Assembly: GCA_009837355.1 (NCBI GenBank)
Contig: VXTR01000061.1
Span: forward strand, 1 to 64,000
DNA: 64,000 bases
Direction of reading: 5' to 3'
DNA from: Chloroflexota bacterium
GTDB taxonomy: Bacteria > Chloroflexota > Dehalococcoidia > Lucifugimonadales > UBA3495
Each line of letters starts with the position of its first letter. Position 1 is the first letter of the stretch. Under the pieces are notes generated by a model that ran no database searches, was not told where the DNA came from, and saw only the letters and a program-made list of their open reading frames with translations. Shown here one piece after another: positions 1 through 64,000 of the stretch. Made by a program: the position numbers and the translations under genes.

Positions 1-948
1 GGACGGAGGCGCGTCCAGGTAGTCGAAGGCTTCTTCGGCGACGCGGGCGCAGATGTCGGACGAGATGCTGCAGACGGGGGTGTCCTCGTCCACCACCAGC
101 AGGCGATGGGTGCGGCGCACGGAATCCAGCACGTGGTCGTAGTCGATGGGGGACACGCTGAGCAGGTCGATGACCTCGGCGTTGACGCCCTCCTTGGCCA
201 GCTCCTCGGCGGCTTCCACGGCCACCCAGGTCATCTTGCTGATGCCGACCAGGGTGATGTCGGAGCCGGGGCGGACGGTGCGGGCCTTGCCCAGGGGCAG
301 GGTGTACATTTCCTCGGGCACGGGGCAGGTGTCGCCGTAGAGTCCCTTGTGCTCGAAAAAGACCACGGGGTCGTCGTCGCGGATGGCCGAGAGCAGCAGG
401 CCCTTGGCGGTGTAGGCGTCGGAGGGGCAGACGCCCTTGAGGCCGGGGATGTGGCTGAACAGGGAGTAGAAGGACTCGGAATGCTGGGCCGCGCTGCCGA
501 AGCCGGCGCCGATGCGGGTCAGCATGACGAAGGGCACCTTGACCTGACCGCCGAACATATAGCGCATCTTGGCGGCGTTGTTGAGGAGCTGGTCCATGCA
601 GACGCCGATGAAGTCCACAAACATCAGCTCGGCGACGGCGCGCATACCGGTGGAGGCGGCGCCGATGGCGGTGCCGACGAAGGCGGCTTCGGACAGGGGG
701 GTGTCCAGCACGCGCTCGTTGCCGAACTCCTGGATGAGGCCGCGGGTGGTGCGGAAAGCGCCGCCCCAGGCGTCAACGATGCCCAGGTGCTCACGGCCGG
801 CGCCGCCGGCGATTTCCTCGCCCATGATGATGACGGTTTCGTCGCGGCGCATTTCCTGGATCAGGGCTTCGTTGATGGCCTCGCGGGTCTGGAGTTCGCG
901 GGTTTCGCCCGGCGGGGGCAGCATGGGGGTTTCAACCATGGTGGTCAT
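1..948 (-). CDS. pdhB: Pyruvate/acetoin dehydrogenase E1 component, beta subunit (3' end outside window)
   Basis: Beta subunit of a thiamine-diphosphate 2-oxoacid dehydrogenase E1, which forms an alpha2beta2 enzyme that decarboxylates pyruvate, acetoin or a branched-chain 2-oxoacid. The reading frame stays open from an ATG at 948 to base 1 (316 codons), so only roughly the last ten residues are missing compared with the usual length near 325. Typical family segments are readable: REAINEALIQEM near the N-terminus, VIIMGEEI, then TPLSEAAFVGTAIG and AELMFVDFIGVCMDQL. An AGGAGG lies about nine bases before the ATG. It follows the alpha subunit after 43 bases on the same strand, so the two form an operon. 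No E2 or E3 gene is inside the window. The substrate cannot be decided from sequence alone. Confidence 0.93.
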   Translation of the reverse strand, partial: MTTMVETPMLPPPGETRELQTREAINEALIQEMRRDETVIIMGEEIAGGAGREHLGIVDAWGGAFRTTRGLIQEFGNERVLDTPLSEAAFVGTAIGAASTGMRAVAELMFVDFIGVCMDQLLNNAAKMRYMFGGQVKVPFVMLTRIGAGFGSAAQHSESFYSLFSHIPGLKGVCPSDAYTAKGLLLSAIRDDDPVVFFEHKGLYGDTCPVPEEMYTLPLGKARTVRPGSDITLVGISKMTWVAVEAAEELAKEGVNAEVIDLLSVSPIDYDHVLDSVRRTHRLLVVDEDTPVCSISSDICARVAEEAFDYLDAPPS

Positions 949-991
949 ATTTTCAGCCTCCTAAGGGAGTGATGGACACGGGGCCGTTGGG

Positions 992-2002
992 CTACACGGA
1001 CATATTGGCGCCGCGGCGCATCATGTCCACCGGGTAGTCGGCGTACACGTCCTCGTAGATTTCGTGAGGTTCGGGGAGGGGGCTGGCGTCGGCGAAGGCG
1101 ACCGCGTCTTCCATCAGCTGCCTGGCCTCTTCGTCCATCCGGTCCAGCTCTGCGGCGGTGATGAGGTTGCCCTGGGCGGACATGTGATTGCGGAAGGTGA
1201 GCAGGGGGTCGCGGGCGCGCCAGTGGTCTTCCTCTTCCTTGGTGCGGTAGGTGAGGGGGTTGTCGAAGACGGTGTGGCCGTAGTAGCGGTAGGTGCGGGC
1301 TTCCAGCAGGGCGGGGCCGTCGCCGGCGCGAGCGCGGGACACGGCTTCGCCGGCGGCTTCGTACACGGCGAGCACGTCCATGCCGTCCACGTGGAAGCCG
1401 GGCATATCGTAGGCAGCGGCGCGGTCAGCCACGTTGGCGACGGAGAGGCCATACTCAACGGGCGTGGATTCGGCGTAGCCGTTGTTTTCGCAGCAGAAGA
1501 TGACGGGCAGTTTCCACACAGAGGCGAGGTTCATGCACTCGTGGAGGACGCCCTGGTTGGCGCCGCCGTCGCCGAAGAAGGCCACGGCGACGCGGCCCAG
1601 CTTCTGTATCTTGGAGGTCAACGCTGCGCCGACGGCCAGGGGGACGCTGCCGGCGACGATGCCGTTGGTGCCCAGCATTCCTTTGCTCATATCGGCGATG
1701 TGCATGGAGCCGCCCTTGCCCTTGTTGGGGCCGTGGCTGCGGCCGAACAGCTCGGCCATCATCAGCTTGGGGTCAACGCCCTTGGCGATGCAGTGGCCGT
1801 GGCCGCGGTGAGTGCTGCCGATGTAGTCGTCATCGGAAAGATGGGCGCAGACGCCGGTGGGTACGGCTTCTTGGCCGACGGAGGAGTGAACGGAGGCGGA
1901 CATACCGCGCTGTCCGGTTTCGGGGACGCCGCGTTCCTCGAAGTGGCGGATGGTGGTCATGGTGCGGTAGAGTTTCAGCAAGGTGTCGCGGTCGAGTTCC
2001 AT
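992..2002 (-). CDS. pdhA: Pyruvate/acetoin dehydrogenase E1 component, alpha subunit
   Basis: Thiamine-diphosphate-binding alpha subunit partner of the downstream beta subunit. The 336 residues match the family length. The ThDP/Mg motif is visible as GDG at residues 144-146 and NN at 173-174, the spacing expected for this cofactor. HRGHGHCIAKG (65-75) and the GKGGSMHI segment (96-102) are also family hallmarks, the latter typical of acetoin/pyruvate E1 alpha of the PdhA/AcoA group. The start is an ATG with an AAGGAG about nine bases upstream. A TATAAT-like -10 element lies about 43 bases before the start, just downstream of a hairpin with a T tract. Acetoin, pyruvate or branched-chain 2-oxoacids are all possible substrates. 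Confidence 0.94.
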   Translation of the reverse strand: MELDRDTLLKLYRTMTTIRHFEERGVPETGQRGMSASVHSSVGQEAVPTGVCAHLSDDDYIGSTHRGHGHCIAKGVDPKLMMAELFGRSHGPNKGKGGSMHIADMSKGMLGTNGIVAGSVPLAVGAALTSKIQKLGRVAVAFFGDGGANQGVLHECMNLASVWKLPVIFCCENNGYAESTPVEYGLSVANVADRAAAYDMPGFHVDGMDVLAVYEAAGEAVSRARAGDGPALLEARTYRYYGHTVFDNPLTYRTKEEEDHWRARDPLLTFRNHMSAQGNLITAAELDRMDEEARQLMEDAVAFADASPLPEPHEIYEDVYADYPVDMMRRGANMSV

Positions 2003-2045
2003 GGCAACGCGCTCCTTATGGGGTTGAGGGCGGTGAGATGAGGCA

Positions 2046-2051
2046 ATTATA
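2046..2051 (-). promoter_or_regulatory. Probable -10 element (TATAAT) for the E1 alpha/beta operon
   Basis: On the minus strand a perfect TATAAT sits 44 bases before the E1 alpha start codon. No good -35 hexamer is found 16-18 bases upstream; that position falls within a hairpin. The assignment rests on the -10 match alone. Confidence 0.4.
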
Positions 2052-2053
2052 CG

Positions 2054-2077
2054 AAAAACCGGCGGGGAATGCGCCGG
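2054..2077 (-). terminator. Terminator-like hairpin in the leader of the E1 operon
   Basis: On the minus strand, CCGGCG and CGCCGG flank a 7-base loop and are followed directly by five Ts. It has the shape of an intrinsic terminator but lies upstream of, not after, a minus-strand gene. It could stop antisense transcription or act in a leader. The stem is short (6 bp). Confidence 0.35.
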
Positions 2078-2137
2078 CTTGGGGATGGGTCAATAGTAGC
2101 ACGGGGCAATGGGGTGTCAAGGCAGGGCGATGGTAGA

Positions 2138-2167
2138 TTGACCATGCCCTCGCCAGCTTCTTATCAT
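2138..2167 (+). promoter_or_regulatory. Possible sigma-70 promoter of the nuclease gene
   Basis: TTGACC (2138-2143), an 18-base spacer and TATCAT (2162-2167). The predicted transcription start would fall at or just before the AGGAGG ribosome site (2174-2179), giving a very short leader, so the call is tentative. Confidence 0.3.
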
Positions 2168-2184
2168 CCACACAGGAGGATTTT

Positions 2185-4101
2185 ATGGGTATTGAGGCGC
2201 TGACGCATCGGGATGACGGCTCGGCGGTGGCCGTTCCCGAATCTCGGGACGACTGGCAGCAATGGGTGAGCGCCGGACGCACTCGGAACTGGATGCTGAA
2301 GGACCCGCTGATCGACTGGCTGCAAGCGCACGGCGCGAACCACGGCTACCGGCCCGAACGGGAAACGAACCGCTACGATAAAAACCTTGACTTTCTGGAG
2401 TTCATTTTTGAACAAGGCCGGAAGTTTGAAGAAGGAGTACTGCGGCTGCTGCGGGAGCGATACGAAGTAGTGACAGTTGCCGAGGACACCCGTCGCGATA
2501 CTCGTCGGCTGGAAAAGGCCGAGGCGACTTTCGCCGCGATGCAGCAAGGAGCGCCCGTCATCTACCAGGGCGTGCTGTGGGACGCCGAAAACCGGAACTA
2601 CGGCTCGCCGGACTTCCTGGTGCGCAGCGACGCGCTGCGGGAGCTGTTTCCCGACGACATTTCGGAGTCCGACGCCGCGGTGTCCGCGCCCGACCTGGGG
2701 GCGGATGGCTGGCACTACCGGGTGGTGGATACCAAGTTCACGACGTTGCATTTCAACGCGAGCGGCGCCGGGCTTACGGACTCCAGCTATCCGGCATATA
2801 AGGCTCAGCTGTATATCTACAACCGGATGCTGGGGCGTTTGCAGGGCTATCTGCCGCCGCAATCGCACCTGCTGGGACGGGGCTGGCAGTACCGCAGCAG
2901 AGGGGTTGATTACCGGGGCGATAGCGCGCTGGAAAGGCTGGCTCCGATTGAGCAGGACGGCAACGTTGCCGCCGGCGTGTCCATCGCCAGCGCGGTGGAG
3001 GATGCCTTGACGTGGGTGCGGCGCGTGCGTACCGAAGGAGCGGACTGGGAGATTGTGCCTACGCCATCAATGCCGGAACTGTACCCCAATATGAGCAATT
3101 CGGACGATGGCGACATGATGATGGCAAGTGAGCAGGCCGAACCGGAGGATGAATCTGCGGATGATGGGGCAGAACTGCACTGGCAGAGCGTCAAGAAGTG
3201 GCTGGCCGACGAGCTGAAAGAGTTGACGGCGCTGTGGCGGGTAGGAATCGCCGGACGCGAACGGGCGCACGACGCCGGCATCTATCGCTGGGACGATCCG
3301 CAAATTACTGCCGAGATGGTGATAACGCGCGGCGCGGGAACCTACGGCCCGGTCCTGGAGCAACTGCTGGCGGTGAACGTCGACGACGGGCCGCTGATTC
3401 TGCCGGCGCGGATTGAGCAGACCAGGGACGAATGGCACGAAACGGCGGGCCTGGAGTTCTTCGTGGATTTCGAGTTTTGCAGCGACTTGAACGATGACTT
3501 TACGAATCTACCGGAAAAGGGCGGGCAGCCGCTTATCTTCATGATCGGCTGCGGCCATCTTGAAAACGGGGAATGGCGGTTCAGGTCGTTCATAACCGAC
3601 CGATTGTGTGAAGGGGAAGAGCTGCGCATCATCCGGGAGTGGGTTGCCTATATGGAGTCCGTTCGCGCGGGACTGGACCCGGGAAACCCCGCGCCGCGTA
3701 TTTTTCACTGGTCTCCCGCCGAGGTCAGCGCGCTGGATACCGGCTACAACTCGGCCAGGGCGCGACACGGGGAGCAGGGAGACTGGCCGGAACTGAACTG
3801 GTTTGATTTCTGGCGTTCCGTGATGCAAAAGGAACCCATAACGGTGAAGTCTGCTTTTGGGTTCGGCCTGAAAGCCGTGACCACGGCCATGCGCTCCCAC
3901 GGCTGGATTGAGACCGACTGGGCGGACAGTCCGGTTGATGGCTTGGGCGCGATGGTGGGCGCGTGGCGGTGCGACGCGGAAGCGCGCGAAAAGGGAGTAT
4001 CAATGGCCACCCGGCCGCTCATGGCCGATATTGCCGCCTACAACCAAGTGGACTGCAAGGCGATGATGGAGATAGTCCGTTACCTGCGACGCCATCATTA
4101 G
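2185..4101 (+). CDS. Predicted RecB-like (PD-(D/E)xK) nuclease fused to an RNase H-fold exonuclease-like domain (TM0106-like)
   Basis: A 638-residue protein with two nuclease-type regions. N-terminal part: a Cas4/RecB-like core with E83 in QGRKFEEGV, a PD pair at 142-143 in GSPDFLV, and D182-x-K184 in VVDTKF, which together make the PD-(D/E)xK signature. C-terminal part: VDFEF gives D428-x-E430, and a final YNQVDCK gives Y619 and D623, the layout of RNase H-fold/DEDD-type domains in TM0106-family predicted nucleases. The middle (about 300-340) is acidic and probably a linker. An ideal AGGAGG lies six bases before the ATG. It stands alone between two minus-strand genes, so context gives no pathway. 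A role in DNA repair or foreign-DNA processing is inference; the fold assignment is fairly secure. Confidence 0.8.
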   Translation: MGIEALTHRDDGSAVAVPESRDDWQQWVSAGRTRNWMLKDPLIDWLQAHGANHGYRPERETNRYDKNLDFLEFIFEQGRKFEEGVLRLLRERYEVVTVAEDTRRDTRRLEKAEATFAAMQQGAPVIYQGVLWDAENRNYGSPDFLVRSDALRELFPDDISESDAAVSAPDLGADGWHYRVVDTKFTTLHFNASGAGLTDSSYPAYKAQLYIYNRMLGRLQGYLPPQSHLLGRGWQYRSRGVDYRGDSALERLAPIEQDGNVAAGVSIASAVEDALTWVRRVRTEGADWEIVPTPSMPELYPNMSNSDDGDMMMASEQAEPEDESADDGAELHWQSVKKWLADELKELTALWRVGIAGRERAHDAGIYRWDDPQITAEMVITRGAGTYGPVLEQLLAVNVDDGPLILPARIEQTRDEWHETAGLEFFVDFEFCSDLNDDFTNLPEKGGQPLIFMIGCGHLENGEWRFRSFITDRLCEGEELRIIREWVAYMESVRAGLDPGNPAPRIFHWSPAEVSALDTGYNSARARHGEQGDWPELNWFDFWRSVMQKEPITVKSAFGFGLKAVTTAMRSHGWIETDWADSPVDGLGAMVGAWRCDAEAREKGVSMATRPLMADIAAYNQVDCKAMMEIVRYLRRHH

Positions 4102-4144
4102 ACGCGGGGAATCACCGGAGCCGCCGTGAACAGCCGGGCGGACG

Positions 4145-5389
4145 CTATGCCGGCGCAGGCGCGTCAGGCTTGCGCAGGGGGATGGCAATGACAATGATGG
4201 CGGTGAGCAAGGTGAGGATGCCGGCGTAGTAGAAGACGGCGCCGTAACTATCGAACTGCTCGATAATCGCCGAGGCCAGGAAAGGCGAGCCGATGCCGAT
4301 GACGCCGTTGATGCCGAAGAGCAGCCCGATGGCGGTAGCTTCCGCGCCCCGACCCACGTAGTCGAGCACCGACGCCTGGATAATCTGGTGCAGGGCGAAG
4401 CTGAACAGGCCCAGGCCGGCGAGGACGGGGATCAGCAGCAGCGTGTCGCCCACGCTGACCACCACCATGGCAAGGGCGGCGGCGGCGAAGAATCCGGGCA
4501 CCAGCACCGCCTTGCGGCCCCAGCGGTCGGACAGCCAACCCAGTACCGGGGCGGACACGATACCCATGCCGGTGAGCAAGGCATAGTAGGAACCGGCTTG
4601 CAGGGTGGACATCTCCAGGGTCTCGCGCAGGTAGAAGGGAGTCCAGTTGAACAGCGCGTTGAGCCCGATGCCGCGGAGCAGCGCCGCCAGGATCAGGGCC
4701 ATGACCACCGGATTGCGCAGCAGCGTCAACGCGTTGGCGAACTGGTGTGCCAGGCTGTTGCCGGCAATGCCGGCGTTTTCCCGGCCCAGGCTCCGCAGCG
4801 ACCACCAGACGAACAACGCCATGAACACGGCCAAGCCAGCATAAATGAAGAAGATATGCCGCCAAATCAGGAATCCCACGCCGAGCAAAGCTCCGGCCAC
4901 CACCGGCCCGGTTACATTTCCGATGTTGGAACCAAACCCGTGCATCGAGATGGCGAAGCCCCGACGCTCGGGGAATCGCTGGGAGATGGCGGCGGCGGAA
5001 GGCAGATGCCACAGAGAACCGGGGATCGACAGGAACAGTACGGCCAGGACGACGACCGCGAAAGTCGGCGAAATGCCGATGGCGGCGAAGGTGACGGCGT
5101 GGCCCAGCATACAGGCGGTCAGGATAAGGCCCCAGTAGGCCCTGAGGTAGTCGGTGAGGGGTCCGCCGCCCAGGCTGGTGGCGCTGGAGCCGGCCTGGCG
5201 CACGGCGAAGAGGATGGCGGTTTGGAAGTTGCCCAGGCCCATAGCCGCCGCAATCTCGGTAACCAGCAGGGGAAATCCCTGGTCGAACATATGGGACAGG
5301 CCGTGCCCTATGGAAAGGCTGCTGAGGATGAAAACCCGGTTGCCCTTGATGTCCGGGTTTTCCGGCGCGGCCGGCGTGGCTGCTTGCAA
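4145..5389 (-). CDS. Major facilitator superfamily transporter
   Basis: Polytopic membrane protein with about twelve hydrophobic helices and the cytoplasmic loop motif GWLSDRWGRKAV between helices 8 and 9. The substrate cannot be predicted; the general look is of a drug or metabolite exporter/importer. The open frame continues upstream to 5812, but that extension overlaps the zinc-ribbon gene on the other strand and looks non-coding. I place the start at a TTG (5389-5387) preceded by GGGGG, giving 414 residues, the usual MFS length. No ATG occurs in the N-terminal region before the first helix. Oddly, a dispersed palindrome (5521-5550) lies in the divergent intergenic space. Confidence 0.85.
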   Translation of the reverse strand: MQAATPAAPENPDIKGNRVFILSSLSIGHGLSHMFDQGFPLLVTEIAAAMGLGNFQTAILFAVRQAGSSATSLGGGPLTDYLRAYWGLILTACMLGHAVTFAAIGISPTFAVVVLAVLFLSIPGSLWHLPSAAAISQRFPERRGFAISMHGFGSNIGNVTGPVVAGALLGVGFLIWRHIFFIYAGLAVFMALFVWWSLRSLGRENAGIAGNSLAHQFANALTLLRNPVVMALILAALLRGIGLNALFNWTPFYLRETLEMSTLQAGSYYALLTGMGIVSAPVLGWLSDRWGRKAVLVPGFFAAAALAMVVVSVGDTLLLIPVLAGLGLFSFALHQIIQASVLDYVGRGAEATAIGLLFGINGVIGIGSPFLASAIIEQFDSYGAVFYYAGILTLLTAIIVIAIPLRKPDAPAPA

Positions 5390-5520
5390 AAGTCCCCCTG
5401 CGGCGGGAATAAGGGTTCGCTGATTGTAGCGGCGTGGTAGGGCAGAGGCAAGGGTGAGAGACGGGCGTCTTGACGCTGGGGCAGGCCGGCGGTATAGTCG
5501 CGTTATCAAGAGTTCAGCGA

Positions 5521-5550
5521 CTGGATTCTCGCTTCCACGGGAGTGACGGT
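5521..5550. repeat. Dispersed palindromic repeat, family A, degenerate copy
   Basis: CTGGATTCTCG...CGGGAGTGACGG is a diverged, G-U-paired version of the GGATTCCCGC...GCGGGAATGA palindrome also seen near 44176 and 49326. It lies between the divergent MFS and zinc-ribbon genes. Confidence 0.45.
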
Positions 5551-5569
5551 CTTTGATGGAGTGTGCGCT

Positions 5570-5815
5570 ATGCCGATTTATGAATATGCCTGCCCCACCT
5601 GCGGGTACAAGTTTGAGAAGTTGCAGTCCATGTCGGCCACCGGCGCAGACTGCCCGATATGCGAGCAGCCGGCCAAACGAGCCATTTCGGTGTTTGCGGC
5701 GGTGAGCAAGGGCGACAGTTTCGCCAGCGACATGGCGGATATGGGCGGTTCGCCGATGCCGGCCCCGGTGGGCGCCGGTCACAGCCATGGCGGTTTCTGC
5801 GGATGCGGCCATTGA
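5570..5815 (+). CDS. FmdB-family zinc-ribbon protein
   Basis: Small 81-residue protein beginning MPIYEYACPTCGYKFEKLQ, the classic FmdB/CxxC_CxxC_SSSS start. Four cysteines, C8/C11 and C28/C31, would bind one zinc. The tail is rich in Gly, His and Cys (GHSHGGFCGCGH), which could bind a further metal. I chose the ATG at 5570 over an earlier in-frame codon at 5543, because family members start at MP-x-Y-E-Y and a GGAG lies eight bases upstream. The family is suspected to regulate transcription or protein interactions, but the function is unknown. It is followed by a strong hairpin at 5845-5866. Confidence 0.88.
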   Translation: MPIYEYACPTCGYKFEKLQSMSATGADCPICEQPAKRAISVFAAVSKGDSFASDMADMGGSPMPAPVGAGHSHGGFCGCGH

Positions 5816-5844
5816 CCGACAGCATCATCCAACGACACTGAGCG

Positions 5845-5866
5845 GGGGCGCATAGCAATGCGCCCC
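5845..5866. repeat. Perfect inverted repeat (9-bp stem) downstream of the zinc-ribbon gene
   Basis: GGGGCGCAT and ATGCGCCCC flank a four-base AGCA loop. There is no T tract on either side, so it is not a standard intrinsic terminator. It shares an AGGGGCG-type end with the hairpin at 61141-61173 and may be a dispersed palindrome. Confidence 0.6.
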
Positions 5867-5957
5867 TAAGCATTTCTGCGGCCCAATTGATTCCCCAGGA
5901 CGATTTATTGTAATATCCCGGCGATTGCAAAACACTGTATCTGGGAGTGATTTCAGA

Positions 5958-7361
5958 GTGACGAACCAGATTCTGCCTACGCTGCTCCCGATAGCCGGGT
6001 GGGAGCCGCAGAGGGCCAAAGCTGTTGAGTTCTCGGGTGGCGCCGATCCGATACTGCCCACTCCGTTTCGCATCGGCGAGGCGGCAGCGGCCAGCCTGGC
6101 TGCGGTGGGTCTGGCCGTTTCCGACCTGTGGGAACTGCGCACGGGACGCCGGCAGGAAGTCGCCGTTGACGCACGACGGGCCACGGCCTCGTTGCGGAGC
6201 AGCCGCTACCTGACGCTGAACGACGCGCCGGCAGCCGGCGAGCGTCCCTCGGTGATGGGCGTGTACCCGGCCAAAAACGGGCGCTGGAGCTATCTGCACT
6301 GCAATTTCCCCAATCACCGGGAGGCTGCGCTGGGCGTGCTGGGCGTGGAGGAAGACCGGGAGGCTGTGCGTCGGGCGGTGGCCCAATGGGACGCGCTGGA
6401 ACTGGAGGAGGCCATTATCGCCGCCAACGGGGCCGGCGGGATGGTGCGCTCCATGGCCGAGTGGGCGCAGCATCCCCAGTCTGCAGCGGTGGCCTCTCTG
6501 CCCCTGATGGAAATCGAGCGCATTGGCGACTGCCCGCCGCAGCCGCTGCCGGAGGGAGACCGGCCCCTGTCCGGGATTCGCGTACTCGACCTGACCCGTG
6601 TACTGGCCGGGCCCACCTGCGCCCGCACCCTGGCGGAACACGGGGCGGACGTGATGAAGGTTAGCGCCAAACACTTGCCCAGCAGCCGTTCTCAGGAATA
6701 CGACACCGGCCACGGTAAGCTGTCCACTCATCTGGACTTGCGGGAAGAGCAGGAGGTTGAAACGCTGCGCCGCCTGGTGCGGGAGGCCGACGTTTTCTCG
6801 CAGGGCTATCGTCCGGGAACGTTGGCGCGTCGGGGATTGTCGCCACAGGACCTGGCCAGCTTGCGGCCGGGGATCGTGTACGTCTCGCTATCGGCTTTTG
6901 GCCGAGTGGGCCCATGGGCGGAACGGCGCGGATTTGACACAGTGGTGCAGACGGTAAGCGGAATTACCGACCGGCAGGGACAGTTGTTTCCCGGAGCCGA
7001 ACCCGGGCCGCAGTTCTATCCCGTTTCGGCCATTGATTACCTTACCGGGTACCTGATGGCCTTCGGGGCGATGCTGGCGCTGGGCCGGCGGGCGCGGGAA
7101 GGAGGCAGCTGGCTGGTTCGAATCTCGCTGGCGCAGGTCGGCAAATGGCTGGTGGAACAGGGCCAGGCGCCGGAACCGGAACTGAGGGACGTGCCGGCAG
7201 AGTTCGACGCTGCTGAAATCAAGAGTTGGTCAACGACCAGCGACGTGCCTGAGGGTCGGCTGGGACACCTGGCGCCGACGCTGCAGTTGTCGGAGACGCA
7301 GCCCTACTGGGCCAGGCCGACGGTTCCTCTGGGCTACCACGACCCGGTCTGGCCGGAGTAG
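5958..7361 (+). CDS. CaiB/BaiF (class III) CoA-transferase family protein with an extra N-terminal half
   Basis: 467 residues from a GTG at 5958, chosen because GGGAG lies ten bases upstream; a TTG at 5925 is the alternative. Residues about 205-450 carry the full CaiB/BaiF pattern: SGIRVLDLTRVLAGP, the GYRPGTL segment, VYVSLSAFG-x-x-GPW, then GFDTVVQ with D327 at the catalytic aspartate position that forms the acyl/CoA anhydride in formyl-CoA transferase. Residues 1-200 resemble the C-terminal part of the same family, so the order looks permuted or like a fused pair of partial domains. Such proteins move CoA between carboxylic acids without ATP. The acceptor is unknown. It sits alone upstream of the signalling operon, about 120 bases away. 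Confidence 0.85.
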   Translation: MTNQILPTLLPIAGWEPQRAKAVEFSGGADPILPTPFRIGEAAAASLAAVGLAVSDLWELRTGRRQEVAVDARRATASLRSSRYLTLNDAPAAGERPSVMGVYPAKNGRWSYLHCNFPNHREAALGVLGVEEDREAVRRAVAQWDALELEEAIIAANGAGGMVRSMAEWAQHPQSAAVASLPLMEIERIGDCPPQPLPEGDRPLSGIRVLDLTRVLAGPTCARTLAEHGADVMKVSAKHLPSSRSQEYDTGHGKLSTHLDLREEQEVETLRRLVREADVFSQGYRPGTLARRGLSPQDLASLRPGIVYVSLSAFGRVGPWAERRGFDTVVQTVSGITDRQGQLFPGAEPGPQFYPVSAIDYLTGYLMAFGAMLALGRRAREGGSWLVRISLAQVGKWLVEQGQAPEPELRDVPAEFDAAEIKSWSTTSDVPEGRLGHLAPTLQLSETQPYWARPTVPLGYHDPVWPE

Positions 7362-7484
7362 GCGGCGGCGTTGCGCTCGTTGCCATGCCGGGCACTGTAC
7401 AGGAGTGTAAATCCGCCGTAAAATGGCGGCCACCGTGCAGGGGCTTTGGCGCCTCACGAGTAAAATCAAAATGAGGGCGAAATC

Positions 7485-7823
7485 ATGCCGATTGAAGTCA
7501 ACAGAGATAGTGGAACTCTGATTATCCAGACCGAGGAACGCGTTGACAGCGCCAACGCGCAGACGTTCTACCAGGAATTGGAGTCCGCCATAGACTCCGA
7601 AGACCGTGCGGTAGTCATGGATATGGAACGTCTATCGTACATCAGTAGTGCGGGTCTGCGAGTGATTCTGCAGACGGCGCGGAAGTTGCAGCAGCAGAAC
7701 GCGAAGTTTGCGATCTGTTCGCTGACGGGGACGGTGCGCGAGGTGTTCGAAATCAGCGGGTTCGACCGGGTGATCGATATTCACTCTTCCCAAGCGGAAG
7801 CGGTAGCGGCGGTCAACGGGTAA
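7485..7823 (+). CDS. STAS-domain anti-anti-sigma factor (SpoIIAA/RsbV-like)
   Basis: A 112-residue single STAS domain. YISSAGLRV (52-60) is the family's phosphorylation loop; alignment to SpoIIAA puts the phospho-acceptor at S55. Proteins of this type release a sigma factor (or another target) by binding the RsbW-like kinase when unphosphorylated; the kinase inactivates them and a PP2C phosphatase restores them. Both partners are encoded just downstream (9064-9477 and 7894-9054), so the whole partner-switching cycle is present. The start ATG has GAGGG nine bases upstream. No sigma factor gene is in the window, so the final target is unknown. Confidence 0.92.
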   Translation: MPIEVNRDSGTLIIQTEERVDSANAQTFYQELESAIDSEDRAVVMDMERLSYISSAGLRVILQTARKLQQQNAKFAICSLTGTVREVFEISGFDRVIDIHSSQAEAVAAVNG

Positions 7824-7893
7824 AAACGGGCGCGTTTTGCGGCGCCCGGGAGCAACGTCGCTACTGATGCGGGATATTGCGGAGGATGGAGCC

Positions 7894-9054
7894 ATGACTG
7901 ATAAGGCAGAAGCATACCGGATACTGGTAGTTGACGATGAGCCCGACGTCGAACCACTGGTTTTGCAGCGGATGCGGCGCAGCATACGGTCGGGCCAGTA
8001 CCAGTTCGTGTTTGCTCAGAACGGGGTGGAGGCGCTCCAGAAGCTGGAACAGGACACCGACATCGACATGGTGCTGTCGGACATCAATATGCCGCAGATG
8101 GACGGGCTTTCGCTGCTGGAGCGTATACCGGAGGTGGCGCCGGATACCCGTTCGGTAATCATCTCGGCCTACGGCGATATGAAGAACATCCGGTCCGCGA
8201 TGAACCGCGGGGCCTTCGACTTCGTCACCAAGCCGCTGGATTTCGACGACCTGCGGGTGACCATTGAACGAACACTGAACAATCTGGCCGCGTGGCGAGA
8301 GGCCGAGTCGTCGCGAGTGCGCCTGGCCGCTATTGAGAATGAACTGGACGTTGCCAGCAAAATGCAGCAGAGCATTCTGCCTACGGAGTTCCCGACCACC
8401 GATAATTTCGAAGTTTTTGGAAACATGACGCCGGCCCGGGAAGTCGGGGGCGACTTTTTTGACATATTCAACCTGGAGAACGGCTGCATTGGCCTGGCCA
8501 TTGCCGACGTTTCCGGCAAGGGGGTTCCCGCCGCACTCTTCATGATGGCCAGCCGTACCCTGCTCAAAGGCTCGGCCATCGGCCTCAACGACCCGGGCAG
8601 GGTGCTTCAGGAAGTTAACGACCTGCTCTACGACGACAATGACGCGATGATGTTCGTAACGGTGTTGTACGCGGTGTACGACCCGGCGACTCGCGAGTTG
8701 ACCTACGCCAACGGCGGCCACAACTTGCCGGTGATCGTGCACGCCGACGGCAGCAACACCGTAATGCCGAGCACTAACGGCATCGCCCTGGGCATTCTGG
8801 ACGGCGGTGAGTATGAGCAGAGCAGCATCACCTGCGCGCCCGGCGACACGGTAGTTTTGTACACGGACGGCGTAACCGAGGCCATCAACGTGGGCGAGGA
8901 AGAGTTCGGGATGGAACGGCTGCAGGGAATCTTCACGTCGGCCCCGGGGGATTGCCGCACTGCGGTTGAAGCGGTCTTCGACGCGGTGAGCGACTTTGCC
9001 GGTGAAGCGCCGCAGTTTGATGACATCACCTGCCTGGCGCTACGGGTGAAGTGA
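7894..9054 (+). CDS. Response regulator with PP2C-type (SpoIIE/RsbU-like) phosphatase output
   Basis: 386 residues from ATG 7894 (GGAGG eight bases upstream; an earlier in-frame codon at 7837 has no such site). The receiver domain occupies about 8-125, with D14/D15, phospho-acceptor D63 in VLSDINMP, S91 and K113 in VTKP. A helical linker (about 125-165) leads to a PP2C domain with GGDFFD (D186) and AIADVSGKG (D204), then a YTDGVTEA motif carrying further metal ligands. Phosphorylation of the receiver should switch the phosphatase acting on the STAS protein. The histidine kinase at 10799 in the same operon is the obvious upstream kinase. This RR-PP2C architecture is established in stress-sigma control; the pairing here is inferred from gene order. 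Confidence 0.93.
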   Translation: MTDKAEAYRILVVDDEPDVEPLVLQRMRRSIRSGQYQFVFAQNGVEALQKLEQDTDIDMVLSDINMPQMDGLSLLERIPEVAPDTRSVIISAYGDMKNIRSAMNRGAFDFVTKPLDFDDLRVTIERTLNNLAAWREAESSRVRLAAIENELDVASKMQQSILPTEFPTTDNFEVFGNMTPAREVGGDFFDIFNLENGCIGLAIADVSGKGVPAALFMMASRTLLKGSAIGLNDPGRVLQEVNDLLYDDNDAMMFVTVLYAVYDPATRELTYANGGHNLPVIVHADGSNTVMPSTNGIALGILDGGEYEQSSITCAPGDTVVLYTDGVTEAINVGEEEFGMERLQGIFTSAPGDCRTAVEAVFDAVSDFAGEAPQFDDITCLALRVK

Positions 9055-9063
9055 GGTCATACC

Positions 9064-9477
9064 ATGAGCCAATCGGTGTCTCTGACCATTCCTTCCGAAA
9101 TGGACCAGTTGGAGCGCATTACCGCCGCGGTAGAAGAATTTGCCGAGCGGGATGACTGGCCCCCGGACCTGACCTTCAAAGTTCACCTGGTTCTGGACGA
9201 GTTGAGCGTGAACGTGGTGAACTACGGGGGCGGCGCGAGTGAAATCGAAGTGTCGCTGGCCGCGGATGCGGACGTGGTGAGAGTGGAGATTGCCGACGAC
9301 GGACAGCCTTTTGACCCGCTTCACGAAGCGCCCGAGCCCGACATCGACGCTCCATTGGAAGAGCGGCCAATCGGAGGACTGGGCATTTACCTGGTGCGCG
9401 AGATGATGGACGAACTGCATTACAGCCGGGAGAACGGCAGAAACCGGCTGGCAATGGTCAAGCGTAAGAACGGATGA
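9064..9477 (+). CDS. RsbW/SpoIIAB-like anti-sigma factor serine kinase (HATPase_c_2)
   Basis: 137-residue GHKL ATPase. N-box E46 and N50 in LDELSVNVVN, G1 box around D78-D79-G80 (IADDGQPFDP), and G2 box GGLG at 104-107 are all present, so ATP binding and kinase activity are expected. In the known mechanism it either sequesters a sigma factor or phosphorylates the STAS antagonist. It starts 9 bases after the phosphatase gene with a GAGGT site, and its stop overlaps the start of the next gene (ATGA at 9474-9477), so translation of kinase and binding protein is coupled. Confidence 0.92.
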   Translation: MSQSVSLTIPSEMDQLERITAAVEEFAERDDWPPDLTFKVHLVLDELSVNVVNYGGGASEIEVSLAADADVVRVEIADDGQPFDPLHEAPEPDIDAPLEERPIGGLGIYLVREMMDELHYSRENGRNRLAMVKRKNG

Positions 9478-10802
9478 GGCTTGCACCCGGATTGTCAACA
9501 GGCCGGCTGTCCTGGCTCACCGCAATCATCGCCATCACGATAGCCCTGGGCCTGATCGCCTGCCAGCCGGCCGCGCCGGATGCCAGCGGGCCGCCCGAAT
9601 CCACCCCTGAGCCGACGGCGGAGGGAGACAATCCCCAACAGACGGTGGCAGCGACCACCAACGCGCCCGCCTCCGGAACGCCGGGCGTGTTTGCCGACCG
9701 TGTAGTTTTCGGCCAGTCAGCGGCCTTCAGCGGTCCGGCGAGTCAACTGGGCATCGGGATGAACCTGGGCATAGCGGCGGCCTTCGCCGAGGCTAATCGG
9801 AACGGCGGAGTGCAGGGCCGCCAGTTGGAACTGGTGACCCTTGACGACACCTACGAGCCGGAACTGGCCGTCATCAACACCACCCGGCTCATTGCGGAGG
9901 ACCGGGTTTTTGCGCTGATTGGCGCAGTGGGCACGCCCACGTCCCGCTCGGCGACCCCGGTGGCGCTGGCGGCAGGCGTTCCTTACATCGCGCCCTTCAC
10001 CGGCGCAGCATTTCTGCGGGACGCGGAGAGCCTGCCCAACGTAATCAACATGCGCGCCTCCTACAACCAGGAGACGGAAGAAATGGTCCAGCGGTTGACC
10101 ACCGACCTGGATTTGGACCGGATTGCGATCATGTACCAGGAGGATTCCTTCGGCCGCGCCGGGCTGAACGGAGCGCTGGCCGCGTTGTCCAAGCGGGGTA
10201 TGGAGCCGGCAGCGGTGGGGCTGTATCCGCGAAACACCACGGCGGTGAAGACCGGGCTGTTGGACTTGAAGCAGGGCAATCCGGAGGGGGTGATCCTGGT
10301 CGGGGCCTACCGTCCGCTGGCGGAGTTGATTGCGTGGGCCCGCCACATCGGCGTGGACTGGGAGTTTATCAACATTTCCTTCGTGGGCAGCAACGCGCTG
10401 GCCGAAGAACTGGGCCGTTTGGACCCCGAACATGGCGCCGGCGTTTTCGTGACCCAGGTAGTGCCATTCCCACACGACGACTCAACGCCGGTGGTGGCCG
10501 CATATCACCGGGCTTTGGTGGAGTATGACCCGGAAGCAATTCCCGGGTTCGTTTCCCTGGAGGGTTATCTGGCGGGGCGCCTGGCCATCGCCGGGCTGGA
10601 ACGCTGCGGCCAGAATCCCGACCGGGAGTGCTTCCTGGCGGGCTTGCGCAGTTCCGAACCTATCAATCTCGACGGGTTCGAACTCCATTATGGTGAGGGC
10701 GACAACCAGGGATCGGATACGGTTTTCCTGACGATGATCGACGAGGAGGGAAATTATATTCCCCTGGACCGGCTTGACGAACGCGGGAGGACTGGCAGAT
10801 GA
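9474..10802 (+). CDS. Lipoprotein periplasmic ligand-binding protein, branched-chain amino acid/LivJ type (Peripla_BP_6)
   Basis: 442 residues. A hydrophobic signal segment ends in a lipobox LIAC with C30, followed by a Pro/Thr/Ala-rich tether (about 31-68). From about 70 on it is a type I binding protein: VVFGQSAAFSGPASQLG, then GVQGRQLELVTLDDTYEPE, FALIGAVGTPTS and IAIMYQEDSFGRAG. Members bind amino acids, urea, amides or aromatic acids. No permease or ATPase of this class is nearby. The gene overlaps both neighbours by ATGA junctions, the RsbW-like kinase before it and the histidine kinase after it. The likeliest job is therefore to present a ligand to that kinase, as TorT does for TorS; this is inference from context. 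Confidence 0.88.
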   Translation: MRLAPGLSTGRLSWLTAIIAITIALGLIACQPAAPDASGPPESTPEPTAEGDNPQQTVAATTNAPASGTPGVFADRVVFGQSAAFSGPASQLGIGMNLGIAAAFAEANRNGGVQGRQLELVTLDDTYEPELAVINTTRLIAEDRVFALIGAVGTPTSRSATPVALAAGVPYIAPFTGAAFLRDAESLPNVINMRASYNQETEEMVQRLTTDLDLDRIAIMYQEDSFGRAGLNGALAALSKRGMEPAAVGLYPRNTTAVKTGLLDLKQGNPEGVILVGAYRPLAELIAWARHIGVDWEFINISFVGSNALAEELGRLDPEHGAGVFVTQVVPFPHDDSTPVVAAYHRALVEYDPEAIPGFVSLEGYLAGRLAIAGLERCGQNPDRECFLAGLRSSEPINLDGFELHYGEGDNQGSDTVFLTMIDEEGNYIPLDRLDERGRTGR

Positions 10803-13120
10803 CGGATCGATTGAAGAGACTGCTGGAATATCGCTACCGCATTTCGGCGCAATTGTACCTGGCGCTGGGCGGCGCGGTAGCTCTGACCTTTGCCGCCAGT
10901 TTGGTGGGCTGGTTCTCCTTTAACCAGGTAGGCGAGGCGCAGAACCGAGTAAATGAGGGCAGCGTGCCCGAGCTGGCGGCGGCGTTCGACGTGGCGCAAT
11001 ACAGCCAGGCTCTGGTGGCATCGGCGGACACGCTGACGTCGGCAACGACGCCCGAGGACGTGGCTCGAGTGGGCGACGAAATCGCCGTCGCGCACCAATC
11101 GTTCCGGGAACAGTTGGCAGTTTTGGAAAGCAAGGGCGGCGAGGCTGAGCGGTTTGAGCGTATTAACACTTACTCCACCGCACTGATTGACAACATTGCC
11201 GGCTTGAACAGCGGGATGTGGCAAAGCTTCACGTTGAACGAACAACTGGACGAAGTGCAAGCCGGGCTGGAAAGCCTCACTGGGGAACTGGACGGCATCA
11301 TCGTGCCGGAGATCGACCGTCAGTTCTTTTATCTCCAAACCGGGCACACCGAGTTGGACCAACCCCAAGCGCTCCGCGCGGACCATATTTCCGAGGATGA
11401 GCAGGCCCGGTATCGCTACCTGGCCGAATTGCAGTCCAACGCCAAGATTGCGATTCAACTGCTGGCCAGCGCGTCTATTGTGTCGGACAGTTCTCTAATC
11501 GAACCTTTCCGGGAAAGATTCGAGTCTTCCGCCAACAACATCCGAAGCAACCTTTCCCACCTCCGCGGCACACCGCTGCACGATGAACTGGAACCCATTT
11601 TCAACCGGCTGCTGGAGTTGGGACTGGGGCAGCAGAACGGATTTAACCTGCAGGCAAGGCAGCTGGAGCTGGAAAGACGCCAGCAACAGCTGCTGGACAA
11701 TAACCACGACATAGCGGTGTTGCTGGTGGACGAGGTGGACGCTCTCGTCAACGGCGCCGAAGCTGGGGCGCAGGAGGCAACCCACGCCTCGGCCCAGGCG
11801 ATTCTCACCGGTCGCACGCTGCTGCTGGCCATCAGCTTCGTCAGCATCGGCGGCGCCTTGCTCATTGCGTGGCTGTACGTGGGCCGGGTGCTGCTGCGCC
11901 GGCTGGAACTGATCGCCGGCTGGATGCGCAGCCTGGCCGCCGGCGACCTGGACACCCGGGTTGAAGTCGGCGGGCGGGATGAAGTGGCCGAAATGGCCGC
12001 GGCCCTGGAGGTGTTCCGCCACAACGCTCAGGAAGCCATACGCCTCAACCTGGTTGAAGAACTGGCCCAGGAACTGGAAGGCAAGAACGTCGAGCTGGAG
12101 GGCATCAACGCGCGGCTGGACAGCCAGAACCACGAACTGGACAGCAAGAACGCCGAGCTGGAAAACGTCAACGCGCGACTGGACAGCCAGAACCACGAAC
12201 TGGACAGCAAGAATCACGAGTTGGAAGAGGCCATGACCAACCTGGCGGCGGCCCAGGACCGCATCGTGGCGCAGGAAAAGCTGGCTTCGCTGGGTGAGCT
12301 GACCGCCGGCGTGGCCCACGAAATCAGGAACCCGCTGAACTTCGTCAAGAACTTCTCCGAGTCTTCCACGGAACTGTTGGAAGAGATGCAGGAAACCATC
12401 GACGAAAGCGAAGACGGCAAGCTGGACGAAGAGCAGCTGGGCCTGATCAAGGATATTTTTGACGACCTGAACGAAAACCTGGAACGCATTCGCACCCACG
12501 GGGAACGGGCCAACCGTATCGTGCAGGATATGCTGATGATGGGACGCGAGTCGGTGACCCGTGAGATGACCAACATCAACAACCTGCTGGATGAACACGC
12601 GCGGCTGGCCTATCACAGCGCCCGGGCGTTGGACTCGGAGTTCCAGCTGGACTTGCAATATGACTTCGAGGAAATGGATGACATCGAGGTGAACCCGCGG
12701 GATGTTGGCCGTCTCTTCCTCAACATGGTCAGCAACGCCTGTTACGCCACCGACGAAAAACGCCGGCACCTGCTGGAGGCCGACCCCAACAGCAGCTATA
12801 TGCCGACGCTGCTGCTCGCCACCCGGAGGGGAGAAGAACAGGTTGAAGTGCGCATCCGCGACAACGGCAGCGGAATGCCCGAAGACATCGTTGAAAAGAT
12901 TTTCAACCCGTTTTTCACCACCAAACCCACCGGCCAGGGCACCGGCCTGGGCCTCTCCATCTGCAACGACATCATCCGCGAACACGGCGGCGTCATCGAG
13001 GTTGAGTCGCAACCGGACGAGTTCACGGAAATGGTCATCAGCCTGCCCCTGGCTTTGCCGGATACCCCGGTGGTAGAGGACTTGCTGGACGATGCTGATG
13101 GGGACGATGACGACGATTAG
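10799..13120 (+). CDS. Membrane histidine kinase, TorS-like sensor with HAMP and long repeat coiled coil
   Basis: 773 residues. One membrane segment at about 18-41, a roughly 295-residue helical periplasmic domain starting GWFSFNQVGEAQNRVNEGSVPEL-like (TorS sensor pattern), and a second membrane segment at about 340-363. Then come HAMP (about 363-415), a coiled coil with two near-identical 21-residue repeats (431-472), HisKA with H507 in VAHEIRNPLNF, and a HATPase domain with FLNMVSNACYAT, a DNGSGMP box and TGLGLS. The C-terminus is a run of acidic residues. The start overlaps the binding-protein stop (ATGA), so the two are co-translated. It should sense the liganded binding protein and phosphorylate the RR-PP2C of the same operon. 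Confidence 0.93.
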   Translation: MTDRLKRLLEYRYRISAQLYLALGGAVALTFAASLVGWFSFNQVGEAQNRVNEGSVPELAAAFDVAQYSQALVASADTLTSATTPEDVARVGDEIAVAHQSFREQLAVLESKGGEAERFERINTYSTALIDNIAGLNSGMWQSFTLNEQLDEVQAGLESLTGELDGIIVPEIDRQFFYLQTGHTELDQPQALRADHISEDEQARYRYLAELQSNAKIAIQLLASASIVSDSSLIEPFRERFESSANNIRSNLSHLRGTPLHDELEPIFNRLLELGLGQQNGFNLQARQLELERRQQQLLDNNHDIAVLLVDEVDALVNGAEAGAQEATHASAQAILTGRTLLLAISFVSIGGALLIAWLYVGRVLLRRLELIAGWMRSLAAGDLDTRVEVGGRDEVAEMAAALEVFRHNAQEAIRLNLVEELAQELEGKNVELEGINARLDSQNHELDSKNAELENVNARLDSQNHELDSKNHELEEAMTNLAAAQDRIVAQEKLASLGELTAGVAHEIRNPLNFVKNFSESSTELLEEMQETIDESEDGKLDEEQLGLIKDIFDDLNENLERIRTHGERANRIVQDMLMMGRESVTREMTNINNLLDEHARLAYHSARALDSEFQLDLQYDFEEMDDIEVNPRDVGRLFLNMVSNACYATDEKRRHLLEADPNSSYMPTLLLATRRGEEQVEVRIRDNGSGMPEDIVEKIFNPFFTTKPTGQGTGLGLSICNDIIREHGGVIEVESQPDEFTEMVISLPLALPDTPVVEDLLDDADGDDDDD
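12089..12214 (+). repeat. Two tandem 63-bp repeats encoding a 21-residue heptad unit
   Basis: Inside the histidine kinase, units 12089-12151 and 12152-12214 encode near-identical 21-mers containing NARLDSQNHELDSKN, that is three heptads each. A partial unit (HELEEAM) follows. They lengthen the signalling helix between HAMP and HisKA by whole heptads, so helix phase is kept. Confidence 0.9.
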
Positions 13121-13125
13121 ACGTA

Positions 13126-13791
13126 ATGAGTTCGGCGATGGAAATGCGGATTGAGCAGGTGCTGGTGGGGCCGCCCCATGAAGGCGACGCCGGCGAGGGG
13201 CTGGTACTGCGCACCAGTCGGGGCGACATACCCGCCATTCGGCACGCCGCTCCCGAAACCACCCGTGGCGTCATCTGGGTTTGCGGAGCCCGCGGCGGGT
13301 TTGGCGGGCCGGCATCCGGCCTCTACGCCGAGCTGTCCGAGGAATTCGCCGGCCAGGGCATCACCTCCCTGCGGATGGACTACCGGCATCCCAACAACAT
13401 CCAGGAGTGCGCCCTTGACCTGCTGGCCGGCGTCAACTTCCTGCGGGCCACCGGCTACGGGCCGGCAGTGGTGGTGGGGCATTCCTTTGGCGGCGCGGTA
13501 GTGATCGCCGGCGCGGCGTTCAGCGACCACGTTGCCGGCGTGGTGTCGCTGTCGCCGCAAACCTACGGCGCGCAGGGCGCGGGGATGCTGTCGCCGACGC
13601 CGCTGCTGGTGGTGCATGGCAAGGCGGACACCCGGCTGCCCTTCTCGTGCGCCGTAGCGATACACGATTGGGCCAAAGAGCCGCGGGAACTGGTGCTTTA
13701 CGAGGGCGCGGAACACCGCCTGGATGAATGCCGCACCGAGCTGATGGACCTGCTGCGGGAATGGATACCGGCCAGGCTGACGGCGCAGTAA
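13126..13791 (+). CDS. Alpha/beta hydrolase (dienelactone hydrolase-like fold)
   Basis: 221 residues with a complete catalytic triad: nucleophile S120 in GHSFGG, acid D168 in VVHGKADTRLP and H197 in GAEHRLDE. It is small and lacks a lid domain, like soluble esterase/DLH-type enzymes. It begins five bases after the histidine kinase stop on the same strand, so it is probably the last gene of the signalling operon. Whether it acts on a ligand related to the sensor is unknown. Three in-frame ATGs lie close together (13126, 13138, 13144); the first is used here. Confidence 0.85.
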   Translation: MSSAMEMRIEQVLVGPPHEGDAGEGLVLRTSRGDIPAIRHAAPETTRGVIWVCGARGGFGGPASGLYAELSEEFAGQGITSLRMDYRHPNNIQECALDLLAGVNFLRATGYGPAVVVGHSFGGAVVIAGAAFSDHVAGVVSLSPQTYGAQGAGMLSPTPLLVVHGKADTRLPFSCAVAIHDWAKEPRELVLYEGAEHRLDECRTELMDLLREWIPARLTAQ

Positions 13792-13796
13792 CCGTT

Positions 13797-14723
13797 TCAG
13801 GGATTGCCGCTAACGTAGGGCTTCAAGGCAGCGTAAATAACGTCGTTGATCGGCGTCGGCGCACCGGCGGCTTCTCCAGCGCGCACCACGGCGCCGTTGA
13901 GGGCCTCCAACTCCAGCGGCCGGCCGGCCACCAGGTCGGCGTGCATGGACGCGCGCATCGCGCCCCGGGACTGGTCCATGTAGTCAAAGGTCCTGTCCAC
14001 CACGTCCGGCGCAAGATTCACGCCCGAGGCGCGGCCGGCGGTTTCAATTTCTTCCAGGCAGGCGCGGACGATTTTGCGCCATTCGGGACGGGGCAGCAAA
14101 TCGCGCAGGAACTCCCGGGCCAGCGAGGTTACACCGGCCATGGTGGCGATGAACAGGAATTTCGTCCACAGGGCTAGGTCGATGTCATCGGACGCTTCCG
14201 CCTCCACATCGGCGTCCCGGAAGGCGGCGCAAATCTGCTCCGCGCGCTGTGAGTGCTGCGGCGGGCTGCCCCTGGTTCCGCCGGTGACGACGCGCACGAC
14301 GCGGCCGGCCTGCTGAAACACGCCCGGCTCCAGGCGGCTGGCCTCGATGTAGGCTGCGCCGGGCAGCATGACGGCGTCGGGGAACTGTTCCACGACGGGC
14401 AGGTAGGAGTCGATGCCGTTCTGCAGGCTCAACACTGCCGTATCGGAGCCAATGAGCGGGGCCATGGCCGGCACGGCGTCAACGTTATGGTAGGTCTTAG
14501 TGGTGAGCAGGGCCAGGTCAACGGGGCCGACGTCCGCCGGGTGGTCGGTGGCGGAGCAGGGCACGGTGAAATCGCCGGCTTCGGTGTGCATCCGCAGGCC
14601 GTCGCCGCGGATGGCGGCCAGGTTTTCGCCGCGGGCGATGAGGGTAACGTCGTGGCCGGCGCGGGCCAGCATACCGCCGAAGTAGCCGCCCATGCTGCCG
14701 GCGCCCATTACTGCAACTTTCAT
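13797..14723 (-). CDS. Ketopantoate reductase family protein (PanE/ApbA-like)
   Basis: 308 residues. Rossmann NADP motif at the N-terminus (VMGAGSMGGYFGG, G7/G9/G12), LIARGE after beta-2, and in the C-terminal helical domain LWTKFLFIA with the lysine at the usual catalytic position. PanE reduces 2-dehydropantoate to pantoate for CoA synthesis. The family also contains many paralogs with other 2-oxoacid substrates, and the asparagine usually following the WxK motif is not seen here, so the specific name is not assigned. It starts two bases after the galU stop, and the two are co-transcribed. Confidence 0.85.
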   Translation of the reverse strand: MKVAVMGAGSMGGYFGGMLARAGHDVTLIARGENLAAIRGDGLRMHTEAGDFTVPCSATDHPADVGPVDLALLTTKTYHNVDAVPAMAPLIGSDTAVLSLQNGIDSYLPVVEQFPDAVMLPGAAYIEASRLEPGVFQQAGRVVRVVTGGTRGSPPQHSQRAEQICAAFRDADVEAEASDDIDLALWTKFLFIATMAGVTSLAREFLRDLLPRPEWRKIVRACLEEIETAGRASGVNLAPDVVDRTFDYMDQSRGAMRASMHADLVAGRPLELEALNGAVVRAGEAAGAPTPINDVIYAALKPYVSGNP

Positions 14724-14725
14724 GC

Positions 14726-15601
14726 TTATTCCAACTCGTCCGCCAACTCTTTAATCAACGCTGCTGCCGCCGCGCGCGTGTCGTCGTCTCGGAGGGCGTA
14801 TTCCAGGGAGGCGCGCAGCAGTCCCATGGGGTTGCCGCCGTCGTAGCGGATGCCCAGGAACTCGCAGGCGTAGAGGGGGGTATCCTCCATCAGCAGGGCC
14901 AGCCCGTCGGTGAGCTGGATTTCGCCGCGGGCGCCGGGGGGCGTGCGCTCCAGGCAGTCGAAAACCGAAGGCGGCAGCAGGTAGCGGCCCACGATGGACA
15001 GATTGGACGGCGCGGTTCCCGGCGGCGGTTTTTCCACCAGCCCACGCACACGGTGTCCGCCGCCACCCACGGGTTCGGCGTCCACCACGCCGTAGTTATG
15101 CACCAGTTCCCATGGCACGCGCTCGACCGCTACGGCAGCAGCGTCGCCGGCGTCGGCCATCCCCGCCATCATCTGCGAGAGCGCGCCCGGCGTGTGGGCG
15201 ATGATGTCGTCGGGCAGGATGACGGCAAAGGGCTCGTCGCCCACGGCGTCACGGGCCGTCAGCACGGCATGGCCCAGGCCCAGCGGCTCCTCCTGAATCA
15301 CGAAGGACACGTTGGCCAGGCGCGCGCCGGAACGTACTTTTTCCAGCAGCTTAACGTCGTCGGCCAGTCGCTCCTCCAAGTCGGGACGGGGACGGAAGTA
15401 GTCGGCGATGCTCTCCTTGCCGTGGGAGGTGATGATGACGACGTCGGTGATGCCGGCCTCGGCAGCCTCGGCCACCACGTACTGCAGCATGGGCCGGTCC
15501 AGGATGGGCAGCAGCTCCTTAGGCACGGAGCGCGTTACCGGCAGAAAGCGAGTGCCCAACCCGGCGGCGGGAATCACGGCTTTGCGGATTGCGGAGAGCA
15601 T
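14726..15601 (-). CDS. galU: UTP-glucose-1-phosphate uridylyltransferase
   Basis: 291 residues making UDP-glucose from UTP and glucose-1-phosphate for exopolysaccharide and glycan synthesis. The nucleotidyltransferase signature is clear: VIPAAGLGTRFLPVTRSVPKE near the N-terminus, FAVILPDD, GLVEKPPPGTAPSN and GEIQLTDGL. The usual TK pair after LP is TR here. The open frame runs on to 15931, but that extension shadows the neighbouring gene. I start at ATG 15601 because the family begins M-x-x-x-x-KAVIPAAG. No clear Shine-Dalgarno precedes it. It is followed directly by the panE-like gene. Confidence 0.93.
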   Translation of the reverse strand: MLSAIRKAVIPAAGLGTRFLPVTRSVPKELLPILDRPMLQYVVAEAAEAGITDVVIITSHGKESIADYFRPRPDLEERLADDVKLLEKVRSGARLANVSFVIQEEPLGLGHAVLTARDAVGDEPFAVILPDDIIAHTPGALSQMMAGMADAGDAAAVAVERVPWELVHNYGVVDAEPVGGGGHRVRGLVEKPPPGTAPSNLSIVGRYLLPPSVFDCLERTPPGARGEIQLTDGLALLMEDTPLYACEFLGIRYDGGNPMGLLRASLEYALRDDDTRAAAAALIKELADELE

Positions 15602-15638
15602 AGCGGGATGATAGCACAAGGTGGGGAGGCGGCCGGCG

Positions 15639-16814
15639 CTATTCCATAGCCCGGGCGTCGGGCAGGCCCAGCATAAACTGGCCGTGGTTTTCGTAGGCCG
15701 TGTCGCTGACCATCTGGTGCTGGGCGGCGGCGTTGATGTCGCGGAGGCACTGCTGCAGTATGCTGGTGGTGAACAGCGCCGACCCGCCGCCGTAGCGGAA
15801 TGCCTGGGACGCCACGTCGGCGGAAACGTCGGTGGTGTAGGTGGCGACGGAGCGCATCTGGGCCTGCAGCGGCGGTGGGGGCGGATGGCCGGCGCAAACG
15901 GCGTCCCAGGCCGCCTCCAGAATCTCGACATTCAAGGCGCGGGCGGCGCGCAGGCGCAGGTCGCATTCGCCCAGGGCGCGCTGCACCACCGGGCGGTTCG
16001 CCAGCAGGTTAGTGGAGTTGTACCCGCGCGTCTTGGCGCCGGCGACCTCGGTGAGGGCGTCGAGGGCACGGCGGCCAACACCCAGCGCGAAAGCCGAATG
16101 TTCGTTGGTGACGAAGCCGGGCCGGCCCAGACGGTACAGCGCACCGCCCCGAATGGGTTCCGTCAGGGTTGAGTCCCAAGCAAAGCGGTGCGGAACGAAC
16201 AGGTCGTCCACCGAGAAGTCGCAGCTGCCGGTGCCGCGCAAACCCATAACCTGCCAGTTATCGTGTACCTTGACCTTGTGCCGGGGCATCGCCACACGGA
16301 GCTGACGCGGGTAGCCGTCGGACGCGCCAGCGACCCGAGCGCCGGCGGAGACCCACTGGGCGTGCTGTATGCCGCTGCCAAACTGCCAGCGTCCGGTGAG
16401 CCGGTAGCCGCCCTCCACCGGCGTTGCGGCGCCCGACGGCGCGGCTGCTCCGGCCACTTTAGGAGGCTGGCCGCCGGGGAAAATCTCCTCAATGGCCTCG
16501 TCGGGCAGGAAGGCTGACAAGCCGCCCAGGCTGGCCGCGCCAATCATCAGGCACCAGCCGGCGGCCGGCTCAATGCGGCTGACGGCCTCCAGCACGTCCA
16601 GCTGGGTTACCGGGTCGGCTTCGGCGCCGCCGAGGACGTGGGGCATCTTGAGGCGCAGCAGCCCGGAGTCGTAGAGCGCGTCCACCGAGGTTGGCGGCAG
16701 GGTGGCGTCCGCTTCGGCGGCCATCGCGCCGGCTTCTAGCGTGTCGCGCACGCTTTCCACCGCGTCCATCAGCACGCGGCGTTTGGCGACGGGGTCGGTG
16801 GGGAAGGAGTTCAC
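15639..16814 (-). CDS. Acyl-CoA dehydrogenase-like flavin monooxygenase (HpaB/HsaA/DszC type)
   Basis: 391 residues of acyl-CoA dehydrogenase fold. The AG..PSG.A..V.GGY.LTGRWQFGSG pattern in the middle domain and the helical C-terminal type-2 domain are characteristic of the class D flavin-dependent hydroxylases (HsaA, DszC and related), which use reduced FMN from a partner reductase. No reductase gene is adjacent. The start is GTG at 16814; a TTG at 16823 overlapping the upstream stop is also possible. It lies a few bases after an LLM-type oxidoreductase on the same strand, so two flavoenzymes are co-expressed. The substrate is unknown. True acyl-CoA dehydrogenase activity is less likely but not excluded. 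Confidence 0.8.
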   Translation of the reverse strand: MNSFPTDPVAKRRVLMDAVESVRDTLEAGAMAAEADATLPPTSVDALYDSGLLRLKMPHVLGGAEADPVTQLDVLEAVSRIEPAAGWCLMIGAASLGGLSAFLPDEAIEEIFPGGQPPKVAGAAAPSGAATPVEGGYRLTGRWQFGSGIQHAQWVSAGARVAGASDGYPRQLRVAMPRHKVKVHDNWQVMGLRGTGSCDFSVDDLFVPHRFAWDSTLTEPIRGGALYRLGRPGFVTNEHSAFALGVGRRALDALTEVAGAKTRGYNSTNLLANRPVVQRALGECDLRLRAARALNVEILEAAWDAVCAGHPPPPPLQAQMRSVATYTTDVSADVASQAFRYGGGSALFTTSILQQCLRDINAAAQHQMVSDTAYENHGQFMLGLPDARAME

Positions 16815-16819
16815 GTCGC

Positions 16820-17734
16820 TCAACTCTCGACCTTGGGCAGCACGTCCTGGACCAAGGCGTCCATGGTGTCCAGCAGTTGTTGCAGGTCGCCGCAATCGTG
16901 ACAGTTGATTTGAAACTCCTCCAGCCCGGCCTCCTGGCGGTAGCGCTTCATATCGGACGCCACCTGATCCACGGTGCCATACCCCGTTGGACGGTCGCTG
17001 CCGGAGCCGGAAAAACCCGTGATGCTGGCGAGGTTCACCCGAAAACTCATGCGGGTGCGCGGCGGTTCCGGCCGTCCGATCTCGGCGCTATAGTCATGCA
17101 GGTACGCCCGGTTGGCAATCAAGTCGGGCAGGGGCGTCGGCGTGGGCTGCCACACCTGGGCGAAGCGGGCGGCACGACGCAGGGAGGGCTTGCCGGAGCC
17201 GCCAATCCACAGCGGCGGATGGGGCTGCTGCACCGGCTTGGGGTTGACGTGCATATCCTCGAAGGAGAAGAACCGACCCTTGAAGGTAGTCGGCCCCGGT
17301 TCCCAGCAGGCTTGCCACAGGCGCAGGTATTCGTCGGTGCGGGCGCCGCGTTCCCGGTAGGGCACGCCCAGCGCGTCATATTCTGGCTGACTCCAGCCGG
17401 CGCCGACGCCGGCGATGGCGCGCCCGCCGGACAGCTGGTCCAGGGTGGCAACCATCTTGGCGGTTACGACGGGGTTGCGGTAGGGCATGATGAGCACCGA
17501 CGTGCCCAGCCCGATGCGGGCAGTCAGGGCCGCCACGTAGGAAAGAACCATCAGCGGGTCATACACGTTGCGCCAGGGGACGCTACGCGGGCCGTCGTCC
17601 ACGATTACGTGGTCGTTGACCAAGATAGCGTCAAAGCCCAGTTCCTCGGCTTTGACGGCGGTCTCGCTGATGGCTTGCGCCGTGGCCGGAAAGCCCAGGT
17701 AGTCGGCGTTGGGAAGACGGAACGAGTACTGCAC
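16820..17734 (-). CDS. LLM-class flavin/F420-dependent oxidoreductase
   Basis: 304 residues of luciferase-like monooxygenase fold. Recognisable are the N-terminal AEELGFDAILVNDHV, the central TARIGLGTSVLIMPYRNPV, LDQLSGGRAIAGVGAGW and PLWIGGSGKPSLRRAARFAQVW. The set is typical of the F420-type TIGR03619-like group. The start was moved to GTG 17734 because an ideal GGAGGT lies eight bases upstream; 17 extra codons before it look like leader. A consensus TTGACA lies upstream (17777-17782). First gene of a two-gene transcript with the HpaB-like enzyme. Whether the cofactor is FMN or F420 cannot be told. Confidence 0.87.
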   Translation of the reverse strand: MQYSFRLPNADYLGFPATAQAISETAVKAEELGFDAILVNDHVIVDDGPRSVPWRNVYDPLMVLSYVAALTARIGLGTSVLIMPYRNPVVTAKMVATLDQLSGGRAIAGVGAGWSQPEYDALGVPYRERGARTDEYLRLWQACWEPGPTTFKGRFFSFEDMHVNPKPVQQPHPPLWIGGSGKPSLRRAARFAQVWQPTPTPLPDLIANRAYLHDYSAEIGRPEPPRTRMSFRVNLASITGFSGSGSDRPTGYGTVDQVASDMKRYRQEAGLEEFQINCHDCGDLQQLLDTMDALVQDVLPKVES

Positions 17735-17753
17735 GATGCCACCTCCGGCGGCA

Positions 17754-17782
17754 ACGTTAGGCGGTGGCGGTGCAGTTGTCAA
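17754..17782 (-). promoter_or_regulatory. Putative sigma-70 promoter for the LLM/HpaB-like operon
   Basis: Minus strand: TTGACA (17782-17777), 17-base spacer, TAACGT (17759-17754). The -35 is perfect and the -10 weak. It lies back to back with the sfsA promoter region. Confidence 0.45.
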
Positions 17783-17786
17783 CATC

Positions 17787-17795
17787 TGCTAATAT
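17787..17795 (+). promoter_or_regulatory. Extended -10 element for sfsA
   Basis: TGC-TAATAT reads as an extended -10. If real, transcription starts near 17802, which excludes the ATG at 17794 as start codon and supports the TTG at 17824. Confidence 0.4.
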
Positions 17796-17823
17796 GGCAA
17801 AATCCGGAGCATGGAGTTGTACT

Positions 17824-18513
17824 TTGCGGTTGCCACCGTTGATTGAGGGACGGTTCATCAAGCGGCTGAACCGGTTCGCCGCGCTGGTGGACGTTGAGCG
17901 GCGGGAGTACCTGGTCCACGTACCCAACTCGGGACGGATGCACGAGCTGCTGGTGCCCGGTTACCGGGTGCTGATGATTCCTGCCCCGGAGGGCACCACG
18001 CGCAAAACGGCCTACGACCTGGCGTTGGTGGATACCGGCGACGCGCTGTCCTCCGCCGACGCGCGGCTGCCCAACAAGCTGGTCGCCGAGGCCATCGCCC
18101 ACGGCCGGCTGCCCCAGTTCACCGCCTATCCCGACGTGCGCCCGGAGAGCGTATTCGGTGAGAGCCGGCTGGACTTTCGGCTCAGCGGGCCGGAGGGTCT
18201 CTGCTACGTGGAAACCAAGTCGGTTACGCTGGTGGAGGATGGCGTCGGCCTGTTTCCCGACGCGCCGACGCTGCGGGGCGTGAAACACCTGCACAGCCTG
18301 ATGGCGGCGCTGGACGCCGGCCACCAGGCGGCGGTGATGTTCGTCATCCAGCGCAGTGACGCCGACGCCTTCGCTCCCCACGACGTGGCCGACCCGCTGC
18401 TGGGGGCGACGCTGCGGCAGGCCGCCGACGCCGGCGTGTCCATCTACGCCTACCGCTGCGATGTTGACGAACGCAGCATCACCCTGGCCGACTCCATTCC
18501 GGTGCGGCTATGA
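17824..18513 (+). CDS. sfsA: SfsA family DNA/RNA-binding nuclease-like protein
   Basis: 229 residues. From TTG 17824 the protein reads M-RLPPLIEGRFIKRLNRF, the family N-terminus (OB-fold-like), followed by HVPNSGRMHELLVPG. The PD-(D/E)xK-like core appears as ESRLDFRL and CYVETKSVTLV with E/K at the expected places, then FPDAPTLRGVKHL. SfsA was named for sugar fermentation stimulation and binds DNA; nuclease activity is suggested by the fold. The TTG has GGAG seven bases upstream, whereas the in-frame ATG at 17794 has no ribosome site and overlaps a possible -10. Its stop overlaps the next start (ATGA, 18510-18513). Confidence 0.9.
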   Translation: MRLPPLIEGRFIKRLNRFAALVDVERREYLVHVPNSGRMHELLVPGYRVLMIPAPEGTTRKTAYDLALVDTGDALSSADARLPNKLVAEAIAHGRLPQFTAYPDVRPESVFGESRLDFRLSGPEGLCYVETKSVTLVEDGVGLFPDAPTLRGVKHLHSLMAALDAGHQAAVMFVIQRSDADAFAPHDVADPLLGATLRQAADAGVSIYAYRCDVDERSITLADSIPVRL

Positions 18514-19187
18514 CGGCCAAAGATGGTATAGCGACGCTGCCGGAAATATACCGGCGGCTGCTGGACGCCTACGGGCCGCAGGGCTGGTGGCCGGGGGACA
18601 GCCGGTTCGAGATGATCGCCGGCGCCATCCTGACGCAAGCGGCGGCGTGGCGCAACGTGGAGCTGGCGCTGGCCAACCTGCGCGCCGCCGGCATCGACGA
18701 CTGGCCGGCAGTGCATCGCATCGACATTGACGCGCTGGCGGAGTTGGTGCGCCCGTCGGGTTACTACAACGCCAAGGCGCGCAAGCTGAAAGCGTTTGCC
18801 GCCCACATGTGCGAGGAGTACGGCGGCGACCTGGACGCCATGTTTGCGGCGGGCACCGACACGCTGCGCCGGGAACTGTTGAACATCTACGGCATCGGGC
18901 CGGAGACGGCGGACGACATTCTGCTCTACGCCGCCGGCAAACCGTCGTTCGTGATTGACGCCTATACCATCCGCATCATGGAGCGGGTTGGGTTGACGCC
19001 GAAGGGCCGCGCCGACTACGGCGGCTGGCAGGCCATGTTCCACGCCGCGCTGCCGGCGGACGTGGCGATGTACAATGAGTATCACGCGCTACTGGACCGC
19101 CACCACAAGGAAGCCTGCACCAAAAACGCGCCGCGCTGCAAGGGCTGCTGCCTGCAGGACGTGTGCGCCACGGGGCGGGCGTGGTGA
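18510..19187 (+). CDS. Endonuclease III-family DNA glycosylase lacking the catalytic lysine (MagIII-like)
   Basis: 225 residues of HhH-GPD fold. FEMIAGAILTQAAAWRNVE (33-51), the helix-hairpin-helix IYGIGPETADDIL (126-138), catalytic aspartate D150 in VIDAYT, and a C-terminal [4Fe-4S] cluster with Cys spacing x6-x2-x5 (CTKNAPRCKGC then CLQDVC). At the place of endonuclease III's lysine (LPGVGRKTA) this protein has E132, so a beta-lyase reaction is not expected. The same replacement and the FE-x-LTQ start are seen in MagIII-type 3-methyladenine glycosylases. It probably removes damaged bases. Co-translated with sfsA. Confidence 0.88.
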   Translation: MTAKDGIATLPEIYRRLLDAYGPQGWWPGDSRFEMIAGAILTQAAAWRNVELALANLRAAGIDDWPAVHRIDIDALAELVRPSGYYNAKARKLKAFAAHMCEEYGGDLDAMFAAGTDTLRRELLNIYGIGPETADDILLYAAGKPSFVIDAYTIRIMERVGLTPKGRADYGGWQAMFHAALPADVAMYNEYHALLDRHHKEACTKNAPRCKGCCLQDVCATGRAW

Positions 19188-19236
19188 AAAAGCCCTTTAC
19201 ATCCCCAAAAGAACGGCGACAAGCGAGCTACTAGTC

Positions 19237-19452
19237 CTAAATGGCTGCGGTGCGGTCAGGTATGCCAATCGGGTGGTGTTCGCATTCGTACTCTTCGATG
19301 AGAGTGACGAGACTGTCCAATTCGATTCGGCTTTGATGATTTTCATCGTCTATTTGGCCATCGGGTCCTGATAGTTCATCCATAAGCTGGTTCACCCGGG
19401 CCAAGGCGTTATCGTAGTCCGCCTCGCTATGGATAGGCTTTGCATTTGTCAT
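19237..19452 (-). CDS. HigA-like antitoxin, N-terminal part only (no HTH)
   Basis: 71 residues. HSEADYDNALARVNQLMDEL and LVTLIEEYECEHHPI-x-x-PD match the N-terminal helical region of HigA-type antitoxins (COG5499). Those proteins normally continue with a DNA-binding helix-turn-helix; here the frame ends at a TAG just where that would begin. Start ATG with GAGGAGG eight bases upstream, which itself lies in the last codons of the toxin gene, so toxin and antitoxin are translationally linked. Either a natural short antitoxin or a truncated one. Confidence 0.75.
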   Translation of the reverse strand: MTNAKPIHSEADYDNALARVNQLMDELSGPDGQIDDENHQSRIELDSLVTLIEEYECEHHPIGIPDRTAAI

Positions 19453-19454
19453 TG

Positions 19455-19748
19455 CTAAACCTCCTCGGCGTTGATGCGATTGTACTGGGCGTGAGTTCCC
19501 ACAAACCGTATGTACACCGTTCGCGCTGGATAGAATATCCTTACCACAAGCCGGTAGTTATTCCCTCTGATACGAAAAACCGCGCGGTCGCTCCCAACGA
19601 TGCTTGATCCTGGGTAACGCCTTATCAACTCAGCCGGTGTTGACCAATCTTCCCGGGCAACCTCGACGTACCATTCTCTGAGTGCGGATTCTGCATCAGG
19701 ATGGGATTCCCAAAACTCCCTGATGGTTCTTTTTGCAATGATACGCAC
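19455..19748 (-). CDS. higB: HigB-type mRNA interferase toxin
   Basis: 97 residues of the PF09907-like HigB family: RIIAKRTIREFWESHPDAE at the start, LREWYVEVAREDWSTP, then FRIRGNNYRLVVRI and FVGTHAQYNRI at the C-terminus, which contains the conserved GTH-x-x-Y. These RelE-fold toxins cut mRNA on the ribosome. GTG 19748 is chosen because the family begins MR-x-I; seven more codons upstream (to 19769) are possible. Toxin before antitoxin is the usual higBA order. A TATAAA-like -10 lies upstream near 19799-19804 on the minus strand. Confidence 0.85.
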   Translation of the reverse strand: MRIIAKRTIREFWESHPDAESALREWYVEVAREDWSTPAELIRRYPGSSIVGSDRAVFRIRGNNYRLVVRIFYPARTVYIRFVGTHAQYNRINAEEV

Positions 19749-19853
19749 GGCTGGGTCAGTTGAACGCACGAGATCTTGTCGCTATCGCTCTTCCACATTT
19801 TATACCACGCTGAACGGTGGGGCAATTACGGTTCCGCACTCTGCTGATACAGG

Positions 19854-19862
19854 TGCTATGAT
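19854..19862 (+). promoter_or_regulatory. Extended -10 promoter for the cupin/hydrolase genes
   Basis: TGC-TATGAT, an extended -10 motif, 36 bases before the cupin start. No matching -35, as is common for extended -10 promoters. Confidence 0.45.
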
Positions 19863-19897
19863 ACCCTGCGTCAACAACATACCGGAGGTACACAACT

Positions 19898-20275
19898 ATG
19901 CAGGCAGTGAGAATTTATACCGGCGAGGACGGCGAGTCCCACATCGAGGAGCTGGAGCTTCCCTTTGAACAGGTCGGCCACGCCATGCGCACCGCCGTGC
20001 AGGCCGCCACCGGCGTGCAGTTCAGCCGACTCAAGCCCAGCCAGCTGGTCGACTTTCACACCGCGCCCCGCCGCCAGTACGTCATCACCTTGCAGGGCCA
20101 GGTGGAAATCGGCCTGGGCGACGGCAGCAAGCGCATCTTCAACGTCGGCGACATCGAGCTGTGCGAGGACCTGACCGGGCGCGGCCACACCACCCGCAGC
20201 GTCGGCGACGTTGACCGGGTCAGCGTGTCCATCCCACTGGCCGACCAGACACCGGGCGGCGGCTTCGGAGTGTAA
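19898..20275 (+). CDS. Cupin-domain protein
   Basis: 125 residues folding as a single cupin barrel. FHTAPRRQYVITLQGQVEIGLGDG corresponds to cupin motif 1, with H54 and a Q/Y in place of the usual H-x-H pair; motif 2 contains GDIELCEDLTGRGHTT with a final His. Metal ligation would therefore be unusual or incomplete. GGAGGT lies eight bases before the ATG. It is followed after 12 bases by an alpha/beta hydrolase, so the pair may work on the same compound. Function unknown. Confidence 0.8.
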   Translation: MQAVRIYTGEDGESHIEELELPFEQVGHAMRTAVQAATGVQFSRLKPSQLVDFHTAPRRQYVITLQGQVEIGLGDGSKRIFNVGDIELCEDLTGRGHTTRSVGDVDRVSVSIPLADQTPGGGFGV

Positions 20276-20287
20276 AAGAAGATTGTC

Positions 20288-21109
20288 ATGCCCATCGCAG
20301 CCCTGGCCGACAACCTGGAGATGTACTACGACGACGATAACTTCACCGACCCGTGGCGCGAGCCGGGGACGGTGGAAACCATCGTCCTGCACCACGGCAA
20401 CGCCAAGAGCGGACGGCTGTGGTACGCCTGGCCGCCCCTGCTGGGCCGTCAATACCGGGTAATCCGCGTGGACGCCCGCGGCTTTGGACGCTCCAGCGTG
20501 CCGGCCCCGGGCAGCTACGACTGGTCGCTGGAAGGATTCGCCGGCGATCTGCGCAACCTGCTGGACTACCTGGAGCTGGACAAGGTTCACCTCATTGGCG
20601 AGACCATCGGCGGCACCATCGCGTTGCAGTTCGCCTACCAGCACCCGGAGCGGCTGCACACCGTTGCCACCTGCACCTCGCCGTATAACTTCACCGGCGT
20701 GGCAACCTACGGCAACTATTACCGGCTGGTGGAGGAGGAAGGCGTGGAAGGCTGGGCGCGGGCCACCGGCGGCCGGCGGGTCAGCGCCGACGCCGCGCCG
20801 GCGCATCACGAGTGGTACATCCAGCAGATGGGGCAGACCTCTCGCCACGTGGTGCTGGAAACCCTGGCCTACCTGGGCACCCAGAACCTCACCGACAAGT
20901 TGCCGTCCATCCAGACGCCGGCCCTGGCCATGGTCGGCGAGCTCAGCGAGGGCGACATCCCCGACCGGGCGCAGGGACAGGCCGACCTGATGCCCAACTG
21001 CACGCTCGCCCGCATCCCCGGCGCCGGCGGCTACGTGCAGCACTCAGCGCCGGCGCAATGCGTGCTGGCCTGGCAAGAGTTCGTGGGGACGGTGCACCAA
21101 CCCGCCTAG
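20288..21109 (+). CDS. Alpha/beta hydrolase-fold protein with Thr at the nucleophile position
   Basis: 273 residues resembling 3-oxoadipate enol-lactonase/meta-cleavage hydrolases: oxyanion HHGN at 35-38, VDARGFGRSS at 61-70, nucleophile elbow G104-E-T106-I-G108. Thr replaces the usual Ser, and the usual GxGH histidine near the C-terminus is G248 (GAGGYVQH), with another His at 252. The triad is thus altered at two positions, so the protein may be a lyase, a non-catalytic binder or an enzyme with shifted residues. Follows a cupin gene. Its last four bases overlap the end of the convergent SDR gene. Confidence 0.82.
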   Translation: MPIAALADNLEMYYDDDNFTDPWREPGTVETIVLHHGNAKSGRLWYAWPPLLGRQYRVIRVDARGFGRSSVPAPGSYDWSLEGFAGDLRNLLDYLELDKVHLIGETIGGTIALQFAYQHPERLHTVATCTSPYNFTGVATYGNYYRLVEEEGVEGWARATGGRRVSADAAPAHHEWYIQQMGQTSRHVVLETLAYLGTQNLTDKLPSIQTPALAMVGELSEGDIPDRAQGQADLMPNCTLARIPGAGGYVQHSAPAQCVLAWQEFVGTVHQPA

Positions 21110-21882
21110 AACAGCGACTTGGACTGTCCGCCGTCCACGTTAATGCAGGCGCCGGTAATCAGGCCGGCCCGATCCGAGGCCAGGAACGCCACCGTTTCGC
21201 CGATGGGTTCGGGCCAGCCGAACTTGCCCATGGGCAGGTTGCGGTCGATGAACTCCGCCACCACTTCCGGCGTGTTGTTCTGCTGGAAACGGTCCCAGCT
21301 GCTGCCGGGGAAGTCGATGCTGCCGGGCGCGACGCAGTTGACCAGCACGCCGGATTGCGCCAACTGCAATGCCAGGTGCTTGGAGAAGGCAATCATGCCG
21401 GCCTTGCCCGTCATGTAGTCCACGGAGCCGCCGTGCTCGCGCCCGTAGATGGACGCGATGTTGATGACCCGGCCCCAGCCCTGGGCCTGCATGTGGGGCA
21501 GGGCCAGCTTGGTCATCCGCACCGCTGAAATCAGGTTGACTTCCAGTCCCTCCAAGAACAGCTCCATGGGGGTTTCGTCAAAGAGGACGGAGCCGCGCCG
21601 GCCGCCCACGTTGTTCACCAGGATGTCGGGCGCGCCCAGGGTGTCGGTGGTTTCCTGGAGGAACCGGGCGGCGTCGGCGTCATTAGTAACGTCGGCCCGG
21701 CTGCCGCTGGCCTTGATGCCCAAGCCGGACAGTTCGGCTGCCGTTGCGTTCACCTGGTCGCCGTCTCGCCCGCAGATGGCCACGGCGCAACCCTCCCGTC
21801 CCAGCGCCAGCGCGCACTGGCGGCCCAAGCCGCGGCTGCCGCCGGTAATCATCGCTACCTTCCCGTTCAGGCTCAAATCCAT
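21106..21882 (-). CDS. Short-chain dehydrogenase/reductase
   Basis: 258 residues of classical SDR. Cofactor motif TGGSRGLG (13-20), NNVGG (90-94), and the catalytic S144, Y156 and K160 (YMTGK). R/D preferences after beta-2 (CGRDGDQ) suggest NADP(H). FabG-like in general appearance, but probably a catabolic alcohol or ketone dehydrogenase given its position at the end of the transporter/amidohydrolase cluster, 75 bases after the second amidohydrolase. Substrate unknown. Confidence 0.87.
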   Translation of the reverse strand: MDLSLNGKVAMITGGSRGLGRQCALALGREGCAVAICGRDGDQVNATAAELSGLGIKASGSRADVTNDADAARFLQETTDTLGAPDILVNNVGGRRGSVLFDETPMELFLEGLEVNLISAVRMTKLALPHMQAQGWGRVINIASIYGREHGGSVDYMTGKAGMIAFSKHLALQLAQSGVLVNCVAPGSIDFPGSSWDRFQQNNTPEVVAEFIDRNLPMGKFGWPEPIGETVAFLASDRAGLITGACINVDGGQSKSLF

Positions 21883-21957
21883 GGGATTGCCTCCCTATCG
21901 CACAATTGGAATGCAGGGATTATAACGGGTTGGCAGCGGCGCCGGTAAGCGGCTGGT

Positions 21958-22914
21958 TTAGAGGCTCAACAGCTGCTCCAGGTTCTTCCACAGGATGGCC
22001 TCTTTTTCGTCCTGGGTGAGAGACGGCAGGCCCATGACCCAGCCCACCGGCCAGTCAATCATCATGTCGGCCGGCCAGTCGGTGCCCAGCACCACCCGGT
22101 CGATTCCCACCGTGTCAATAAGCATACGCAAGGCCGGCTCGCTGTGGGTGAGGCAGTCGTAGTAGAAGCGGTTCAGGTACTCGCTGGGCGGCTGGGTGAT
22201 GTTGACCCGGGCCTCCCGGCGCACCAGCCAGCCCCGGTCCATGCGGCCGGCGCCGAAGCAAGTGTAGCCGCCGCCGTGGGCCAGACACACTTTCAGGTCG
22301 GGGCACTGGTCCATGACGCCGCCGAAGACGAAGGAGGCGAAGGTAACGGCGCGCTCGGCCAGGTTGCCGATGGTGTTGGGTAGGTGATAGCGGTCGATGC
22401 GCGGGGCGACCATGGTGGGATTGGCCTGGTGGATCAGCAGCACGGCGCCCATCCGCTCCGCCGCCTGCCAGAAGGGCAGGAATGCCGGGTCGTCGTAGGT
22501 GCGCCCGTTCACATGGTCGTTAATCATCGCGCCCTTGAATCCGAGGGTGGCAACGGCCCGCTCCAGCTCGGCGATGGCTGACCGAACGTCCTGCATGGGC
22601 AGGGTGGCCAGGCCGGCCAGTCGCTGCGGGTAGTCCATCGTCATCTGGTGCACTTCGTTGTTGCAGTCGGTGGCGATGGCGACGGTGGTATCCACGTCCT
22701 GGTCGTACTTGTAGAAGGCCACGTTGGTGGACACGACCTGCACGTCCACGCCGATGGAGTCCATGTCGGCGATGCGTTGCTCAGGTGTCCAGGCGTTGCG
22801 GGGGTTGAACAGCTCGCCCTCGGCGGCGGTCATGCCGTGCCAAGTGCGGCCCTGCAATACCTCCCGCTGGAAGCATTGGGGCGTGGAATGGGCGTGAATG
22901 TCAATGGCTCGCAT
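21958..22914 (-). CDS. Amidohydrolase family protein (ACMSD/Amidohydro_2 type), copy 2
   Basis: 318 residues. Metal ligands H7 and H9 in DIHAH open the TIM barrel; LIHQ, CLAHGGG and GTDWPADM supply the later His and Asp positions. This is the pattern of 2-amino-3-carboxymuconate-semialdehyde decarboxylase relatives, which decarboxylate or hydrolyse aromatic-derived acids. It is a tandem duplicate of the gene just upstream (22933-23889): same length, shared blocks such as RYHLPNTIGNL, FASFVFGGVMD and LTQDEKEAILWKNLE. Both probably handle related substrates delivered by the adjacent ABC transporter. Confidence 0.87.
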   Translation of the reverse strand: MRAIDIHAHSTPQCFQREVLQGRTWHGMTAAEGELFNPRNAWTPEQRIADMDSIGVDVQVVSTNVAFYKYDQDVDTTVAIATDCNNEVHQMTMDYPQRLAGLATLPMQDVRSAIAELERAVATLGFKGAMINDHVNGRTYDDPAFLPFWQAAERMGAVLLIHQANPTMVAPRIDRYHLPNTIGNLAERAVTFASFVFGGVMDQCPDLKVCLAHGGGYTCFGAGRMDRGWLVRREARVNITQPPSEYLNRFYYDCLTHSEPALRMLIDTVGIDRVVLGTDWPADMMIDWPVGWVMGLPSLTQDEKEAILWKNLEQLLSL

Positions 22915-22932
22915 ATTTTGCGTCTCTCCGTG

Positions 22933-23889
22933 CTAGATGTTCAGCAGTTTTTCCAGGTTCTTCCACAGGATGGCCTCTTTTTCGTCCTGGGTCAGGCTTT
23001 CCAGGCCCAGCACCCAGGAAACGGGCTGGTCGATGGCCATGTCCGCCGGCCAGTCGGTGCCGAAGACCACCCGGTCGATGCCCACGCTGTCAATCACCAT
23101 GCGCAGGGCCGCCTCGCTGTGGGTGAGGCAATCGTAGTAGAAGCGGTCCAGGTAGGTACTGGGCGGGTGCGTGATGTTGACCCGCGCTTCGGAGCGCACC
23201 TGCCAGCCCCGATCCATGCGCCCGACGCCGAAGCAGGTGTAGCCGCCGGCGTGGGCCAGGCAGATTTTGAGGTCGGGGCATTTGTCCATCACGCCGCCGA
23301 ACACGAAGGACGCGAAGGTAACTGCCCGGTCAACCAGGTTGCCGATGGTGTTAGGGAGGTGGTAGCGGTTGGAGCGGGGCGTAACCAGCGTGTCGCCGCC
23401 CTGCTGGTGGATGAACAATATCGCGCCCATCTGCTCGGCGGCCTGCCAGAGCGGCATCAGGCTGGGGTCGTCGTAGGGCAGGCCGTTGGCGGTGTCGTTG
23501 ATCATCGCGCCGACCAGGCCCAACTGCGTTACGGCGTACTCCAACTCGTTGATGGCCGCGCTCACGTCCTGCATGGGGATTTGAGCGAATCCCTTGAACC
23601 GTTCGGGGTAGTCCACGGTCATCTGGTGGACTTCCTCGTTGCATTCCCGGTGCATCTCGGAGATGACCTGGGCGTCGCGGTCGTAGAAGTAGAAGGCCGC
23701 GCCGGTGGAAACGACCTGGACGTCAACGCCCAGGGAGTTCATGTCGTCGATGCGCTGTTGAGGTGTCCAGACGTTGCGGGGCGCGACGAACATATCGCCG
23801 GGGTTCACGCCATGCCAGGAGTGTCCGGCGGCCATGGCATGCAAAAAGCACTGGGGCGTCAGGTGAGCGTGGATATCGATACTTCGCAC
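22933..23889 (-). CDS. Amidohydrolase family protein (ACMSD/Amidohydro_2 type), copy 1
   Basis: 318 residues from a GTG with GGAGGG just upstream. DIHAH (H7, H9), LFIHQQGG, CLAHAGG and GTDWPADM give a complete metal site as in its tandem copy. Differences cluster in the segment after the first strand (about 15-45) and around the GGDTLVTPRSN region (about 170-185), places that form the substrate pocket in this fold, so the two copies may have divergent specificities. Lies 68 bases after the DppC-type permease. Confidence 0.87.
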   Translation of the reverse strand: MRSIDIHAHLTPQCFLHAMAAGHSWHGVNPGDMFVAPRNVWTPQQRIDDMNSLGVDVQVVSTGAAFYFYDRDAQVISEMHRECNEEVHQMTVDYPERFKGFAQIPMQDVSAAINELEYAVTQLGLVGAMINDTANGLPYDDPSLMPLWQAAEQMGAILFIHQQGGDTLVTPRSNRYHLPNTIGNLVDRAVTFASFVFGGVMDKCPDLKICLAHAGGYTCFGVGRMDRGWQVRSEARVNITHPPSTYLDRFYYDCLTHSEAALRMVIDSVGIDRVVFGTDWPADMAIDQPVSWVLGLESLTQDEKEAILWKNLEKLLNI

Positions 23890-23957
23890 AATTCCCTCCG
23901 GCGGAATTCCGATTCTCCAGAAACCCGGGTTTGTATTTTAAGATGGGGCCGGCATGA

Positions 23958-24869
23958 TCAGCGCCCCCGCTGCCGGGGGTCAAGGATGTCGCGCAGGGCG
24001 TCGCCGGCAAAGGCGAAGCCCAGCACGGTTACGCTGATGGCCAGCCCGGGAAAGACGAGAATCCAGGGCGCGGTGGACAGATACTGCGCCGCCTGGCCGG
24101 TGAGCATCCGGCCCCACGAAGGCGTCGGTTCCGAGATACCCAGGCCGAGGAAGCTGAGGCCGGCCTCGGTGAGGATGGCGGTGCCGAACATTGAGGACAT
24201 GATTATCAGGAAGGGGGCCATGGTGTTGGGCGCGATGTGCCGCAGAATAATTCTCATGTCCGAAGAGCCGATGGCCCTGGCCGCCATTACGTAGTCGGTT
24301 TCCCGCAGCGAAATGGTTGAGGAGCGAATGACGCGCACCCCGCGAGGCAGAATCGTCGCGCCGATGGCCAGGATGATGTTGGGAATGGAGTTGCCCAGCG
24401 CCGCCACGAAAACCAGCGCCAGAATCAGGTCGGGCAGCGACATCCACATGTCGACCAGGCGCTGGATGACGGCATCAGTCTTACCCATGAAGTAGCCGGA
24501 AAACAGCCCAATCACCGCGCCCACTCCCGTGCCGGCCAGCACGGAAAAGAACCCGACAATCAGGGAAATCCGCGCCCCGTACACCACCCGGGAGAAAACG
24601 TCCCGGCCGAACTGGTCGGTGCCGAACAGTTGGGTCGAGTTGGGCGCGGAGCGCACCGCTTCGTAGTTCTGCGCCTGGTAGTCAAAGGGCGCGATGGCCG
24701 GCGCGAAAATGGCCACTACCGTAATGGTCAGCACCATCAGCAGGCCGGCGGTACCCAGCGGCTTGGTGCGCAGATGGTGCAGCGTCATCCGGGCGAAGGA
24801 CATCCGACGCCGTTCCAGCGTCACGTCCGGCGTCTCATCCCGTTGGCGGGCGATGTTGGGCAGTGTCAT
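23958..24869 (-). CDS. ABC transporter permease, dipeptide/oligopeptide type (DppC/OppC)
   Basis: 303 residues, about six membrane helices. It opens with the OppC N-terminal segment (TKPLGTAGLLMVLTITVVAIF) and GTDQFGRDVFSRVVYGARISL, the DppC hallmark. The ATPase-docking EAA loop reads AIGSSDMRIILRHIAPN, followed by AILTEAGLSFLGLGI. It forms the channel with the DppB-type subunit encoded ten bases upstream. The two ATPases normally found in such operons (DppD, DppF) are not here; amidohydrolases follow instead. Confidence 0.93.
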   Translation of the reverse strand: MTLPNIARQRDETPDVTLERRRMSFARMTLHHLRTKPLGTAGLLMVLTITVVAIFAPAIAPFDYQAQNYEAVRSAPNSTQLFGTDQFGRDVFSRVVYGARISLIVGFFSVLAGTGVGAVIGLFSGYFMGKTDAVIQRLVDMWMSLPDLILALVFVAALGNSIPNIILAIGATILPRGVRVIRSSTISLRETDYVMAARAIGSSDMRIILRHIAPNTMAPFLIIMSSMFGTAILTEAGLSFLGLGISEPTPSWGRMLTGQAAQYLSTAPWILVFPGLAISVTVLGFAFAGDALRDILDPRQRGR

Positions 24870-24879
24870 TCCATGCCGC

Positions 24880-25842
24880 CTAGGTGTAGCGTATCCGCGG
24901 GTCGAGCCAAGCGTACATCAAGTCCACCAAGAGGTTGGCTATCAACACCACACAGGCGATGAACATCACTATCGCCTGGATCACCGGGAAGTCCCGGGAC
25001 CCCACAGCCTGAATGAAGAGGTTGCCCAGGCCGGGGATGTTGAACACCTGCTCAATGACCACCTGACCGCCCATCAGGAACACGACTTCAAAGCCGGCCA
25101 GGGTAACGACCGGCAGCAGGGCGTTGCGGAGAACGTGAATGAACAGGATGCGGCTACGGTACAGGCCCTTGGCCTCGGCGGTGCGCACGTAGTCCTCCCG
25201 CAGGGCCTCCAGCACCGACGAACGGGTCATCCGCAGCATACCCGCCGAGCTGCGCGCGCCCACCACCATTGCAGGGAAGATGAGTATCATCAGGTTGTCC
25301 CACGGGTCTTCCCACAAGTTGGCGTATGAAATGGGCGGAATCCAGTCGAACATCGTCAGCAGGCCCACTATCAGCAGCAGGCCGATCCAGAAGTTGGGCA
25401 TTGACTCGAAAATCATGCTGACGAACCGCAGCACGTAGTCGAAGAAAGTGTCCTGGCGCACCGCGGCGATGACGCCACCCGGAATGGCGATGATGGAGGC
25501 AATCAGCACCGCCATTAAGCCCAGCTGCGCGCTGACCGCGATGCGGGGCAGCATCCGCTCCAGCACCGGCTGGCGGTTAATCCAGGAGATGCCCAAATCG
25601 CCGCGCAGCAATTTGCCCGCCCACGTTACGTACTGCATATGCAGCGGCTTGTCCAACCCCAACTGGTTGCGGACCCGGGCGAAGTCTTCCTCCGTGGCCA
25701 CCAGCGCCCGGTCACGTCCTCCCAGCAGCAGCGTAGTGGCGTAATCCCCCGGGATTACGTGGAGCATCAAGAAGATGAACACCGACACGCCGAAGGCGGT
25801 GGGAATAAACAGCGCCATGCGGCGCAGGATGTAAGCGCGCAT
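24880..25842 (-). CDS. ABC transporter permease, dipeptide/oligopeptide type (DppB/OppB)
   Basis: 320 residues. Family start YILRRMALFIPTAFGVSVFIFLMLHVIPGD, six membrane helices, and the C-terminal block VIEQVFNIPGLGNLFIQAV with the EAA loop AEAKGLYRSRILFIHVLRNALLP. Partner of the DppC-type permease. The gene is separated from the binding-protein gene by an 82-base gap holding a long stem-loop, a layout that usually gives more binding protein than permease. Confidence 0.94.
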   Translation of the reverse strand: MRAYILRRMALFIPTAFGVSVFIFLMLHVIPGDYATTLLLGGRDRALVATEEDFARVRNQLGLDKPLHMQYVTWAGKLLRGDLGISWINRQPVLERMLPRIAVSAQLGLMAVLIASIIAIPGGVIAAVRQDTFFDYVLRFVSMIFESMPNFWIGLLLIVGLLTMFDWIPPISYANLWEDPWDNLMILIFPAMVVGARSSAGMLRMTRSSVLEALREDYVRTAEAKGLYRSRILFIHVLRNALLPVVTLAGFEVVFLMGGQVVIEQVFNIPGLGNLFIQAVGSRDFPVIQAIVMFIACVVLIANLLVDLMYAWLDPRIRYT

Positions 25843-25860
25843 TGTTTGCCTTCATCCCTG

Positions 25861-25899
25861 GCACGCCGCCGGAGCGAATGATGATTCGCTCCGGCGTGC
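25861..25899. repeat. Long stem-loop between binding-protein and permease genes
   Basis: Arms 25861-25879 and 25884-25899 pair over 16 bp (GCACGCC, GGAGCGAAT) with a three-base bulge and a GATG loop. There is no T tract on the minus strand, so it is more likely an mRNA-stabilising or partial-termination element than a full terminator. Confidence 0.7.
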
Positions 25900-25924
25900 G
25901 GCGATGGCGTATGGCCGGTGAAGC

Positions 25925-27751
25925 CTACAGGCCGCCCGGAACTCCGGTGGTCTGACCGCTCTTGTCGGCGTCGTCCGCGTGGGCCGGGTCAATCCACAGG
26001 TGTTCCCAGCGCAGGAACGAGCTGGAAGGCTGCGGATGGTGGAAGTAGCCACGCACCTCCGGCCAGAAGGCCACGGCCTCCTGTTCCCAGTACAGGGGGA
26101 ACTTCCAGTACTGTTCCATGGCGTAGAGCTGCAGCTCGTCGGAAATGGCCTTGCGCTGCGCCTGGTCGGTAGTGGAGGACGCTTGGTCCAGCAGGTCTTC
26201 GGCCTTCTGGTCGCAATCCAGGCCCGGCGTCCAATGGTTGTTGGGGGAAACGCAGCGGAAGTAGAAGCCCATGCCGAGGGCCGGGTCGTCGGCCGGCATG
26301 GTGTCGTTGCGCGGCAGGATGTCGCCCCAGGAACCGTCCGACGTCTGCTTGCGGTAGGCTACGGTCTCCACCAGGTCAAAGTCCGTCTGCACTCCCAGCA
26401 GGCGCAGCTGTTCCTGGAAGAAGGTGGCGCGAGCCTGCACCTGGGCGTCGGCTTCGACGGTGAACTTGTAGATCTTGTCGAAGTCAAAGCCCTCTTCTTC
26501 CAGTATGGCCCTGGCCTCGGCGCGGCGGGCGTCCCAGTCGCCATCTTCCGGCGGGCACCAGCCCGGCACGGCGCAGCCCTGGGACTCGTCGAGGCTCCAG
26601 GGGCCGCCCGGCGCCATCAGGAACCCGGCGGAGCCATGCCCGTCCTGCAGGATGCTGATGCCGGTGTCCCGGTCGATGCCCATCATAATGGCCTGGCGGA
26701 CGCGCACGTTGTCAAAGGGGACGTTGCGCGCGTTGAGCCACAGGGAATGATGCCCCCGCGTGGCCCGGATGACGGTGCTGATTTGCGGATGCTCGACGTA
26801 GGCGTCGTATTGCCCGAAGTTGCGCACCCAGTGCCAATCGGTCTGGTGGGCCAACATCACCGACTGCTGGATGGACTCGTCCAGGATGCCGAATACCACC
26901 ACGCGGTCAACGTAGGGCAGGCCGTTCTTGAAGTAGTTGTCGTTCTTGACGAAGTTCTGCTCGTCAACGCCGACGCTCTGGCCTTCTTCCCAGCGGAAGG
27001 GGCCGGTACCGACGGACACGTCCTGGAACATGGCCTCCTCGCCGCCGGCCTCGAACCAGGCCTTGTTGAACATCAGGGCGGCCCGGTCGGTGAAAGCCAG
27101 CAGCGCGGTGGCGCTGGGCTCGGTGAAGCGCAGTTCCAGCGTGGAGTCGTCCGTGCACGAGGAAGCGCCGATGTCTAGGAAGCTCAGCTTGCCGCGCATT
27201 TCGCTGGCGGTGATGCCGTTGCCCGTCACCATGGTCTCCAGGGTGAACCGAGCGTCCTCGCAGGTGAAGGCGTCTCCGTTGTGCCACGTGATGCCATCGT
27301 GGAAGTACAGCGTGAGACCCTGGCCGTCATCGTGGTTGGTCCAGCCGGCGGCCAGGTCGGGGATGATTTTCCCGTCGTCGTAGGGATCGGTCTCCACCAG
27401 GTTGTTGTGGGTGGGAGTCCGATAGCGCACCGTTACGCCGGAGAAAGCGCCCCAGGCGTTGGCATGCTCCAGCGGGTCCTCGTAGTTGATGCGCAGCGTG
27501 CCGCCGTACACCGGGTCGCCATAATAGGCGGTGGGCGGGTTCCAGTATTCCGACATGGCCGGCGCGACTTCTGCTGCAGACGGGACCGCCATGGCTCCGT
27601 CCGAAGGGGCAACCACCTGGGCCGGCGCGGTGGTGGGATCGGCGGGAGCGGCAGCCGGCTCCTCGGTAGTCCCGCAGGCGGCCAGCAGCAGCGAAGCGAT
27701 CGCCAAAACGAGCAGCGCTACAACGCTGCAGGACTTCACACTACTTAGCAT
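25925..27751 (-). CDS. ABC transporter substrate-binding lipoprotein, dipeptide/oligopeptide type (SBP_bac_5)
   Basis: 608 residues. The lipoprotein signal ends LLLAAC with C26, followed by an Ala/Pro-rich tether. The mature part has the family order: YGGTLRINYEDP, a LVETDPYDDGKIIPDLAAGWTNHDDGQGLTLY-like block, then FHDGITWHNGDAFTCEDARFT. The C-terminal half carries VRQAIMMGIDR and a long final lobe. Such proteins bind peptides, nickel, opines or glycosides, so the ligand is open. The ATG at 27751 has GGAGG ten bases upstream; an in-frame codon at 27799 looks like leader. It heads an operon with two permeases, two amidohydrolases and an SDR. Confidence 0.93.
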   Translation of the reverse strand: MLSSVKSCSVVALLVLAIASLLLAACGTTEEPAAAPADPTTAPAQVVAPSDGAMAVPSAAEVAPAMSEYWNPPTAYYGDPVYGGTLRINYEDPLEHANAWGAFSGVTVRYRTPTHNNLVETDPYDDGKIIPDLAAGWTNHDDGQGLTLYFHDGITWHNGDAFTCEDARFTLETMVTGNGITASEMRGKLSFLDIGASSCTDDSTLELRFTEPSATALLAFTDRAALMFNKAWFEAGGEEAMFQDVSVGTGPFRWEEGQSVGVDEQNFVKNDNYFKNGLPYVDRVVVFGILDESIQQSVMLAHQTDWHWVRNFGQYDAYVEHPQISTVIRATRGHHSLWLNARNVPFDNVRVRQAIMMGIDRDTGISILQDGHGSAGFLMAPGGPWSLDESQGCAVPGWCPPEDGDWDARRAEARAILEEEGFDFDKIYKFTVEADAQVQARATFFQEQLRLLGVQTDFDLVETVAYRKQTSDGSWGDILPRNDTMPADDPALGMGFYFRCVSPNNHWTPGLDCDQKAEDLLDQASSTTDQAQRKAISDELQLYAMEQYWKFPLYWEQEAVAFWPEVRGYFHHPQPSSSFLRWEHLWIDPAHADDADKSGQTTGVPGGL

Positions 27752-27854
27752 TTTATCCAGTCCTCCATGTATTGCGGCTGGCGCGCATTTTATATTCACC
27801 CCGTTGCACTGTCAATTTGATGTTTCGCAGAATATATCGTCATTTATAACGTAT

Positions 27855-27874
27855 TTCGTAATTTGTATTACGAA
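27855..27874. promoter_or_regulatory. Palindromic operator-like site in the divergent intergenic region
   Basis: TTCGTAAT and ATTACGAA flank TTGT, a perfect 8-bp palindrome in an AT-rich stretch (27752-27961, about 210 bases, no gene) between the divergent ABC operon and methylase gene. It is well placed for a dimeric repressor. Confidence 0.45.
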
Positions 27875-27905
27875 TTGCGGCAACGCCGTTGTGTGCGCCG
27901 AGTAA

Positions 27906-27935
27906 TTGAAAGGCCGGCTGTCAACAGGCTATGAT
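27906..27935 (+). promoter_or_regulatory. Sigma-70-like promoter for the methylase gene
   Basis: TTGAAA (27906-27911), an 18-base spacer and TATGAT (27930-27935), 27 bases before the ATG. Confidence 0.5.
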
Positions 27936-27961
27936 GTTCCGAACCATAGGGATTACCGACC

Positions 27962-29776
27962 ATGCCCAGCTCACGACTATACGAACCCGCCGATCTGCCC
28001 GGCCTGGGCCGCAACTACGTCATCCGCGAGGAAGGGGTCAACACGTTCCTGGCCGAACTCCTCCGCGATCAGGGCATCAACGCCCTGGCCGAACGGCGCG
28101 ACCGCAACATAACCCCCGACGTCCGCGTCACCCTCAAGACCGGCGACACCGTCCTGCTGGAATGCAAGTGGCTCAACGGCGCCGGCCAGTTGCAAAACCA
28201 GCTGGACACCCGCCTGCAGCAGTTCCCCGACGCGTTGGGCGTCATCGGCGTCCTTTACCCGGAAGAGCTGAAATACCCACTGGACACCCGCGGGGGGCTT
28301 GAGGCCTCCGGCGACCTGGAATGGTGGCTCCACGGTTCTCGGGGCCAACGCGTCGCCGACCGCCGCTCCCGCTTCGGCACGCCCACCGACATCGCCGACC
28401 ACCTGCGCGTATTGCCCCTTGAACTGGAGGGCACCGACCGCGTGGTCGCCGCCGCCGCCGTCATCGAGTATGCCGTGGAGCAATCGGCCCAGAAGCTCGC
28501 CACCCACGCCAGGACTGCCCACCGGGTCAGGAGCGTCGTCGCGCAAACCGACCAGGAAAACGACCGCGCCAAGGCCTTGCGCATCGGCTGCCTGGTGGTG
28601 TTCAACGCCCTGGCTTTCCACCTCCGGCTGGCCGAATCCCACGACGACGTGGTGGGCGTTACCGAAGCGTGGCGGGATGGCATCCCCGGCCTGTTCCGCG
28701 CCTGGCAGTACATCTGCGACCACATCGACTACGTGCCCGTTTTCGACCTCGCCGCCACCATCCTGGACATCCTGATTGACGCTCCGACGGACTGGCACGC
28801 TCCCGTCCTGAACCCGCTGTTGAAGGCGGTTGACGACACCCGCCACCTGGAAGGACACGACCTGTCCGGCCGGCTCTTCCACACCCTGCTCACCGATGCC
28901 AAGTTCACCGGCGCCTACTACACCTCCGTGCCGGCGGCCACGCTGCTCACCCGGCTGGTGTTCCACGACTGGCCAGACGGCGTGGACTGGAGCGACCACG
29001 AGTTTCCAGCGTCGCTCAACGTGGCAGACATCGCCTGCGGCACCGGCACGCTGCTGATGGCCGTGGCCGCCGAGGCCGAACGCCGCCACACCGAGGCCGG
29101 CGGCCGGAACGCCCCGGCGCTGCACAAGGCCATGGTGGAACAGGCCCTGCACGGCTACGACGTGCAACTCTCCGCCGTGCACTTCGCCGCCACCAGCCTG
29201 GCCATGCTCAACCCCGACATCCAGTTTGACCGCATCAACCTCTACGTGATGCCGCTGGGCGCCGACGGCGACGACGTATCGCTGGGTTCGCTGGACTTCC
29301 TGGGGGAGTCCCAAGCCGCCGTCCAGTTCGCCCTGTCTCCCACCGGCATGGGGGTCAGCAGCCGGACCATCCGCGACGCTGGCCGGGTCTATAGCGGCGG
29401 CTCCCGGGGCGCGCAGCAGGAGGAAATCGCCACGCTGCCCGACCTGGACCTGGCGATTATGAACCCGCCCTTCACCCGTTCCGTGGGCGGCAACCTGCTC
29501 TTCGGCAGCCTGCCCGCCGACGAACGCCGCAAATTGCAGAACGAGCTTTCCCGCCGCCTCAAGTCAAGACAGACCCGGCTGGCGACGGCAACGGCCGGCC
29601 TGGGCGCGGCTTTCGTGGCCGCGGCGTCGCCCAAGCTGCGCCCCGGCGAGGGACGCCTGGCCCTGGTGCTGCCGGCCACCGTCTGCACCGGGCCGTCCTG
29701 GCAGCAGACGCGCTCCCTTATTGAGCGGGACTTCAACCTGGACATGGTCATCGTCTCCCACGACCCGCAGCGCTGA
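27962..29776 (+). CDS. PD-(D/E)xK nuclease plus N6-adenine DNA methylase, N-terminal part ended by in-frame TGA
   Basis: 604 residues before a TGA that interrupts a longer gene. N-terminal nuclease-like domain: P52-D53 and E67-C-K69 (TPD...LLECKW). Then a helical region with a methylase entry motif FTGAYYTSVPAATLL, SAM-binding motif I ADIACGTGTLL (355-365) and catalytic motif IV NPPF starting at N501. Type IIG or phage-defence methylases combine such parts. After codon 604 the frame continues without shift through 30856, with sequence (NFSDSTDLSEALLIATR) that belongs to the same domain; the TGA stands where such proteins carry Trp. The target-recognition part is thus cut off. Probably a recent nonsense mutation or a sequence error. 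Confidence 0.85.
   Translation: MPSSRLYEPADLPGLGRNYVIREEGVNTFLAELLRDQGINALAERRDRNITPDVRVTLKTGDTVLLECKWLNGAGQLQNQLDTRLQQFPDALGVIGVLYPEELKYPLDTRGGLEASGDLEWWLHGSRGQRVADRRSRFGTPTDIADHLRVLPLELEGTDRVVAAAAVIEYAVEQSAQKLATHARTAHRVRSVVAQTDQENDRAKALRIGCLVVFNALAFHLRLAESHDDVVGVTEAWRDGIPGLFRAWQYICDHIDYVPVFDLAATILDILIDAPTDWHAPVLNPLLKAVDDTRHLEGHDLSGRLFHTLLTDAKFTGAYYTSVPAATLLTRLVFHDWPDGVDWSDHEFPASLNVADIACGTGTLLMAVAAEAERRHTEAGGRNAPALHKAMVEQALHGYDVQLSAVHFAATSLAMLNPDIQFDRINLYVMPLGADGDDVSLGSLDFLGESQAAVQFALSPTGMGVSSRTIRDAGRVYSGGSRGAQQEEIATLPDLDLAIMNPPFTRSVGGNLLFGSLPADERRKLQNELSRRLKSRQTRLATATAGLGAAFVAAASPKLRPGEGRLALVLPATVCTGPSWQQTRSLIERDFNLDMVIVSHDPQR
29774..29776 (+). other. In-frame TGA breaking the methylase/nuclease gene
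   Basis: Codon 605 of a 964-codon reading frame. A single TGG-to-TGA change at a site where related methylases read HDPxRWNFS would explain it. Other genes in the window use TGA as a normal stop, so general recoding to Trp is unlikely. Confidence 0.8.
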
Positions 29777-30856
29777 AACTTTTCCGACAGCACCGACCTG
29801 TCGGAAGCGCTGCTGATTGCCACCCGGCGGCGGACGGCCAACGGCAACGGCGATGACGACGATTCCGCCACGGAACACCGGACCACGTTCGTCAGCCTGT
29901 GGGAGAACCCCGACGGCGTGCTGGACGCGCACCGTACCGCCCAGGCCATCGCCGACACCACGCCGGCCAACCTGGAATCCGCCGGCGCCGCGCTGGTGGA
30001 GGTGGACGGCCGGCACGTGGGCGAGCTGGTATCCATCCCCGAATCCAAGCTCGCGGGCAAGAAATGGGCCGGCGTGCAGTTCGCCCGCGCCGACCTGACC
30101 CGCAGCGCGCTGCGCCTGCTGGACGACGGCGAGGTCTGGGTTCCCGGAGAGGCAACCGTGGGGCGAGTGCCGCTCTGCCCGCTGGCCGAGTTGGGCGAAA
30201 TCGGCCCCGACCGGCGGCGTCTGGTGGACGGATTCGAGCGCACTACCTCTCAAACCGCCTACCCGATGGTGGAAGGGCACGATACTGAGCAGCGCAAGTC
30301 CCTGGTGTGCATCCCCGACGCTTATCTGTCCCCGTTGGTTACGCCCAAAGGCGGGCAGCGTCCGGGATATGGCGAACACCTGTGGCAGCAAGCCGGCCGG
30401 CTGCTCGTCGCCGAAAGGCTTTGGTTGGAAACCAACCGGGTCATCGCCATGCGAACCCACACCCGCGTGCTGTCCAACGTATGGTGGCCCGTCAAGATTG
30501 AGGAAATCGCCCACGAAAAGGCGCTGGCCGTGTGGCTCAACTCCGGCCTGGGCCTGCTGACCCTGTTGGCCCAGCGCACGAGCACCAGAGGCGGATGGGT
30601 CGGCATGAAGAAAGCCGACCTGGAACAGCTGCCCGTGCTGGACGTGCGCGCCATCACCCCGCAACAGTTGCAGGCTATGTCTCAGCTGTTCGACGACGTG
30701 GCGGAGGAAGAGTTTGAGCGTCTGCCGGCCATGGCCGACTGCGTGGCCCGCCGCCGCCTGGATGATGGGCTGACGGCGATATTGGGGCTGCCGGATTTGG
30801 ATGGGCTGCGGCGGCTGCTGGCATCGGAGCCGGTGGTGACGAACCGGGGGTTGTAG
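29777..30856 (+). pseudogene. C-terminal part of the interrupted methylase (target-recognition region)
   Basis: Same frame as the upstream half. It contains the end of the methylase domain (LSEALLIATRR) and a long region with GRVPLCPLAELGEIGPDRR and ERLWLETNRVIAMRTHTRVLSNVWWPV, which looks like the target-recognition/C-terminal part of IIG-type enzymes. Internal starts, for example 29918, could allow translation as a separate 312-residue protein, but no strong ribosome site is seen. Without the first half it lacks SAM-binding and catalytic motifs. Codon use is still regular after the TGA, so the break looks recent. Confidence 0.7.
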
Positions 30857-30877
30857 GGGGTGTTGCTGCTTGCAGGT

Positions 30878-30883
30878 TATAAT
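30878..30883 (+). promoter_or_regulatory. Possible -10 (TATAAT) before the small Cys-rich gene
   Basis: Perfect TATAAT 83 bases before the ATG at 30966; -35 not convincing. Confidence 0.3.
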
Positions 30884-30965
30884 GGTAGCAGGCAACGCCT
30901 GTTTGAGCCGCCTGCTGGCAAAAGGAGCCGTTCTTCGTCGCCGCCACTGAAGATTAGAGGGAACC

Positions 30966-31304
30966 ATGGCAACAACGCATTACATGGGCAATAGGATCAC
31001 CCCACGGGGGCAGCCAAACTGCGGCCTGTACACCCCCGGCGACCCCATACTTGGAACTGACGGCGACATCGGCCAGGTGGACTGCCTGATATGCCTTCGG
31101 TCGGAAATCGAGAGGCTAAGGACGACGGGGTTCGCTCCGCTTCCCGACGACTTCGACCTGTCCCAATATGGGTTTGGCGATGACGACGAAAACCCCAATG
31201 GTTCCGAGCAAACACCGCCACCCGCACAGCATGACTGCACGTGTGGAATTCCCACGAACAGAGCCCGCAGGTTGTGCACCGAACGCGACTGCCCTTGGAA
31301 GTAA
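30966..31304 (+). CDS. Small Cys-rich hypothetical protein
   Basis: 112 residues, no family recognised. Cysteines occur as CLIC (about 40-43) and as a C-terminal cluster CTCG, LCTERDC, so a zinc-binding structure is possible. The middle is acidic (LPDDFDLSQYGFGDDDEN). AGAGGG lies five bases before the ATG. It follows the broken methylase gene and precedes the small antitoxin-like gene on the same strand. No function is proposed. Confidence 0.55.
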   Translation: MATTHYMGNRITPRGQPNCGLYTPGDPILGTDGDIGQVDCLICLRSEIERLRTTGFAPLPDDFDLSQYGFGDDDENPNGSEQTPPPAQHDCTCGIPTNRARRLCTERDCPWK

Positions 31305-31358
31305 GCCCAGACCGCCCTTTGTGGAGACACGAAAGGCAGCCCAACCGGGAGGAAAACC

Positions 31359-31550
31359 ATGAACCAACTGCTGCAAGATGCCTTCAATCGAGCCGCTGAC
31401 CTGCCTCCCGAAGAACAGGACCGGTTCGCCAAGTTCCTGCTGGCCGAGCTGGAGGCTGACCAACAATGGAACCAACTGTTCGACCGGCCGGAATCGGATG
31501 AGCTGCTGAGCCCCCTCGCCAACGAAACCCTGGCCGACCCGGCCGCTTGA
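31359..31550 (+). CDS. Small antitoxin-like protein
   Basis: 63 residues. MNQLLQDAFNRAADLPPEEQ and the FLLAELEADQQWNQLF segment resemble small helical proteins (LPxxEQ...LLxELexexxW) that are commonly found directly upstream of RelE, ParE or PIN toxins. A GGGAGG lies seven bases before the ATG. The next gene is a NYN (PIN-like) nuclease, about 100 bases away behind its own promoter and hairpin, so an antitoxin role is conceivable but unproven. Confidence 0.6.
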   Translation: MNQLLQDAFNRAADLPPEEQDRFAKFLLAELEADQQWNQLFDRPESDELLSPLANETLADPAA

Positions 31551-31575
31551 CAGCAAATCCAAAGCTGCGTACACT
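31547..31575 (+). promoter_or_regulatory. Strong sigma-70 promoter upstream of the NYN gene
   Basis: TTGACA (31547-31552), exactly 17 bases, TACACT (31570-31575). The -35 overlaps the stop codon of the preceding small gene. Transcription should begin near 31582, ten bases before a terminator-like hairpin. Confidence 0.7.
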
Positions 31576-31591
31576 ATACATTGATCTGCCC

Positions 31592-31643
31592 CCCGTCCGC
31601 TGGACCTGGCTTAGTCCAGAACTCCCCGGACGGGTGTTTTTTT
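31592..31643 (+). terminator. Nested hairpin with T7 tract directly before the NYN start codon (terminator or attenuator)
   Basis: Outer stem CCCGTCCG (31592-31599) with CGGACGGG (31627-31634); inner stem CTGGAC (31600-31605) with GTCCAG (31614-31619); then TG and seven Ts (31637-31643). The NYN ATG follows at 31648, and its only Shine-Dalgarno-like bases (GGACGGG) lie in the 3' arm. The element could stop transcripts from the promoter at 31547 after about 60 nt and also hide the ribosome site. Confidence 0.75.
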
Positions 31644-31647
31644 GCCT

Positions 31648-32235
31648 ATGGACACCATAGTTTTCATCGACGGTCAGAACCTTTACCATCTGGCCAGGTC
31701 GTCTTGGCTGGTCAACCCTTCTGACAAGTCCTCCCCTTACACTTGGGCCAGTTACGATGTTGCAAAGCTGGCAAACGCATTGACTGCCAGAGAGCCGGGC
31801 CGCACCTTGACCGAAGTCCGCTTCTACACTGGCGTCCCTGATGAATTCAGTAGGCCGTCATTGCATGGCTTCTGGACAAACAAAATCAGGTACTTGCGAA
31901 ACGGCGGGATTTACGTTTATCAGGGCAAGGTCAACGCCGGCGGTGAAAAAGGCGTCGACGTCAGCCTTGCCCTGGATTTGGTGCAGGCTACCCACGAACG
32001 CCGCTTCGACGTGGCTATCATCGTTAGCCAGGACTCCGACTTTGGCCCGGCGGTCGGCTTGGCCAAGCAGATTGCCGCGTCGCAAAACCGAACGCTTAAG
32101 TTTGAATCCGCTTTCCCCTTCCATCGGGGTAGAGTTTCACCCCGCGGCGTCCCCGGCACAACCTGGGTTCATATCGACCAGGCCATGTACGACGCCTGCT
32201 TCGACCCCAGGGATTATCGCCCGGCAAGGCGGTGA
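31648..32235 (+). CDS. NYN-domain (LabA/DUF88, PIN-like) predicted ribonuclease
   Basis: 195 residues. The acidic active site is complete: D8 in VFIDGQNLY, D104 in KGVDVSLALD, and D129/D131 in SQDSDFGPAV. The order matches NYN/LabA proteins, which are PIN-fold nucleases acting on RNA. ATG 31648 is used, since the first strand begins at residue 2; a TTG at 31642 is inside the T tract. It is preceded by a strong promoter and a terminator-like hairpin, so expression seems tightly limited. A toxin-like or RNA-processing role is possible. Followed by a 7-bp GC hairpin at 32252. Confidence 0.87.
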   Translation: MDTIVFIDGQNLYHLARSSWLVNPSDKSSPYTWASYDVAKLANALTAREPGRTLTEVRFYTGVPDEFSRPSLHGFWTNKIRYLRNGGIYVYQGKVNAGGEKGVDVSLALDLVQATHERRFDVAIIVSQDSDFGPAVGLAKQIAASQNRTLKFESAFPFHRGRVSPRGVPGTTWVHIDQAMYDACFDPRDYRPARR

Positions 32236-32251
32236 GCCGGGCTAGGCCATG

Positions 32252-32268
32252 GGCCGGCGATGCCGGCC
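32252..32268. repeat. GC-rich hairpin after the NYN gene
   Basis: GGCCGGC-GAT-GCCGGCC, 7-bp perfect stem with a 3-base loop. No T tract, so a weak candidate for 3' end formation. Confidence 0.4.
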
Positions 32269-32341
32269 GGTTGCGGCAGCCTGACCGACGCTATATCCTT
32301 GCCGCTATTGCGGTACGCGATTCCACATCGGCAGGGTTGGC

Positions 32342-33136
32342 ATGAGACTTGACGGCAAAGTAGCGATTGTAACCGGGGGCAGCCGCGGCATCGGGCGCGC
32401 CATCTGCCTGGGCCTGGGGGAGGCCGGCGCCAGCGTGGTCGTAACCTCCCGCACCGAGGTTGACACGTCGGCCGGCACCGAGTACGCCCGGTACGGCTCC
32501 GGCGACATCCACGACACGGCGGCGCAAATCACCGCTGCCGGTGGCTCCGCGCTGCCCGTACGCTGCGACATGGCCGAGGTCAAGGACATTCAAGACCTGG
32601 TAACGGCCACGCTGGACCGCTTCGGTCGCATCGACGTTCTCGTTTGCAACGCCGGCATGGACTGCGAGTCGCCGGTGGTGGACCTGGACGTTGAGCTGCT
32701 GGACCAATGCCTGGCGGTCAACGTGCGCGGCCCGCTGCTGCTGTGCAAGTACGCGCTGCCGTCCATGATTGCCCGGGGCGAGGGCGGTTCCATCTACTGC
32801 GTTACCTCCGGCGCCGCCCGCAGCTACCGGGAGGGTCGCGTCGGCTATTCCATGAGCAAGGCGGCGTTGGAGCGGATGTTTTTCAGCCTGGCCGAGGAGG
32901 TCCGGCCCCACAATATCGCCGTCAACGTCTTCGAACCCGGGCGGGTGGACACCTGGATGAACCGCCGGGGCGACTGGCCGGGAACCGCCCACATACCCAT
33001 GGTGCAGCCCGACCTCCTGGCCGCGCCGGGCGTCTGGCTGGCCGGACAGACCGCCGAAACCCTGACCGGCGAACGGGTGGCCAGGGCCGAGTTCGAGGTG
33101 ACCTGGGGGCCGCTGGAATCGGAACCGTCGCCATGA
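32342..33136 (+). CDS. Short-chain dehydrogenase/reductase
   Basis: 264 residues. NAD(P) motif TGGSRGIG (11-18), CNAG at 102-105, catalytic S156, Y169 and K173 (YSMSK). The loop after beta-2 (TSRTEVDTSAGTEYARYGSGD) is longer than usual. The C-terminal part (FEPGRVDTWMNRRGDWPG) differs from FabG proteins, so it is likely a catabolic SDR. Unlike its neighbours on the left it has no link to defence functions. Preceded by a 106-base gap, followed by an LLM enzyme with its own extended -10. Confidence 0.86.
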   Translation: MRLDGKVAIVTGGSRGIGRAICLGLGEAGASVVVTSRTEVDTSAGTEYARYGSGDIHDTAAQITAAGGSALPVRCDMAEVKDIQDLVTATLDRFGRIDVLVCNAGMDCESPVVDLDVELLDQCLAVNVRGPLLLCKYALPSMIARGEGGSIYCVTSGAARSYREGRVGYSMSKAALERMFFSLAEEVRPHNIAVNVFEPGRVDTWMNRRGDWPGTAHIPMVQPDLLAAPGVWLAGQTAETLTGERVARAEFEVTWGPLESEPSP

Positions 33137-33143
33137 CCCGCCG

Positions 33144-33152
33144 TGCTATAAT
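33144..33152 (+). promoter_or_regulatory. Extended -10 promoter for the LLM gene
   Basis: TGC-TATAAT is a perfect extended -10, 45 bases before the ATG at 33197. Two TGCGCA palindromes follow in the leader. Confidence 0.55.
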
Positions 33153-33196
33153 GCTGCGCAATTTTATGCGCAAATCAACATCGGAGAATTGACGGG

Positions 33197-34366
33197 ATGA
33201 TTAAGCGGTTTTCGGTACTGTACGTGGGGCAGATTGACCTGGACAACGTGGGTTCGGACGGCACGCCCGCCGACCAGCGCCGCTACACCAACGAGCAGCT
33301 GGCGCAGGCTTACGACCACGCCCAGGCTTTGGCCCAGCACATGGACGAGCGTGGCTTCTACTGCATGTGGATGGCCGAGCACCACTTCCAGCACGAAGGC
33401 TACGAGTGCATCCCCAACCTCATCCTGATGGGCGTGCACCTGGCCGGCCAGACCAAGAACCTGAAGTTCGGGCAGGCTTTCAACATCATCCCGATGTGGC
33501 ATCCCCTGCGCATCGCCGAGGACTTCGCCATGGCCGACATTCTCACCGGCGGGCGCATGATTTTCGGCGTGGGGCGCGGCTACCACTCCCGCGAGGTGGA
33601 AACCTTCGGCTCTCCCGTCATCGACAATGACGCCAACCGCGAGCTGTTCCTGGAGCAGATGGAGGTCATCCTCAAAGCCTTCAACGAGGACTCCTGGAGC
33701 CACCAGGGCAAGTACTACACCATCCCGCCGGAAGTGCCCTATCGCGGCTACGACCTCAAGGAAATCACCATGGTGCCCCGGCCGGCTAACCGGCCCGTGG
33801 AAATGTGGCAACCCATCGCCAGCGGCCGCACGCTGAACTACATCGCCGAGCGCGGCATCAAGGCCATGGTCGCCCTCACCGGCGAGCTGTATGCCGAGCA
33901 GATGATTACCCAGTACCACGACGCGGCCACCGCCGCCGGCCGGGACCTGCCGCTGGGCGGGGACATGGCCCTGGGCTTCGGCTTCTACATCGCCGACAGC
34001 CGGGAGGAGGCCATCGAGCGGGTGCGCCCCTTCCACGACGAACGCTACAAGTGGTTCGCGCCCTTCGGCTTCGTGCGCTACACCGACGAGCAGGGACGGC
34101 CGTGGGGCACTCCCGGCGCGCCCACCCGGGTGCCGCGCATCGAGGACGGCGTTGACCAGAAAGCCTGGTTCTGCGGAAGTCCCGCCGACTTTATCGAGTT
34201 CCTGCATGAAATCGAGACCAAGTACCCCGGGCTGGAGGACATCGTGCTGCAATGGCCCGAAGGTATGCCCTGGAGCGAATTCAAGGAACAGCTGTCCATC
34301 TTCTCGTCCGAGGTGATGCCGGCCTTCACCGGGCGGGAGGCGGCGCTGACCGCGGCGGACAATTAG
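33197..34366 (+). CDS. LLM-class flavin-dependent oxidoreductase
   Basis: 389 residues, bacterial-luciferase-like. MDERGFYCMWMAEHHFQHEGYE is the signature of the luciferase alpha-type N-terminus, with IPMWHPLRIAEDFAMADILTGGRMIFGVGRGYHSREVE carrying the flavin-phosphate region. It is longer than the LLM proteins at 16820 and 47658 because of inserts around 165-200 and 285-320. GGAG lies upstream of the ATG. Probably a monooxygenase using reduced FMN; the substrate is unknown. Confidence 0.88.
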   Translation: MIKRFSVLYVGQIDLDNVGSDGTPADQRRYTNEQLAQAYDHAQALAQHMDERGFYCMWMAEHHFQHEGYECIPNLILMGVHLAGQTKNLKFGQAFNIIPMWHPLRIAEDFAMADILTGGRMIFGVGRGYHSREVETFGSPVIDNDANRELFLEQMEVILKAFNEDSWSHQGKYYTIPPEVPYRGYDLKEITMVPRPANRPVEMWQPIASGRTLNYIAERGIKAMVALTGELYAEQMITQYHDAATAAGRDLPLGGDMALGFGFYIADSREEAIERVRPFHDERYKWFAPFGFVRYTDEQGRPWGTPGAPTRVPRIEDGVDQKAWFCGSPADFIEFLHEIETKYPGLEDIVLQWPEGMPWSEFKEQLSIFSSEVMPAFTGREAALTAADN

Positions 34367-34398
34367 AGGCGCCGCGGCGCGCGGAACGGAGCAGCGGC

Positions 34399-35691
34399 TT
34401 GGCCAACCCTGAGCACGTCGCCGTCGCCAAGGGGAGAAGCTTTGCCATCGCCCGCTGGCGTGCCCGTTCCTTCCAGGAGCGAGCGCATCTTGACCTGTCG
34501 GGCGCCTACCTCAGCGGCGTGCGGATGCCGGGTGTTGACCTCTCCCACGACAACCTGGACCAGATTGACCTTACCTCCGCCGACCTGCGCCGGGGAGTCT
34601 TCAACGGCGCCCAGTTGCGTCAGGCGTACCTGACGCGCTGCAACCTGAATCGGGCCAGCTTTGAGGACTCCCACGCGTCGGGAGCGGTTTTCACCCGTTC
34701 CGACCTGAGCGGCGGCAACCTCAACAACGCCGACCTGCGGGGCGCCGACCTTTCCAACTGCGACCTGGCCTTCGCCACGCTGGTGGGCGCGAACCTGGCC
34801 GGCGCCGACCTCACCGAGGCCGACCTGACCATGGCCGACCTCACCGACGCCAACCTCAGCGGCGCGCGGCTCAACGCCGCCTGCCTGGACATCGCCAACC
34901 TGACGCGCTGCGACCTGCGTCGTGCGTCATTGGTGCGCACTCGTCTTGACCGCACGCTTCTGCACGACGGCGTGGTGGACATGACGCTGTTCGCCGACTG
35001 CGACCTGGGCGTGGCCATCGGGCTGGAAACCCTTCGGCACCAGGGGCCCAGCATCGTGGGGGCGGACACCCTGGCGCGCTCCGGCGGAACCATACCGCAG
35101 GTATTCCTGCAATCGGCGGGGGTGCCGCCCGACTTCATCGATTTCGTCAGCCGGAACGGGAGCGCCGAGCAGCCGGACGCGCCAATCCCCCACCGGAGGG
35201 TTCTGCTCATTGGGTCGGTTATGGATAGCGCCGTGGTCGGCTGGCTGGAGGGCGAACTGCGCCAGCGCGGCGTGCAGTGCTGGAGCCTGCTGGCCGACGA
35301 CGAGGAGACGATTTACAACGCCCAGGTTTTCCCGCCCATGAGCCGCTTCCGCAACTACGACCGGGTGGCGCTGCTCTGCTCCCTTGACGCCTTGGAAAGC
35401 CCGGCGTGCTGGCGTCTCTACCAGGAGATCATGCAGCGGCAGGCCGAGTCGGCGGCCCGGCGGGTTCACGTGGCGGCGATAACGCTGGACGACTGCCTGG
35501 AAAACGACACCGACGAGCTGTATCAGAGACTGCACGACGGCCCCTCGGCCCGGCTGCGTCCCCGCAAAGACCGCAAGGGCGGCTACCGCCGGGACGTGCC
35601 CGGTGTGCTGGAAATCCTGACCGCCGAGTGGCAGGCGGTGTCCCAGTCGGACAACTGGCCCGACGCGCCGGAATCAGTGGGGATGCTGTGA
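34399..35691 (+). CDS. Pentapeptide-repeat protein with C-terminal TIR domain
   Basis: 430 residues from TTG 34399 (GGAG seven bases upstream; the open frame reaches back into the LLM gene but that part is a shadow). Residues about 30-205 are A(D/N)LxX pentapeptide repeats forming a right-handed beta-helix. A connector (210-255: GLETLRHQGPSIVGADTLARSG..., FLQSAGVPPDFIDF) is the one found in pentapeptide-TIR proteins. Residues 266-375 are TIR-like: RRVLLIGSVMDSAVVGWLEGEL, GVQCW, RVALLCSLDALESPACWRLYQE with E343 near the catalytic Glu of NADase TIR domains. TIR proteins cleave NAD+ in antiphage immunity; that role is inference here. Its 3' end overlaps the next convergent gene by 18 bases. Confidence 0.82.
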   Translation: MANPEHVAVAKGRSFAIARWRARSFQERAHLDLSGAYLSGVRMPGVDLSHDNLDQIDLTSADLRRGVFNGAQLRQAYLTRCNLNRASFEDSHASGAVFTRSDLSGGNLNNADLRGADLSNCDLAFATLVGANLAGADLTEADLTMADLTDANLSGARLNAACLDIANLTRCDLRRASLVRTRLDRTLLHDGVVDMTLFADCDLGVAIGLETLRHQGPSIVGADTLARSGGTIPQVFLQSAGVPPDFIDFVSRNGSAEQPDAPIPHRRVLLIGSVMDSAVVGWLEGELRQRGVQCWSLLADDEETIYNAQVFPPMSRFRNYDRVALLCSLDALESPACWRLYQEIMQRQAESAARRVHVAAITLDDCLENDTDELYQRLHDGPSARLRPRKDRKGGYRRDVPGVLEILTAEWQAVSQSDNWPDAPESVGML

Positions 35692-36057
35692 AAAGTCCCA
35701 CCCATCGGGCGCGTACTCTATCTCAACGTCGCTGCCCAGCATCAAACAGGCTTCGCCCCACTGCGCACTGTCGGTAGTATCCCATTCGCCGGCCGCGTCC
35801 GCCGGCTTCAGCCGGATACCGTCCTCGCCGCCGTAAATCAGCATTACCACGCCCTCGCCGGAGTCCTCGGAGAGCGCGGCCATGGCCGGGCAGGGGGCGC
35901 CGTTCTCCCAGCCGGCGACGTCGCACCACACGTCGTTGCCCATGGGGTCGGGCGCGACGATGCGCCGGGCCGGCCGGGGGTCGGTGAGCAGGTCAAAGAC
36001 CCGGTTCAGGTCCATGGGGCTGTTGCCGTCGGCGACGACTTCTACTTCGTAAAGCAA
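35674..36057 (-). CDS. Hypothetical protein
   Basis: 128 residues from TTG 36057, preceded at ten bases by GGAG; a longer version would overlap the vapC gene. The sequence is acidic with several Trp and Cys (DVWCDVAGWENGAPCPAM) and no recognised family. Strand-rich pattern (GVVMLIYGGEDGIRLKP) suggests a small beta domain. It follows vapC by about 20 bases on the same strand, so it may be the third gene of the vapBC transcript. Confidence 0.55.
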   Translation of the reverse strand: MLYEVEVVADGNSPMDLNRVFDLLTDPRPARRIVAPDPMGNDVWCDVAGWENGAPCPAMAALSEDSGEGVVMLIYGGEDGIRLKPADAAGEWDTTDSAQWGEACLMLGSDVEIEYAPDGWDFSQHPH

Positions 36058-36079
36058 TAGGACAAGTCTCCATCCCGGC

Positions 36080-36487
36080 TCATGTTCCTGGGGCACCCAT
36101 AAGAACGGTTCCGGGTACGCGTGCCAGGGTTTGGTCAAAGGTATAAAGGGGCGACGCCTCGACGCGCTCTGCTGCGGCGAGGATCATCAGGTCAGCAAAA
36201 TCGGGACCACCCCGTCGGAAACGCGAAGCGGCTTGCGCCACCTCGTCTCTAGCCTCGAAGATCAGACTCTGAACTGCGGTCAATTCTTCAAGAACGTCTG
36301 CGATTTGTTCCCGTGAGAACCGGTATGGCCGTTCCAGCACCCAAACTGTTTCGATAGTAACTTCCCGACCGATGAAACCGGGATCTTCCAGGGTTAGCCC
36401 TTCCAATAAGCCCTGTGCTGCCTCGGCTTGTTCCGGAATGTCCCGCACCAAGTAGCGCACCAGCACGTTAGTATCTAACGCAATCAT
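36080..36487 (-). CDS. vapC: VapC-type PIN-domain toxin
   Basis: 135 residues. D5 in MIALDTNVLVRYLVRD, the glutamate of the VTIETVWVLE segment and GPDFADLMIL aspartates form the PIN Mg2+ site. VapC toxins cut tRNA or rRNA. Its ATG overlaps the stop of the antitoxin gene (36484-36487, ATGA), the typical coupled arrangement. Confidence 0.92.
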   Translation of the reverse strand: MIALDTNVLVRYLVRDIPEQAEAAQGLLEGLTLEDPGFIGREVTIETVWVLERPYRFSREQIADVLEELTAVQSLIFEARDEVAQAASRFRRGGPDFADLMILAAAERVEASPLYTFDQTLARVPGTVLMGAPGT

Positions 36488-36717
36488 TCGCCAGTAGCGC
36501 CAGCAATGATGGCTTCCTGCATTTCTTCCAATGAAATTGGCGGCCCATCATACGGCAACGCACCGTAAAGCCCATGGATGGTACGCACTTTTCGGATGCG
36601 CACCTCACCGTCGTGGATAAAGTACCGCACCCGGTCTCCTGCCGCCAGTGATAGAGCTTCCCGCACTGCCTTGGGCAATGTGGTCTGTCCTTTGGTGGTA
36701 ATGGTGGACTCATTCAT
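36484..36717 (-). CDS. vapB: VapB-type antitoxin, AbrB/SpoVT fold
   Basis: 77 residues. STITTKGQTTLPKAVREALSLAAGDRVRYFI is the AbrB swapped-hairpin DNA-binding domain; the C-terminal tail (PPISLEEMQEAIIAGA) is the likely toxin-binding part. First gene of the vapBC pair and expected to autoregulate it. Confidence 0.92.
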   Translation of the reverse strand: MNESTITTKGQTTLPKAVREALSLAAGDRVRYFIHDGEVRIRKVRTIHGLYGALPYDGPPISLEEMQEAIIAGATGE

Positions 36718-36827
36718 TGCAAAACCAACCCAATCCTTACATTTTCGCCATTAGCATTGCCAAGTTGATGATAGCAACCGATGCCAAGAGCGTCAAACTT
36801 GCGGAACCTCTGATCCAGGCCATCCAA

Positions 36828-36836
36828 TGCTACAAT
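36828..36836 (+). promoter_or_regulatory. Extended -10 for the M16 protease gene
   Basis: TGC-TACAAT 42 bases before the ATG at 36879; no clear -35. Confidence 0.35.
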
Positions 36837-36878
36837 GGCGGGGCTGATTCCTGTTTCCGACTCCAAGGACATTGATTT

Positions 36879-39539
36879 ATGACCGCCATCGCTTTTGAGA
36901 AACACACCCTGCCCAACGGGCTGGACGTCATCCTGCACCAGGACCGTTCCATCCCAGTGGCGGCGGTCAACGTCTGGTATCACGTGGGCTCGAAGGACGA
37001 GGAGTTGGCACGCACCGGGTTCGCTCACCTCTTTGAGCACATTATGTTCCGCGGCACCAGGCATCACAAGGCCAGCCACTTTGAGCCGCTGCAGAAGATT
37101 GGCGCAACCCTCAACGGCTCCACCACCGGCGACCGCACCAACTACTGGGAGGACGTGCCGTCCAACTACCTGGAGCTGGCGCTGTGGCTGGAGGCCGACC
37201 GCATGGGCTTCCTGCTGGACGCGCTGGACCAGGACGGTTTCGACACCGAGCGCGACGTGGTGAAGAACGAACGCCGGCAGAGCTACGAAAACCGTCCCTA
37301 CGGCATGGCCCAGTGGCACATCCAGCAGGCCCTGTTTCCGCTGCCCCATCCCTACCACTGGATGACCATCGGGTCGCAGGAAGACCTGGACGCGGCCAGC
37401 CTGGACGACGTGAAGGACTTTTTCCGACAATACTATTCGCCGTCCAACGCCAGCCTGGCCATCGCCGGCGACATCGACACCGACGCGGCGTTGGGACTGG
37501 CCGAGCGGTATTTCGCCGACCTGCCTCCCGGCCCAGCGGTGCGCCGCATCGGCCGGGCCGATTCACCCCTGGCCGGACGGGTTGACCTGGAGATGACCGA
37601 CCGGGTTACGCTGCCCCGCCTCTACTCGGTGCGGCTGGCGCCGGCCAACCTGTCGGGGGAAGACGACGCCGGCGACATCCTCCGGGCCATCCTGTCCGAC
37701 GGGCAGAGCAGCCGGATGTATCGCAAGCTGGTGTACGAAAAGCAGATTGCGCAGTCGGCGTCGGTTGGCTACTACGCCGCCGAAATCGCCGGCCAGTTCC
37801 GCATGGAGTTGACGCCGGCGGATGGGCACACGCTGGAAGAAGTGGAGGAAGCGGCTGAAGAAGTGCTGGCCAGCATCGCCACGGAGCCGCCCACGGACGA
37901 GGAGTTTGAGCGGGCCATCAACCGCATCGAGATGCAGCACTACCGGATGCTGGCCCGGGTCGGCGGCTTTGGCGGGCGGGCCGACGCGCTGAACTACTTC
38001 AACGTCTTCACCGGCGACCCGGACGGCCTGAACACCGCCATGGACGGCTATCGCAAGGTTACGAGGGAGGACGTGCTGCGGGTGCACCGGCAAATCATGG
38101 ACGCTGGGCAGGTGCGGATGCAGGTGAATCCCGAACGGTCGTTGAGCACTGCCACCGTAACCCTCGACCGCACCAAGCAGCCCTCCGGCGGGCCGACGCC
38201 GGCGTTCGTTCCCCCCAAGCCCGAGCGGGGTCGCCTGGACAACGGGATGGAGGTGATAGTCGCCAACAAGCCGGGGCTGCCGCTGGTGACCTTTGCCCTG
38301 ATGGCCCGCGCCGGCGCCACCGGGGACCCGGCGGAACTGCCCGGCCTGTCGTCATTCACGGCGGCGATGATGGACGAGGGCACGTCCACCCGCAGCAGCC
38401 AGGAAATCGCCGCCGCGTTCGAGCACATCGGGTCGCGGCTGGCCACCGAAGCCCGCAAGGAATCGACGCTGCTGACCGCGGAGACGCTCAATCGACACTG
38501 GCAGCACGCCCTGGGTCTGGCTGCCGACGTGGCCCGCAACGCCAACTTCCCCGAGCATGAACTGGAGCGGGTACGACGGGAACGGCTGACGGACCTGCGC
38601 CGGGCCAGGGACGACGCCGGCTTTCTCGCCGACTCGAACTTTGGCGCGCTGGTGTTCGGCGCCAACTCTCCCTACGCTCACTCAAACCTGGGCAATGAGG
38701 CTACCGTCGCGGCGGCGCAGCGGGCCGACATGGCAGCGCAACACAGCCGGACGCTGCGGCCCGACCGTCTCTGCCTGCTGGTGGCCGGCGACGTTGGACT
38801 GGACGATGCCATGGCTGCCGCCGAGGAGCTTTTCGGCGACTGGCAACCGCCGGCGGAACCGGCGGCCAGCATCAACGGCGGCGACGTATCCAGCGACGGC
38901 GACGGTCCTCACATCTACCTGATTGACAAGCCGGGAGCTGCGCAGTCGGTCATTCGCGCCGGTATGCCGGTGGTGGCACGCAGCCATCCTGATTACATGG
39001 CCCTGTCGGTGCTCAACTACGCCTTTGGCGGACAATTCTCGGCGCGCCTGAACCAGAACCTGCGGCAGGACAAGGGCTATTCATACGGCTATAACTCAGG
39101 CATCTCCTGGTACAACGCGCCGTCGCTGCTGTCGGCCGGCGGCAGCGTGCAGACGGCGGTAACGCGAGAGGCGGCGGCAGAGACGCTGAACGAATTTGCC
39201 GACATCAGCGGGCAGCGTCCCTTGACCGACGAGGAGCTGGAAAACGCGCAGAACGGGCTGCGGCTGGGCTATCCGGCGGGATTCGAGCGTCCTGCCCAAC
39301 TGCTGGGACAACTGGTGACGCTGGCACAGTTCGACCTGCCCGATGACTATTTCCGCACCTTCGAGCGGCGGCTGGCGAGCGTCAGCCTAGCCGACACGCA
39401 CCGGGTGGGCGCGGAATACCTGGCCCCGTCGCGTCTCGCCGTGCTGGTAGTGGGCGATCGGGAGCAGGTGGAGGAGCCGCTGCGCGGGTTGGGGTATGGG
39501 CTGACGCTGCTGGATGCGGAGGGCGAGGCAATCTGCTAG
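36879..39539 (+). CDS. M16 family zinc metallopeptidase, two-domain (pitrilysin/processing peptidase type)
   Basis: 886 residues made of two M16 halves. The N-terminal half has the inverted zinc motif HLFEH (H50, E53, H54) and the distal ligand E131 in [12 protein letters not shown], so it is catalytic. The second half (from about 440, [30 protein letters not shown]) has no HxxEH and serves as the structural partner, as in pitrilysin-like pairs. There is no obvious signal peptide, so the enzyme is probably cytoplasmic unless exported otherwise. The gene is monocistronic; its 3' end overlaps the RNase PH gene by four bases, convergent. Confidence 0.93.
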
Positions 39540-40273
39540 GCGGCAGGTGCAATGCATCCCCGCTGGGCGGCGAATAGCTGTTCCATGCCTTGCGCGGCCA
39601 GGGCTATTGCCTCTTCGACTTGTCGGCGCGGGAAGGGGCGGCCCTCGGCCGTGCCCTGGATTTCAACGATGTCGCCGGCGTCGGTCATCACGATGTTGAA
39701 ATCGGCATCGGCGCTGGAATCCTCGGCGTAGTTCAAGTCCAGCAGCAGGTTGCCATCCTTCAGGCCGACGCTGACGGCGGCCACTGCGCAATGCAGGGGA
39801 ATACGCTCCAGCTTGTCCTCGTTCACCAACCCCTGCAAGGCCTGGTGCAGGGCAACGTAGGCGCCAGTGATGGCGGCCGTGCGGGTCCCGCCGTCGGCCT
39901 GCAGCACGTCGCAGTCCAGGTAGATGGCCCGCTCGCCCAGGGCCGGCAGGTCGGTGGCGGCGCGGAGGGAGCGACCGATGAGCCGCTGGATTTCCTGGGA
40001 ACGGCTGGCGGTGCGTCCCGTGTCCCGGTCCCGGCTGCGCCGGGATGACGTGGCCCGGGGCAGCATATCGTACTCGGCGGTTACCCAGCCGGTGCCTCGG
40101 CCACGCATCCATCGGGGCACCTGCTCCTCCACGGAGGCGGCGCACAGCACGGCGGTGTCGCCCATTTCAATCATCGCCGAACCCTCTGCGAAGGGCTGGG
40201 AGCCGGGCGTGATGCGCACCGGGCGGAGCTGGTCGGGCCGGCGTCCGTCGGGACGCTGGAGGTTCTCGGTCAT
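39536..40273 (-). CDS. rph: Ribonuclease PH
   Basis: 245 residues. 3'-5' phosphorolytic exoribonuclease that trims tRNA precursors. Family motifs: [13 protein letters not shown] near the N-terminus, [31 protein letters not shown], and [18 protein letters not shown] 40273 is chosen since family members start with the R-x-DGR block; the frame extends 17 codons further without likeness. Confidence 0.94.
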
Positions 40274-40408
40274 ATCGGGGTCGTCCTTGCTGGTGTCCGG
40301 TACAGTGTAACCCACGTTTGACACTGCTGCCGGCCCGCCGGATAATGCGGACGTCCCGTGCCGGCGAACGCCAATCGAACCTGGTCCTGCCGGCAGTTAG
40401 TTACTGTC

Positions 40409-41791
40409 ATGGCCAGCCTGAATGCACAACCTTACCTTCCCGCGCCGGCCGGCGACATCGGCCTGCTCACCGATTTCTACGAGCTGACCATGGCCCAATC
40501 GTACTTCGCCGAGGGAATGGATGGCGAAGCTACTTTCAGCCTCTACGTACGGGAATATCCGCCCGACCGGGGCTACCTAGTCGCCGCCGGCATCGACGAC
40601 GCCCTGGACTGCCTGGCCGCCCTGTCCTTCAACGAGGAAAGCGTCGAATACCTGCGTTCCACCGGGACTTTCACCGAGGATTTCCTGGACTACCTGCTCG
40701 GTTTCCGGTTCACCGGCAGCGTGCGCGCCATGGCCGAGGGCAGCCTGTTCTTCACCGACGAGCCTATCCTGGAAGTGACGGCTCCGGTCATCGCGGCCCA
40801 ACTGGCCGAGACCATCGTCATCAACCAGGTGCAGTACCAAACGCTGCTGGCCACCAAGTCCGCCCGCTGCGTGGACGCGGCGGAGGGCAGGCCCCTGGCC
40901 GATTTCGCCGCCCGGCGCACCCACGGCTCGGAGGCTGCCCTGCGGATGGCCCGAGCCTCTTACATCGCCGGGTTCGGAGCCACCAGCAACGTATTGGCCG
41001 CCCGACGCTACGGCATCCCGCCCACGGGCACCATGGCGCACTCCTACATCACCAGCTTCGACGACGAGGCTGCGGCCTTCCGAGCCTACGCTCGGCGTTT
41101 TCCGGAGCGCAGCATCCTGCTGCTGGACACCTACGACACCATCAACGCCGCCCACATTGCAGTTGACGTGGCGAAAGAACTGGAGGCCGACGGCCACCGT
41201 CTCACCGGCGTGCGCCTGGACTCCGGCGACTTTGACGCGCTGAGCCGGCGGGTGCGCCACATCCTGGACGACGCTGGTTTGGACTACGTGCGCATCGTGG
41301 CCAGCGGCGGGCTGGACGAGTACGAACTGGAGCGACTGGTACGGGGCGGCGCGCCCATTGATATGTTCGGAGTGGGCACTCGGGTGGGGGTTTCTGCAGA
41401 TGCTCCCTCGTGCGAAATGGTCTATAAGATGGTGTGCTACGGAGGCCGTCCGGTGATGAAGCTCAGCGACGGCAAGGTATCGCTGCCCGGCGGCAAGCAG
41501 GTGTTTCGCCAGTACGATGCCGACGGCAAGATGGCTGGCGACGTCATCGCGTTAGCGGATGAGACCCTTGAATCCGGCGAACCTCTGCTATCGTTGGCCA
41601 TGACCGACGGCCGGCGCACCATCGCCAGCAATATCGCTGACGCTCGTGGCCGGGTCGCTGACGGGCTGGATTCGCTGCCCAACGAGTACAGAAAGCTGCG
41701 TGAGCCGGCCCGTTATCCGGTATCGGTGAGTGATGGCGTGGCGCGGCTGGAGCAGCAAATCCGCAACGACATATCCGCCGGCCGAACCTGA
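40409..41791 (+). CDS. pncB: Nicotinate phosphoribosyltransferase
   Basis: 460 residues. It makes nicotinate mononucleotide in NAD salvage. Signatures: LLTDFYELTMAQSYF at the N-terminus, FAARRTHGSEAALRMARASYIAGFGATSNV with the active-site His, GTMAHSYI and RLDSGDF. The ATG at 40409 lies about 50 codons into a longer open frame whose extra part shows no likeness. No strong ribosome site. Followed by a hairpin (41811) and the fused ETF. Confidence 0.94.
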   Translation: MASLNAQPYLPAPAGDIGLLTDFYELTMAQSYFAEGMDGEATFSLYVREYPPDRGYLVAAGIDDALDCLAALSFNEESVEYLRSTGTFTEDFLDYLLGFRFTGSVRAMAEGSLFFTDEPILEVTAPVIAAQLAETIVINQVQYQTLLATKSARCVDAAEGRPLADFAARRTHGSEAALRMARASYIAGFGATSNVLAARRYGIPPTGTMAHSYITSFDDEAAAFRAYARRFPERSILLLDTYDTINAAHIAVDVAKELEADGHRLTGVRLDSGDFDALSRRVRHILDDAGLDYVRIVASGGLDEYELERLVRGGAPIDMFGVGTRVGVSADAPSCEMVYKMVCYGGRPVMKLSDGKVSLPGGKQVFRQYDADGKMAGDVIALADETLESGEPLLSLAMTDGRRTIASNIADARGRVADGLDSLPNEYRKLREPARYPVSVSDGVARLEQQIRNDISAGRT

Positions 41792-41810
41792 GAACGCCCC
41801 CTCACCCCTG

Positions 41811-41833
41811 CCCTCTCCCGCCACGGGAGAGGG
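41811..41833. repeat. Perfect 10-bp inverted repeat upstream of the ETF gene
   Basis: CCCTCTCCCG-CCA-CGGGAGAGGG lies between pncB and the ETF gene, just before the ribosome site. No T tract. The flanking CCCCTCACCCCTG is typical of dispersed GC-rich palindromes. Confidence 0.65.
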
Positions 41834-41853
41834 TGTTAAGGAGTCTGACCTCG

Positions 41854-43716
41854 ATGAAAATAGCCGTCTGCGTCAAATACGTTCCGGTGGTTTCCCGCAT
41901 ACAGTTCGATTACGAAAACAAGGTTATCCAGCGGGAGGGCGTGCCCTCGGAAATCAACCCCTTCGACCTGCTGGGCATCAACATGGCCGTTGACCTGAAA
42001 GACGGCGACGCTGACAGCGTGGTGGCGCTGTCGATGGGCCCACCCAACGCCGCCGAGGGACTGACCCAATGCTACGCCCTGGGCGCCGACCGAGCCGTGC
42101 TGCTGTCCGACCGGGCGCTGGCCGGCAGCGACACCCTGGCGACGGCGCAGGCCCTCTCGCTGGCCCTGCAACGGGAATCGCCCGACCTCATCGTGTGCGG
42201 ACGCAACAGCAGCGACGCCGAAACCGGACAGGTGGGGCCGGAAGTGGCCGAGCTGATGGGTCTGCCCCACGTCAGCAACGTCCGCAAGCTGGAGATTGAC
42301 CGCGCCGCCAACCGAATCACTGTGGAACGAGCCACCGACGAGGGCTACCAGGTGCTGCAGTGCCCGCTGCCCGCCGTGGTTTGCGTAACCGAGGGCGCCG
42401 GCCAGGAACGCTACCCAGGCCGGGAGGAGATGGCCGAGGCGGAAACCAAAACTGTCGAGCAGCTGACCTGCGCCGACCTCACCGATGACCTCTCGCTGTT
42501 CGGCCTGGAGGGTTCGCCCACCTGGGTTGAGGACATCCGCCTGGTGGAACCGGACCGGCTGGGCGTGGTAATCCGGGACGAAACCCCGGAAGAAGCAGCC
42601 CGGCAAATCGCCGAGCACCTGAGGGAACGGCTGGCGTCCCTGGCCGAAGCCGAGGGGCAGGATTCCGACGACGCGGCGTTGCCTCACTACGCCGGCGGCG
42701 ACCGGCCCATCTGGGTTGTCGCGGAGCTATCGGAGGATGGAGTCCGGCAGGTTACGCTGGAGATGCTGGGCAAGGCCCGTGCGCTGACGCCCATCACGCA
42801 GAGCGAAGTTGTCGCGGTTGTCATCAGCGACAACCCGGACGATGAGGGCAGTCGGTTTGCCGTGATGCGGCAGTTGATGGACGGCAGCCCCGACCGGATA
42901 CTGACGCTGGACGCCGGCGGATTGGGGCCGGTGTGCGGACGGGGCGTCGCCGACAGCCTGGCCAACGCCATCGCCGATAATCCGCCCTACGCCGTGCTGT
43001 TCGCCGCCACCGCCGACGGGCGCGACCTGGCCGCTCGCATCGCCGCCCGGCTGCGCCTTGGTCTCACCGGCGACGCCATCGACCTGGAAATCAACGACGC
43101 CGGCCAGCTGGTGCAGCTCAAGCCGGCCCTGGGCGGCAACGTGGTCGCGCCGATTCTGTCCAAGACGCTGCCCAACCTGGTAACGCTGCGTCCCGGCGTG
43201 CTGACGCCGGCCGCGCCGGAGAGCGACGCCAAGCTGGTCCAAATGGTGGCCATCCCGCCGGCCACGCCGGACGGCGCCGACGTAACGCTGGTCAGCGAGC
43301 ATTTCTCCGAAGAGCACGGCGCGCTGGAATTGACCTCCGCCGAGGTAGTCGTCGGCGTGGGCATGGGCGTAGGCGAGGACGGCGTGGCGACGGCGCAGCA
43401 GTTGGCGTCCAGCATCGGCGCGTCCATCTGCACCACGCGCAACGTGGTGCATTCCGGCTGGCTGCCGCACCACATACAGGTGGGCATCAGCGGGCGGACG
43501 ATTGCGCCGCAGGTGTACCTCGCCGTGGGCATCCGGGGCGCGTTCAACCACACCGTGGGCATCCAGAAAGCCGGCGTCATCCTGGCCATCAACCGCAACC
43601 ACCGAGCGGCCATCTTCCGCGCCGCCGACTTCGGCATCGTGGGCGACTGGAGCGAATACCTGCCGGCAGTGGCGGAGGCCATCAAGCCGGTGCTGGCAGA
43701 GTATGGGTTGGGGTGA
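41854..43716 (+). CDS. Electron transfer flavoprotein, fused beta-alpha subunits
   Basis: 620 residues. Residues 1 to about 265 are EtfB (MKIAVCVKYVPVV, DLLGINMAVDLKD, DLIVCGRNSSDAETGQVGPEVAELMGLP); residues about 280-620 are EtfA, ending in the FAD-binding domain STRNVVHSGW-like, QVGISGRTIAPQVYLAVGIRGAFNHTVGI and INRNHRAAIFRAADFGIVGDW. ETF passes electrons from acyl-CoA dehydrogenases to the quinone pool through ETF-QO. Separate genes are usual; here one polypeptide joins both. Natural partners are the acyl-CoA dehydrogenases at 44949 and 46196. The ATG at 41854 is preceded by AGGAG ten bases away. Confidence 0.93.
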   Translation: MKIAVCVKYVPVVSRIQFDYENKVIQREGVPSEINPFDLLGINMAVDLKDGDADSVVALSMGPPNAAEGLTQCYALGADRAVLLSDRALAGSDTLATAQALSLALQRESPDLIVCGRNSSDAETGQVGPEVAELMGLPHVSNVRKLEIDRAANRITVERATDEGYQVLQCPLPAVVCVTEGAGQERYPGREEMAEAETKTVEQLTCADLTDDLSLFGLEGSPTWVEDIRLVEPDRLGVVIRDETPEEAARQIAEHLRERLASLAEAEGQDSDDAALPHYAGGDRPIWVVAELSEDGVRQVTLEMLGKARALTPITQSEVVAVVISDNPDDEGSRFAVMRQLMDGSPDRILTLDAGGLGPVCGRGVADSLANAIADNPPYAVLFAATADGRDLAARIAARLRLGLTGDAIDLEINDAGQLVQLKPALGGNVVAPILSKTLPNLVTLRPGVLTPAAPESDAKLVQMVAIPPATPDGADVTLVSEHFSEEHGALELTSAEVVVGVGMGVGEDGVATAQQLASSIGASICTTRNVVHSGWLPHHIQVGISGRTIAPQVYLAVGIRGAFNHTVGIQKAGVILAINRNHRAAIFRAADFGIVGDWSEYLPAVAEAIKPVLAEYGLG

Positions 43717-44168
43717 TGGGCATGGAAACCGTGCTGCTAGTCAAGGAGATAGCGATTGTCGTTTTGGTAGTGGTGGCAATCGGACTGGTCGGCCTTGTCT
43801 TATTTGCGATGGTCAAATTGCTTCCACCGGCCCGGCGCACGTTGGAAAATCTTGAGCAAACTTCTGCTGCCATAGCGAAGGCCGCTACTGATTTTGCGGC
43901 GGTGTCGCACAGCGTCGCTCAAAACGTCGCCGCAACCTCAGAGGGAATGAAAAGATCAGCTGACAATGTCGCCGAAACTGCAAAATACCTGATGGAAACG
44001 ACCCAAAACATCGCCGAGGCGACCAAAAATATCTCTGTGCTATCGAGTGGCAATATCGGTCAGATAGCGGCAAGGTTCGGGGAAGAGAACATTAAAGAGC
44101 TGGTGCGACTCGCACGTGAATATGGGCCAGGCATTTTTGCAAGGGTCTCAAACCGATTCCGACAATAG
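43716..44168 (+). CDS. Membrane-anchored coiled-coil protein (DUF948-like)
   Basis: About 150 residues: one N-terminal membrane helix (about 8-33, IAIVVLVVVAIGLVGLVLFAMVKLL) followed by a long amphipathic helix with AATDFAAVSHSVAQNVAATSEGMKRSADNVAETAKYLMETTQNIAEATKNI, reminiscent of methyl-accepting-type or DUF948 coiled coils (quoted in pieces the period is clearly helical). The start ATG at 43716 overlaps the ETF stop (TGATG); ATG 43722 is an alternative. Codon use is less GC-rich than its neighbours. Function unknown. Confidence 0.7.
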   Translation: MGMETVLLVKEIAIVVLVVVAIGLVGLVLFAMVKLLPPARRTLENLEQTSAAIAKAATDFAAVSHSVAQNVAATSEGMKRSADNVAETAKYLMETTQNIAEATKNISVLSSGNIGQIAARFGEENIKELVRLAREYGPGIFARVSNRFRQ

Positions 44169-44175
44169 GCACGAC

Positions 44176-44200
44176 CCTGGATTCCCGCGTGGCGGGAATG
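44176..44200. repeat. Dispersed palindromic repeat, family A
   Basis: ATTCCCGC-GTG-GCGGGAAT gives a perfect 8-bp stem within CCTGGATTCCCGC...GGGAATGAAGAC. Same family as 5521-5550 and 49326-49352. It ends just before a TATAAT (44208). Confidence 0.7.
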
Positions 44201-44207
44201 AAGACGC

Positions 44208-44213
44208 TATAAT
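44208..44213 (+). promoter_or_regulatory. Possible -10 (TATAAT) before the 44242 gene
   Basis: Perfect TATAAT 29 bases before the ATG; the repeat palindrome occupies the -35 region. Confidence 0.4.
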
Positions 44214-44241
44214 GGTGAAATACCCGCGTCGCTACTGACCC

Positions 44242-44820
44242 ATGGCTACCGAACCACAAATTGATCCCGAATCCCTCGACGCTCGGATGATGGCCGAGCT
44301 ACAGGCGAATCCGGCGGCCCGGCTGGAGCGAGCTATGGCCGAGTTGAAGGTAGCACTCCAACATTCGTCTGCTGATACTGCCTGCCTAATGAGTATGGAT
44401 GTGGAAGACAGATTGCACCGCAGCGTCCGCTCTCGGGTCAGTCAGGCGCTGGGATTGCGACGCGCCCGGATTATGCAGAGTCAACTGCTGGAACCGCTCC
44501 CGGAGTTGGTGGAGCAGATGGACTCGGCCCTCGCCGACGGACTGATTAACGACGACCAGGACAGCCGTGTGGAAGCTACCGACGTTATCCTGCAAGCCGA
44601 GCGAAAAAACGATGGCGCAGCGATTTGGGTTGCCATTGAAGCGCCCATCAGCCTCAATGAAAACGACATTCAGCGAGCGCGGGAGAGCGCGGACGTCCTA
44701 GCCGTTATTTTCGAGCAGCCGACCGAGGCGGCAGTTGTCGGACATCGCATCGGCGTCCTGGACGAGGAGCGCGCGGATGCCGCCCGCGTCCACGTGCTGC
44801 TGGTTGCGCCCGGCCTGTAA
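44242..44820 (+). CDS. Uncharacterised protein with possible PD-(D/E)xK-like C-terminal domain
   Basis: 192 residues. The first half is helical (LDARMMAELQANPAARLERAMAEL). The second half, ATDVILQAERKNDGAAIWVAIEAPISLNENDIQRARESADVLAV in outline, resembles cyanobacterial-type proteins with a restriction-like D...(V)-x-EVS core followed by a DVxRAxxRA helix. Here the strand reads WVAIEAP with D/E positions only partly kept, so activity is uncertain. No strong ribosome site precedes the ATG. Function unknown. Confidence 0.65.
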   Translation: MATEPQIDPESLDARMMAELQANPAARLERAMAELKVALQHSSADTACLMSMDVEDRLHRSVRSRVSQALGLRRARIMQSQLLEPLPELVEQMDSALADGLINDDQDSRVEATDVILQAERKNDGAAIWVAIEAPISLNENDIQRARESADVLAVIFEQPTEAAVVGHRIGVLDEERADAARVHVLLVAPGL

Positions 44821-44865
44821 CGTCGGTTCGAGAGATCGCTGGCGTACGCCGGTGGGGGTTCGGGA

Positions 44866-44894
44866 ATGACACCGCCGCTGCAACCCGCTATAAT
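44866..44894 (+). promoter_or_regulatory. Sigma-70 promoter of the acyl-CoA dehydrogenase cluster
   Basis: ATGACA (44866-44871, five of six to consensus), exactly 17 bases, TATAAT (44889-44894), about 55 bases before the first dehydrogenase start. Confidence 0.65.
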
Positions 44895-44948
44895 TGCACG
44901 GCGTATCAAGCAGGCACCGCACAACCCTTTGCGTGAGGCAGCGTAATT

Positions 44949-46151
44949 ATGGAATTCGCATTTACCCCGGAACAGGAAGCCCTCCGCGCTGAAGTCCAGC
45001 AGTTCATCGCAGAAAACGTTACTCCCGAAATCGTGGAGGAGCTGGAGAGCACCGGCATCCGCCGGCGCGGCCCCAAGACGCGCGAGATGTACCAGCACAT
45101 CGCCGAACGGGGCTGGATTGGCATCTCGTGGCCCAAGGAGTACGGCGGGCAGGCCGGCAGCCGCATCGACCAGTACATCGTTGAGGAAGAATTCGCCCGC
45201 GCCGGCATCACCGTGGGCGGCGCCGGCTCCGGCGCGCCAGCCATTCTGGCTGCCGGCACTGAGGAGCAGAAGCAGGAGTTTCTCCCCGGCATCATCCGGG
45301 GCGAAATTTCCTTCGCACTGGGCTTCACCGAACCCCAGGCCGGGGCCGACCTGGCCGGATTGCAGTGCCGCGCCGTCCGGGACGGCGACGAGTACGTCAT
45401 CAACGGGCAGAAGATGTACACCACCGCCGCTCACTACGCCACGCACATCTACCTGATGGCCCGCACCGACCCGGACGCGCCGCGACACCGGGGCATCAGC
45501 ATCTTCCTGATTCCCATGGACACGCCGGGCATTACCGTGAGGCCGCTGTGGACCATCCAGAACGACCCGCCGGCGCCCCTGGGCACCACCTACGGCGACA
45601 ACCGCACCAACGAGACCTTCTTTGAGAACGTGCGGGTGCCCGCCAGCTGTATGCTCGGCGAGGAGAACCAAGGCTGGTACGTGGGCGCCATGGGCCTGAA
45701 CCTGGACCGGGTGGGCGCGTCCCGCTACCTCATCTCCATCCAGCGGGACGAGGACATCGTGAACTGGGTCAAGGAAAACGAGATTGAGGGCATCGCCATG
45801 CGTGAAGACCCCACGGTGCGCGACCGGCTGGCCGATATGTGGATTGAGGGCCAGGTCTGCCGCCTGATGACCCTGCGCAGCATGTCCATCGTGGAGCAGG
45901 AAGGCACGTTCACCTACGAAGGCTCGGCCGAGAAGGTCTTTGCGCCGGAGCACGGCGTCCGCACCACCGAAACCATCGCCCAGATGCTCGGGCCCTACGG
46001 GCAACTGCTCAACGGTTCCGAGGACGCCATCGAGAGCGGCGTCTTCGCCCACAACCTGATGGGCGCGTTCCAGAGCGGCATCAACCACGGCAGCGTCCAG
46101 GTGATGCGCGACCAGGTGGCCCGCCGTGGATTGGGGATGCCGCGGGTATAG
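44949..46151 (+). CDS. Acyl-CoA dehydrogenase, subunit 1
   Basis: 400 residues. Three ACAD domains are clear: N-terminal helical with WIGISWPKEYGGQAGS, middle beta domain with FALGFTEPQAGADLAGLQCRA (FAD/substrate motif) and VINGQKMYTT, and a C-terminal helical domain from about 230. ACADs oxidise the alpha-beta bond of acyl-CoAs and pass electrons to ETF. The next gene is a second, distinct ACAD 44 bases on; such side-by-side pairs form alpha2beta2 enzymes acting on bulky side chains (for example steroid-type). Start ATG with GAGG upstream. Confidence 0.9.
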   Translation: MEFAFTPEQEALRAEVQQFIAENVTPEIVEELESTGIRRRGPKTREMYQHIAERGWIGISWPKEYGGQAGSRIDQYIVEEEFARAGITVGGAGSGAPAILAAGTEEQKQEFLPGIIRGEISFALGFTEPQAGADLAGLQCRAVRDGDEYVINGQKMYTTAAHYATHIYLMARTDPDAPRHRGISIFLIPMDTPGITVRPLWTIQNDPPAPLGTTYGDNRTNETFFENVRVPASCMLGEENQGWYVGAMGLNLDRVGASRYLISIQRDEDIVNWVKENEIEGIAMREDPTVRDRLADMWIEGQVCRLMTLRSMSIVEQEGTFTYEGSAEKVFAPEHGVRTTETIAQMLGPYGQLLNGSEDAIESGVFAHNLMGAFQSGINHGSVQVMRDQVARRGLGMPRV

Positions 46152-46195
46152 CGGCACACATAACTGGCAACCGATTTACCACCGACTGAGGCACG

Positions 46196-47371
46196 ATGAA
46201 CGTATTACCCGCAGAAGAAGAACTGATGGTGAAAAACGCCGCCCGGGAGTTCCTGGATGCGGAGTGTCCTCCCAGCCTGGCCCGCGCCATTGAGCAGGAC
46301 GAGCGCGGCTACTCCGTCGAGCTGTGGGAGAAAATGGCCTCCCTGGGCTGGTTCGGCATCTCGCTGCCCGAATCCTACGGCGGCGGGGGCCTGCCCGTAA
46401 CCTACCTGGGCCTGATCCTGGAGGAGTGCGGCCGGGCCATCGCTCCGGTGCCCTTCCACAGCACGGCTACGGCTGCGCTGGCCGTGGCCTACCACGGCTC
46501 CGACGAGCAGCAACAAACCATTCTGCCCCGCGTCGCCCGCGGCGACCTGATTATGACCTGGGCGGTGCAGGAGCAGGACCCGCGCCTGCGGGCCGACGCC
46601 ATCCAGTGCCGGGGCGAGGTGGACGGCGACAGCCTGATCATCAACGGCGTCAAGCACTTCGTGGATAACTTCTCCGCCGCCGAGCTGATGGTCATGGCCG
46701 TCCGTACCGCCGCTCCCACCGACGCCAGCGCCGGCATCACCCTGGCCATCGTGCCCACCAACGCCGCCGGCATCACCGAGACGCGGCTGACCACGCTGGC
46801 CAAGGACTCCCAGAGCAAGCTCAATCTGGACGGGGTGCGCATCCCGCTGAGCAACGTCATCGGCGAGGTTGACCAGGGCTGGCCGGCCACGTCCGAGATG
46901 CTGGACACCGGAACCGCGCTGCTCTGCACCCAGATTATCGGGGCCGCCCGCAAGGACGCGGAGATGGCCATCGACTACGCCAAGAACCGCGTCGCCTTTG
47001 GCCGCCCCATCGCCGGCTTCCAGTCCATCCAGCACCTGTGCGCCGATATGATTGTCTGGGTGGACGGCGCGCAGCTGCTCACCTACGAGGCTCTGTGGAA
47101 GCTGGACGCCGGCCTGCCCTACGGCGTGGAGGTGTCCCAGGCCAAAGCCTTCACCAACGACAAGTGCCAGGCCACGGTGCGTTCGTCGCAGCAAATTCAT
47201 GGCGGCATCGGCTTCATGATGGAGTTTGACCTGCATCTCTGGTATCGCCGGGTTACCGCCTGGACCATGCGGCTGGGCACCAGCTTCGAGCACCGGGCGA
47301 GGGTCGCCCGCGCCCTGCTGGACCAGCCCGGCAAGGTTCGCCTCGGTATGAACCTCCAGCCCGTAGCCTGA
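46196..47371 (+). CDS. Acyl-CoA dehydrogenase, subunit 2
   Basis: 391 residues, more divergent than subunit 1. The N-terminal WFGISLPESYGGGGLP is typical, but the middle-domain motif is degenerate (MTWAVQEQDPRLRADAIQCRGE instead of the A.TEP..GSD pattern). The C-terminal domain keeps AFGRPIAGFQSIQHLCADM and QIHGGIGFMMEFDLHLWYRR. This mix of a weak FAD region and a strong C-terminal domain fits the beta subunit of heteromeric ACADs. GAGG lies six bases before the ATG. A YHS-domain gene follows. Confidence 0.88.
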   Translation: MNVLPAEEELMVKNAAREFLDAECPPSLARAIEQDERGYSVELWEKMASLGWFGISLPESYGGGGLPVTYLGLILEECGRAIAPVPFHSTATAALAVAYHGSDEQQQTILPRVARGDLIMTWAVQEQDPRLRADAIQCRGEVDGDSLIINGVKHFVDNFSAAELMVMAVRTAAPTDASAGITLAIVPTNAAGITETRLTTLAKDSQSKLNLDGVRIPLSNVIGEVDQGWPATSEMLDTGTALLCTQIIGAARKDAEMAIDYAKNRVAFGRPIAGFQSIQHLCADMIVWVDGAQLLTYEALWKLDAGLPYGVEVSQAKAFTNDKCQATVRSSQQIHGGIGFMMEFDLHLWYRRVTAWTMRLGTSFEHRARVARALLDQPGKVRLGMNLQPVA

Positions 47372-47410
47372 CGCCAACGTTACCTTCTTTATCAAAACAG
47401 GAGCACGACA

Positions 47411-47620
47411 ATGCCCGCCGACCCAATCTGCCCCGTCTGCAAGACGGTCATCAACGAGAACAGCGCCCGGGCCACCACCGGCCAGACCATGCACGGCGCC
47501 AACGAAGTTGACCCCAACGCCGGCACCCGCAGTTTCTTCAACGGCGAGTGGTTCTACTTCTGCACCCTGCAGTGCCGCACCAGATTCCTGACGGCGCCCA
47601 ACACCTACATAGAGAGCTAA
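47411..47620 (+). CDS. YHS-domain-like small metal-binding protein
   Basis: 69 residues. DPICPVCKT (C7, C10) and FNGEWFYFCTLQCRTRFLTAPNTYIE (C51, C55) form the YHS (TRASH-like) pattern DP.CG...YFCS..C...F...P..Y. It probably binds a metal ion or acts as a small partner subunit; YHS modules also occur in aromatic hydroxylase components. AGGAG precedes the ATG. It lies between acyl-CoA dehydrogenase and LLM monooxygenase genes on the same strand. Confidence 0.83.
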   Translation: MPADPICPVCKTVINENSARATTGQTMHGANEVDPNAGTRSFFNGEWFYFCTLQCRTRFLTAPNTYIES

Positions 47621-47657
47621 CGCCGGTAGGCACGCCCGATTTTTGAGGAGGACGATT

Positions 47658-48743
47658 ATGCAGCACGTCGGTCTGGTAATGGAATGCGATTACCGTGAGG
47701 GCCGCACCCAGGACGAGGCCTTTGCCGAAGCCTTTGAAATGGCCCGTCTGGCTGACGAAACCGGCATCGACGGCGTCTGGCTGGCCGAGCGGCATTTCGC
47801 CGCGCCGCGCACGCCTACCGACCCGGGCGGAGCCGGCATCCCTTCGGTGTCGTCGGTGCCGCTGCTGATGGCCGGCATCATCGCCGCCCGCACTGAGCGC
47901 GTCCGCGTGGGAACGGGCGTCAGCGTGCTGCCGTTAGCTCACCCCATTCGCCTGGCCGAGGAAGCCGCCACCGTGGACAACATATCCCAGGGCCGCCTGG
48001 ACTTCGGCATCGGGCGCAGCAGCTTCCCGCGTTCCTATCACGGCTACGACGTGCCCTACGACGAGAGCCGTGAGCGTTTCGCCGAAGCGCTGGACATCAT
48101 CCTGAAAGCCTGGAACAACTACCGCTTCGACCACCACGGCCACTATTACAACATGGACGACGTGGTGGTTACGCCGCGTCCCTACCAGCAGCCGCACCCG
48201 CCCATTCGCATCGCCGCCAACTCCATCGACACCTTCGGCATCGTCGGACAGCTGGGCTTCCCGCTGGTAACCGGCGTGCGCGGGCAGGGTCTCAAGCAGG
48301 TTGCCAACAACCTGGAACTCTATCGCGCCGCGGTCAAGGAGAGCGGCCACGACGTGGACGACGTGTACGTGCGAATGCCCATCTACGTAGCAGAGTCAAT
48401 GGAGCAAGTTCGGGCCGACACCGAGGAAAGCACCATGCGGGCCTTCCGCCGCACCGCCGATACCTACATCCGGACGGTGGAAGCAGAGGGCGAAAACGCC
48501 TCGGCGGAACGTCGTCAGCGGGCCGAGCAGCTGCTCAACACCACGTACGACGACCTGCTGGTGGACCGGGTAGCCTACGGTTCGCCGGAGGAAGTTGCCG
48601 AGCGGCTGACGGAAATCCGCGGCCAGTTGGGCCTCACCGGCGTGATAATGGAGCCGAACCTGGGCGGGACGGTGCCGGTGGAGCGGGTGCAGAACTCGGT
48701 CCGTCTTTACGCCGAGGAGGTTGCGCCGGCGCTGCGGGGATAG
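47658..48743 (+). CDS. LLM-class flavin-dependent oxidoreductase
   Basis: 361 residues. TGIDGVWLAERHFAAPRTP is the luciferase-family active-site strand, followed by TERVRVGTGVSVLPLAHPIRLAEEAATVDNISQGRLDFGIGRSSFPRSYHGY. The start is ATG 47658 with GAGGAGG seven bases upstream. Last gene of the acyl-CoA dehydrogenase/YHS cluster, with a good terminator after it (48769). Likely a monooxygenase on the same degradative path. Confidence 0.88.
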   Translation: MQHVGLVMECDYREGRTQDEAFAEAFEMARLADETGIDGVWLAERHFAAPRTPTDPGGAGIPSVSSVPLLMAGIIAARTERVRVGTGVSVLPLAHPIRLAEEAATVDNISQGRLDFGIGRSSFPRSYHGYDVPYDESRERFAEALDIILKAWNNYRFDHHGHYYNMDDVVVTPRPYQQPHPPIRIAANSIDTFGIVGQLGFPLVTGVRGQGLKQVANNLELYRAAVKESGHDVDDVYVRMPIYVAESMEQVRADTEESTMRAFRRTADTYIRTVEAEGENASAERRQRAEQLLNTTYDDLLVDRVAYGSPEEVAERLTEIRGQLGLTGVIMEPNLGGTVPVERVQNSVRLYAEEVAPALRG

Positions 48744-48768
48744 CCGACGCATCGCCAAGGACTCTACA

Positions 48769-48797
48769 GGCCCCGCCGGTGAGCGGGGCCTTGCTTT
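48769..48797. terminator. Intrinsic terminator after the LLM gene
   Basis: GGCCCCGC-CGGTGA-GCGGGGCC, 8-bp perfect stem, then TTGCTTT. It lies between two convergent genes, so it may serve both; the T-rich side favours the plus strand. Confidence 0.75.
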
Positions 48798-48807
48798 AGT
48801 CGCCTGA

Positions 48808-49224
48808 CTACAGGGCCATGGCTTCCAGGCCGACCCGGGAGAGGTCTTCGTCGGCCTGGCCGCTGGGGTAGCCGCCCACACCGATGCCGCCCAGGATTAC
48901 GCCGTCCTGCATAATCACCAGTCCGCCCTGGCCGTGGGTGAAGCGCGGGTCGCCCAGGTCGGCGATGTTGCGGCCCTGGGCGTGCAGGCCGGCGGCGTGT
49001 TCGCCGGAATCACGGCCCATCAGCGCCGAGGTGTACGCCTTGCGCAGGGCGTGGCGGCGGCTGAATATACGCAGGTTGTCCATGGTCAGATAGGCCAGCA
49101 GCTCGCCGCCGGCGTCGACGATGGCCATGGCCACCGGCGCTTCGGGGGTTTCGTTGGCCTTGGTCAGCATCGCTTTCATTGCCGCCGTAACCTGCTCGGT
49201 AGTCAGCGCGGGTTTCGTTGCCAT
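48808..49224 (-). CDS. GlcG/HbpS-family protein
   Basis: 138 residues. MAIVDAGGELLAYLTMDNLRIFSRRHALRKAYTSAL and GLVIMQDGVILGGIGVGGYPSGQADEDLSRVGLEAM are the family's two core blocks. GlcG/HbpS proteins bind haem or small ligands and often sit beside dehydrogenase or redox operons, but their role is mostly unknown. ATG 49224 has AGGAGG seven bases upstream; the six residues before it are leader. Divergent from the CoA-transferase gene. Confidence 0.88.
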   Translation of the reverse strand: MATKPALTTEQVTAAMKAMLTKANETPEAPVAMAIVDAGGELLAYLTMDNLRIFSRRHALRKAYTSALMGRDSGEHAAGLHAQGRNIADLGDPRFTHGQGGLVIMQDGVILGGIGVGGYPSGQADEDLSRVGLEAMAL

Positions 49225-49325
49225 TGGTGAACCTCCTGTCATCGTCGGTCAAGATACCGCCGGATGATACCACGCAACGCCGTGTTACACTGCGGCCTCA
49301 CAACCGCCATTCCAACTCTTGCGAC

Positions 49326-49352
49326 CGTCATTCCGGCAAAAGCCGGAATCCA
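49326..49352. repeat. Dispersed palindromic repeat, family A (inverted orientation)
   Basis: CGTCATTCCGGC-AAAA-GCCGGAATCCA: perfect 8-bp stem. It is the same family as the copies near 5521 and 44176, in opposite orientation, just upstream of the CaiB gene start. Confidence 0.7.
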
Positions 49353-49367
49353 CATATGGAGTTCCTT

Positions 49368-50594
49368 ATGCGTCCGCTGTCCGATTTGCGCGTTCTGGCC
49401 GTTACCGTGTTTTTGGCTGGCCCCTTTTTGAGCATGACGCTGGCCCGGCTGGGCGCTGAGGTCATCAAGGTGGAGATACCGGGCCGGGGCGATCCGGTGC
49501 GCGGCAACGGCCCCTTTGCCGGGCCGGACGGCATCCACTCCGAGCAGCGTTCCGAAAAGCACATCGCCACCCGGTTCCTCAAGCGCAGCCAGGGCGTCAG
49601 GAGCGTTACTCTGAACCTGCGTACCGAAAAAGGCCGCGAGCTGTTCCTGGAAATGGCCCGCCAGTCGGACGTGGTGCTGGAAAACCTGGCCCCCGGCTCC
49701 ATGACCCGCCTGGGCCTGGGCTACGACGACGTGGCGGCGGTGAACCCCGGCGTCATCTACGCCAGCATCTCCGGCTACGGCCAGACCGGACCCTACGCCG
49801 ACCAGCCGGCCCACGACCCGCAAATCCAGGGGATGAGCGGCCTGATGGACATCAACGGCGAACCCGACGGCCCGCCCACCCGCGTCGGTTTCTACATCGG
49901 CGACCTGGTTACGCCCATGTTCGCGTCCACCGCTATCCTGGCCGCCCTGCGGGAGAAGGAACGCACCGGCAAAGGCGCATATCTGGACGTGTCCATGATG
50001 GACACCCTGACCTCGCTGATGCTGATGGAGAACCTGGAGGAAGACTTGGCCGCCGGCATCCCGCTGCGCGCCGGCAACAACAGCCGCAGCGGGCCGACCG
50101 GCCAGTATCACGCCAGCGACGGCGCAATCATCATCACCGCCGCCAGCGATGACCAGTGGCGTCGCCTGTGCAACGCCATCGGCACGCCGGAACTGATTGA
50201 GGACGAGCGGTTTGCCCGCTACCAGATTCGCTCTGAAAACGCGGAGCCCGCCAGAACCGAAGTGCAGAAAAGAATCGGCAAGATGACCCGCGCCGAGGCG
50301 TTGGAGTGCCTATCCGCCGGCGACGTGCCCTGCGCGCCCGTGCGCACGGTGCCGGAGATCCTGACCGACCCGCACTTCCGCGACCGGGGCGCGCTGCGAC
50401 CCATGCGCAACGCTGCCTATAACGGCGAGGTTGACGAAGTGGTGGCCGGCTTCCCCGTCCTGTTCGACGGCCAGCCCTTGCCCGACGTGCCGGGCGCGCC
50501 GGCCCTGGGCCAGCACAACGCCGAGGTGTTCGGGGAGCTGTGCGGCGTGGATGAGGAGGGGCTGGCAAAACTCCGCGACGACGGCGTAATCTGA
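49368..50594 (+). CDS. CaiB/BaiF (class III) CoA-transferase
   Basis: 408 residues, full-length. LSDLRVLAVTVFLAGPFLSM, LARLGAEVIKVEIPGRGDPVRG (CoA-binding), VVLENLAPGSMTRLGLGYDDV, YASISGYGQTGPYADQPAHDPQIQGMSG with D150 as the expected catalytic aspartate. ATG 49368 is preferred because of GGAG six bases upstream; 49356 is the alternative. The CitE-like lyase gene follows 50 bases later, so the two may activate a dicarboxylate and split its CoA ester. Confidence 0.93.
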   Translation: MRPLSDLRVLAVTVFLAGPFLSMTLARLGAEVIKVEIPGRGDPVRGNGPFAGPDGIHSEQRSEKHIATRFLKRSQGVRSVTLNLRTEKGRELFLEMARQSDVVLENLAPGSMTRLGLGYDDVAAVNPGVIYASISGYGQTGPYADQPAHDPQIQGMSGLMDINGEPDGPPTRVGFYIGDLVTPMFASTAILAALREKERTGKGAYLDVSMMDTLTSLMLMENLEEDLAAGIPLRAGNNSRSGPTGQYHASDGAIIITAASDDQWRRLCNAIGTPELIEDERFARYQIRSENAEPARTEVQKRIGKMTRAEALECLSAGDVPCAPVRTVPEILTDPHFRDRGALRPMRNAAYNGEVDEVVAGFPVLFDGQPLPDVPGAPALGQHNAEVFGELCGVDEEGLAKLRDDGVI

Positions 50595-50644
50595 TCATCC
50601 CGTCCATCAATGTAAATACAAGACTGTTCAGGAGGAACCCGCCA

Positions 50645-51544
50645 ATGCCCCGCATTACCACCAAACCCCTGCGCTCCGTAATGTTCGTTCCCGGGAACAA
50701 GGAGGACTGGATGCGCAAGGCTCCGCAGTATGGCGCCGACGCCCTTATCCTCGACCTGGAGGACTCGGTGCCGGAGTACGACAAGGACGCCGCCCGCCCG
50801 CTGGTCGCCAGGATGATTGACGAGCTAGCCGAGCGCGGGCAGACGCTGTTCGTCCGCGTCAACCGCCTGGAGACGGACTTGACCGGGTTTGACCTGGAAG
50901 CCATCACGCGACCCGGCCTGTACGGCATCCTGCTGCCCAAGGTGGAATCTCCGGAGGACGTGGTGGAGGCCGACGTGCTGCTGCGCTACTTTGAGCGCAA
51001 GGCCGGCATGGAGTTGAACACGGTCTGCATCGACCCCGGCCTGGAAACGGCGGCCGGCATTCGCACCGCTTACGACATCGCCATGGCCTCGGACCGGGTG
51101 GCCCACATGGGCGGCAGCGGCGGCAAGGGCGGCGACACTGCCCGCAGCGTGGGCTACCGCTGGACTCTGGAGGGCGCGGAAACCCTGTACCTGCGCAGCA
51201 AGGTGCTAATCGACAGCCGGGCCGCCGGCATCCAGTGGCCCGTAAGCGGCGGTTGGTTCGACATCCGCGACCTGGACGGGCTGCGCTACTGGGCCAACAA
51301 CCTGAAGGCGCTGGGCTACACCGGGATGCACCTGATACATCCGTCCCACGTGCCCATCGTCAACGAGATTTTCACGCCCACGCCGGAGGAAATCGCCTTC
51401 TGGCAGGGCTTGCTGGACGCCATGGAAGAAAGCCGGCGCCAGGGCACCGCCGCCGTTACCTACGCCGGCGACATGGTGGACGTGGCCCACGAGGAGACCG
51501 CCAAGGCCATGCTGGAAATGTGCCGCGGCCTGGGCCTGGTGTAA
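50645..51544 (+). CDS. CitE-like (HpcH/HpaI family) CoA-ester lyase
   Basis: 299 residues. RSVMFVPGNKEDWMRKA, ADALILDLEDSVPEYDKDAAR (Mg/CoA site), LPKVESPEDVVEAD, and IDSRAAGIQWPVS with the later HPSHVPIVNEIF. Family members include citrate lyase beta, malyl-CoA and citramalyl-CoA lyases, which cleave or condense acyl-CoA beta-hydroxyacids. Citrate lyase alpha and gamma are absent, so it works independently, probably with the preceding CoA-transferase. AGGAGG upstream of the ATG. Confidence 0.9.
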   Translation: MPRITTKPLRSVMFVPGNKEDWMRKAPQYGADALILDLEDSVPEYDKDAARPLVARMIDELAERGQTLFVRVNRLETDLTGFDLEAITRPGLYGILLPKVESPEDVVEADVLLRYFERKAGMELNTVCIDPGLETAAGIRTAYDIAMASDRVAHMGGSGGKGGDTARSVGYRWTLEGAETLYLRSKVLIDSRAAGIQWPVSGGWFDIRDLDGLRYWANNLKALGYTGMHLIHPSHVPIVNEIFTPTPEEIAFWQGLLDAMEESRRQGTAAVTYAGDMVDVAHEETAKAMLEMCRGLGLV

Positions 51545-51547
51545 GGG

Positions 51548-54500
51548 TCAGCCGCCCTCGCCAGCCCGCAGCACGCGCTGCACTTCCAGCCGTCCGGTTA
51601 CGTAGGCCAGCCAGACCACGGTAACGATGCTCACCACGGCCAGGACCGCGTAGGCCAGGGCCAGCATCCGCCAGTCGGTTTCAAAGGTCAGCGGCGGGGT
51701 GGCCCGGACGCCGCCCTCGGCCACCTCCAGCACCGGCAGCAGGGCCGCGCCGATTTGCGCTCCGGCCCAGGTGCCTACGGCGACGCCGGAGATGACCACT
51801 ATCGCCAGGTTGAACCACACCACGCCGTTGAGCTGGCGACGGGTGCTGCCGAGGGTTCGCAGCAGGGCGAACTCCGTCTGGCGCTCCCGGGTGTCCAGCC
51901 AGCAGAACAGGGCGATGCCGGACGCGCTGGCCAGGGCCAGAGCCAGGAACATAATCACCAGCAGGCCGCCCCAACCGGCGTTGGCCAGGGGTTGCTGCCC
52001 CCGTAGAGCGGCTTCCTCCTCAGCCACAATGACACTGCCGGCATTCAACCCATCCTCGTTGATTCGCGCCACGACATCCTCGGCTGCCGCCAGCGCGCCG
52101 TCCAAATCGCCCGGCGGGATATTGCGGTCCAGCCACAGCTCGCCGGCGCCGCCGATGATGCGCCGGCTGTAGAGGTTGGAATAGTCCACAAAGGCGCCCA
52201 GGTCGGCGATGACGAAAGGCTGCTCCCGCGGGTCAACGGTGGGGAAGAAATCGGTGATGCCGGTTACCAGTATCGGCAGAGCAAAGGTTGACATCCCCAG
52301 GCTGATGCGGTCGCCAACCTCGGCTCCGGTGGCTTCCAGAATCTCCGGGCTGACCACGGCCGGCAGTGGCGGCGCGGGAGCGCCGGGATGCAGGCCCGGC
52401 GCGCCGATGCCTCCCGGCGCCCAGCTGAACACCGTCGAACCCGCCGCGCCGGAACGGGACACGCTGCGGCTGGTCTCCAGGGAATACAGACCCGGACGCA
52501 CGTAGTCTTCGATGACGCTCCAGCCGTCCGCAGTGTCCAGCGGGGCTACCACCTCGTCGCCTCCGAGGGTGTGCGCGGTCAGAGCGTCGATAAACAGGAT
52601 GCCGGGGCGGTCGCCGCCGGTGCGTCCGACGATTTGCAGGTTGATCAGGGTATGTGGAGGTCGGTCGACCCTGGGGCGGTCTTCGTCATCGCTGGGGCGT
52701 CCGGTTCGGCCCAGCCGCAGAGCCACGCTACTCTCCAGACGCACCCACTGGTGCCCGCTGACGTCGCCCAACGGTATGTCGTAGTGCCGCCCGGCTCCAT
52801 CGCGCAGGCGAGCGGACACGCTGACCAGCCGGTTCTGCAATCCTCCGGTGCGCGCCCAGAGGGAGATGGCGGTGGTATCCTCCGGCAGGGACAAGCCCTT
52901 CGGCCCGTCGGGATTGGGAGCCAGCAGCGTCATCAGCTCCGGCAACGCGCTGCCGTCGCCGAAATCGTCGCGCCACCAGGCAACGTCGGCCAGTTTGTCC
53001 GACTCCACCGCCAGCACCGATACTCGCTGCGAACCGAACCCTTCGGTCAGGAGGCTGCCTTCGGTTCGCAGCACCTCCGCGGAACCGGGCAGTGATTGGG
53101 ACGCGCCAGAGTAGGCCCGGGCAACGCGACCGCCGTCGTGCTTGATGCGGATGTCAGCCCCGGTCTCGTACCGAACACGGTCATCCAGGCTGCGGGTCAG
53201 CGTGGCGGAAAATGCGCTGCCCACTACGCCCAGGGCTGTTGCCAGCATCAGCAGCGCCACCAGGCTGCCCGGCGCGATTGGGTCCCGGGCGATGCGTCGC
53301 AGGCCCTGCACCAGCCAGCCGGGGCCCACCGGGCCGACGATCCGCGCCGACAGCCCCATGGCCAGCGGGAAGAACCGCATCACCAGCAGACCCAGGGCGA
53401 TCAAACCCAGCGCCGGCCCCAGCAGCAGCGCAAAGTCAATCTCCAGATCGCGACCACCCAGGCTGCGCGTCAACACCGTGCCCCGGCTGGAAATTTGCCA
53501 CCACAGGAACGCGATGACCACCAGGGCCAGCAGGTCAAGGTAGTATCGATGCACGAATGGCGTGCGCGCCGGCCGTGCGCCGGCCTGTCGAAACTCCACG
53601 ATGCCCTTGCCGGCCGCCGCCAGGGTCGCCAGCGACAGCACCAACACTGCCAGGGCCGCGCCGGCCGCGCCCATCCCGAACGCCTGCCAGGACAGTGACA
53701 CCGGCGCGCCAGCCGATGCGGCGTCGAAAACCAGTCCGCCCAACGCCTTGGCCAGCAGGGGCGACAGCAGCACGCCAACCACCACCGCCGGCGCCGCCAG
53801 CAGCAGTCCCTCTACCAGCGTCAGCACTCCGATCTGGAAAGTGGTTGCGCCGCGGCTTTTCAGCATCGCGATTTCGGCGGCCCGCGCGCGGATGACCATG
53901 CCGGCGGTGATGGTGAGGTAGTAGGCCAGGATACCCGTAACCAGGAATACCATCAGAAACAGGGGGATGCGGGCCAGCAACAGCCGTTCCTCATGGTCGT
54001 CCAGGATCCGCGCCAGACCGGTGGAGGTGCTGCCGTTGGGCAGATTGCTGGACACGTCGCGGCGAACCTGGCGCAGGGCCGTTTGAAACTCCTCAACCTG
54101 CTTGGCCGGCAGGCCGATGCGGTCAATTTGCAGGAACCAGGCCGAGCTGGTGTAGATTCCCGGATAGCGACGGCCCACCTGCTGCCGCAGCGCTTCTTCG
54201 GAGACGAAGAGGGGGACCAGCGTCCAGTCGTCATCGTGATATGACAGCAGCTTGTCCCGCCGGTACCAGTACTCTTCTTCCCGGTCGGTGGGTTCGATGA
54301 CGCCGACCACGGCCACCCGGGTTGACGCCTGTCCCTCGCCGCCGGTGGCGGGAATGATTTCAAAACCTTCGCCCAGCGGGATGTTCAGAAATTCAAACCC
54401 GGTGCGGTCAACCGCAACCTCAATGACTATGTCGTCGGTGTCGCCGGTGGCGTCGTCATACCCGCCGTCGCCGGCGATGCCGGGCCAGCGTCCATCCACC

Positions 54501-54952
54501 AACTGACCCTTGTCGTCACGCAGTCCGGACAGATACTGTATGCGACCTCTGGGTCGCACATCGTCGGGCAGGTCCAGGTTCGGCCGGCCGGCGAAGTAGA
54601 AGGTTGCCGTTTCCGCCTGGAAAGACACGGCTCCGACGGCATCGCCCAGGGGCGGCAGCATCCGCTGCGCCACGAACTGTTGGGCGTTCCGGTAGCGGTC
54701 GCTGGCCACCGATGCGGTGCGAGGGTCGTCCAGATCGTTGAAAACGCGCACCCAGATGTTGACGTCGCCGGAGTCGGCCTCCGCCAGGGCGCGACGCAGG
54801 GCGGTTTCAGCCAGCAGGTCATTGAACACCACGGCGCTGGAAAGCAGCACCACGGCCAGGGTAACACCCAGCAGCACCGTCAGCTCAATGCGGAAAGACG
54901 ACATCAGCCGCCGCCGGGCCAGCACGTAGCCGAGGTTCAGGATAGCGGTCAT
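51548..54952 (-). CDS. FtsX-like ABC transporter permease (large, two-module), copy 2
   Basis: 1134 residues with a first membrane helix (about 20-42), a periplasmic MacB-type domain, a block of helices around 330-640, a second periplasmic region, and a last FtsX domain with LFCWLDTRERQTEFALLRTLGSTRRQLNGVVWF, the classic FtsX loop. Two FtsX modules in one chain and extra beta-rich domains mark the LolC/DevC-like exporters of lipids or hydrophobic compounds. The start is ATG 54952, seven bases after the stop of copy 1. No ATPase gene is in the window. Exactly the same length as copy 1. Confidence 0.88.
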   Translation of the reverse strand: MTAILNLGYVLARRRLMSSFRIELTVLLGVTLAVVLLSSAVVFNDLLAETALRRALAEADSGDVNIWVRVFNDLDDPRTASVASDRYRNAQQFVAQRMLPPLGDAVGAVSFQAETATFYFAGRPNLDLPDDVRPRGRIQYLSGLRDDKGQLVDGRWPGIAGDGGYDDATGDTDDIVIEVAVDRTGFEFLNIPLGEGFEIIPATGGEGQASTRVAVVGVIEPTDREEEYWYRRDKLLSYHDDDWTLVPLFVSEEALRQQVGRRYPGIYTSSAWFLQIDRIGLPAKQVEEFQTALRQVRRDVSSNLPNGSTSTGLARILDDHEERLLLARIPLFLMVFLVTGILAYYLTITAGMVIRARAAEIAMLKSRGATTFQIGVLTLVEGLLLAAPAVVVGVLLSPLLAKALGGLVFDAASAGAPVSLSWQAFGMGAAGAALAVLVLSLATLAAAGKGIVEFRQAGARPARTPFVHRYYLDLLALVVIAFLWWQISSRGTVLTRSLGGRDLEIDFALLLGPALGLIALGLLVMRFFPLAMGLSARIVGPVGPGWLVQGLRRIARDPIAPGSLVALLMLATALGVVGSAFSATLTRSLDDRVRYETGADIRIKHDGGRVARAYSGASQSLPGSAEVLRTEGSLLTEGFGSQRVSVLAVESDKLADVAWWRDDFGDGSALPELMTLLAPNPDGPKGLSLPEDTTAISLWARTGGLQNRLVSVSARLRDGAGRHYDIPLGDVSGHQWVRLESSVALRLGRTGRPSDDEDRPRVDRPPHTLINLQIVGRTGGDRPGILFIDALTAHTLGGDEVVAPLDTADGWSVIEDYVRPGLYSLETSRSVSRSGAAGSTVFSWAPGGIGAPGLHPGAPAPPLPAVVSPEILEATGAEVGDRISLGMSTFALPILVTGITDFFPTVDPREQPFVIADLGAFVDYSNLYSRRIIGGAGELWLDRNIPPGDLDGALAAAEDVVARINEDGLNAGSVIVAEEEAALRGQQPLANAGWGGLLVIMFLALALASASGIALFCWLDTRERQTEFALLRTLGSTRRQLNGVVWFNLAIVVISGVAVGTWAGAQIGAALLPVLEVAEGGVRATPPLTFETDWRMLALAYAVLAVVSIVTVVWLAYVTGRLEVQRVLRAGEGG

Positions 54953-54959
54953 GCGTTGC

Positions 54960-57900
54960 TTACTCCGTCTCCCGCAGCACTTCGGGCGGACGCAAACGTC
55001 CGGCCACCGTTCCGGCCAGGGCGATGGCTGCCGTCGCCGCAATGGCCAGGCAGACGAACGTTGCCGCCAGCCATGGCCCCTGGGCCACGAACACGATGGG
55101 CGGCGTTACCGTTCCGCCGGCGGCGTTACCGGCCAGCTCACTCAACGTCCACCGGGCCAGCGCCCAGCCGGCCAGCCCTCCGATGATGATGCCCAGCACG
55201 GCGATAATGGCACGCTCCAAAGCCAGGCCGGCGAACCGCTGCCAGCGCGGCACGCCCAACGCTGCCCCCACCGACATGTCAACCCGCTGCTCGCGAACCG
55301 CCACCGCCGCGTGAGCGCACAGGGCCAATCCCACCGCCAGGGCGAGGGCCGCCAACCCGATACCGGTCAAAGCGTCCCAGGCGCCGCCGGCCAGCGGGTT
55401 GCGCGTGGCGAGGTCAACGGCGTCGGCCCGGTCGCGCAGGTAGGAGAGGCGATAGCCAACGTCCAGTATCTCGGCGGCCACTTCCGCCCGGTCCAGGTTG
55501 GGGTCGTCGGCGATGTCAAACCACCACTCATCGGGAGAAATCGGAGTTGCGCCCGGCGCCTGGGCCAGCCACGCCCGCAACTCGTGCACTGATACCACTA
55601 CGAACGCACGGCCGGTGTCCAGGGTGGGAAAGTGATTGACCGTACCGGTGATCCGCGTCGGAACTACGTAACCGTCAACAGTGATTCTCACCCACTGGCC
55701 CGGCTGGAATTCCGGCCCGACAATCGCCGGCAGCGGCAGTTGTCCCGGCGGTATCACGATGCCCCGAGGCGAGCGACCCAGCGGTTCCTCCCAGCGGATG
55801 GACAGGCCGGCATCACCGGAGTAGGCGGCATCCGCGGTCAGTTCCGTCCGGTCGGGTGTCTCGCCGGGCTGAGGCAGCGCCGTCCATGGCCCCACGTCCT
55901 CGAATCCTTCCACCACCTGACCTTCGGCCGGCAGCCCGGAGCCGTAAGCCGTTATGTCATCAAAGGACAGGCCGCCGGGCGGCGTGCGAGAGAAAGTATC
56001 CCCGGACAGGTACACCGCAACCACCCGCCAGCGGTCTTCGCCCGCTATGATCGCGCTCTGCTCCGGCAGCGGCGCGTTGAGATGCAGCCACGGCTCCCCA
56101 CGGCCAAACTGCGGGGCCAGCGTTCCCATTTCCAGGTTGCGGTACAATCCGCGCTCGTTGCCTACGCGCATCCACAGGCGGTAGGTGGGCAGCGGCACCG
56201 CCGCGCCTACGTGCTGGCCATCGTCCCGGCGCACGCGTATCCCCACTCGCTCGGTTTCCGGCGGCAGGGCAACTCCGGCGGACTGCGGGCTCAGGGTGCG
56301 ACGCAACGGAGCCAGCAGGGTGTCCAGCGATGCCGGTTCGCCCTCCACGAAGTCATCCCGCCACCATGACGCGTCGGGCATCGTGATGGGGTCAACGCCC
56401 AAAACCACGCCCCGCTGGGAAACTCCGTCAAGGAAACCCACCGGCTCCCGGATGACCGGCGCGACTGCCCGCACACCCTCAATATCTTCCAGCCGAGCTA
56501 TCCGCTCCTGCTCCGAGCGTCCGGCGAAAGTGGCGCCGCCCAGAACCATGTCGCCGCCGACACTGTGGTTGGCCTGGTCAGCCTCACTGCGCGCCAGCGT
56601 GGTCTGAAACGAGCCGGCGAATACGCCCAGCGCCGCCGCCAGCGTCACCACCACCGTCAGCGAAGCGTAGGGCAGGGGATGCCGGGCCATTCGCCGCAGC
56701 GACAGCGCAACCCAGGCCGGCGTTGTCCGTTGCGCCGCCCAAGCCGTCGCCGACATCGCCCAGGGCAACAGGCGCAACATCAGGAAGGCCAGCGTCAGCA
56801 AGGCAGCCGACGGCGCCAGCAGCAGGGACGGGTCCAGCGCCGGCCCCTGCCCGGTCAGCGTGCCCTCCACGAATCCGCCCCGCTGCCGGATTTGCCAGAC
56901 CAGGACGGCCAATGCAACGATGGCCAGCAGGTCGATGTAATAGCGCTGCAGCCACGGCGCCGACGGTGGACGGGCCCTCGCTCGCAGAAAGTCCAGTATC
57001 CCCAGCCGGGCCAGGCTACCGCCGGCTATGGTGAGCACCGCCAGGCTCAGCAGGCCGCCCACGGCTCCCATAGCGAACATCTGCCAGGACAGCGATACGT
57101 CCAGCGGTGTTTCGCCCACTCCTGCCCGTTCCGCCGGATTGATGGCGCCCACCAAGAACAGGCTGCCGATGGCCCAGGCGAGCAGCGGCCCGATTACCGT
57201 CGCAATCACCACGATGAGACCCTCGCCCACCGCCAGCAGGCCGCCCACCTGGCTCACGCTGGCGCCCCGGCTGCGCAGCATTGACGACTCGGCGGAGCGC
57301 GCCCCGGCCAGCAAGGACACCGCCAGGGCCAGGAAGTACAGAATCACCACCACCACCAGCGAGATGAACAGGAACAGCGGCGCGCGGGCCAGCGTCAACT
57401 CCCGCTGGTAGGTTGCCAGCAGCCCGGTGCCCCGGCCGTTTTCCAGGCCGGTCAAAACGTAGGAACGTGGAAACTCGCCGTTGATGTTGGTTTCCAGGGC
57501 CGTCAGGTCATCCCGGACGTCCTGCGCCGTGTCCGCCGTGATGACGTCGGGCTTCACGTAGAGCAGCCAGCCGTAATCGCCCACCAGCGTAGGGTAGGGT
57601 TTCCCGACGCCCTCGAAGTAAGCGCTTTCGGGCACGTAAATCGGCGCGACAGGACGGCCTTCCCAATCTCCGATGCGGAAGTAGTCGGACGCGCCCATCC
57701 AGTATTCGGCCCGCGGGTCGATGGGTTCCACTGCGCCAACGACGCTGACGGCCACGTACTGCGGCGGCTCATCGTCATCTCCCTCAAACACAACCATCCA
57801 GGTCTCCTGGCCCACTTCCCAACCCAGCAGTCGGAGAGTATCCACGCCCAATACCCCTTCAATCCTGGGACAGCCGCCCTGTTGCGGACAGCCTTGCTCG

Positions 57901-58364
57901 TCCACGGTCACGCTATCCGAAGGCCAGTTGCCCTCGGCCAACCGGACGTTGTCGGCGAACCCGGTGACAAAGAAAGGCCGTCCCAGCGGAGCGTCGCCGG
58001 TGCCGTAGGGTATGCCCTCCCGCGTGAGCGGCAGCGTGGGCAGCATCCGGGCGTAGCGGTTCGTGCCTCGCAGCAAGTAACTCACTTCAGCGTCAATAAT
58101 GCTCTCAATTTCGGTGCGCAGCGCGGCGTAGTCATCCGGCCCCATGGGACGGTTACGTACCACCACCTGGGTGTTGATGACCGTGGGCGACGTTACCGCC
58201 AGCGCGTGGCGCAAGCCGGCCTCCGCCAAGGCCTGCGAGTACATCGCCCCCAGCGCCATGATGGTGACGGCGGCCAGCACTCCGAAAGCGGTAACGACCA
58301 GCAGGCCCCACGCCGAGCGCATCCGCCGGGGCAGCAGCCACAAGAGCAGGGCCAAGTTTTGCAT
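54960..58364 (-). CDS. FtsX-like ABC transporter permease (large, two-module), copy 1
   Basis: 1134 residues, paralog of the next gene with the same architecture: N-terminal helix (LLPRRMRSAWGLLVVTAFGVLAAVTI), periplasmic domains, helix blocks about 330-640, a middle FtsX module with MLRSRGASVSQVGGLLAVGEG, and a C-terminal module with QRVDMSVGAALGVPRWQRFAGLALE. The ATG at 58364 overlaps the monooxygenase stop as TGATG, so translation is coupled. Probably forms a heterodimer with copy 2; the ATP-binding subunit must be elsewhere. Confidence 0.88.
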   Translation of the reverse strand: MQNLALLLWLLPRRMRSAWGLLVVTAFGVLAAVTIMALGAMYSQALAEAGLRHALAVTSPTVINTQVVVRNRPMGPDDYAALRTEIESIIDAEVSYLLRGTNRYARMLPTLPLTREGIPYGTGDAPLGRPFFVTGFADNVRLAEGNWPSDSVTVDEQGCPQQGGCPRIEGVLGVDTLRLLGWEVGQETWMVVFEGDDDEPPQYVAVSVVGAVEPIDPRAEYWMGASDYFRIGDWEGRPVAPIYVPESAYFEGVGKPYPTLVGDYGWLLYVKPDVITADTAQDVRDDLTALETNINGEFPRSYVLTGLENGRGTGLLATYQRELTLARAPLFLFISLVVVVILYFLALAVSLLAGARSAESSMLRSRGASVSQVGGLLAVGEGLIVVIATVIGPLLAWAIGSLFLVGAINPAERAGVGETPLDVSLSWQMFAMGAVGGLLSLAVLTIAGGSLARLGILDFLRARARPPSAPWLQRYYIDLLAIVALAVLVWQIRQRGGFVEGTLTGQGPALDPSLLLAPSAALLTLAFLMLRLLPWAMSATAWAAQRTTPAWVALSLRRMARHPLPYASLTVVVTLAAALGVFAGSFQTTLARSEADQANHSVGGDMVLGGATFAGRSEQERIARLEDIEGVRAVAPVIREPVGFLDGVSQRGVVLGVDPITMPDASWWRDDFVEGEPASLDTLLAPLRRTLSPQSAGVALPPETERVGIRVRRDDGQHVGAAVPLPTYRLWMRVGNERGLYRNLEMGTLAPQFGRGEPWLHLNAPLPEQSAIIAGEDRWRVVAVYLSGDTFSRTPPGGLSFDDITAYGSGLPAEGQVVEGFEDVGPWTALPQPGETPDRTELTADAAYSGDAGLSIRWEEPLGRSPRGIVIPPGQLPLPAIVGPEFQPGQWVRITVDGYVVPTRITGTVNHFPTLDTGRAFVVVSVHELRAWLAQAPGATPISPDEWWFDIADDPNLDRAEVAAEILDVGYRLSYLRDRADAVDLATRNPLAGGAWDALTGIGLAALALAVGLALCAHAAVAVREQRVDMSVGAALGVPRWQRFAGLALERAIIAVLGIIIGGLAGWALARWTLSELAGNAAGGTVTPPIVFVAQGPWLAATFVCLAIAATAAIALAGTVAGRLRPPEVLRETE

Positions 58365-59485
58365 CACGCTTCCGCAGCGATGCGTTCGCGCAGCATGGGC
58401 AGCAAATCCTCGGCGGCCCGTTGGCACTCTTCAACGTGGGGGAAGCCGCTGAGTATGAACTCGTCAATTCCCAGCCGCCAATAGTCCAGCAATTGGTCGG
58501 CAACCTGCTCCGGCGTGCCCACCAGCGCGCTGCCGCAGTTGACCCGCACCTCGGAAAGGCCGTTCCATAAGTGCCGACCCAGCCGGTGGTCTTCGGCAAC
58601 CCGCGCCTGAGCCTGCTGCCCCACCATCGGCGTGCCGGCAATGGCGGACTGCCGCTGCGCCTTGACCTCAGGCGCAGCGTCGGCGATGAGGCTGCGGGCG
58701 GCGTCCCAGGCTTCGCTCTCGGTATCGCGGATGACCAGGTGAGTTCGAAGGCCCAGGCTCAGCGGGCGTCCGGTGGCGTCAAACTGTTCTCGCAGGTCGG
58801 CGACACGCTGCCCGGTATCTTCCAGCGGCTCAATCCAGCCCAGGTGCACGTCGGCCTGGCGCGCCGAGAGGCCCAAAGCCCGGGGCGACGCGCCACCCAG
58901 GTAAAAACGCGGAGCATCTTCCCCCGGCGCCGGCGCGCAGTAGGCGTCCTCCAGGCGGTAGAAATCGCCCCGGTAGCTCACCGGCTGCGGCTGCTGCCAT
59001 AGGGCGCGGCAGGCTTCGATAAACTCCTCGGCGCGCTCGTAGCGGGTAGCGTGGTCGCTGACCTCGCCCACTCGCTCGAAGTCGTTCTGGATGCCGCCGG
59101 GCACGATGTTGATGTCCAGCCGGCCACCGGAAATCTGGTGGAACGCCGCCGCCATCTGCGCGAAGAGTCCCAGGGCGATGAAGCCGGGCCGCACGGCGAC
59201 CAGGAAGCGGATGCGGGACGTTACCGCCGCCAACGCCGTGGCCGTGGTCCAGGTTTCGGCCAAGGGAGCGTCCTCCGCGAACAGGCCGTTGGCGAACCGG
59301 GTGGGAATCAGCATGGAATAGAATCCGCAGTCCTCGGCGGTTTGCGCCACTTGCCGCAGGTAGTCAAAAGTAGGCGCGCGCTGGGCCCGCAAAGTGCCGG
59401 CCCGGTCGCCGTCGCCGTCAATGGGAATGAACCAGTCGAAGCGCGGTTCGGGGCGATGATGGTGGTGTCCGTTGCGGTTAGCCAT
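58364..59485 (-). CDS. LLM-class monooxygenase, alkanesulfonate monooxygenase (SsuD)-like
   Basis: 373 residues. FDWFIPIDGDGD at the N-terminus, YLRQVAQTAEDCGFYSMLIPT, TSRIRFLVAVRPGFIALGLFAQMAAAFHQISGGRLDINIVPGG and RFYLGGASPRALGLSARQADVHLGWIEPLED are the blocks of SsuD, an FMNH2-dependent enzyme that releases sulfite from alkanesulfonates. No SsuE reductase or Ssu transporter is adjacent. It begins with an unusual NGHHHH stretch. Translationally coupled (TGATG) to the FtsX permeases, which is not a known Ssu arrangement. Confidence 0.87.
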   Translation of the reverse strand: MANRNGHHHHRPEPRFDWFIPIDGDGDRAGTLRAQRAPTFDYLRQVAQTAEDCGFYSMLIPTRFANGLFAEDAPLAETWTTATALAAVTSRIRFLVAVRPGFIALGLFAQMAAAFHQISGGRLDINIVPGGIQNDFERVGEVSDHATRYERAEEFIEACRALWQQPQPVSYRGDFYRLEDAYCAPAPGEDAPRFYLGGASPRALGLSARQADVHLGWIEPLEDTGQRVADLREQFDATGRPLSLGLRTHLVIRDTESEAWDAARSLIADAAPEVKAQRQSAIAGTPMVGQQAQARVAEDHRLGRHLWNGLSEVRVNCGSALVGTPEQVADQLLDYWRLGIDEFILSGFPHVEECQRAAEDLLPMLRERIAAEA

Positions 59486-59567
59486 TAGTAAGTCACCAGC
59501 CGGCGGTTTGGTATGCGAAAATAGGCAGTGGGCAGTATCTTACAATCCGGCGACGTAGGCAATCCGG

Positions 59568-60542
59568 TCAGGAATCCTCGTCTTCACCAGCCGGCTCAAC
59601 CGGTACCGGCAGCGGCGGGTTGGGGTTCAGTTCCATCTCCCGCTGATACCACATGAACATCACGATGCCGGCGGCGATGATGCACATCATGTCGCCCGGC
59701 ACCCACAGCATCAGGCCACCCAGCCGCTGGTCGGACAGGTAGGCAAAGCCCTCCCACGGACGCGGCAGCTCCTGGTACGCCGAGTAAATCAGCCTCTCCT
59801 GGAAGGTGATGGCCGCGCCGAGTAGCGTATTGGGCAGCACAATCAGTCCCAGGTACAGCACCCGCAGTCCGTAATGCAGACGCGAACGGTGCGGCTTGGG
59901 GTCAATCACCACCCACCAGAACAGGAACCCGCTGGTCAGCATCGTAGCGTGCATCAGCTCGTGCACCCAGTCGTTCTGCACTGCCAAGTCGTGCGGGCCG
60001 GGAACCTGCCAGATGAACAGCAGCCCCAGGAAAGCCACGATGGTGAAAACCGGGTTGGTCAGCTTGATGTAAATCCAGCGGGCCGCCGTCGTCCGGACCA
60101 CTCGCCGCACCACGCCCTGGCGCAGCCATGCCGGCATCCCCCGCAGCATGGGAGTCAGCGGCGCACCCAGCAATATCAGCAGCGGGCCAATCATGCGCAC
60201 CAGCAGGTGCTGAACCTGGTGGATGGCAAAGTAGTGCTCGGCCAGCGGCTCGATGGGCGACTGCAAGGCCGCGAACAGCGTCAGGATGCCGGCGAAAAAG
60301 CTGGCCTTCTGCCAGTTATTGATTGGATGCGTCGGGTTGGGCCAGTTGTTCAGGCCGTTGATGTAGAAATAGAGCGCGGCCAGCAGGAACAGGCTGGGTA
60401 TGGGGTTGGTGACGAACCCCCACGCCGTCAGCGGCGTCTGCCCCGGCGGGATGCCCTGGTGCGCCGACGCGACGCTCACGCCGCCGATGAACGCCAGAAC
60501 GACGCCCGCGACAATGCCGATCGGGATCGCCCGCCGCATCAT
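59568..60542 (-). CDS. ctaG: CtaG-like membrane protein (cytochrome c oxidase assembly, caa3 type)
   Basis: 324 residues with about eight membrane helices, starting at the second part of the longer frame (ATG 60542, overlapping the stop of the upstream gene as ATGA). The family core is seen in AALQSPIEPLAEHYFAIHQVQHLLVRMIGPLLILLGAPLTPMLRGMP and NDWVHELMHATMLTSGFLFWWVVI, with His residues (HQVQH, HELMH) that may bind copper or haem. CtaG-type proteins help insert copper into caa3 oxidase. Its partner is a YtkA-like exported protein. Confidence 0.87.
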   Translation of the reverse strand: MMRRAIPIGIVAGVVLAFIGGVSVASAHQGIPPGQTPLTAWGFVTNPIPSLFLLAALYFYINGLNNWPNPTHPINNWQKASFFAGILTLFAALQSPIEPLAEHYFAIHQVQHLLVRMIGPLLILLGAPLTPMLRGMPAWLRQGVVRRVVRTTAARWIYIKLTNPVFTIVAFLGLLFIWQVPGPHDLAVQNDWVHELMHATMLTSGFLFWWVVIDPKPHRSRLHYGLRVLYLGLIVLPNTLLGAAITFQERLIYSAYQELPRPWEGFAYLSDQRLGGLMLWVPGDMMCIIAAGIVMFMWYQREMELNPNPPLPVPVEPAGEDEDS

Positions 60543-61114
60543 GCCGCCGTCGAGCCGGAACCGGCCGTCCGCTGGCGCTGGTTCCGCCGGACACGCCACA
60601 CCAAGTAGCCGGCTCCTACCAGCAACGCCACGGACACGCCAAGAAACACGTAGCCGGCCTCCAAGTTATTGGACGGTTCCGGCACTTCGAACACAAACCC
60701 GTCCGCTCCATAGGAGCCACCGCCCGGTGGTTCCAGCAGTATGGTGGTCTCCCAGGCGCCCGGATCGAACTTCAGAGTCGCGGTGTACAAACCCGCCACG
60801 TTGGGGCTGAGGGCGATGTTTTCTCCGGTTTCTTCGCTTCCGCTCCAGTGGGTCAGGATGGTCACGGTAAGGTCCTCAACGGGCTGCCCGTTAGTGTTAT
60901 CAGTGACCCTGATGAAGAACTGAGCGGACTGCAAAGACGGGAGGGCGCTGGCGTCGGCAACCACGGTGTAGGGGCCGACGTTGGTCTCCACCCGGCGGGT
61001 TTCCTTAACATCGATGTCCTGCGCCGCCACCGGCCCGGGCAACGCAACGGCAATACCGAGGCACAACAGCGCCAGCAGCGCTAAACCAATCGCCTTCTCA
61101 ATCCAACCGTACAA
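60539..61114 (-). CDS. Exported YtkA/FixH-like domain protein
   Basis: 191 residues from a TTG with AGGCGG seven bases upstream. Signal segment (IGLALLALLCLGIAVALPGPVAAQ), a beta-sandwich like YtkA (FFIRVTDNTNGQPVEDLTVTILTHWSG, LSPNVAGLYTATLKFDPGAWETTILL), and a C-terminal membrane helix (about 152-176) with a basic tail. YtkA-like proteins accompany copper transport and cytochrome oxidase assembly. Overlaps the CtaG-like gene start (ATGA). Confidence 0.78.
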   Translation of the reverse strand: MYGWIEKAIGLALLALLCLGIAVALPGPVAAQDIDVKETRRVETNVGPYTVVADASALPSLQSAQFFIRVTDNTNGQPVEDLTVTILTHWSGSEETGENIALSPNVAGLYTATLKFDPGAWETTILLEPPGGGSYGADGFVFEVPEPSNNLEAGYVFLGVSVALLVGAGYLVWRVRRNQRQRTAGSGSTAA

Positions 61115-61140
61115 TGTGCTACCGCCTGATGGCCATGCGC

Positions 61141-61173
61141 AGGGGCGAACCCGCCGACGGAGGGCTCGCCCCT
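61141..61173. repeat. Imperfect palindrome between the YtkA-like and EthD-like genes
   Basis: Arms AGGGGCGAACCC (61141-61152) and GGGCTCGCCCCT (61162-61173) pair with one mismatch around a 9-base loop. It shares its AGGGGCG end with the hairpin at 5845-5866. On the minus strand it could also end transcription weakly. Confidence 0.55.
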
Positions 61174-61204
61174 ATATTGTACGACATCGGTTCGCCGGCG
61201 GACG

Positions 61205-61867
61205 CTACGGCTGGAAAGTCTTGCGCCAGATGCCGGGAGAGCCGGCGGCGTGGGTCATCACGTCGCGCATCCGCACGTTGTCGGGGTGGGCCTCCCGCTG
61301 TTCCAGCCATGGGGCGGTGGACGACACCTCGGGGTTTTCAAACTCGTACACGGTGGCGTAGGCCGGCTCGCCGCGCACCGCCTTCCAGCGGCGGCCTCGG
61401 ATGCATCCCGGCACCTTCTCGTAGTTGGGCACGTACACGGTGGAATACCAGTTGTTCCACTCGTCATCGCTCTCGGCGGGCACGTCCATGCGGCCAATCT
61501 GCAAGGCCGGCGACATATCGGCGCTGGCCAGCGTGTCGGACAAGCCGGCCGGGTGAATCATGTTGTACACGTTGTTGATGAGGGTCGTCGCCACGGCGCG
61601 TGGGCCAACCTTCTGACCCCACGGCGTCGGCGGACGGTTCTTGAAGGCGTCGGTGTTGATGACGTCGGCGGATTCCAGCTCGTACATCGCCAGGTGCTTG
61701 GGGCCGCTGCTGGTGGCCTCATAACGGGCGGCGTTGAGCACGCCGGGCACCGACAGCAATTCCTGCAGATGCTCGGTGTTGTACCACTGGTTGAACTCTT
61801 CCTCAACGTTGGCGGGAACTTCGCACCAGACCATCATCAAGCCGGTGCCGCGCTTCTTGCTGGGCAT
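61205..61867 (-). CDS. EthD-like protein with two ferredoxin-like repeats
   Basis: 220 residues. Two halves of similar pattern: GLMMVWCEVPANVEEEFNQWYNTEHLQELLSVPGV...YELESADV, and QIGRMDVPAESDDEWNNWYSTVYVPNYEKVPGC...YEFENPEV. Both show the W(Y)N-x-x-H/Y-x-PGxxxxRxY layout of dimeric alpha-beta barrel (EthD/DUF4286) proteins, so one chain may form the barrel normally made by a dimer. AGGAGG six bases before the ATG at 61867. The role is unknown; relatives sit in degradation clusters. Transcribed away from the 5'-nucleotidase. Confidence 0.83.
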   Translation of the reverse strand: MPSKKRGTGLMMVWCEVPANVEEEFNQWYNTEHLQELLSVPGVLNAARYEATSSGPKHLAMYELESADVINTDAFKNRPPTPWGQKVGPRAVATTLINNVYNMIHPAGLSDTLASADMSPALQIGRMDVPAESDDEWNNWYSTVYVPNYEKVPGCIRGRRWKAVRGEPAYATVYEFENPEVSSTAPWLEQREAHPDNVRMRDVMTHAAGSPGIWRKTFQP

Positions 61868-62003
61868 CGTGGGCCTCCTGTGGGCGTCGAATTGACGGCG
61901 GGTAGTGTAACATAATCCGCCGCCGCAACAGCGTTTGGGAAAGTTGAAAAGCGCAACCGGGCCCGCCGTGGCACGCCTCAGCAAACTTAAGGAAGACCAG
62001 TAC

Positions 62004-64000
62004 ATGTTCAGCAAAGTCAGATGGATAACCGGGCTAGCCGTAATCGCAATAATTGTCCTGGCCGGGTGCAACAGCGGCAGCGATCCTGCTCTGTCGGCAA
62101 TCCGCGCCGACGTAAGCGCCCAGCACAGTGAGATCGCCGCCCTGCACAGCGAACTCGCCGCCGTGTCTCAACAGGCCAGCGCTCCGCAGGCGGACGAATC
62201 CCCGGCGGCGTCCCCCGAGGACATCACGAGGCTGGAAACCGAAATCGCCCGGCTCTCCGACGAGATGGACGGCAAGGTAGGACTGCTGAAAGCGGACCAG
62301 GATTCCCTCTCAAAGGAAGCGACGGGGTCGGTGGAGCCTCAGGAGCCTGCTTTTACTCTGCAATTGCTCCACACCTCCGACATGGACAGCGCGGTGGGGG
62401 CTTTGGAGAATGTCGAGAACTTCTCCGCGATGCTGGACGGCTTCAGAGAGCAGTTCCCCAACAATACCCTGGTACTCAGTTCGGGCGACAACTACGTGCC
62501 CGGCCCGCGCTACTTCGCCGCCGGCGACGAGGTCAACGACCCCCTGCTGGGCATTGCCGGCAATGGTCGGGGCGATATCGCCTTCCTCAACGCCATGGGG
62601 TTCCAGGCGTCCGCCCTGGGCAACCACGAACTCGACCAGGGCACCAGCGCTTTCGCCAGCATCATCGCCTCCGAGATCGGCGACGCCGGAACCTATCCCG
62701 GGGCCTCGTTTCCCTACCTGTCCAGCAACCTGAACTTCGCGCCCGACGAAAACCTGGCCGGCCTGGTCGTTGCCGACGGCCAGGAGGCGATGCTGGTGGC
62801 CGGAAGCCTGGCCCGCAGCGCGGTGGTTACCGTCGCCGGCCAGCGCATCGGAATCGTCGGCGCCACCACGCCCACCCTAGCATCCATCACCGCCGCCGGC
62901 GCCATCGGCATCCTGCCCGGGGACAGCGACGACCTGGACGAGCTGGCCGGCATCATCCAGGACGCCGTGGACGAACTGACGGGACAGGGCATCAACAAGG
63001 TCATCCTGTTGGCCCATATGCAGCGGCTTGACATCGAGCAAGCCCTGGCGACCCGGTTGAAAGGCGTTGACATCATCGTGGCCGGCGGTTCCAACACCCT
63101 GCTGGCCGACGCAACCGACCGGCTGTGGCACGGCGACGTGGCTGAAGATACTTATCCCCTGCTGTACCATTCCGCAGACGACGCTCCGGTCCTGCTGGTC
63201 AACACCGATGGCGATTATAAATATCTGGGCCGGCTGGTGGTGCAATTCGACGGCGCGGGCCGCGTGATTCCCGAATCCATCGACCCATACCTCAGCGGCG
63301 CCTACGCCACCGCTCCTCAAGGCGGGCAGGCTTTCGCGGGGCAACCCATCCCCGAGGTGAGCCGAGTCGCCGAATCCCTGCGCGGCGTGCTCAGCATCCG
63401 CGACGGTAACATCATCGGACGCACCGAGGTGTATCTGGACGGACGCCGCGGCGCCGTGCGCACCCAGGAAACCAACCTGGGCAACCTGATTGCCGACGCA
63501 ATCCTGTGGACGGCCCGGCTGGTTGACCCTGACGTCCAGGTGTCGCTGAAAAACAGCGGGGGCATCCGCGACGCCATCGGGGTAGTGCGTCAGCCTCCGG
63601 GAACCACCGAGCCGTCAGACGTAGAGTTGCTGCCGCCGTCAGCCAATCCGACCACCGGGAAAGTGCTGGGGGACGTATCGCAGTTTGACATTCAAGGCAC
63701 CCTGCGCTTTGACAACGGTGTGGTCATAGTCCCGCTGATGGCTCAAGAGTTGGTGGAAATCATCGAGCACACCGTCGCAGCCGACGACATCGGCAGCATC
63801 CAGTCCGCTCGATTCCCCCAAGTGGGCGGGATGCGTTTCAGCTTCGACCCGTCGTCCCCGGCCGGCCAGCGCGTCCGCTCCCTGGCGATAATTGACGACG
63901 CCGGCGAGGTAAGCGACCGGGTGGTGGAGAACGGCGTGTTGGTGGGAGATCCGGAACGGATCATCAAGCTGGCAACCCTGGATTTCCTGGCCAACGGCGG
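62004..64000 (+). CDS. Lipoprotein 5'-nucleotidase/metallophosphatase (3' end outside window)
   Basis: At least 665 codons, open to the right edge. The lipobox VLAGC (C22) is followed by a coiled coil (about 30-100), then a metallophosphatase: LQLLHTSDMDS, VLSSGDNYVPGP, ALGNHELDQG, LLAHMQRLDIEQ, and VAGGSNTLLAD where UshA-type enzymes have GGHSH. This GGSNTLLAD variant belongs to a bacterial alkaline phosphatase/5'-nucleotidase branch. The C-terminal nucleotide-binding domain starts at about 455 (GRTEVYLDGRRGAVRTQETNLGNLIADAILW; KNSGGIRDAI). It scavenges phosphate or nucleosides outside the membrane. GGAAG upstream of the ATG. Confidence 0.9.
   Translation, partial: MFSKVRWITGLAVIAIIVLAGCNSGSDPALSAIRADVSAQHSEIAALHSELAAVSQQASAPQADESPAASPEDITRLETEIARLSDEMDGKVGLLKADQDSLSKEATGSVEPQEPAFTLQLLHTSDMDSAVGALENVENFSAMLDGFREQFPNNTLVLSSGDNYVPGPRYFAAGDEVNDPLLGIAGNGRGDIAFLNAMGFQASALGNHELDQGTSAFASIIASEIGDAGTYPGASFPYLSSNLNFAPDENLAGLVVADGQEAMLVAGSLARSAVVTVAGQRIGIVGATTPTLASITAAGAIGILPGDSDDLDELAGIIQDAVDELTGQGINKVILLAHMQRLDIEQALATRLKGVDIIVAGGSNTLLADATDRLWHGDVAEDTYPLLYHSADDAPVLLVNTDGDYKYLGRLVVQFDGAGRVIPESIDPYLSGAYATAPQGGQAFAGQPIPEVSRVAESLRGVLSIRDGNIIGRTEVYLDGRRGAVRTQETNLGNLIADAILWTARLVDPDVQVSLKNSGGIRDAIGVVRQPPGTTEPSDVELLPPSANPTTGKVLGDVSQFDIQGTLRFDNGVVIVPLMAQELVEIIEHTVAADDIGSIQSARFPQVGGMRFSFDPSSPAGQRVRSLAIIDDAGEVSDRVVENGVLVGDPERIIKLATLDFLANG

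Follow-up and report, generated by a model that had tools for sequence, protein, structure and literature searches.

Type IIG restriction-modification enzymes carry a cleavage domain, mostly of the PD-(D/E)xK type, at the N-terminus, followed by a methylase and a specificity domain in the same chain, and one of them, Eco57I, is 997 aa long (PMC3874165). In Cj0031 of Campylobacter jejuni, a single-chain type IIG enzyme, an interruption is predicted to end methylation and restriction together (PMC4889913). The window studied here, the whole 64-kb stretch of DNA that was analysed, is contig C9 of a draft genome of 89 contigs (3.25 Mb, 96.6% complete). It contains a gene for a protein of ~960 aa that has the domain layout of BpuSI, Eco57I, MmeI and DrdV in common; compared with these type IIG enzymes, the window protein is remote in sequence, its allele is truncated, and its cleavage and methylation are predicted activities. 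The likeness to Cj0031 lies in the single chain whose interruption is predicted to abolish both activities, whereas Cj0031 switches through a poly-G tract and the window gene carries a point nonsense change.

Architecture of the interrupted enzyme

Translation of positions 27962-30856 on the forward strand gave 604 residues, a TGA at codon 605, a further 359 residues and then a TAG. This was the sole coding-like frame split by one stop in the 64-kb window, apart from gene boundaries and antisense shadows. The features of the gene are as follows.

27906-27935, forward strand: promoter-like site TTGAAA-18-TATGAT just 5' of the enzyme gene (consensus match only)
27962-29776, forward strand: truncated product of 604 aa up to the TGA, with the PD-(D/E)xK domain, a helical connector and most of the methylase
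28001-28402, forward strand: predicted N-terminal PD-(D/E)xK nuclease domain, residues 14-147 (AF2 model, fold matches, conserved motif)
29774-29776, forward strand: in-frame TGA, codon 605 (TGG in 19/19 orthologs)
29777-30856, forward strand: rest of the frame past the TGA, 359 aa, with the last methylase strands and the target-recognition region

The full frame encodes, in a single chain, an N-terminal PD-(D/E)xK domain, a helical connector, a gamma-class adenine methylase and a C-terminal target-recognition region. Both motif I (DIACGTG, residues 356-362) and motif IV (NPPF, residues 501-504) of the methylase lie upstream of the TGA. In the nuclease domain, the PD at 52-53 and [E/D]67-x-K69 were conserved in the 13 orthologs having this region, with PD and K invariant. 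The AF2 model of residues 14-147 (pLDDT 89.8) showed a core in the order alpha-beta-beta-beta-alpha-beta, and structure comparison paired this domain with Hjc resolvases (Z 8.6) and also with the N-terminal domain of BpuSI (Z 7.0), a type IIG enzyme. These scores are modest, but the motif residues fit the fold. The model of the whole protein (pLDDT 80, pTM 0.80) had BpuSI as its best Foldseek match (E 1.2e-17), and residues ~297-946 matched CamA (Z 27.4) and M.BseCI (Z 23.9), as well as BpuSI, MmeI, M.TaqI and PglX. With profiles, no Pfam or NCBIfam cut-off was reached by the window protein, and PADLOC gave weak partial methylase matches alone; the Eco57I profile was matched by 13 of the 32 members of the family alignment.

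The resemblance to CamA and M.BseCI covers the methylase and target-recognition region, which superposes over ~450-490 residues (Z 24-27), whereas the aligned chains of these ~580-aa proteins begin at the methylase and lack an equivalent of the nuclease domain seen at the N-terminus of the window protein. PglX/BrxX of BREX is similar in the methylase core and the C-terminal region (Z 19-22); by contrast, the window protein carries a nuclease domain at its N-terminus and is encoded on its own, and none of the slot genes read is BREX-like. An identity as BREX PglX was rejected, as the neighbours read are a transporter, an amidohydrolase, an NYN protein, an SDR and a luciferase-like protein, and the cargo in relatives consists of TIR, Uma2, PaREP1 and DUF2283 proteins. 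Membership in BREX or MADS, for which the weak partial methylase matches were the sole indication, was likewise rejected.

Thus an N-terminal PD-(D/E)xK cleavage domain and a gamma-class methylase followed by a C-terminal target-recognition domain are found in one chain, as in type IIG enzymes, whereas an intact full-length chain under the standard code is missing here, where the TGA breaks it, and is held by relatives. From its motifs and modelled fold, the protein is predicted to be a single-chain type IIG-like restriction-modification enzyme, and the unbroken window enzyme presumably restricted DNA. These results bear out much of the initial annotation, which had read a frame open except for the TGA at codon 605, a gene for a PD-(D/E)xK nuclease and adenine methylase, and conserved P52-D53, E67-x-K69 and NPPF motifs. 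Its placing of the target-recognition region downstream of the TGA also holds, with the last methylase strands located there as well.

Codon 605 and selection on both halves

Relatives were gathered from the contig collection and 147 related genomes, which gave 19 distinct orthologs with 34-87% identity (the duplicate pairs L013/L004, L014/L003 and L019/L008 were counted once). The nearest gene-bearing relatives are metagenome-assembled genomes of Chloroflexota/Dehalococcoidia. All 19 distinct orthologs have TGG at the equivalent of codon 605, and TGA occurs only in the window genome, as expected from the earlier proposal that the stop had replaced a Trp. Identity is similar on the two sides of the TGA (87% upstream and 86% downstream for L004; 80% and 85% for L003), and every close relative found extends across the stop, which agrees with the earlier view that both halves belong to one protein. 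The initial annotation had also asked for a comparison with orthologs, in which genes split at the same point would speak against a broken gene; none of the 19 is split there, and a naturally split gene was rejected. Homologs at greater distance, from plasmids and viral contigs, have Pro, Ile, Met or another residue at this position, with no Cys in those read, and the position is therefore unlikely to be catalytic. Two plasmids likewise carry the homolog as a single intact gene with no obvious partner. On the aligned sequences, Trp is the ancestral state at codon 605 within the clade, and the TGA is private to this genome.

Two orthologs, L009 (7780-8080) and L010 (2889-3121), contain in-frame insertions of ~80 residues at the linker around residue 630, shortly beyond the site of the TGA. 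The insertions are encoded by repeat-like DNA (RHSGESRNPE-type peptide), and the frame remains open through the repeats.

Against the two nearest orthologs (L004 and L003), dN/dS was 0.15-0.16 upstream of the TGA and 0.12-0.14 downstream. Purifying selection on both sides, together with the absence of any other such split in the window, argues that the frame is not a chance effect. We then looked for relaxed selection in the downstream half on the window branch, and none was detected: this branch carries 9.5 nonsynonymous and 30.5 synonymous changes there, compared with 10.7 and 41.3 on the branch of the intact L004 (Fisher p 0.80). A downstream half left untranslated and neutral for longer than ~5-15% of the branch to the nearest relative should have gathered more replacements, and this fraction is an upper bound on the untranslated period. 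The lack of decay downstream indicates that the stop is recent, is read through or is an error.

A variable slot and its cargo

The enzyme gene lies in a slot between an SDR gene and a luciferase-like gene that is variable within the genus and spans 21106-34366 in the window. The borders and the genes beside the enzyme gene are as follows.

21106-21882, reverse strand: SDR gene bounding the slot on the left in relatives (91-93% identity)
30966-31304, forward strand: 112-aa protein of unknown family beside the enzyme gene
31642-32235, forward strand: NYN-domain (LabA-like) nuclease gene (Pfam PF01936, E 7.5e-16; PADLOC candidate HEC-09, E 2.5e-11)
33197-34366, forward strand: luciferase-like monooxygenase gene bounding the slot on the right (11 of 13 congeners, 88-94% identity)

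In the window, the slot holds the enzyme with an oligopeptide transporter/amidohydrolase cluster, the 112-aa protein, the NYN nuclease and an extra SDR. The slot is empty in G003 and G011 (130-157 bp) and measures 0.45-1.06 kb in G001, G002, G005 and G007, where it contains small genes such as DUF2283 in G005 and Uma2 in G002. This type IIG-like enzyme occupies it in three congeners, with a CAP12/Pycsar-type TIR protein and a Uma2-like protein in G004 and G012 and with a PaREP1 protein in G006. The NYN gene (31642-32235) has its own promoter-like site at 31547-31575. Beside the slot, a gene at 34252-35691 that is conserved in this position in the genus encodes a pentapeptide-repeat protein whose C-terminal part matches TIR_2 weakly. 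The slot is possibly a small defence hot spot.

The enzyme gene is broken elsewhere as well. In G004, a sister species with the ortholog in the same slot (L022, G004:C50), a 1-nt deletion was found at codon ~573, 32 codons before the TGA position, and a more distant copy in G054 has a frameshift near codon 242. The independent breakage in G004 indicates that the gene is dispensable. These results indicate that the enzyme is dispensable cargo of the variable slot and has been lost repeatedly.

Origin and consequence of the stop

The TGA is probably the outcome of a recent, lineage-specific inactivation of the type IIG-like enzyme by an ordinary nonsense mutation, which was the best of the three options offered by the initial annotation. 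In the proposed course of events, a single-base change would recently have turned the Trp codon into TGA. Translation would then stop after 604 residues. The resulting product would comprise the nuclease domain and an incomplete methylase fold, would lack the target-recognition region and would be able neither to find its DNA site nor to methylate it. This truncation should abolish both activities, which would go together because both reside on one chain; such a joint loss would not be toxic, in line with the argument made for Cj0031 (PMC4889913), so that the allele can persist until it decays. Re-initiation at the GTG at 29918 (GGAG ~12 nt upstream) was considered and found no support, and its product would lack the last methylase strands. 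The case is one of ordinary pseudogenisation, clean but not unusual.

The stop might instead stem from an error in assembly or consensus, or from a minority strain allele captured in the assembly, in which case most of the population would have TGG and a working enzyme. The draft state of the genome (89 contigs), a difference of one base (29776) and a C-terminal half free of decay would all fit this account, which we nevertheless regard as unlikely. Among ~125 full-length rpoB frames (at least 1,240 codons each) of related genomes, no in-frame stop was found, which puts errors at less than ~2e-5 per codon, although rpoB is a single conserved gene and the rate may understate errors in strain-variable regions. 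Real bacterial pseudogenes are commoner than this, and the independent frameshifts in G004 and G054 fit a dispensable gene; the background rate of broken genes was judged here from rpoB and the window only. Given the rpoB frames, an assembly error is less likely than a real mutation, and we infer that the mutation exists in the living population. Retained selection downstream would also be expected if the stop were leaky, with tRNATrp reading UGA-A part of the time as Trp, perhaps aided by a hairpin, and making a little full-length enzyme. The base after the TGA is A, and a passage in PMC5289835, citing Engelberg-Kulka 1981, describes UGA followed by A as a context especially liable to be misread by tRNATrp in E. 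coli; misreading would restore exactly the ancestral residue. The hairpin in question begins shortly after the stop.

29781-29807, forward strand: 10-bp hairpin that begins 4 nt after the UGA, with the loop CACCGAC 14 nt from the UGA

The 10-bp stem was rare among synonymous recodings (2.6%), but 13.7% of them folded as well as the native sequence, and TGG orthologs have similar hairpin potential. One of these, L018, forms a comparable 10-bp hairpin, which suggests that the hairpin is partly a result of the conserved peptide FSDSTDLSE. It is not conserved across orthologs and its fold energy is not unusual, and a conserved RNA element was rejected; Rfam gave no match at the TGA, with sub-threshold chance matches elsewhere in the gene. 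Furthermore, the TGA is present in one genome only, so there is no conserved combination of stop and hairpin, RF2 is present, the one tRNA-Trp(CCA) found is ordinary, and recency accounts equally well for the retained selection. Leaky reading of the stop is thus improbable, and a regulated or tolerated leak, aided by the hairpin, through which the restriction-modification enzyme would be kept at trace level, is slightly more improbable still.

Phase-variable loss, raised in the initial annotation, did not hold up. Poly-G tracts can make type IIG genes phase-variable, as in Campylobacter Cj0031 (PMC4889913), but the lesion here is a substitution at a site with no tandem repeat or homopolymer, and the only run of at least 6 in the gene, a G6 at 28292, is in frame and lies well away from the lesion; phase-variable switching of the enzyme is accordingly very improbable. 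The standard code applies in this genome, because RF2 is present, TGA is used as a stop and tRNA-Trp(CCA) is ordinary. A code in which UGA means Trp was rejected on the RF2 gene, which scored over its cut-off, and on several window genes that terminate in TGA; the tRNA-Trp(CCA) has a 5-bp anticodon stem. Insertion of selenocysteine at the UGA would have the required machinery at hand, as the genome encodes SelD (L063, G000:C39:7224-8144), tRNA-Sec(UCA) (L042, G000:C56:433-525) and SelB (L050, G000:C16:31533-33389), the gene for SelD carries its own in-frame TGA, and a stable hairpin follows the UGA of the enzyme gene. The bacterial SECIS model calls for a spacing of 16-37 nt and for a G among the first two loop nucleotides; some bacterial SECIS elements lie outside it (PMC13188914). 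The hairpin at 29781-29807 departs from two of the four SECIS criteria, with a spacing of 14 nt and a loop whose first two nucleotides include no G, whereas the SelD hairpin of the same genome (spacing 27 nt, loop GGC) conforms to them. No homolog with Cys was seen at the position, which is Trp in 19 and Pro, Ile, Met or another non-Cys residue in the distant ones, and selenocysteine can be set aside as having next to no chance of being correct.

Recent inactivation by a nonsense mutation thus remains the preferred explanation, and the locus offers a worked case of a genome that has selenocysteine machinery but in which this in-frame TGA does not mark a selenoprotein. The window gene illustrates that single-chain restriction-modification enzymes may be lost without self-harm. 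It also provides a view of defence-gene turnover in uncultured Chloroflexota, in which one slot holds the enzyme intact in two species and broken differently in two others.
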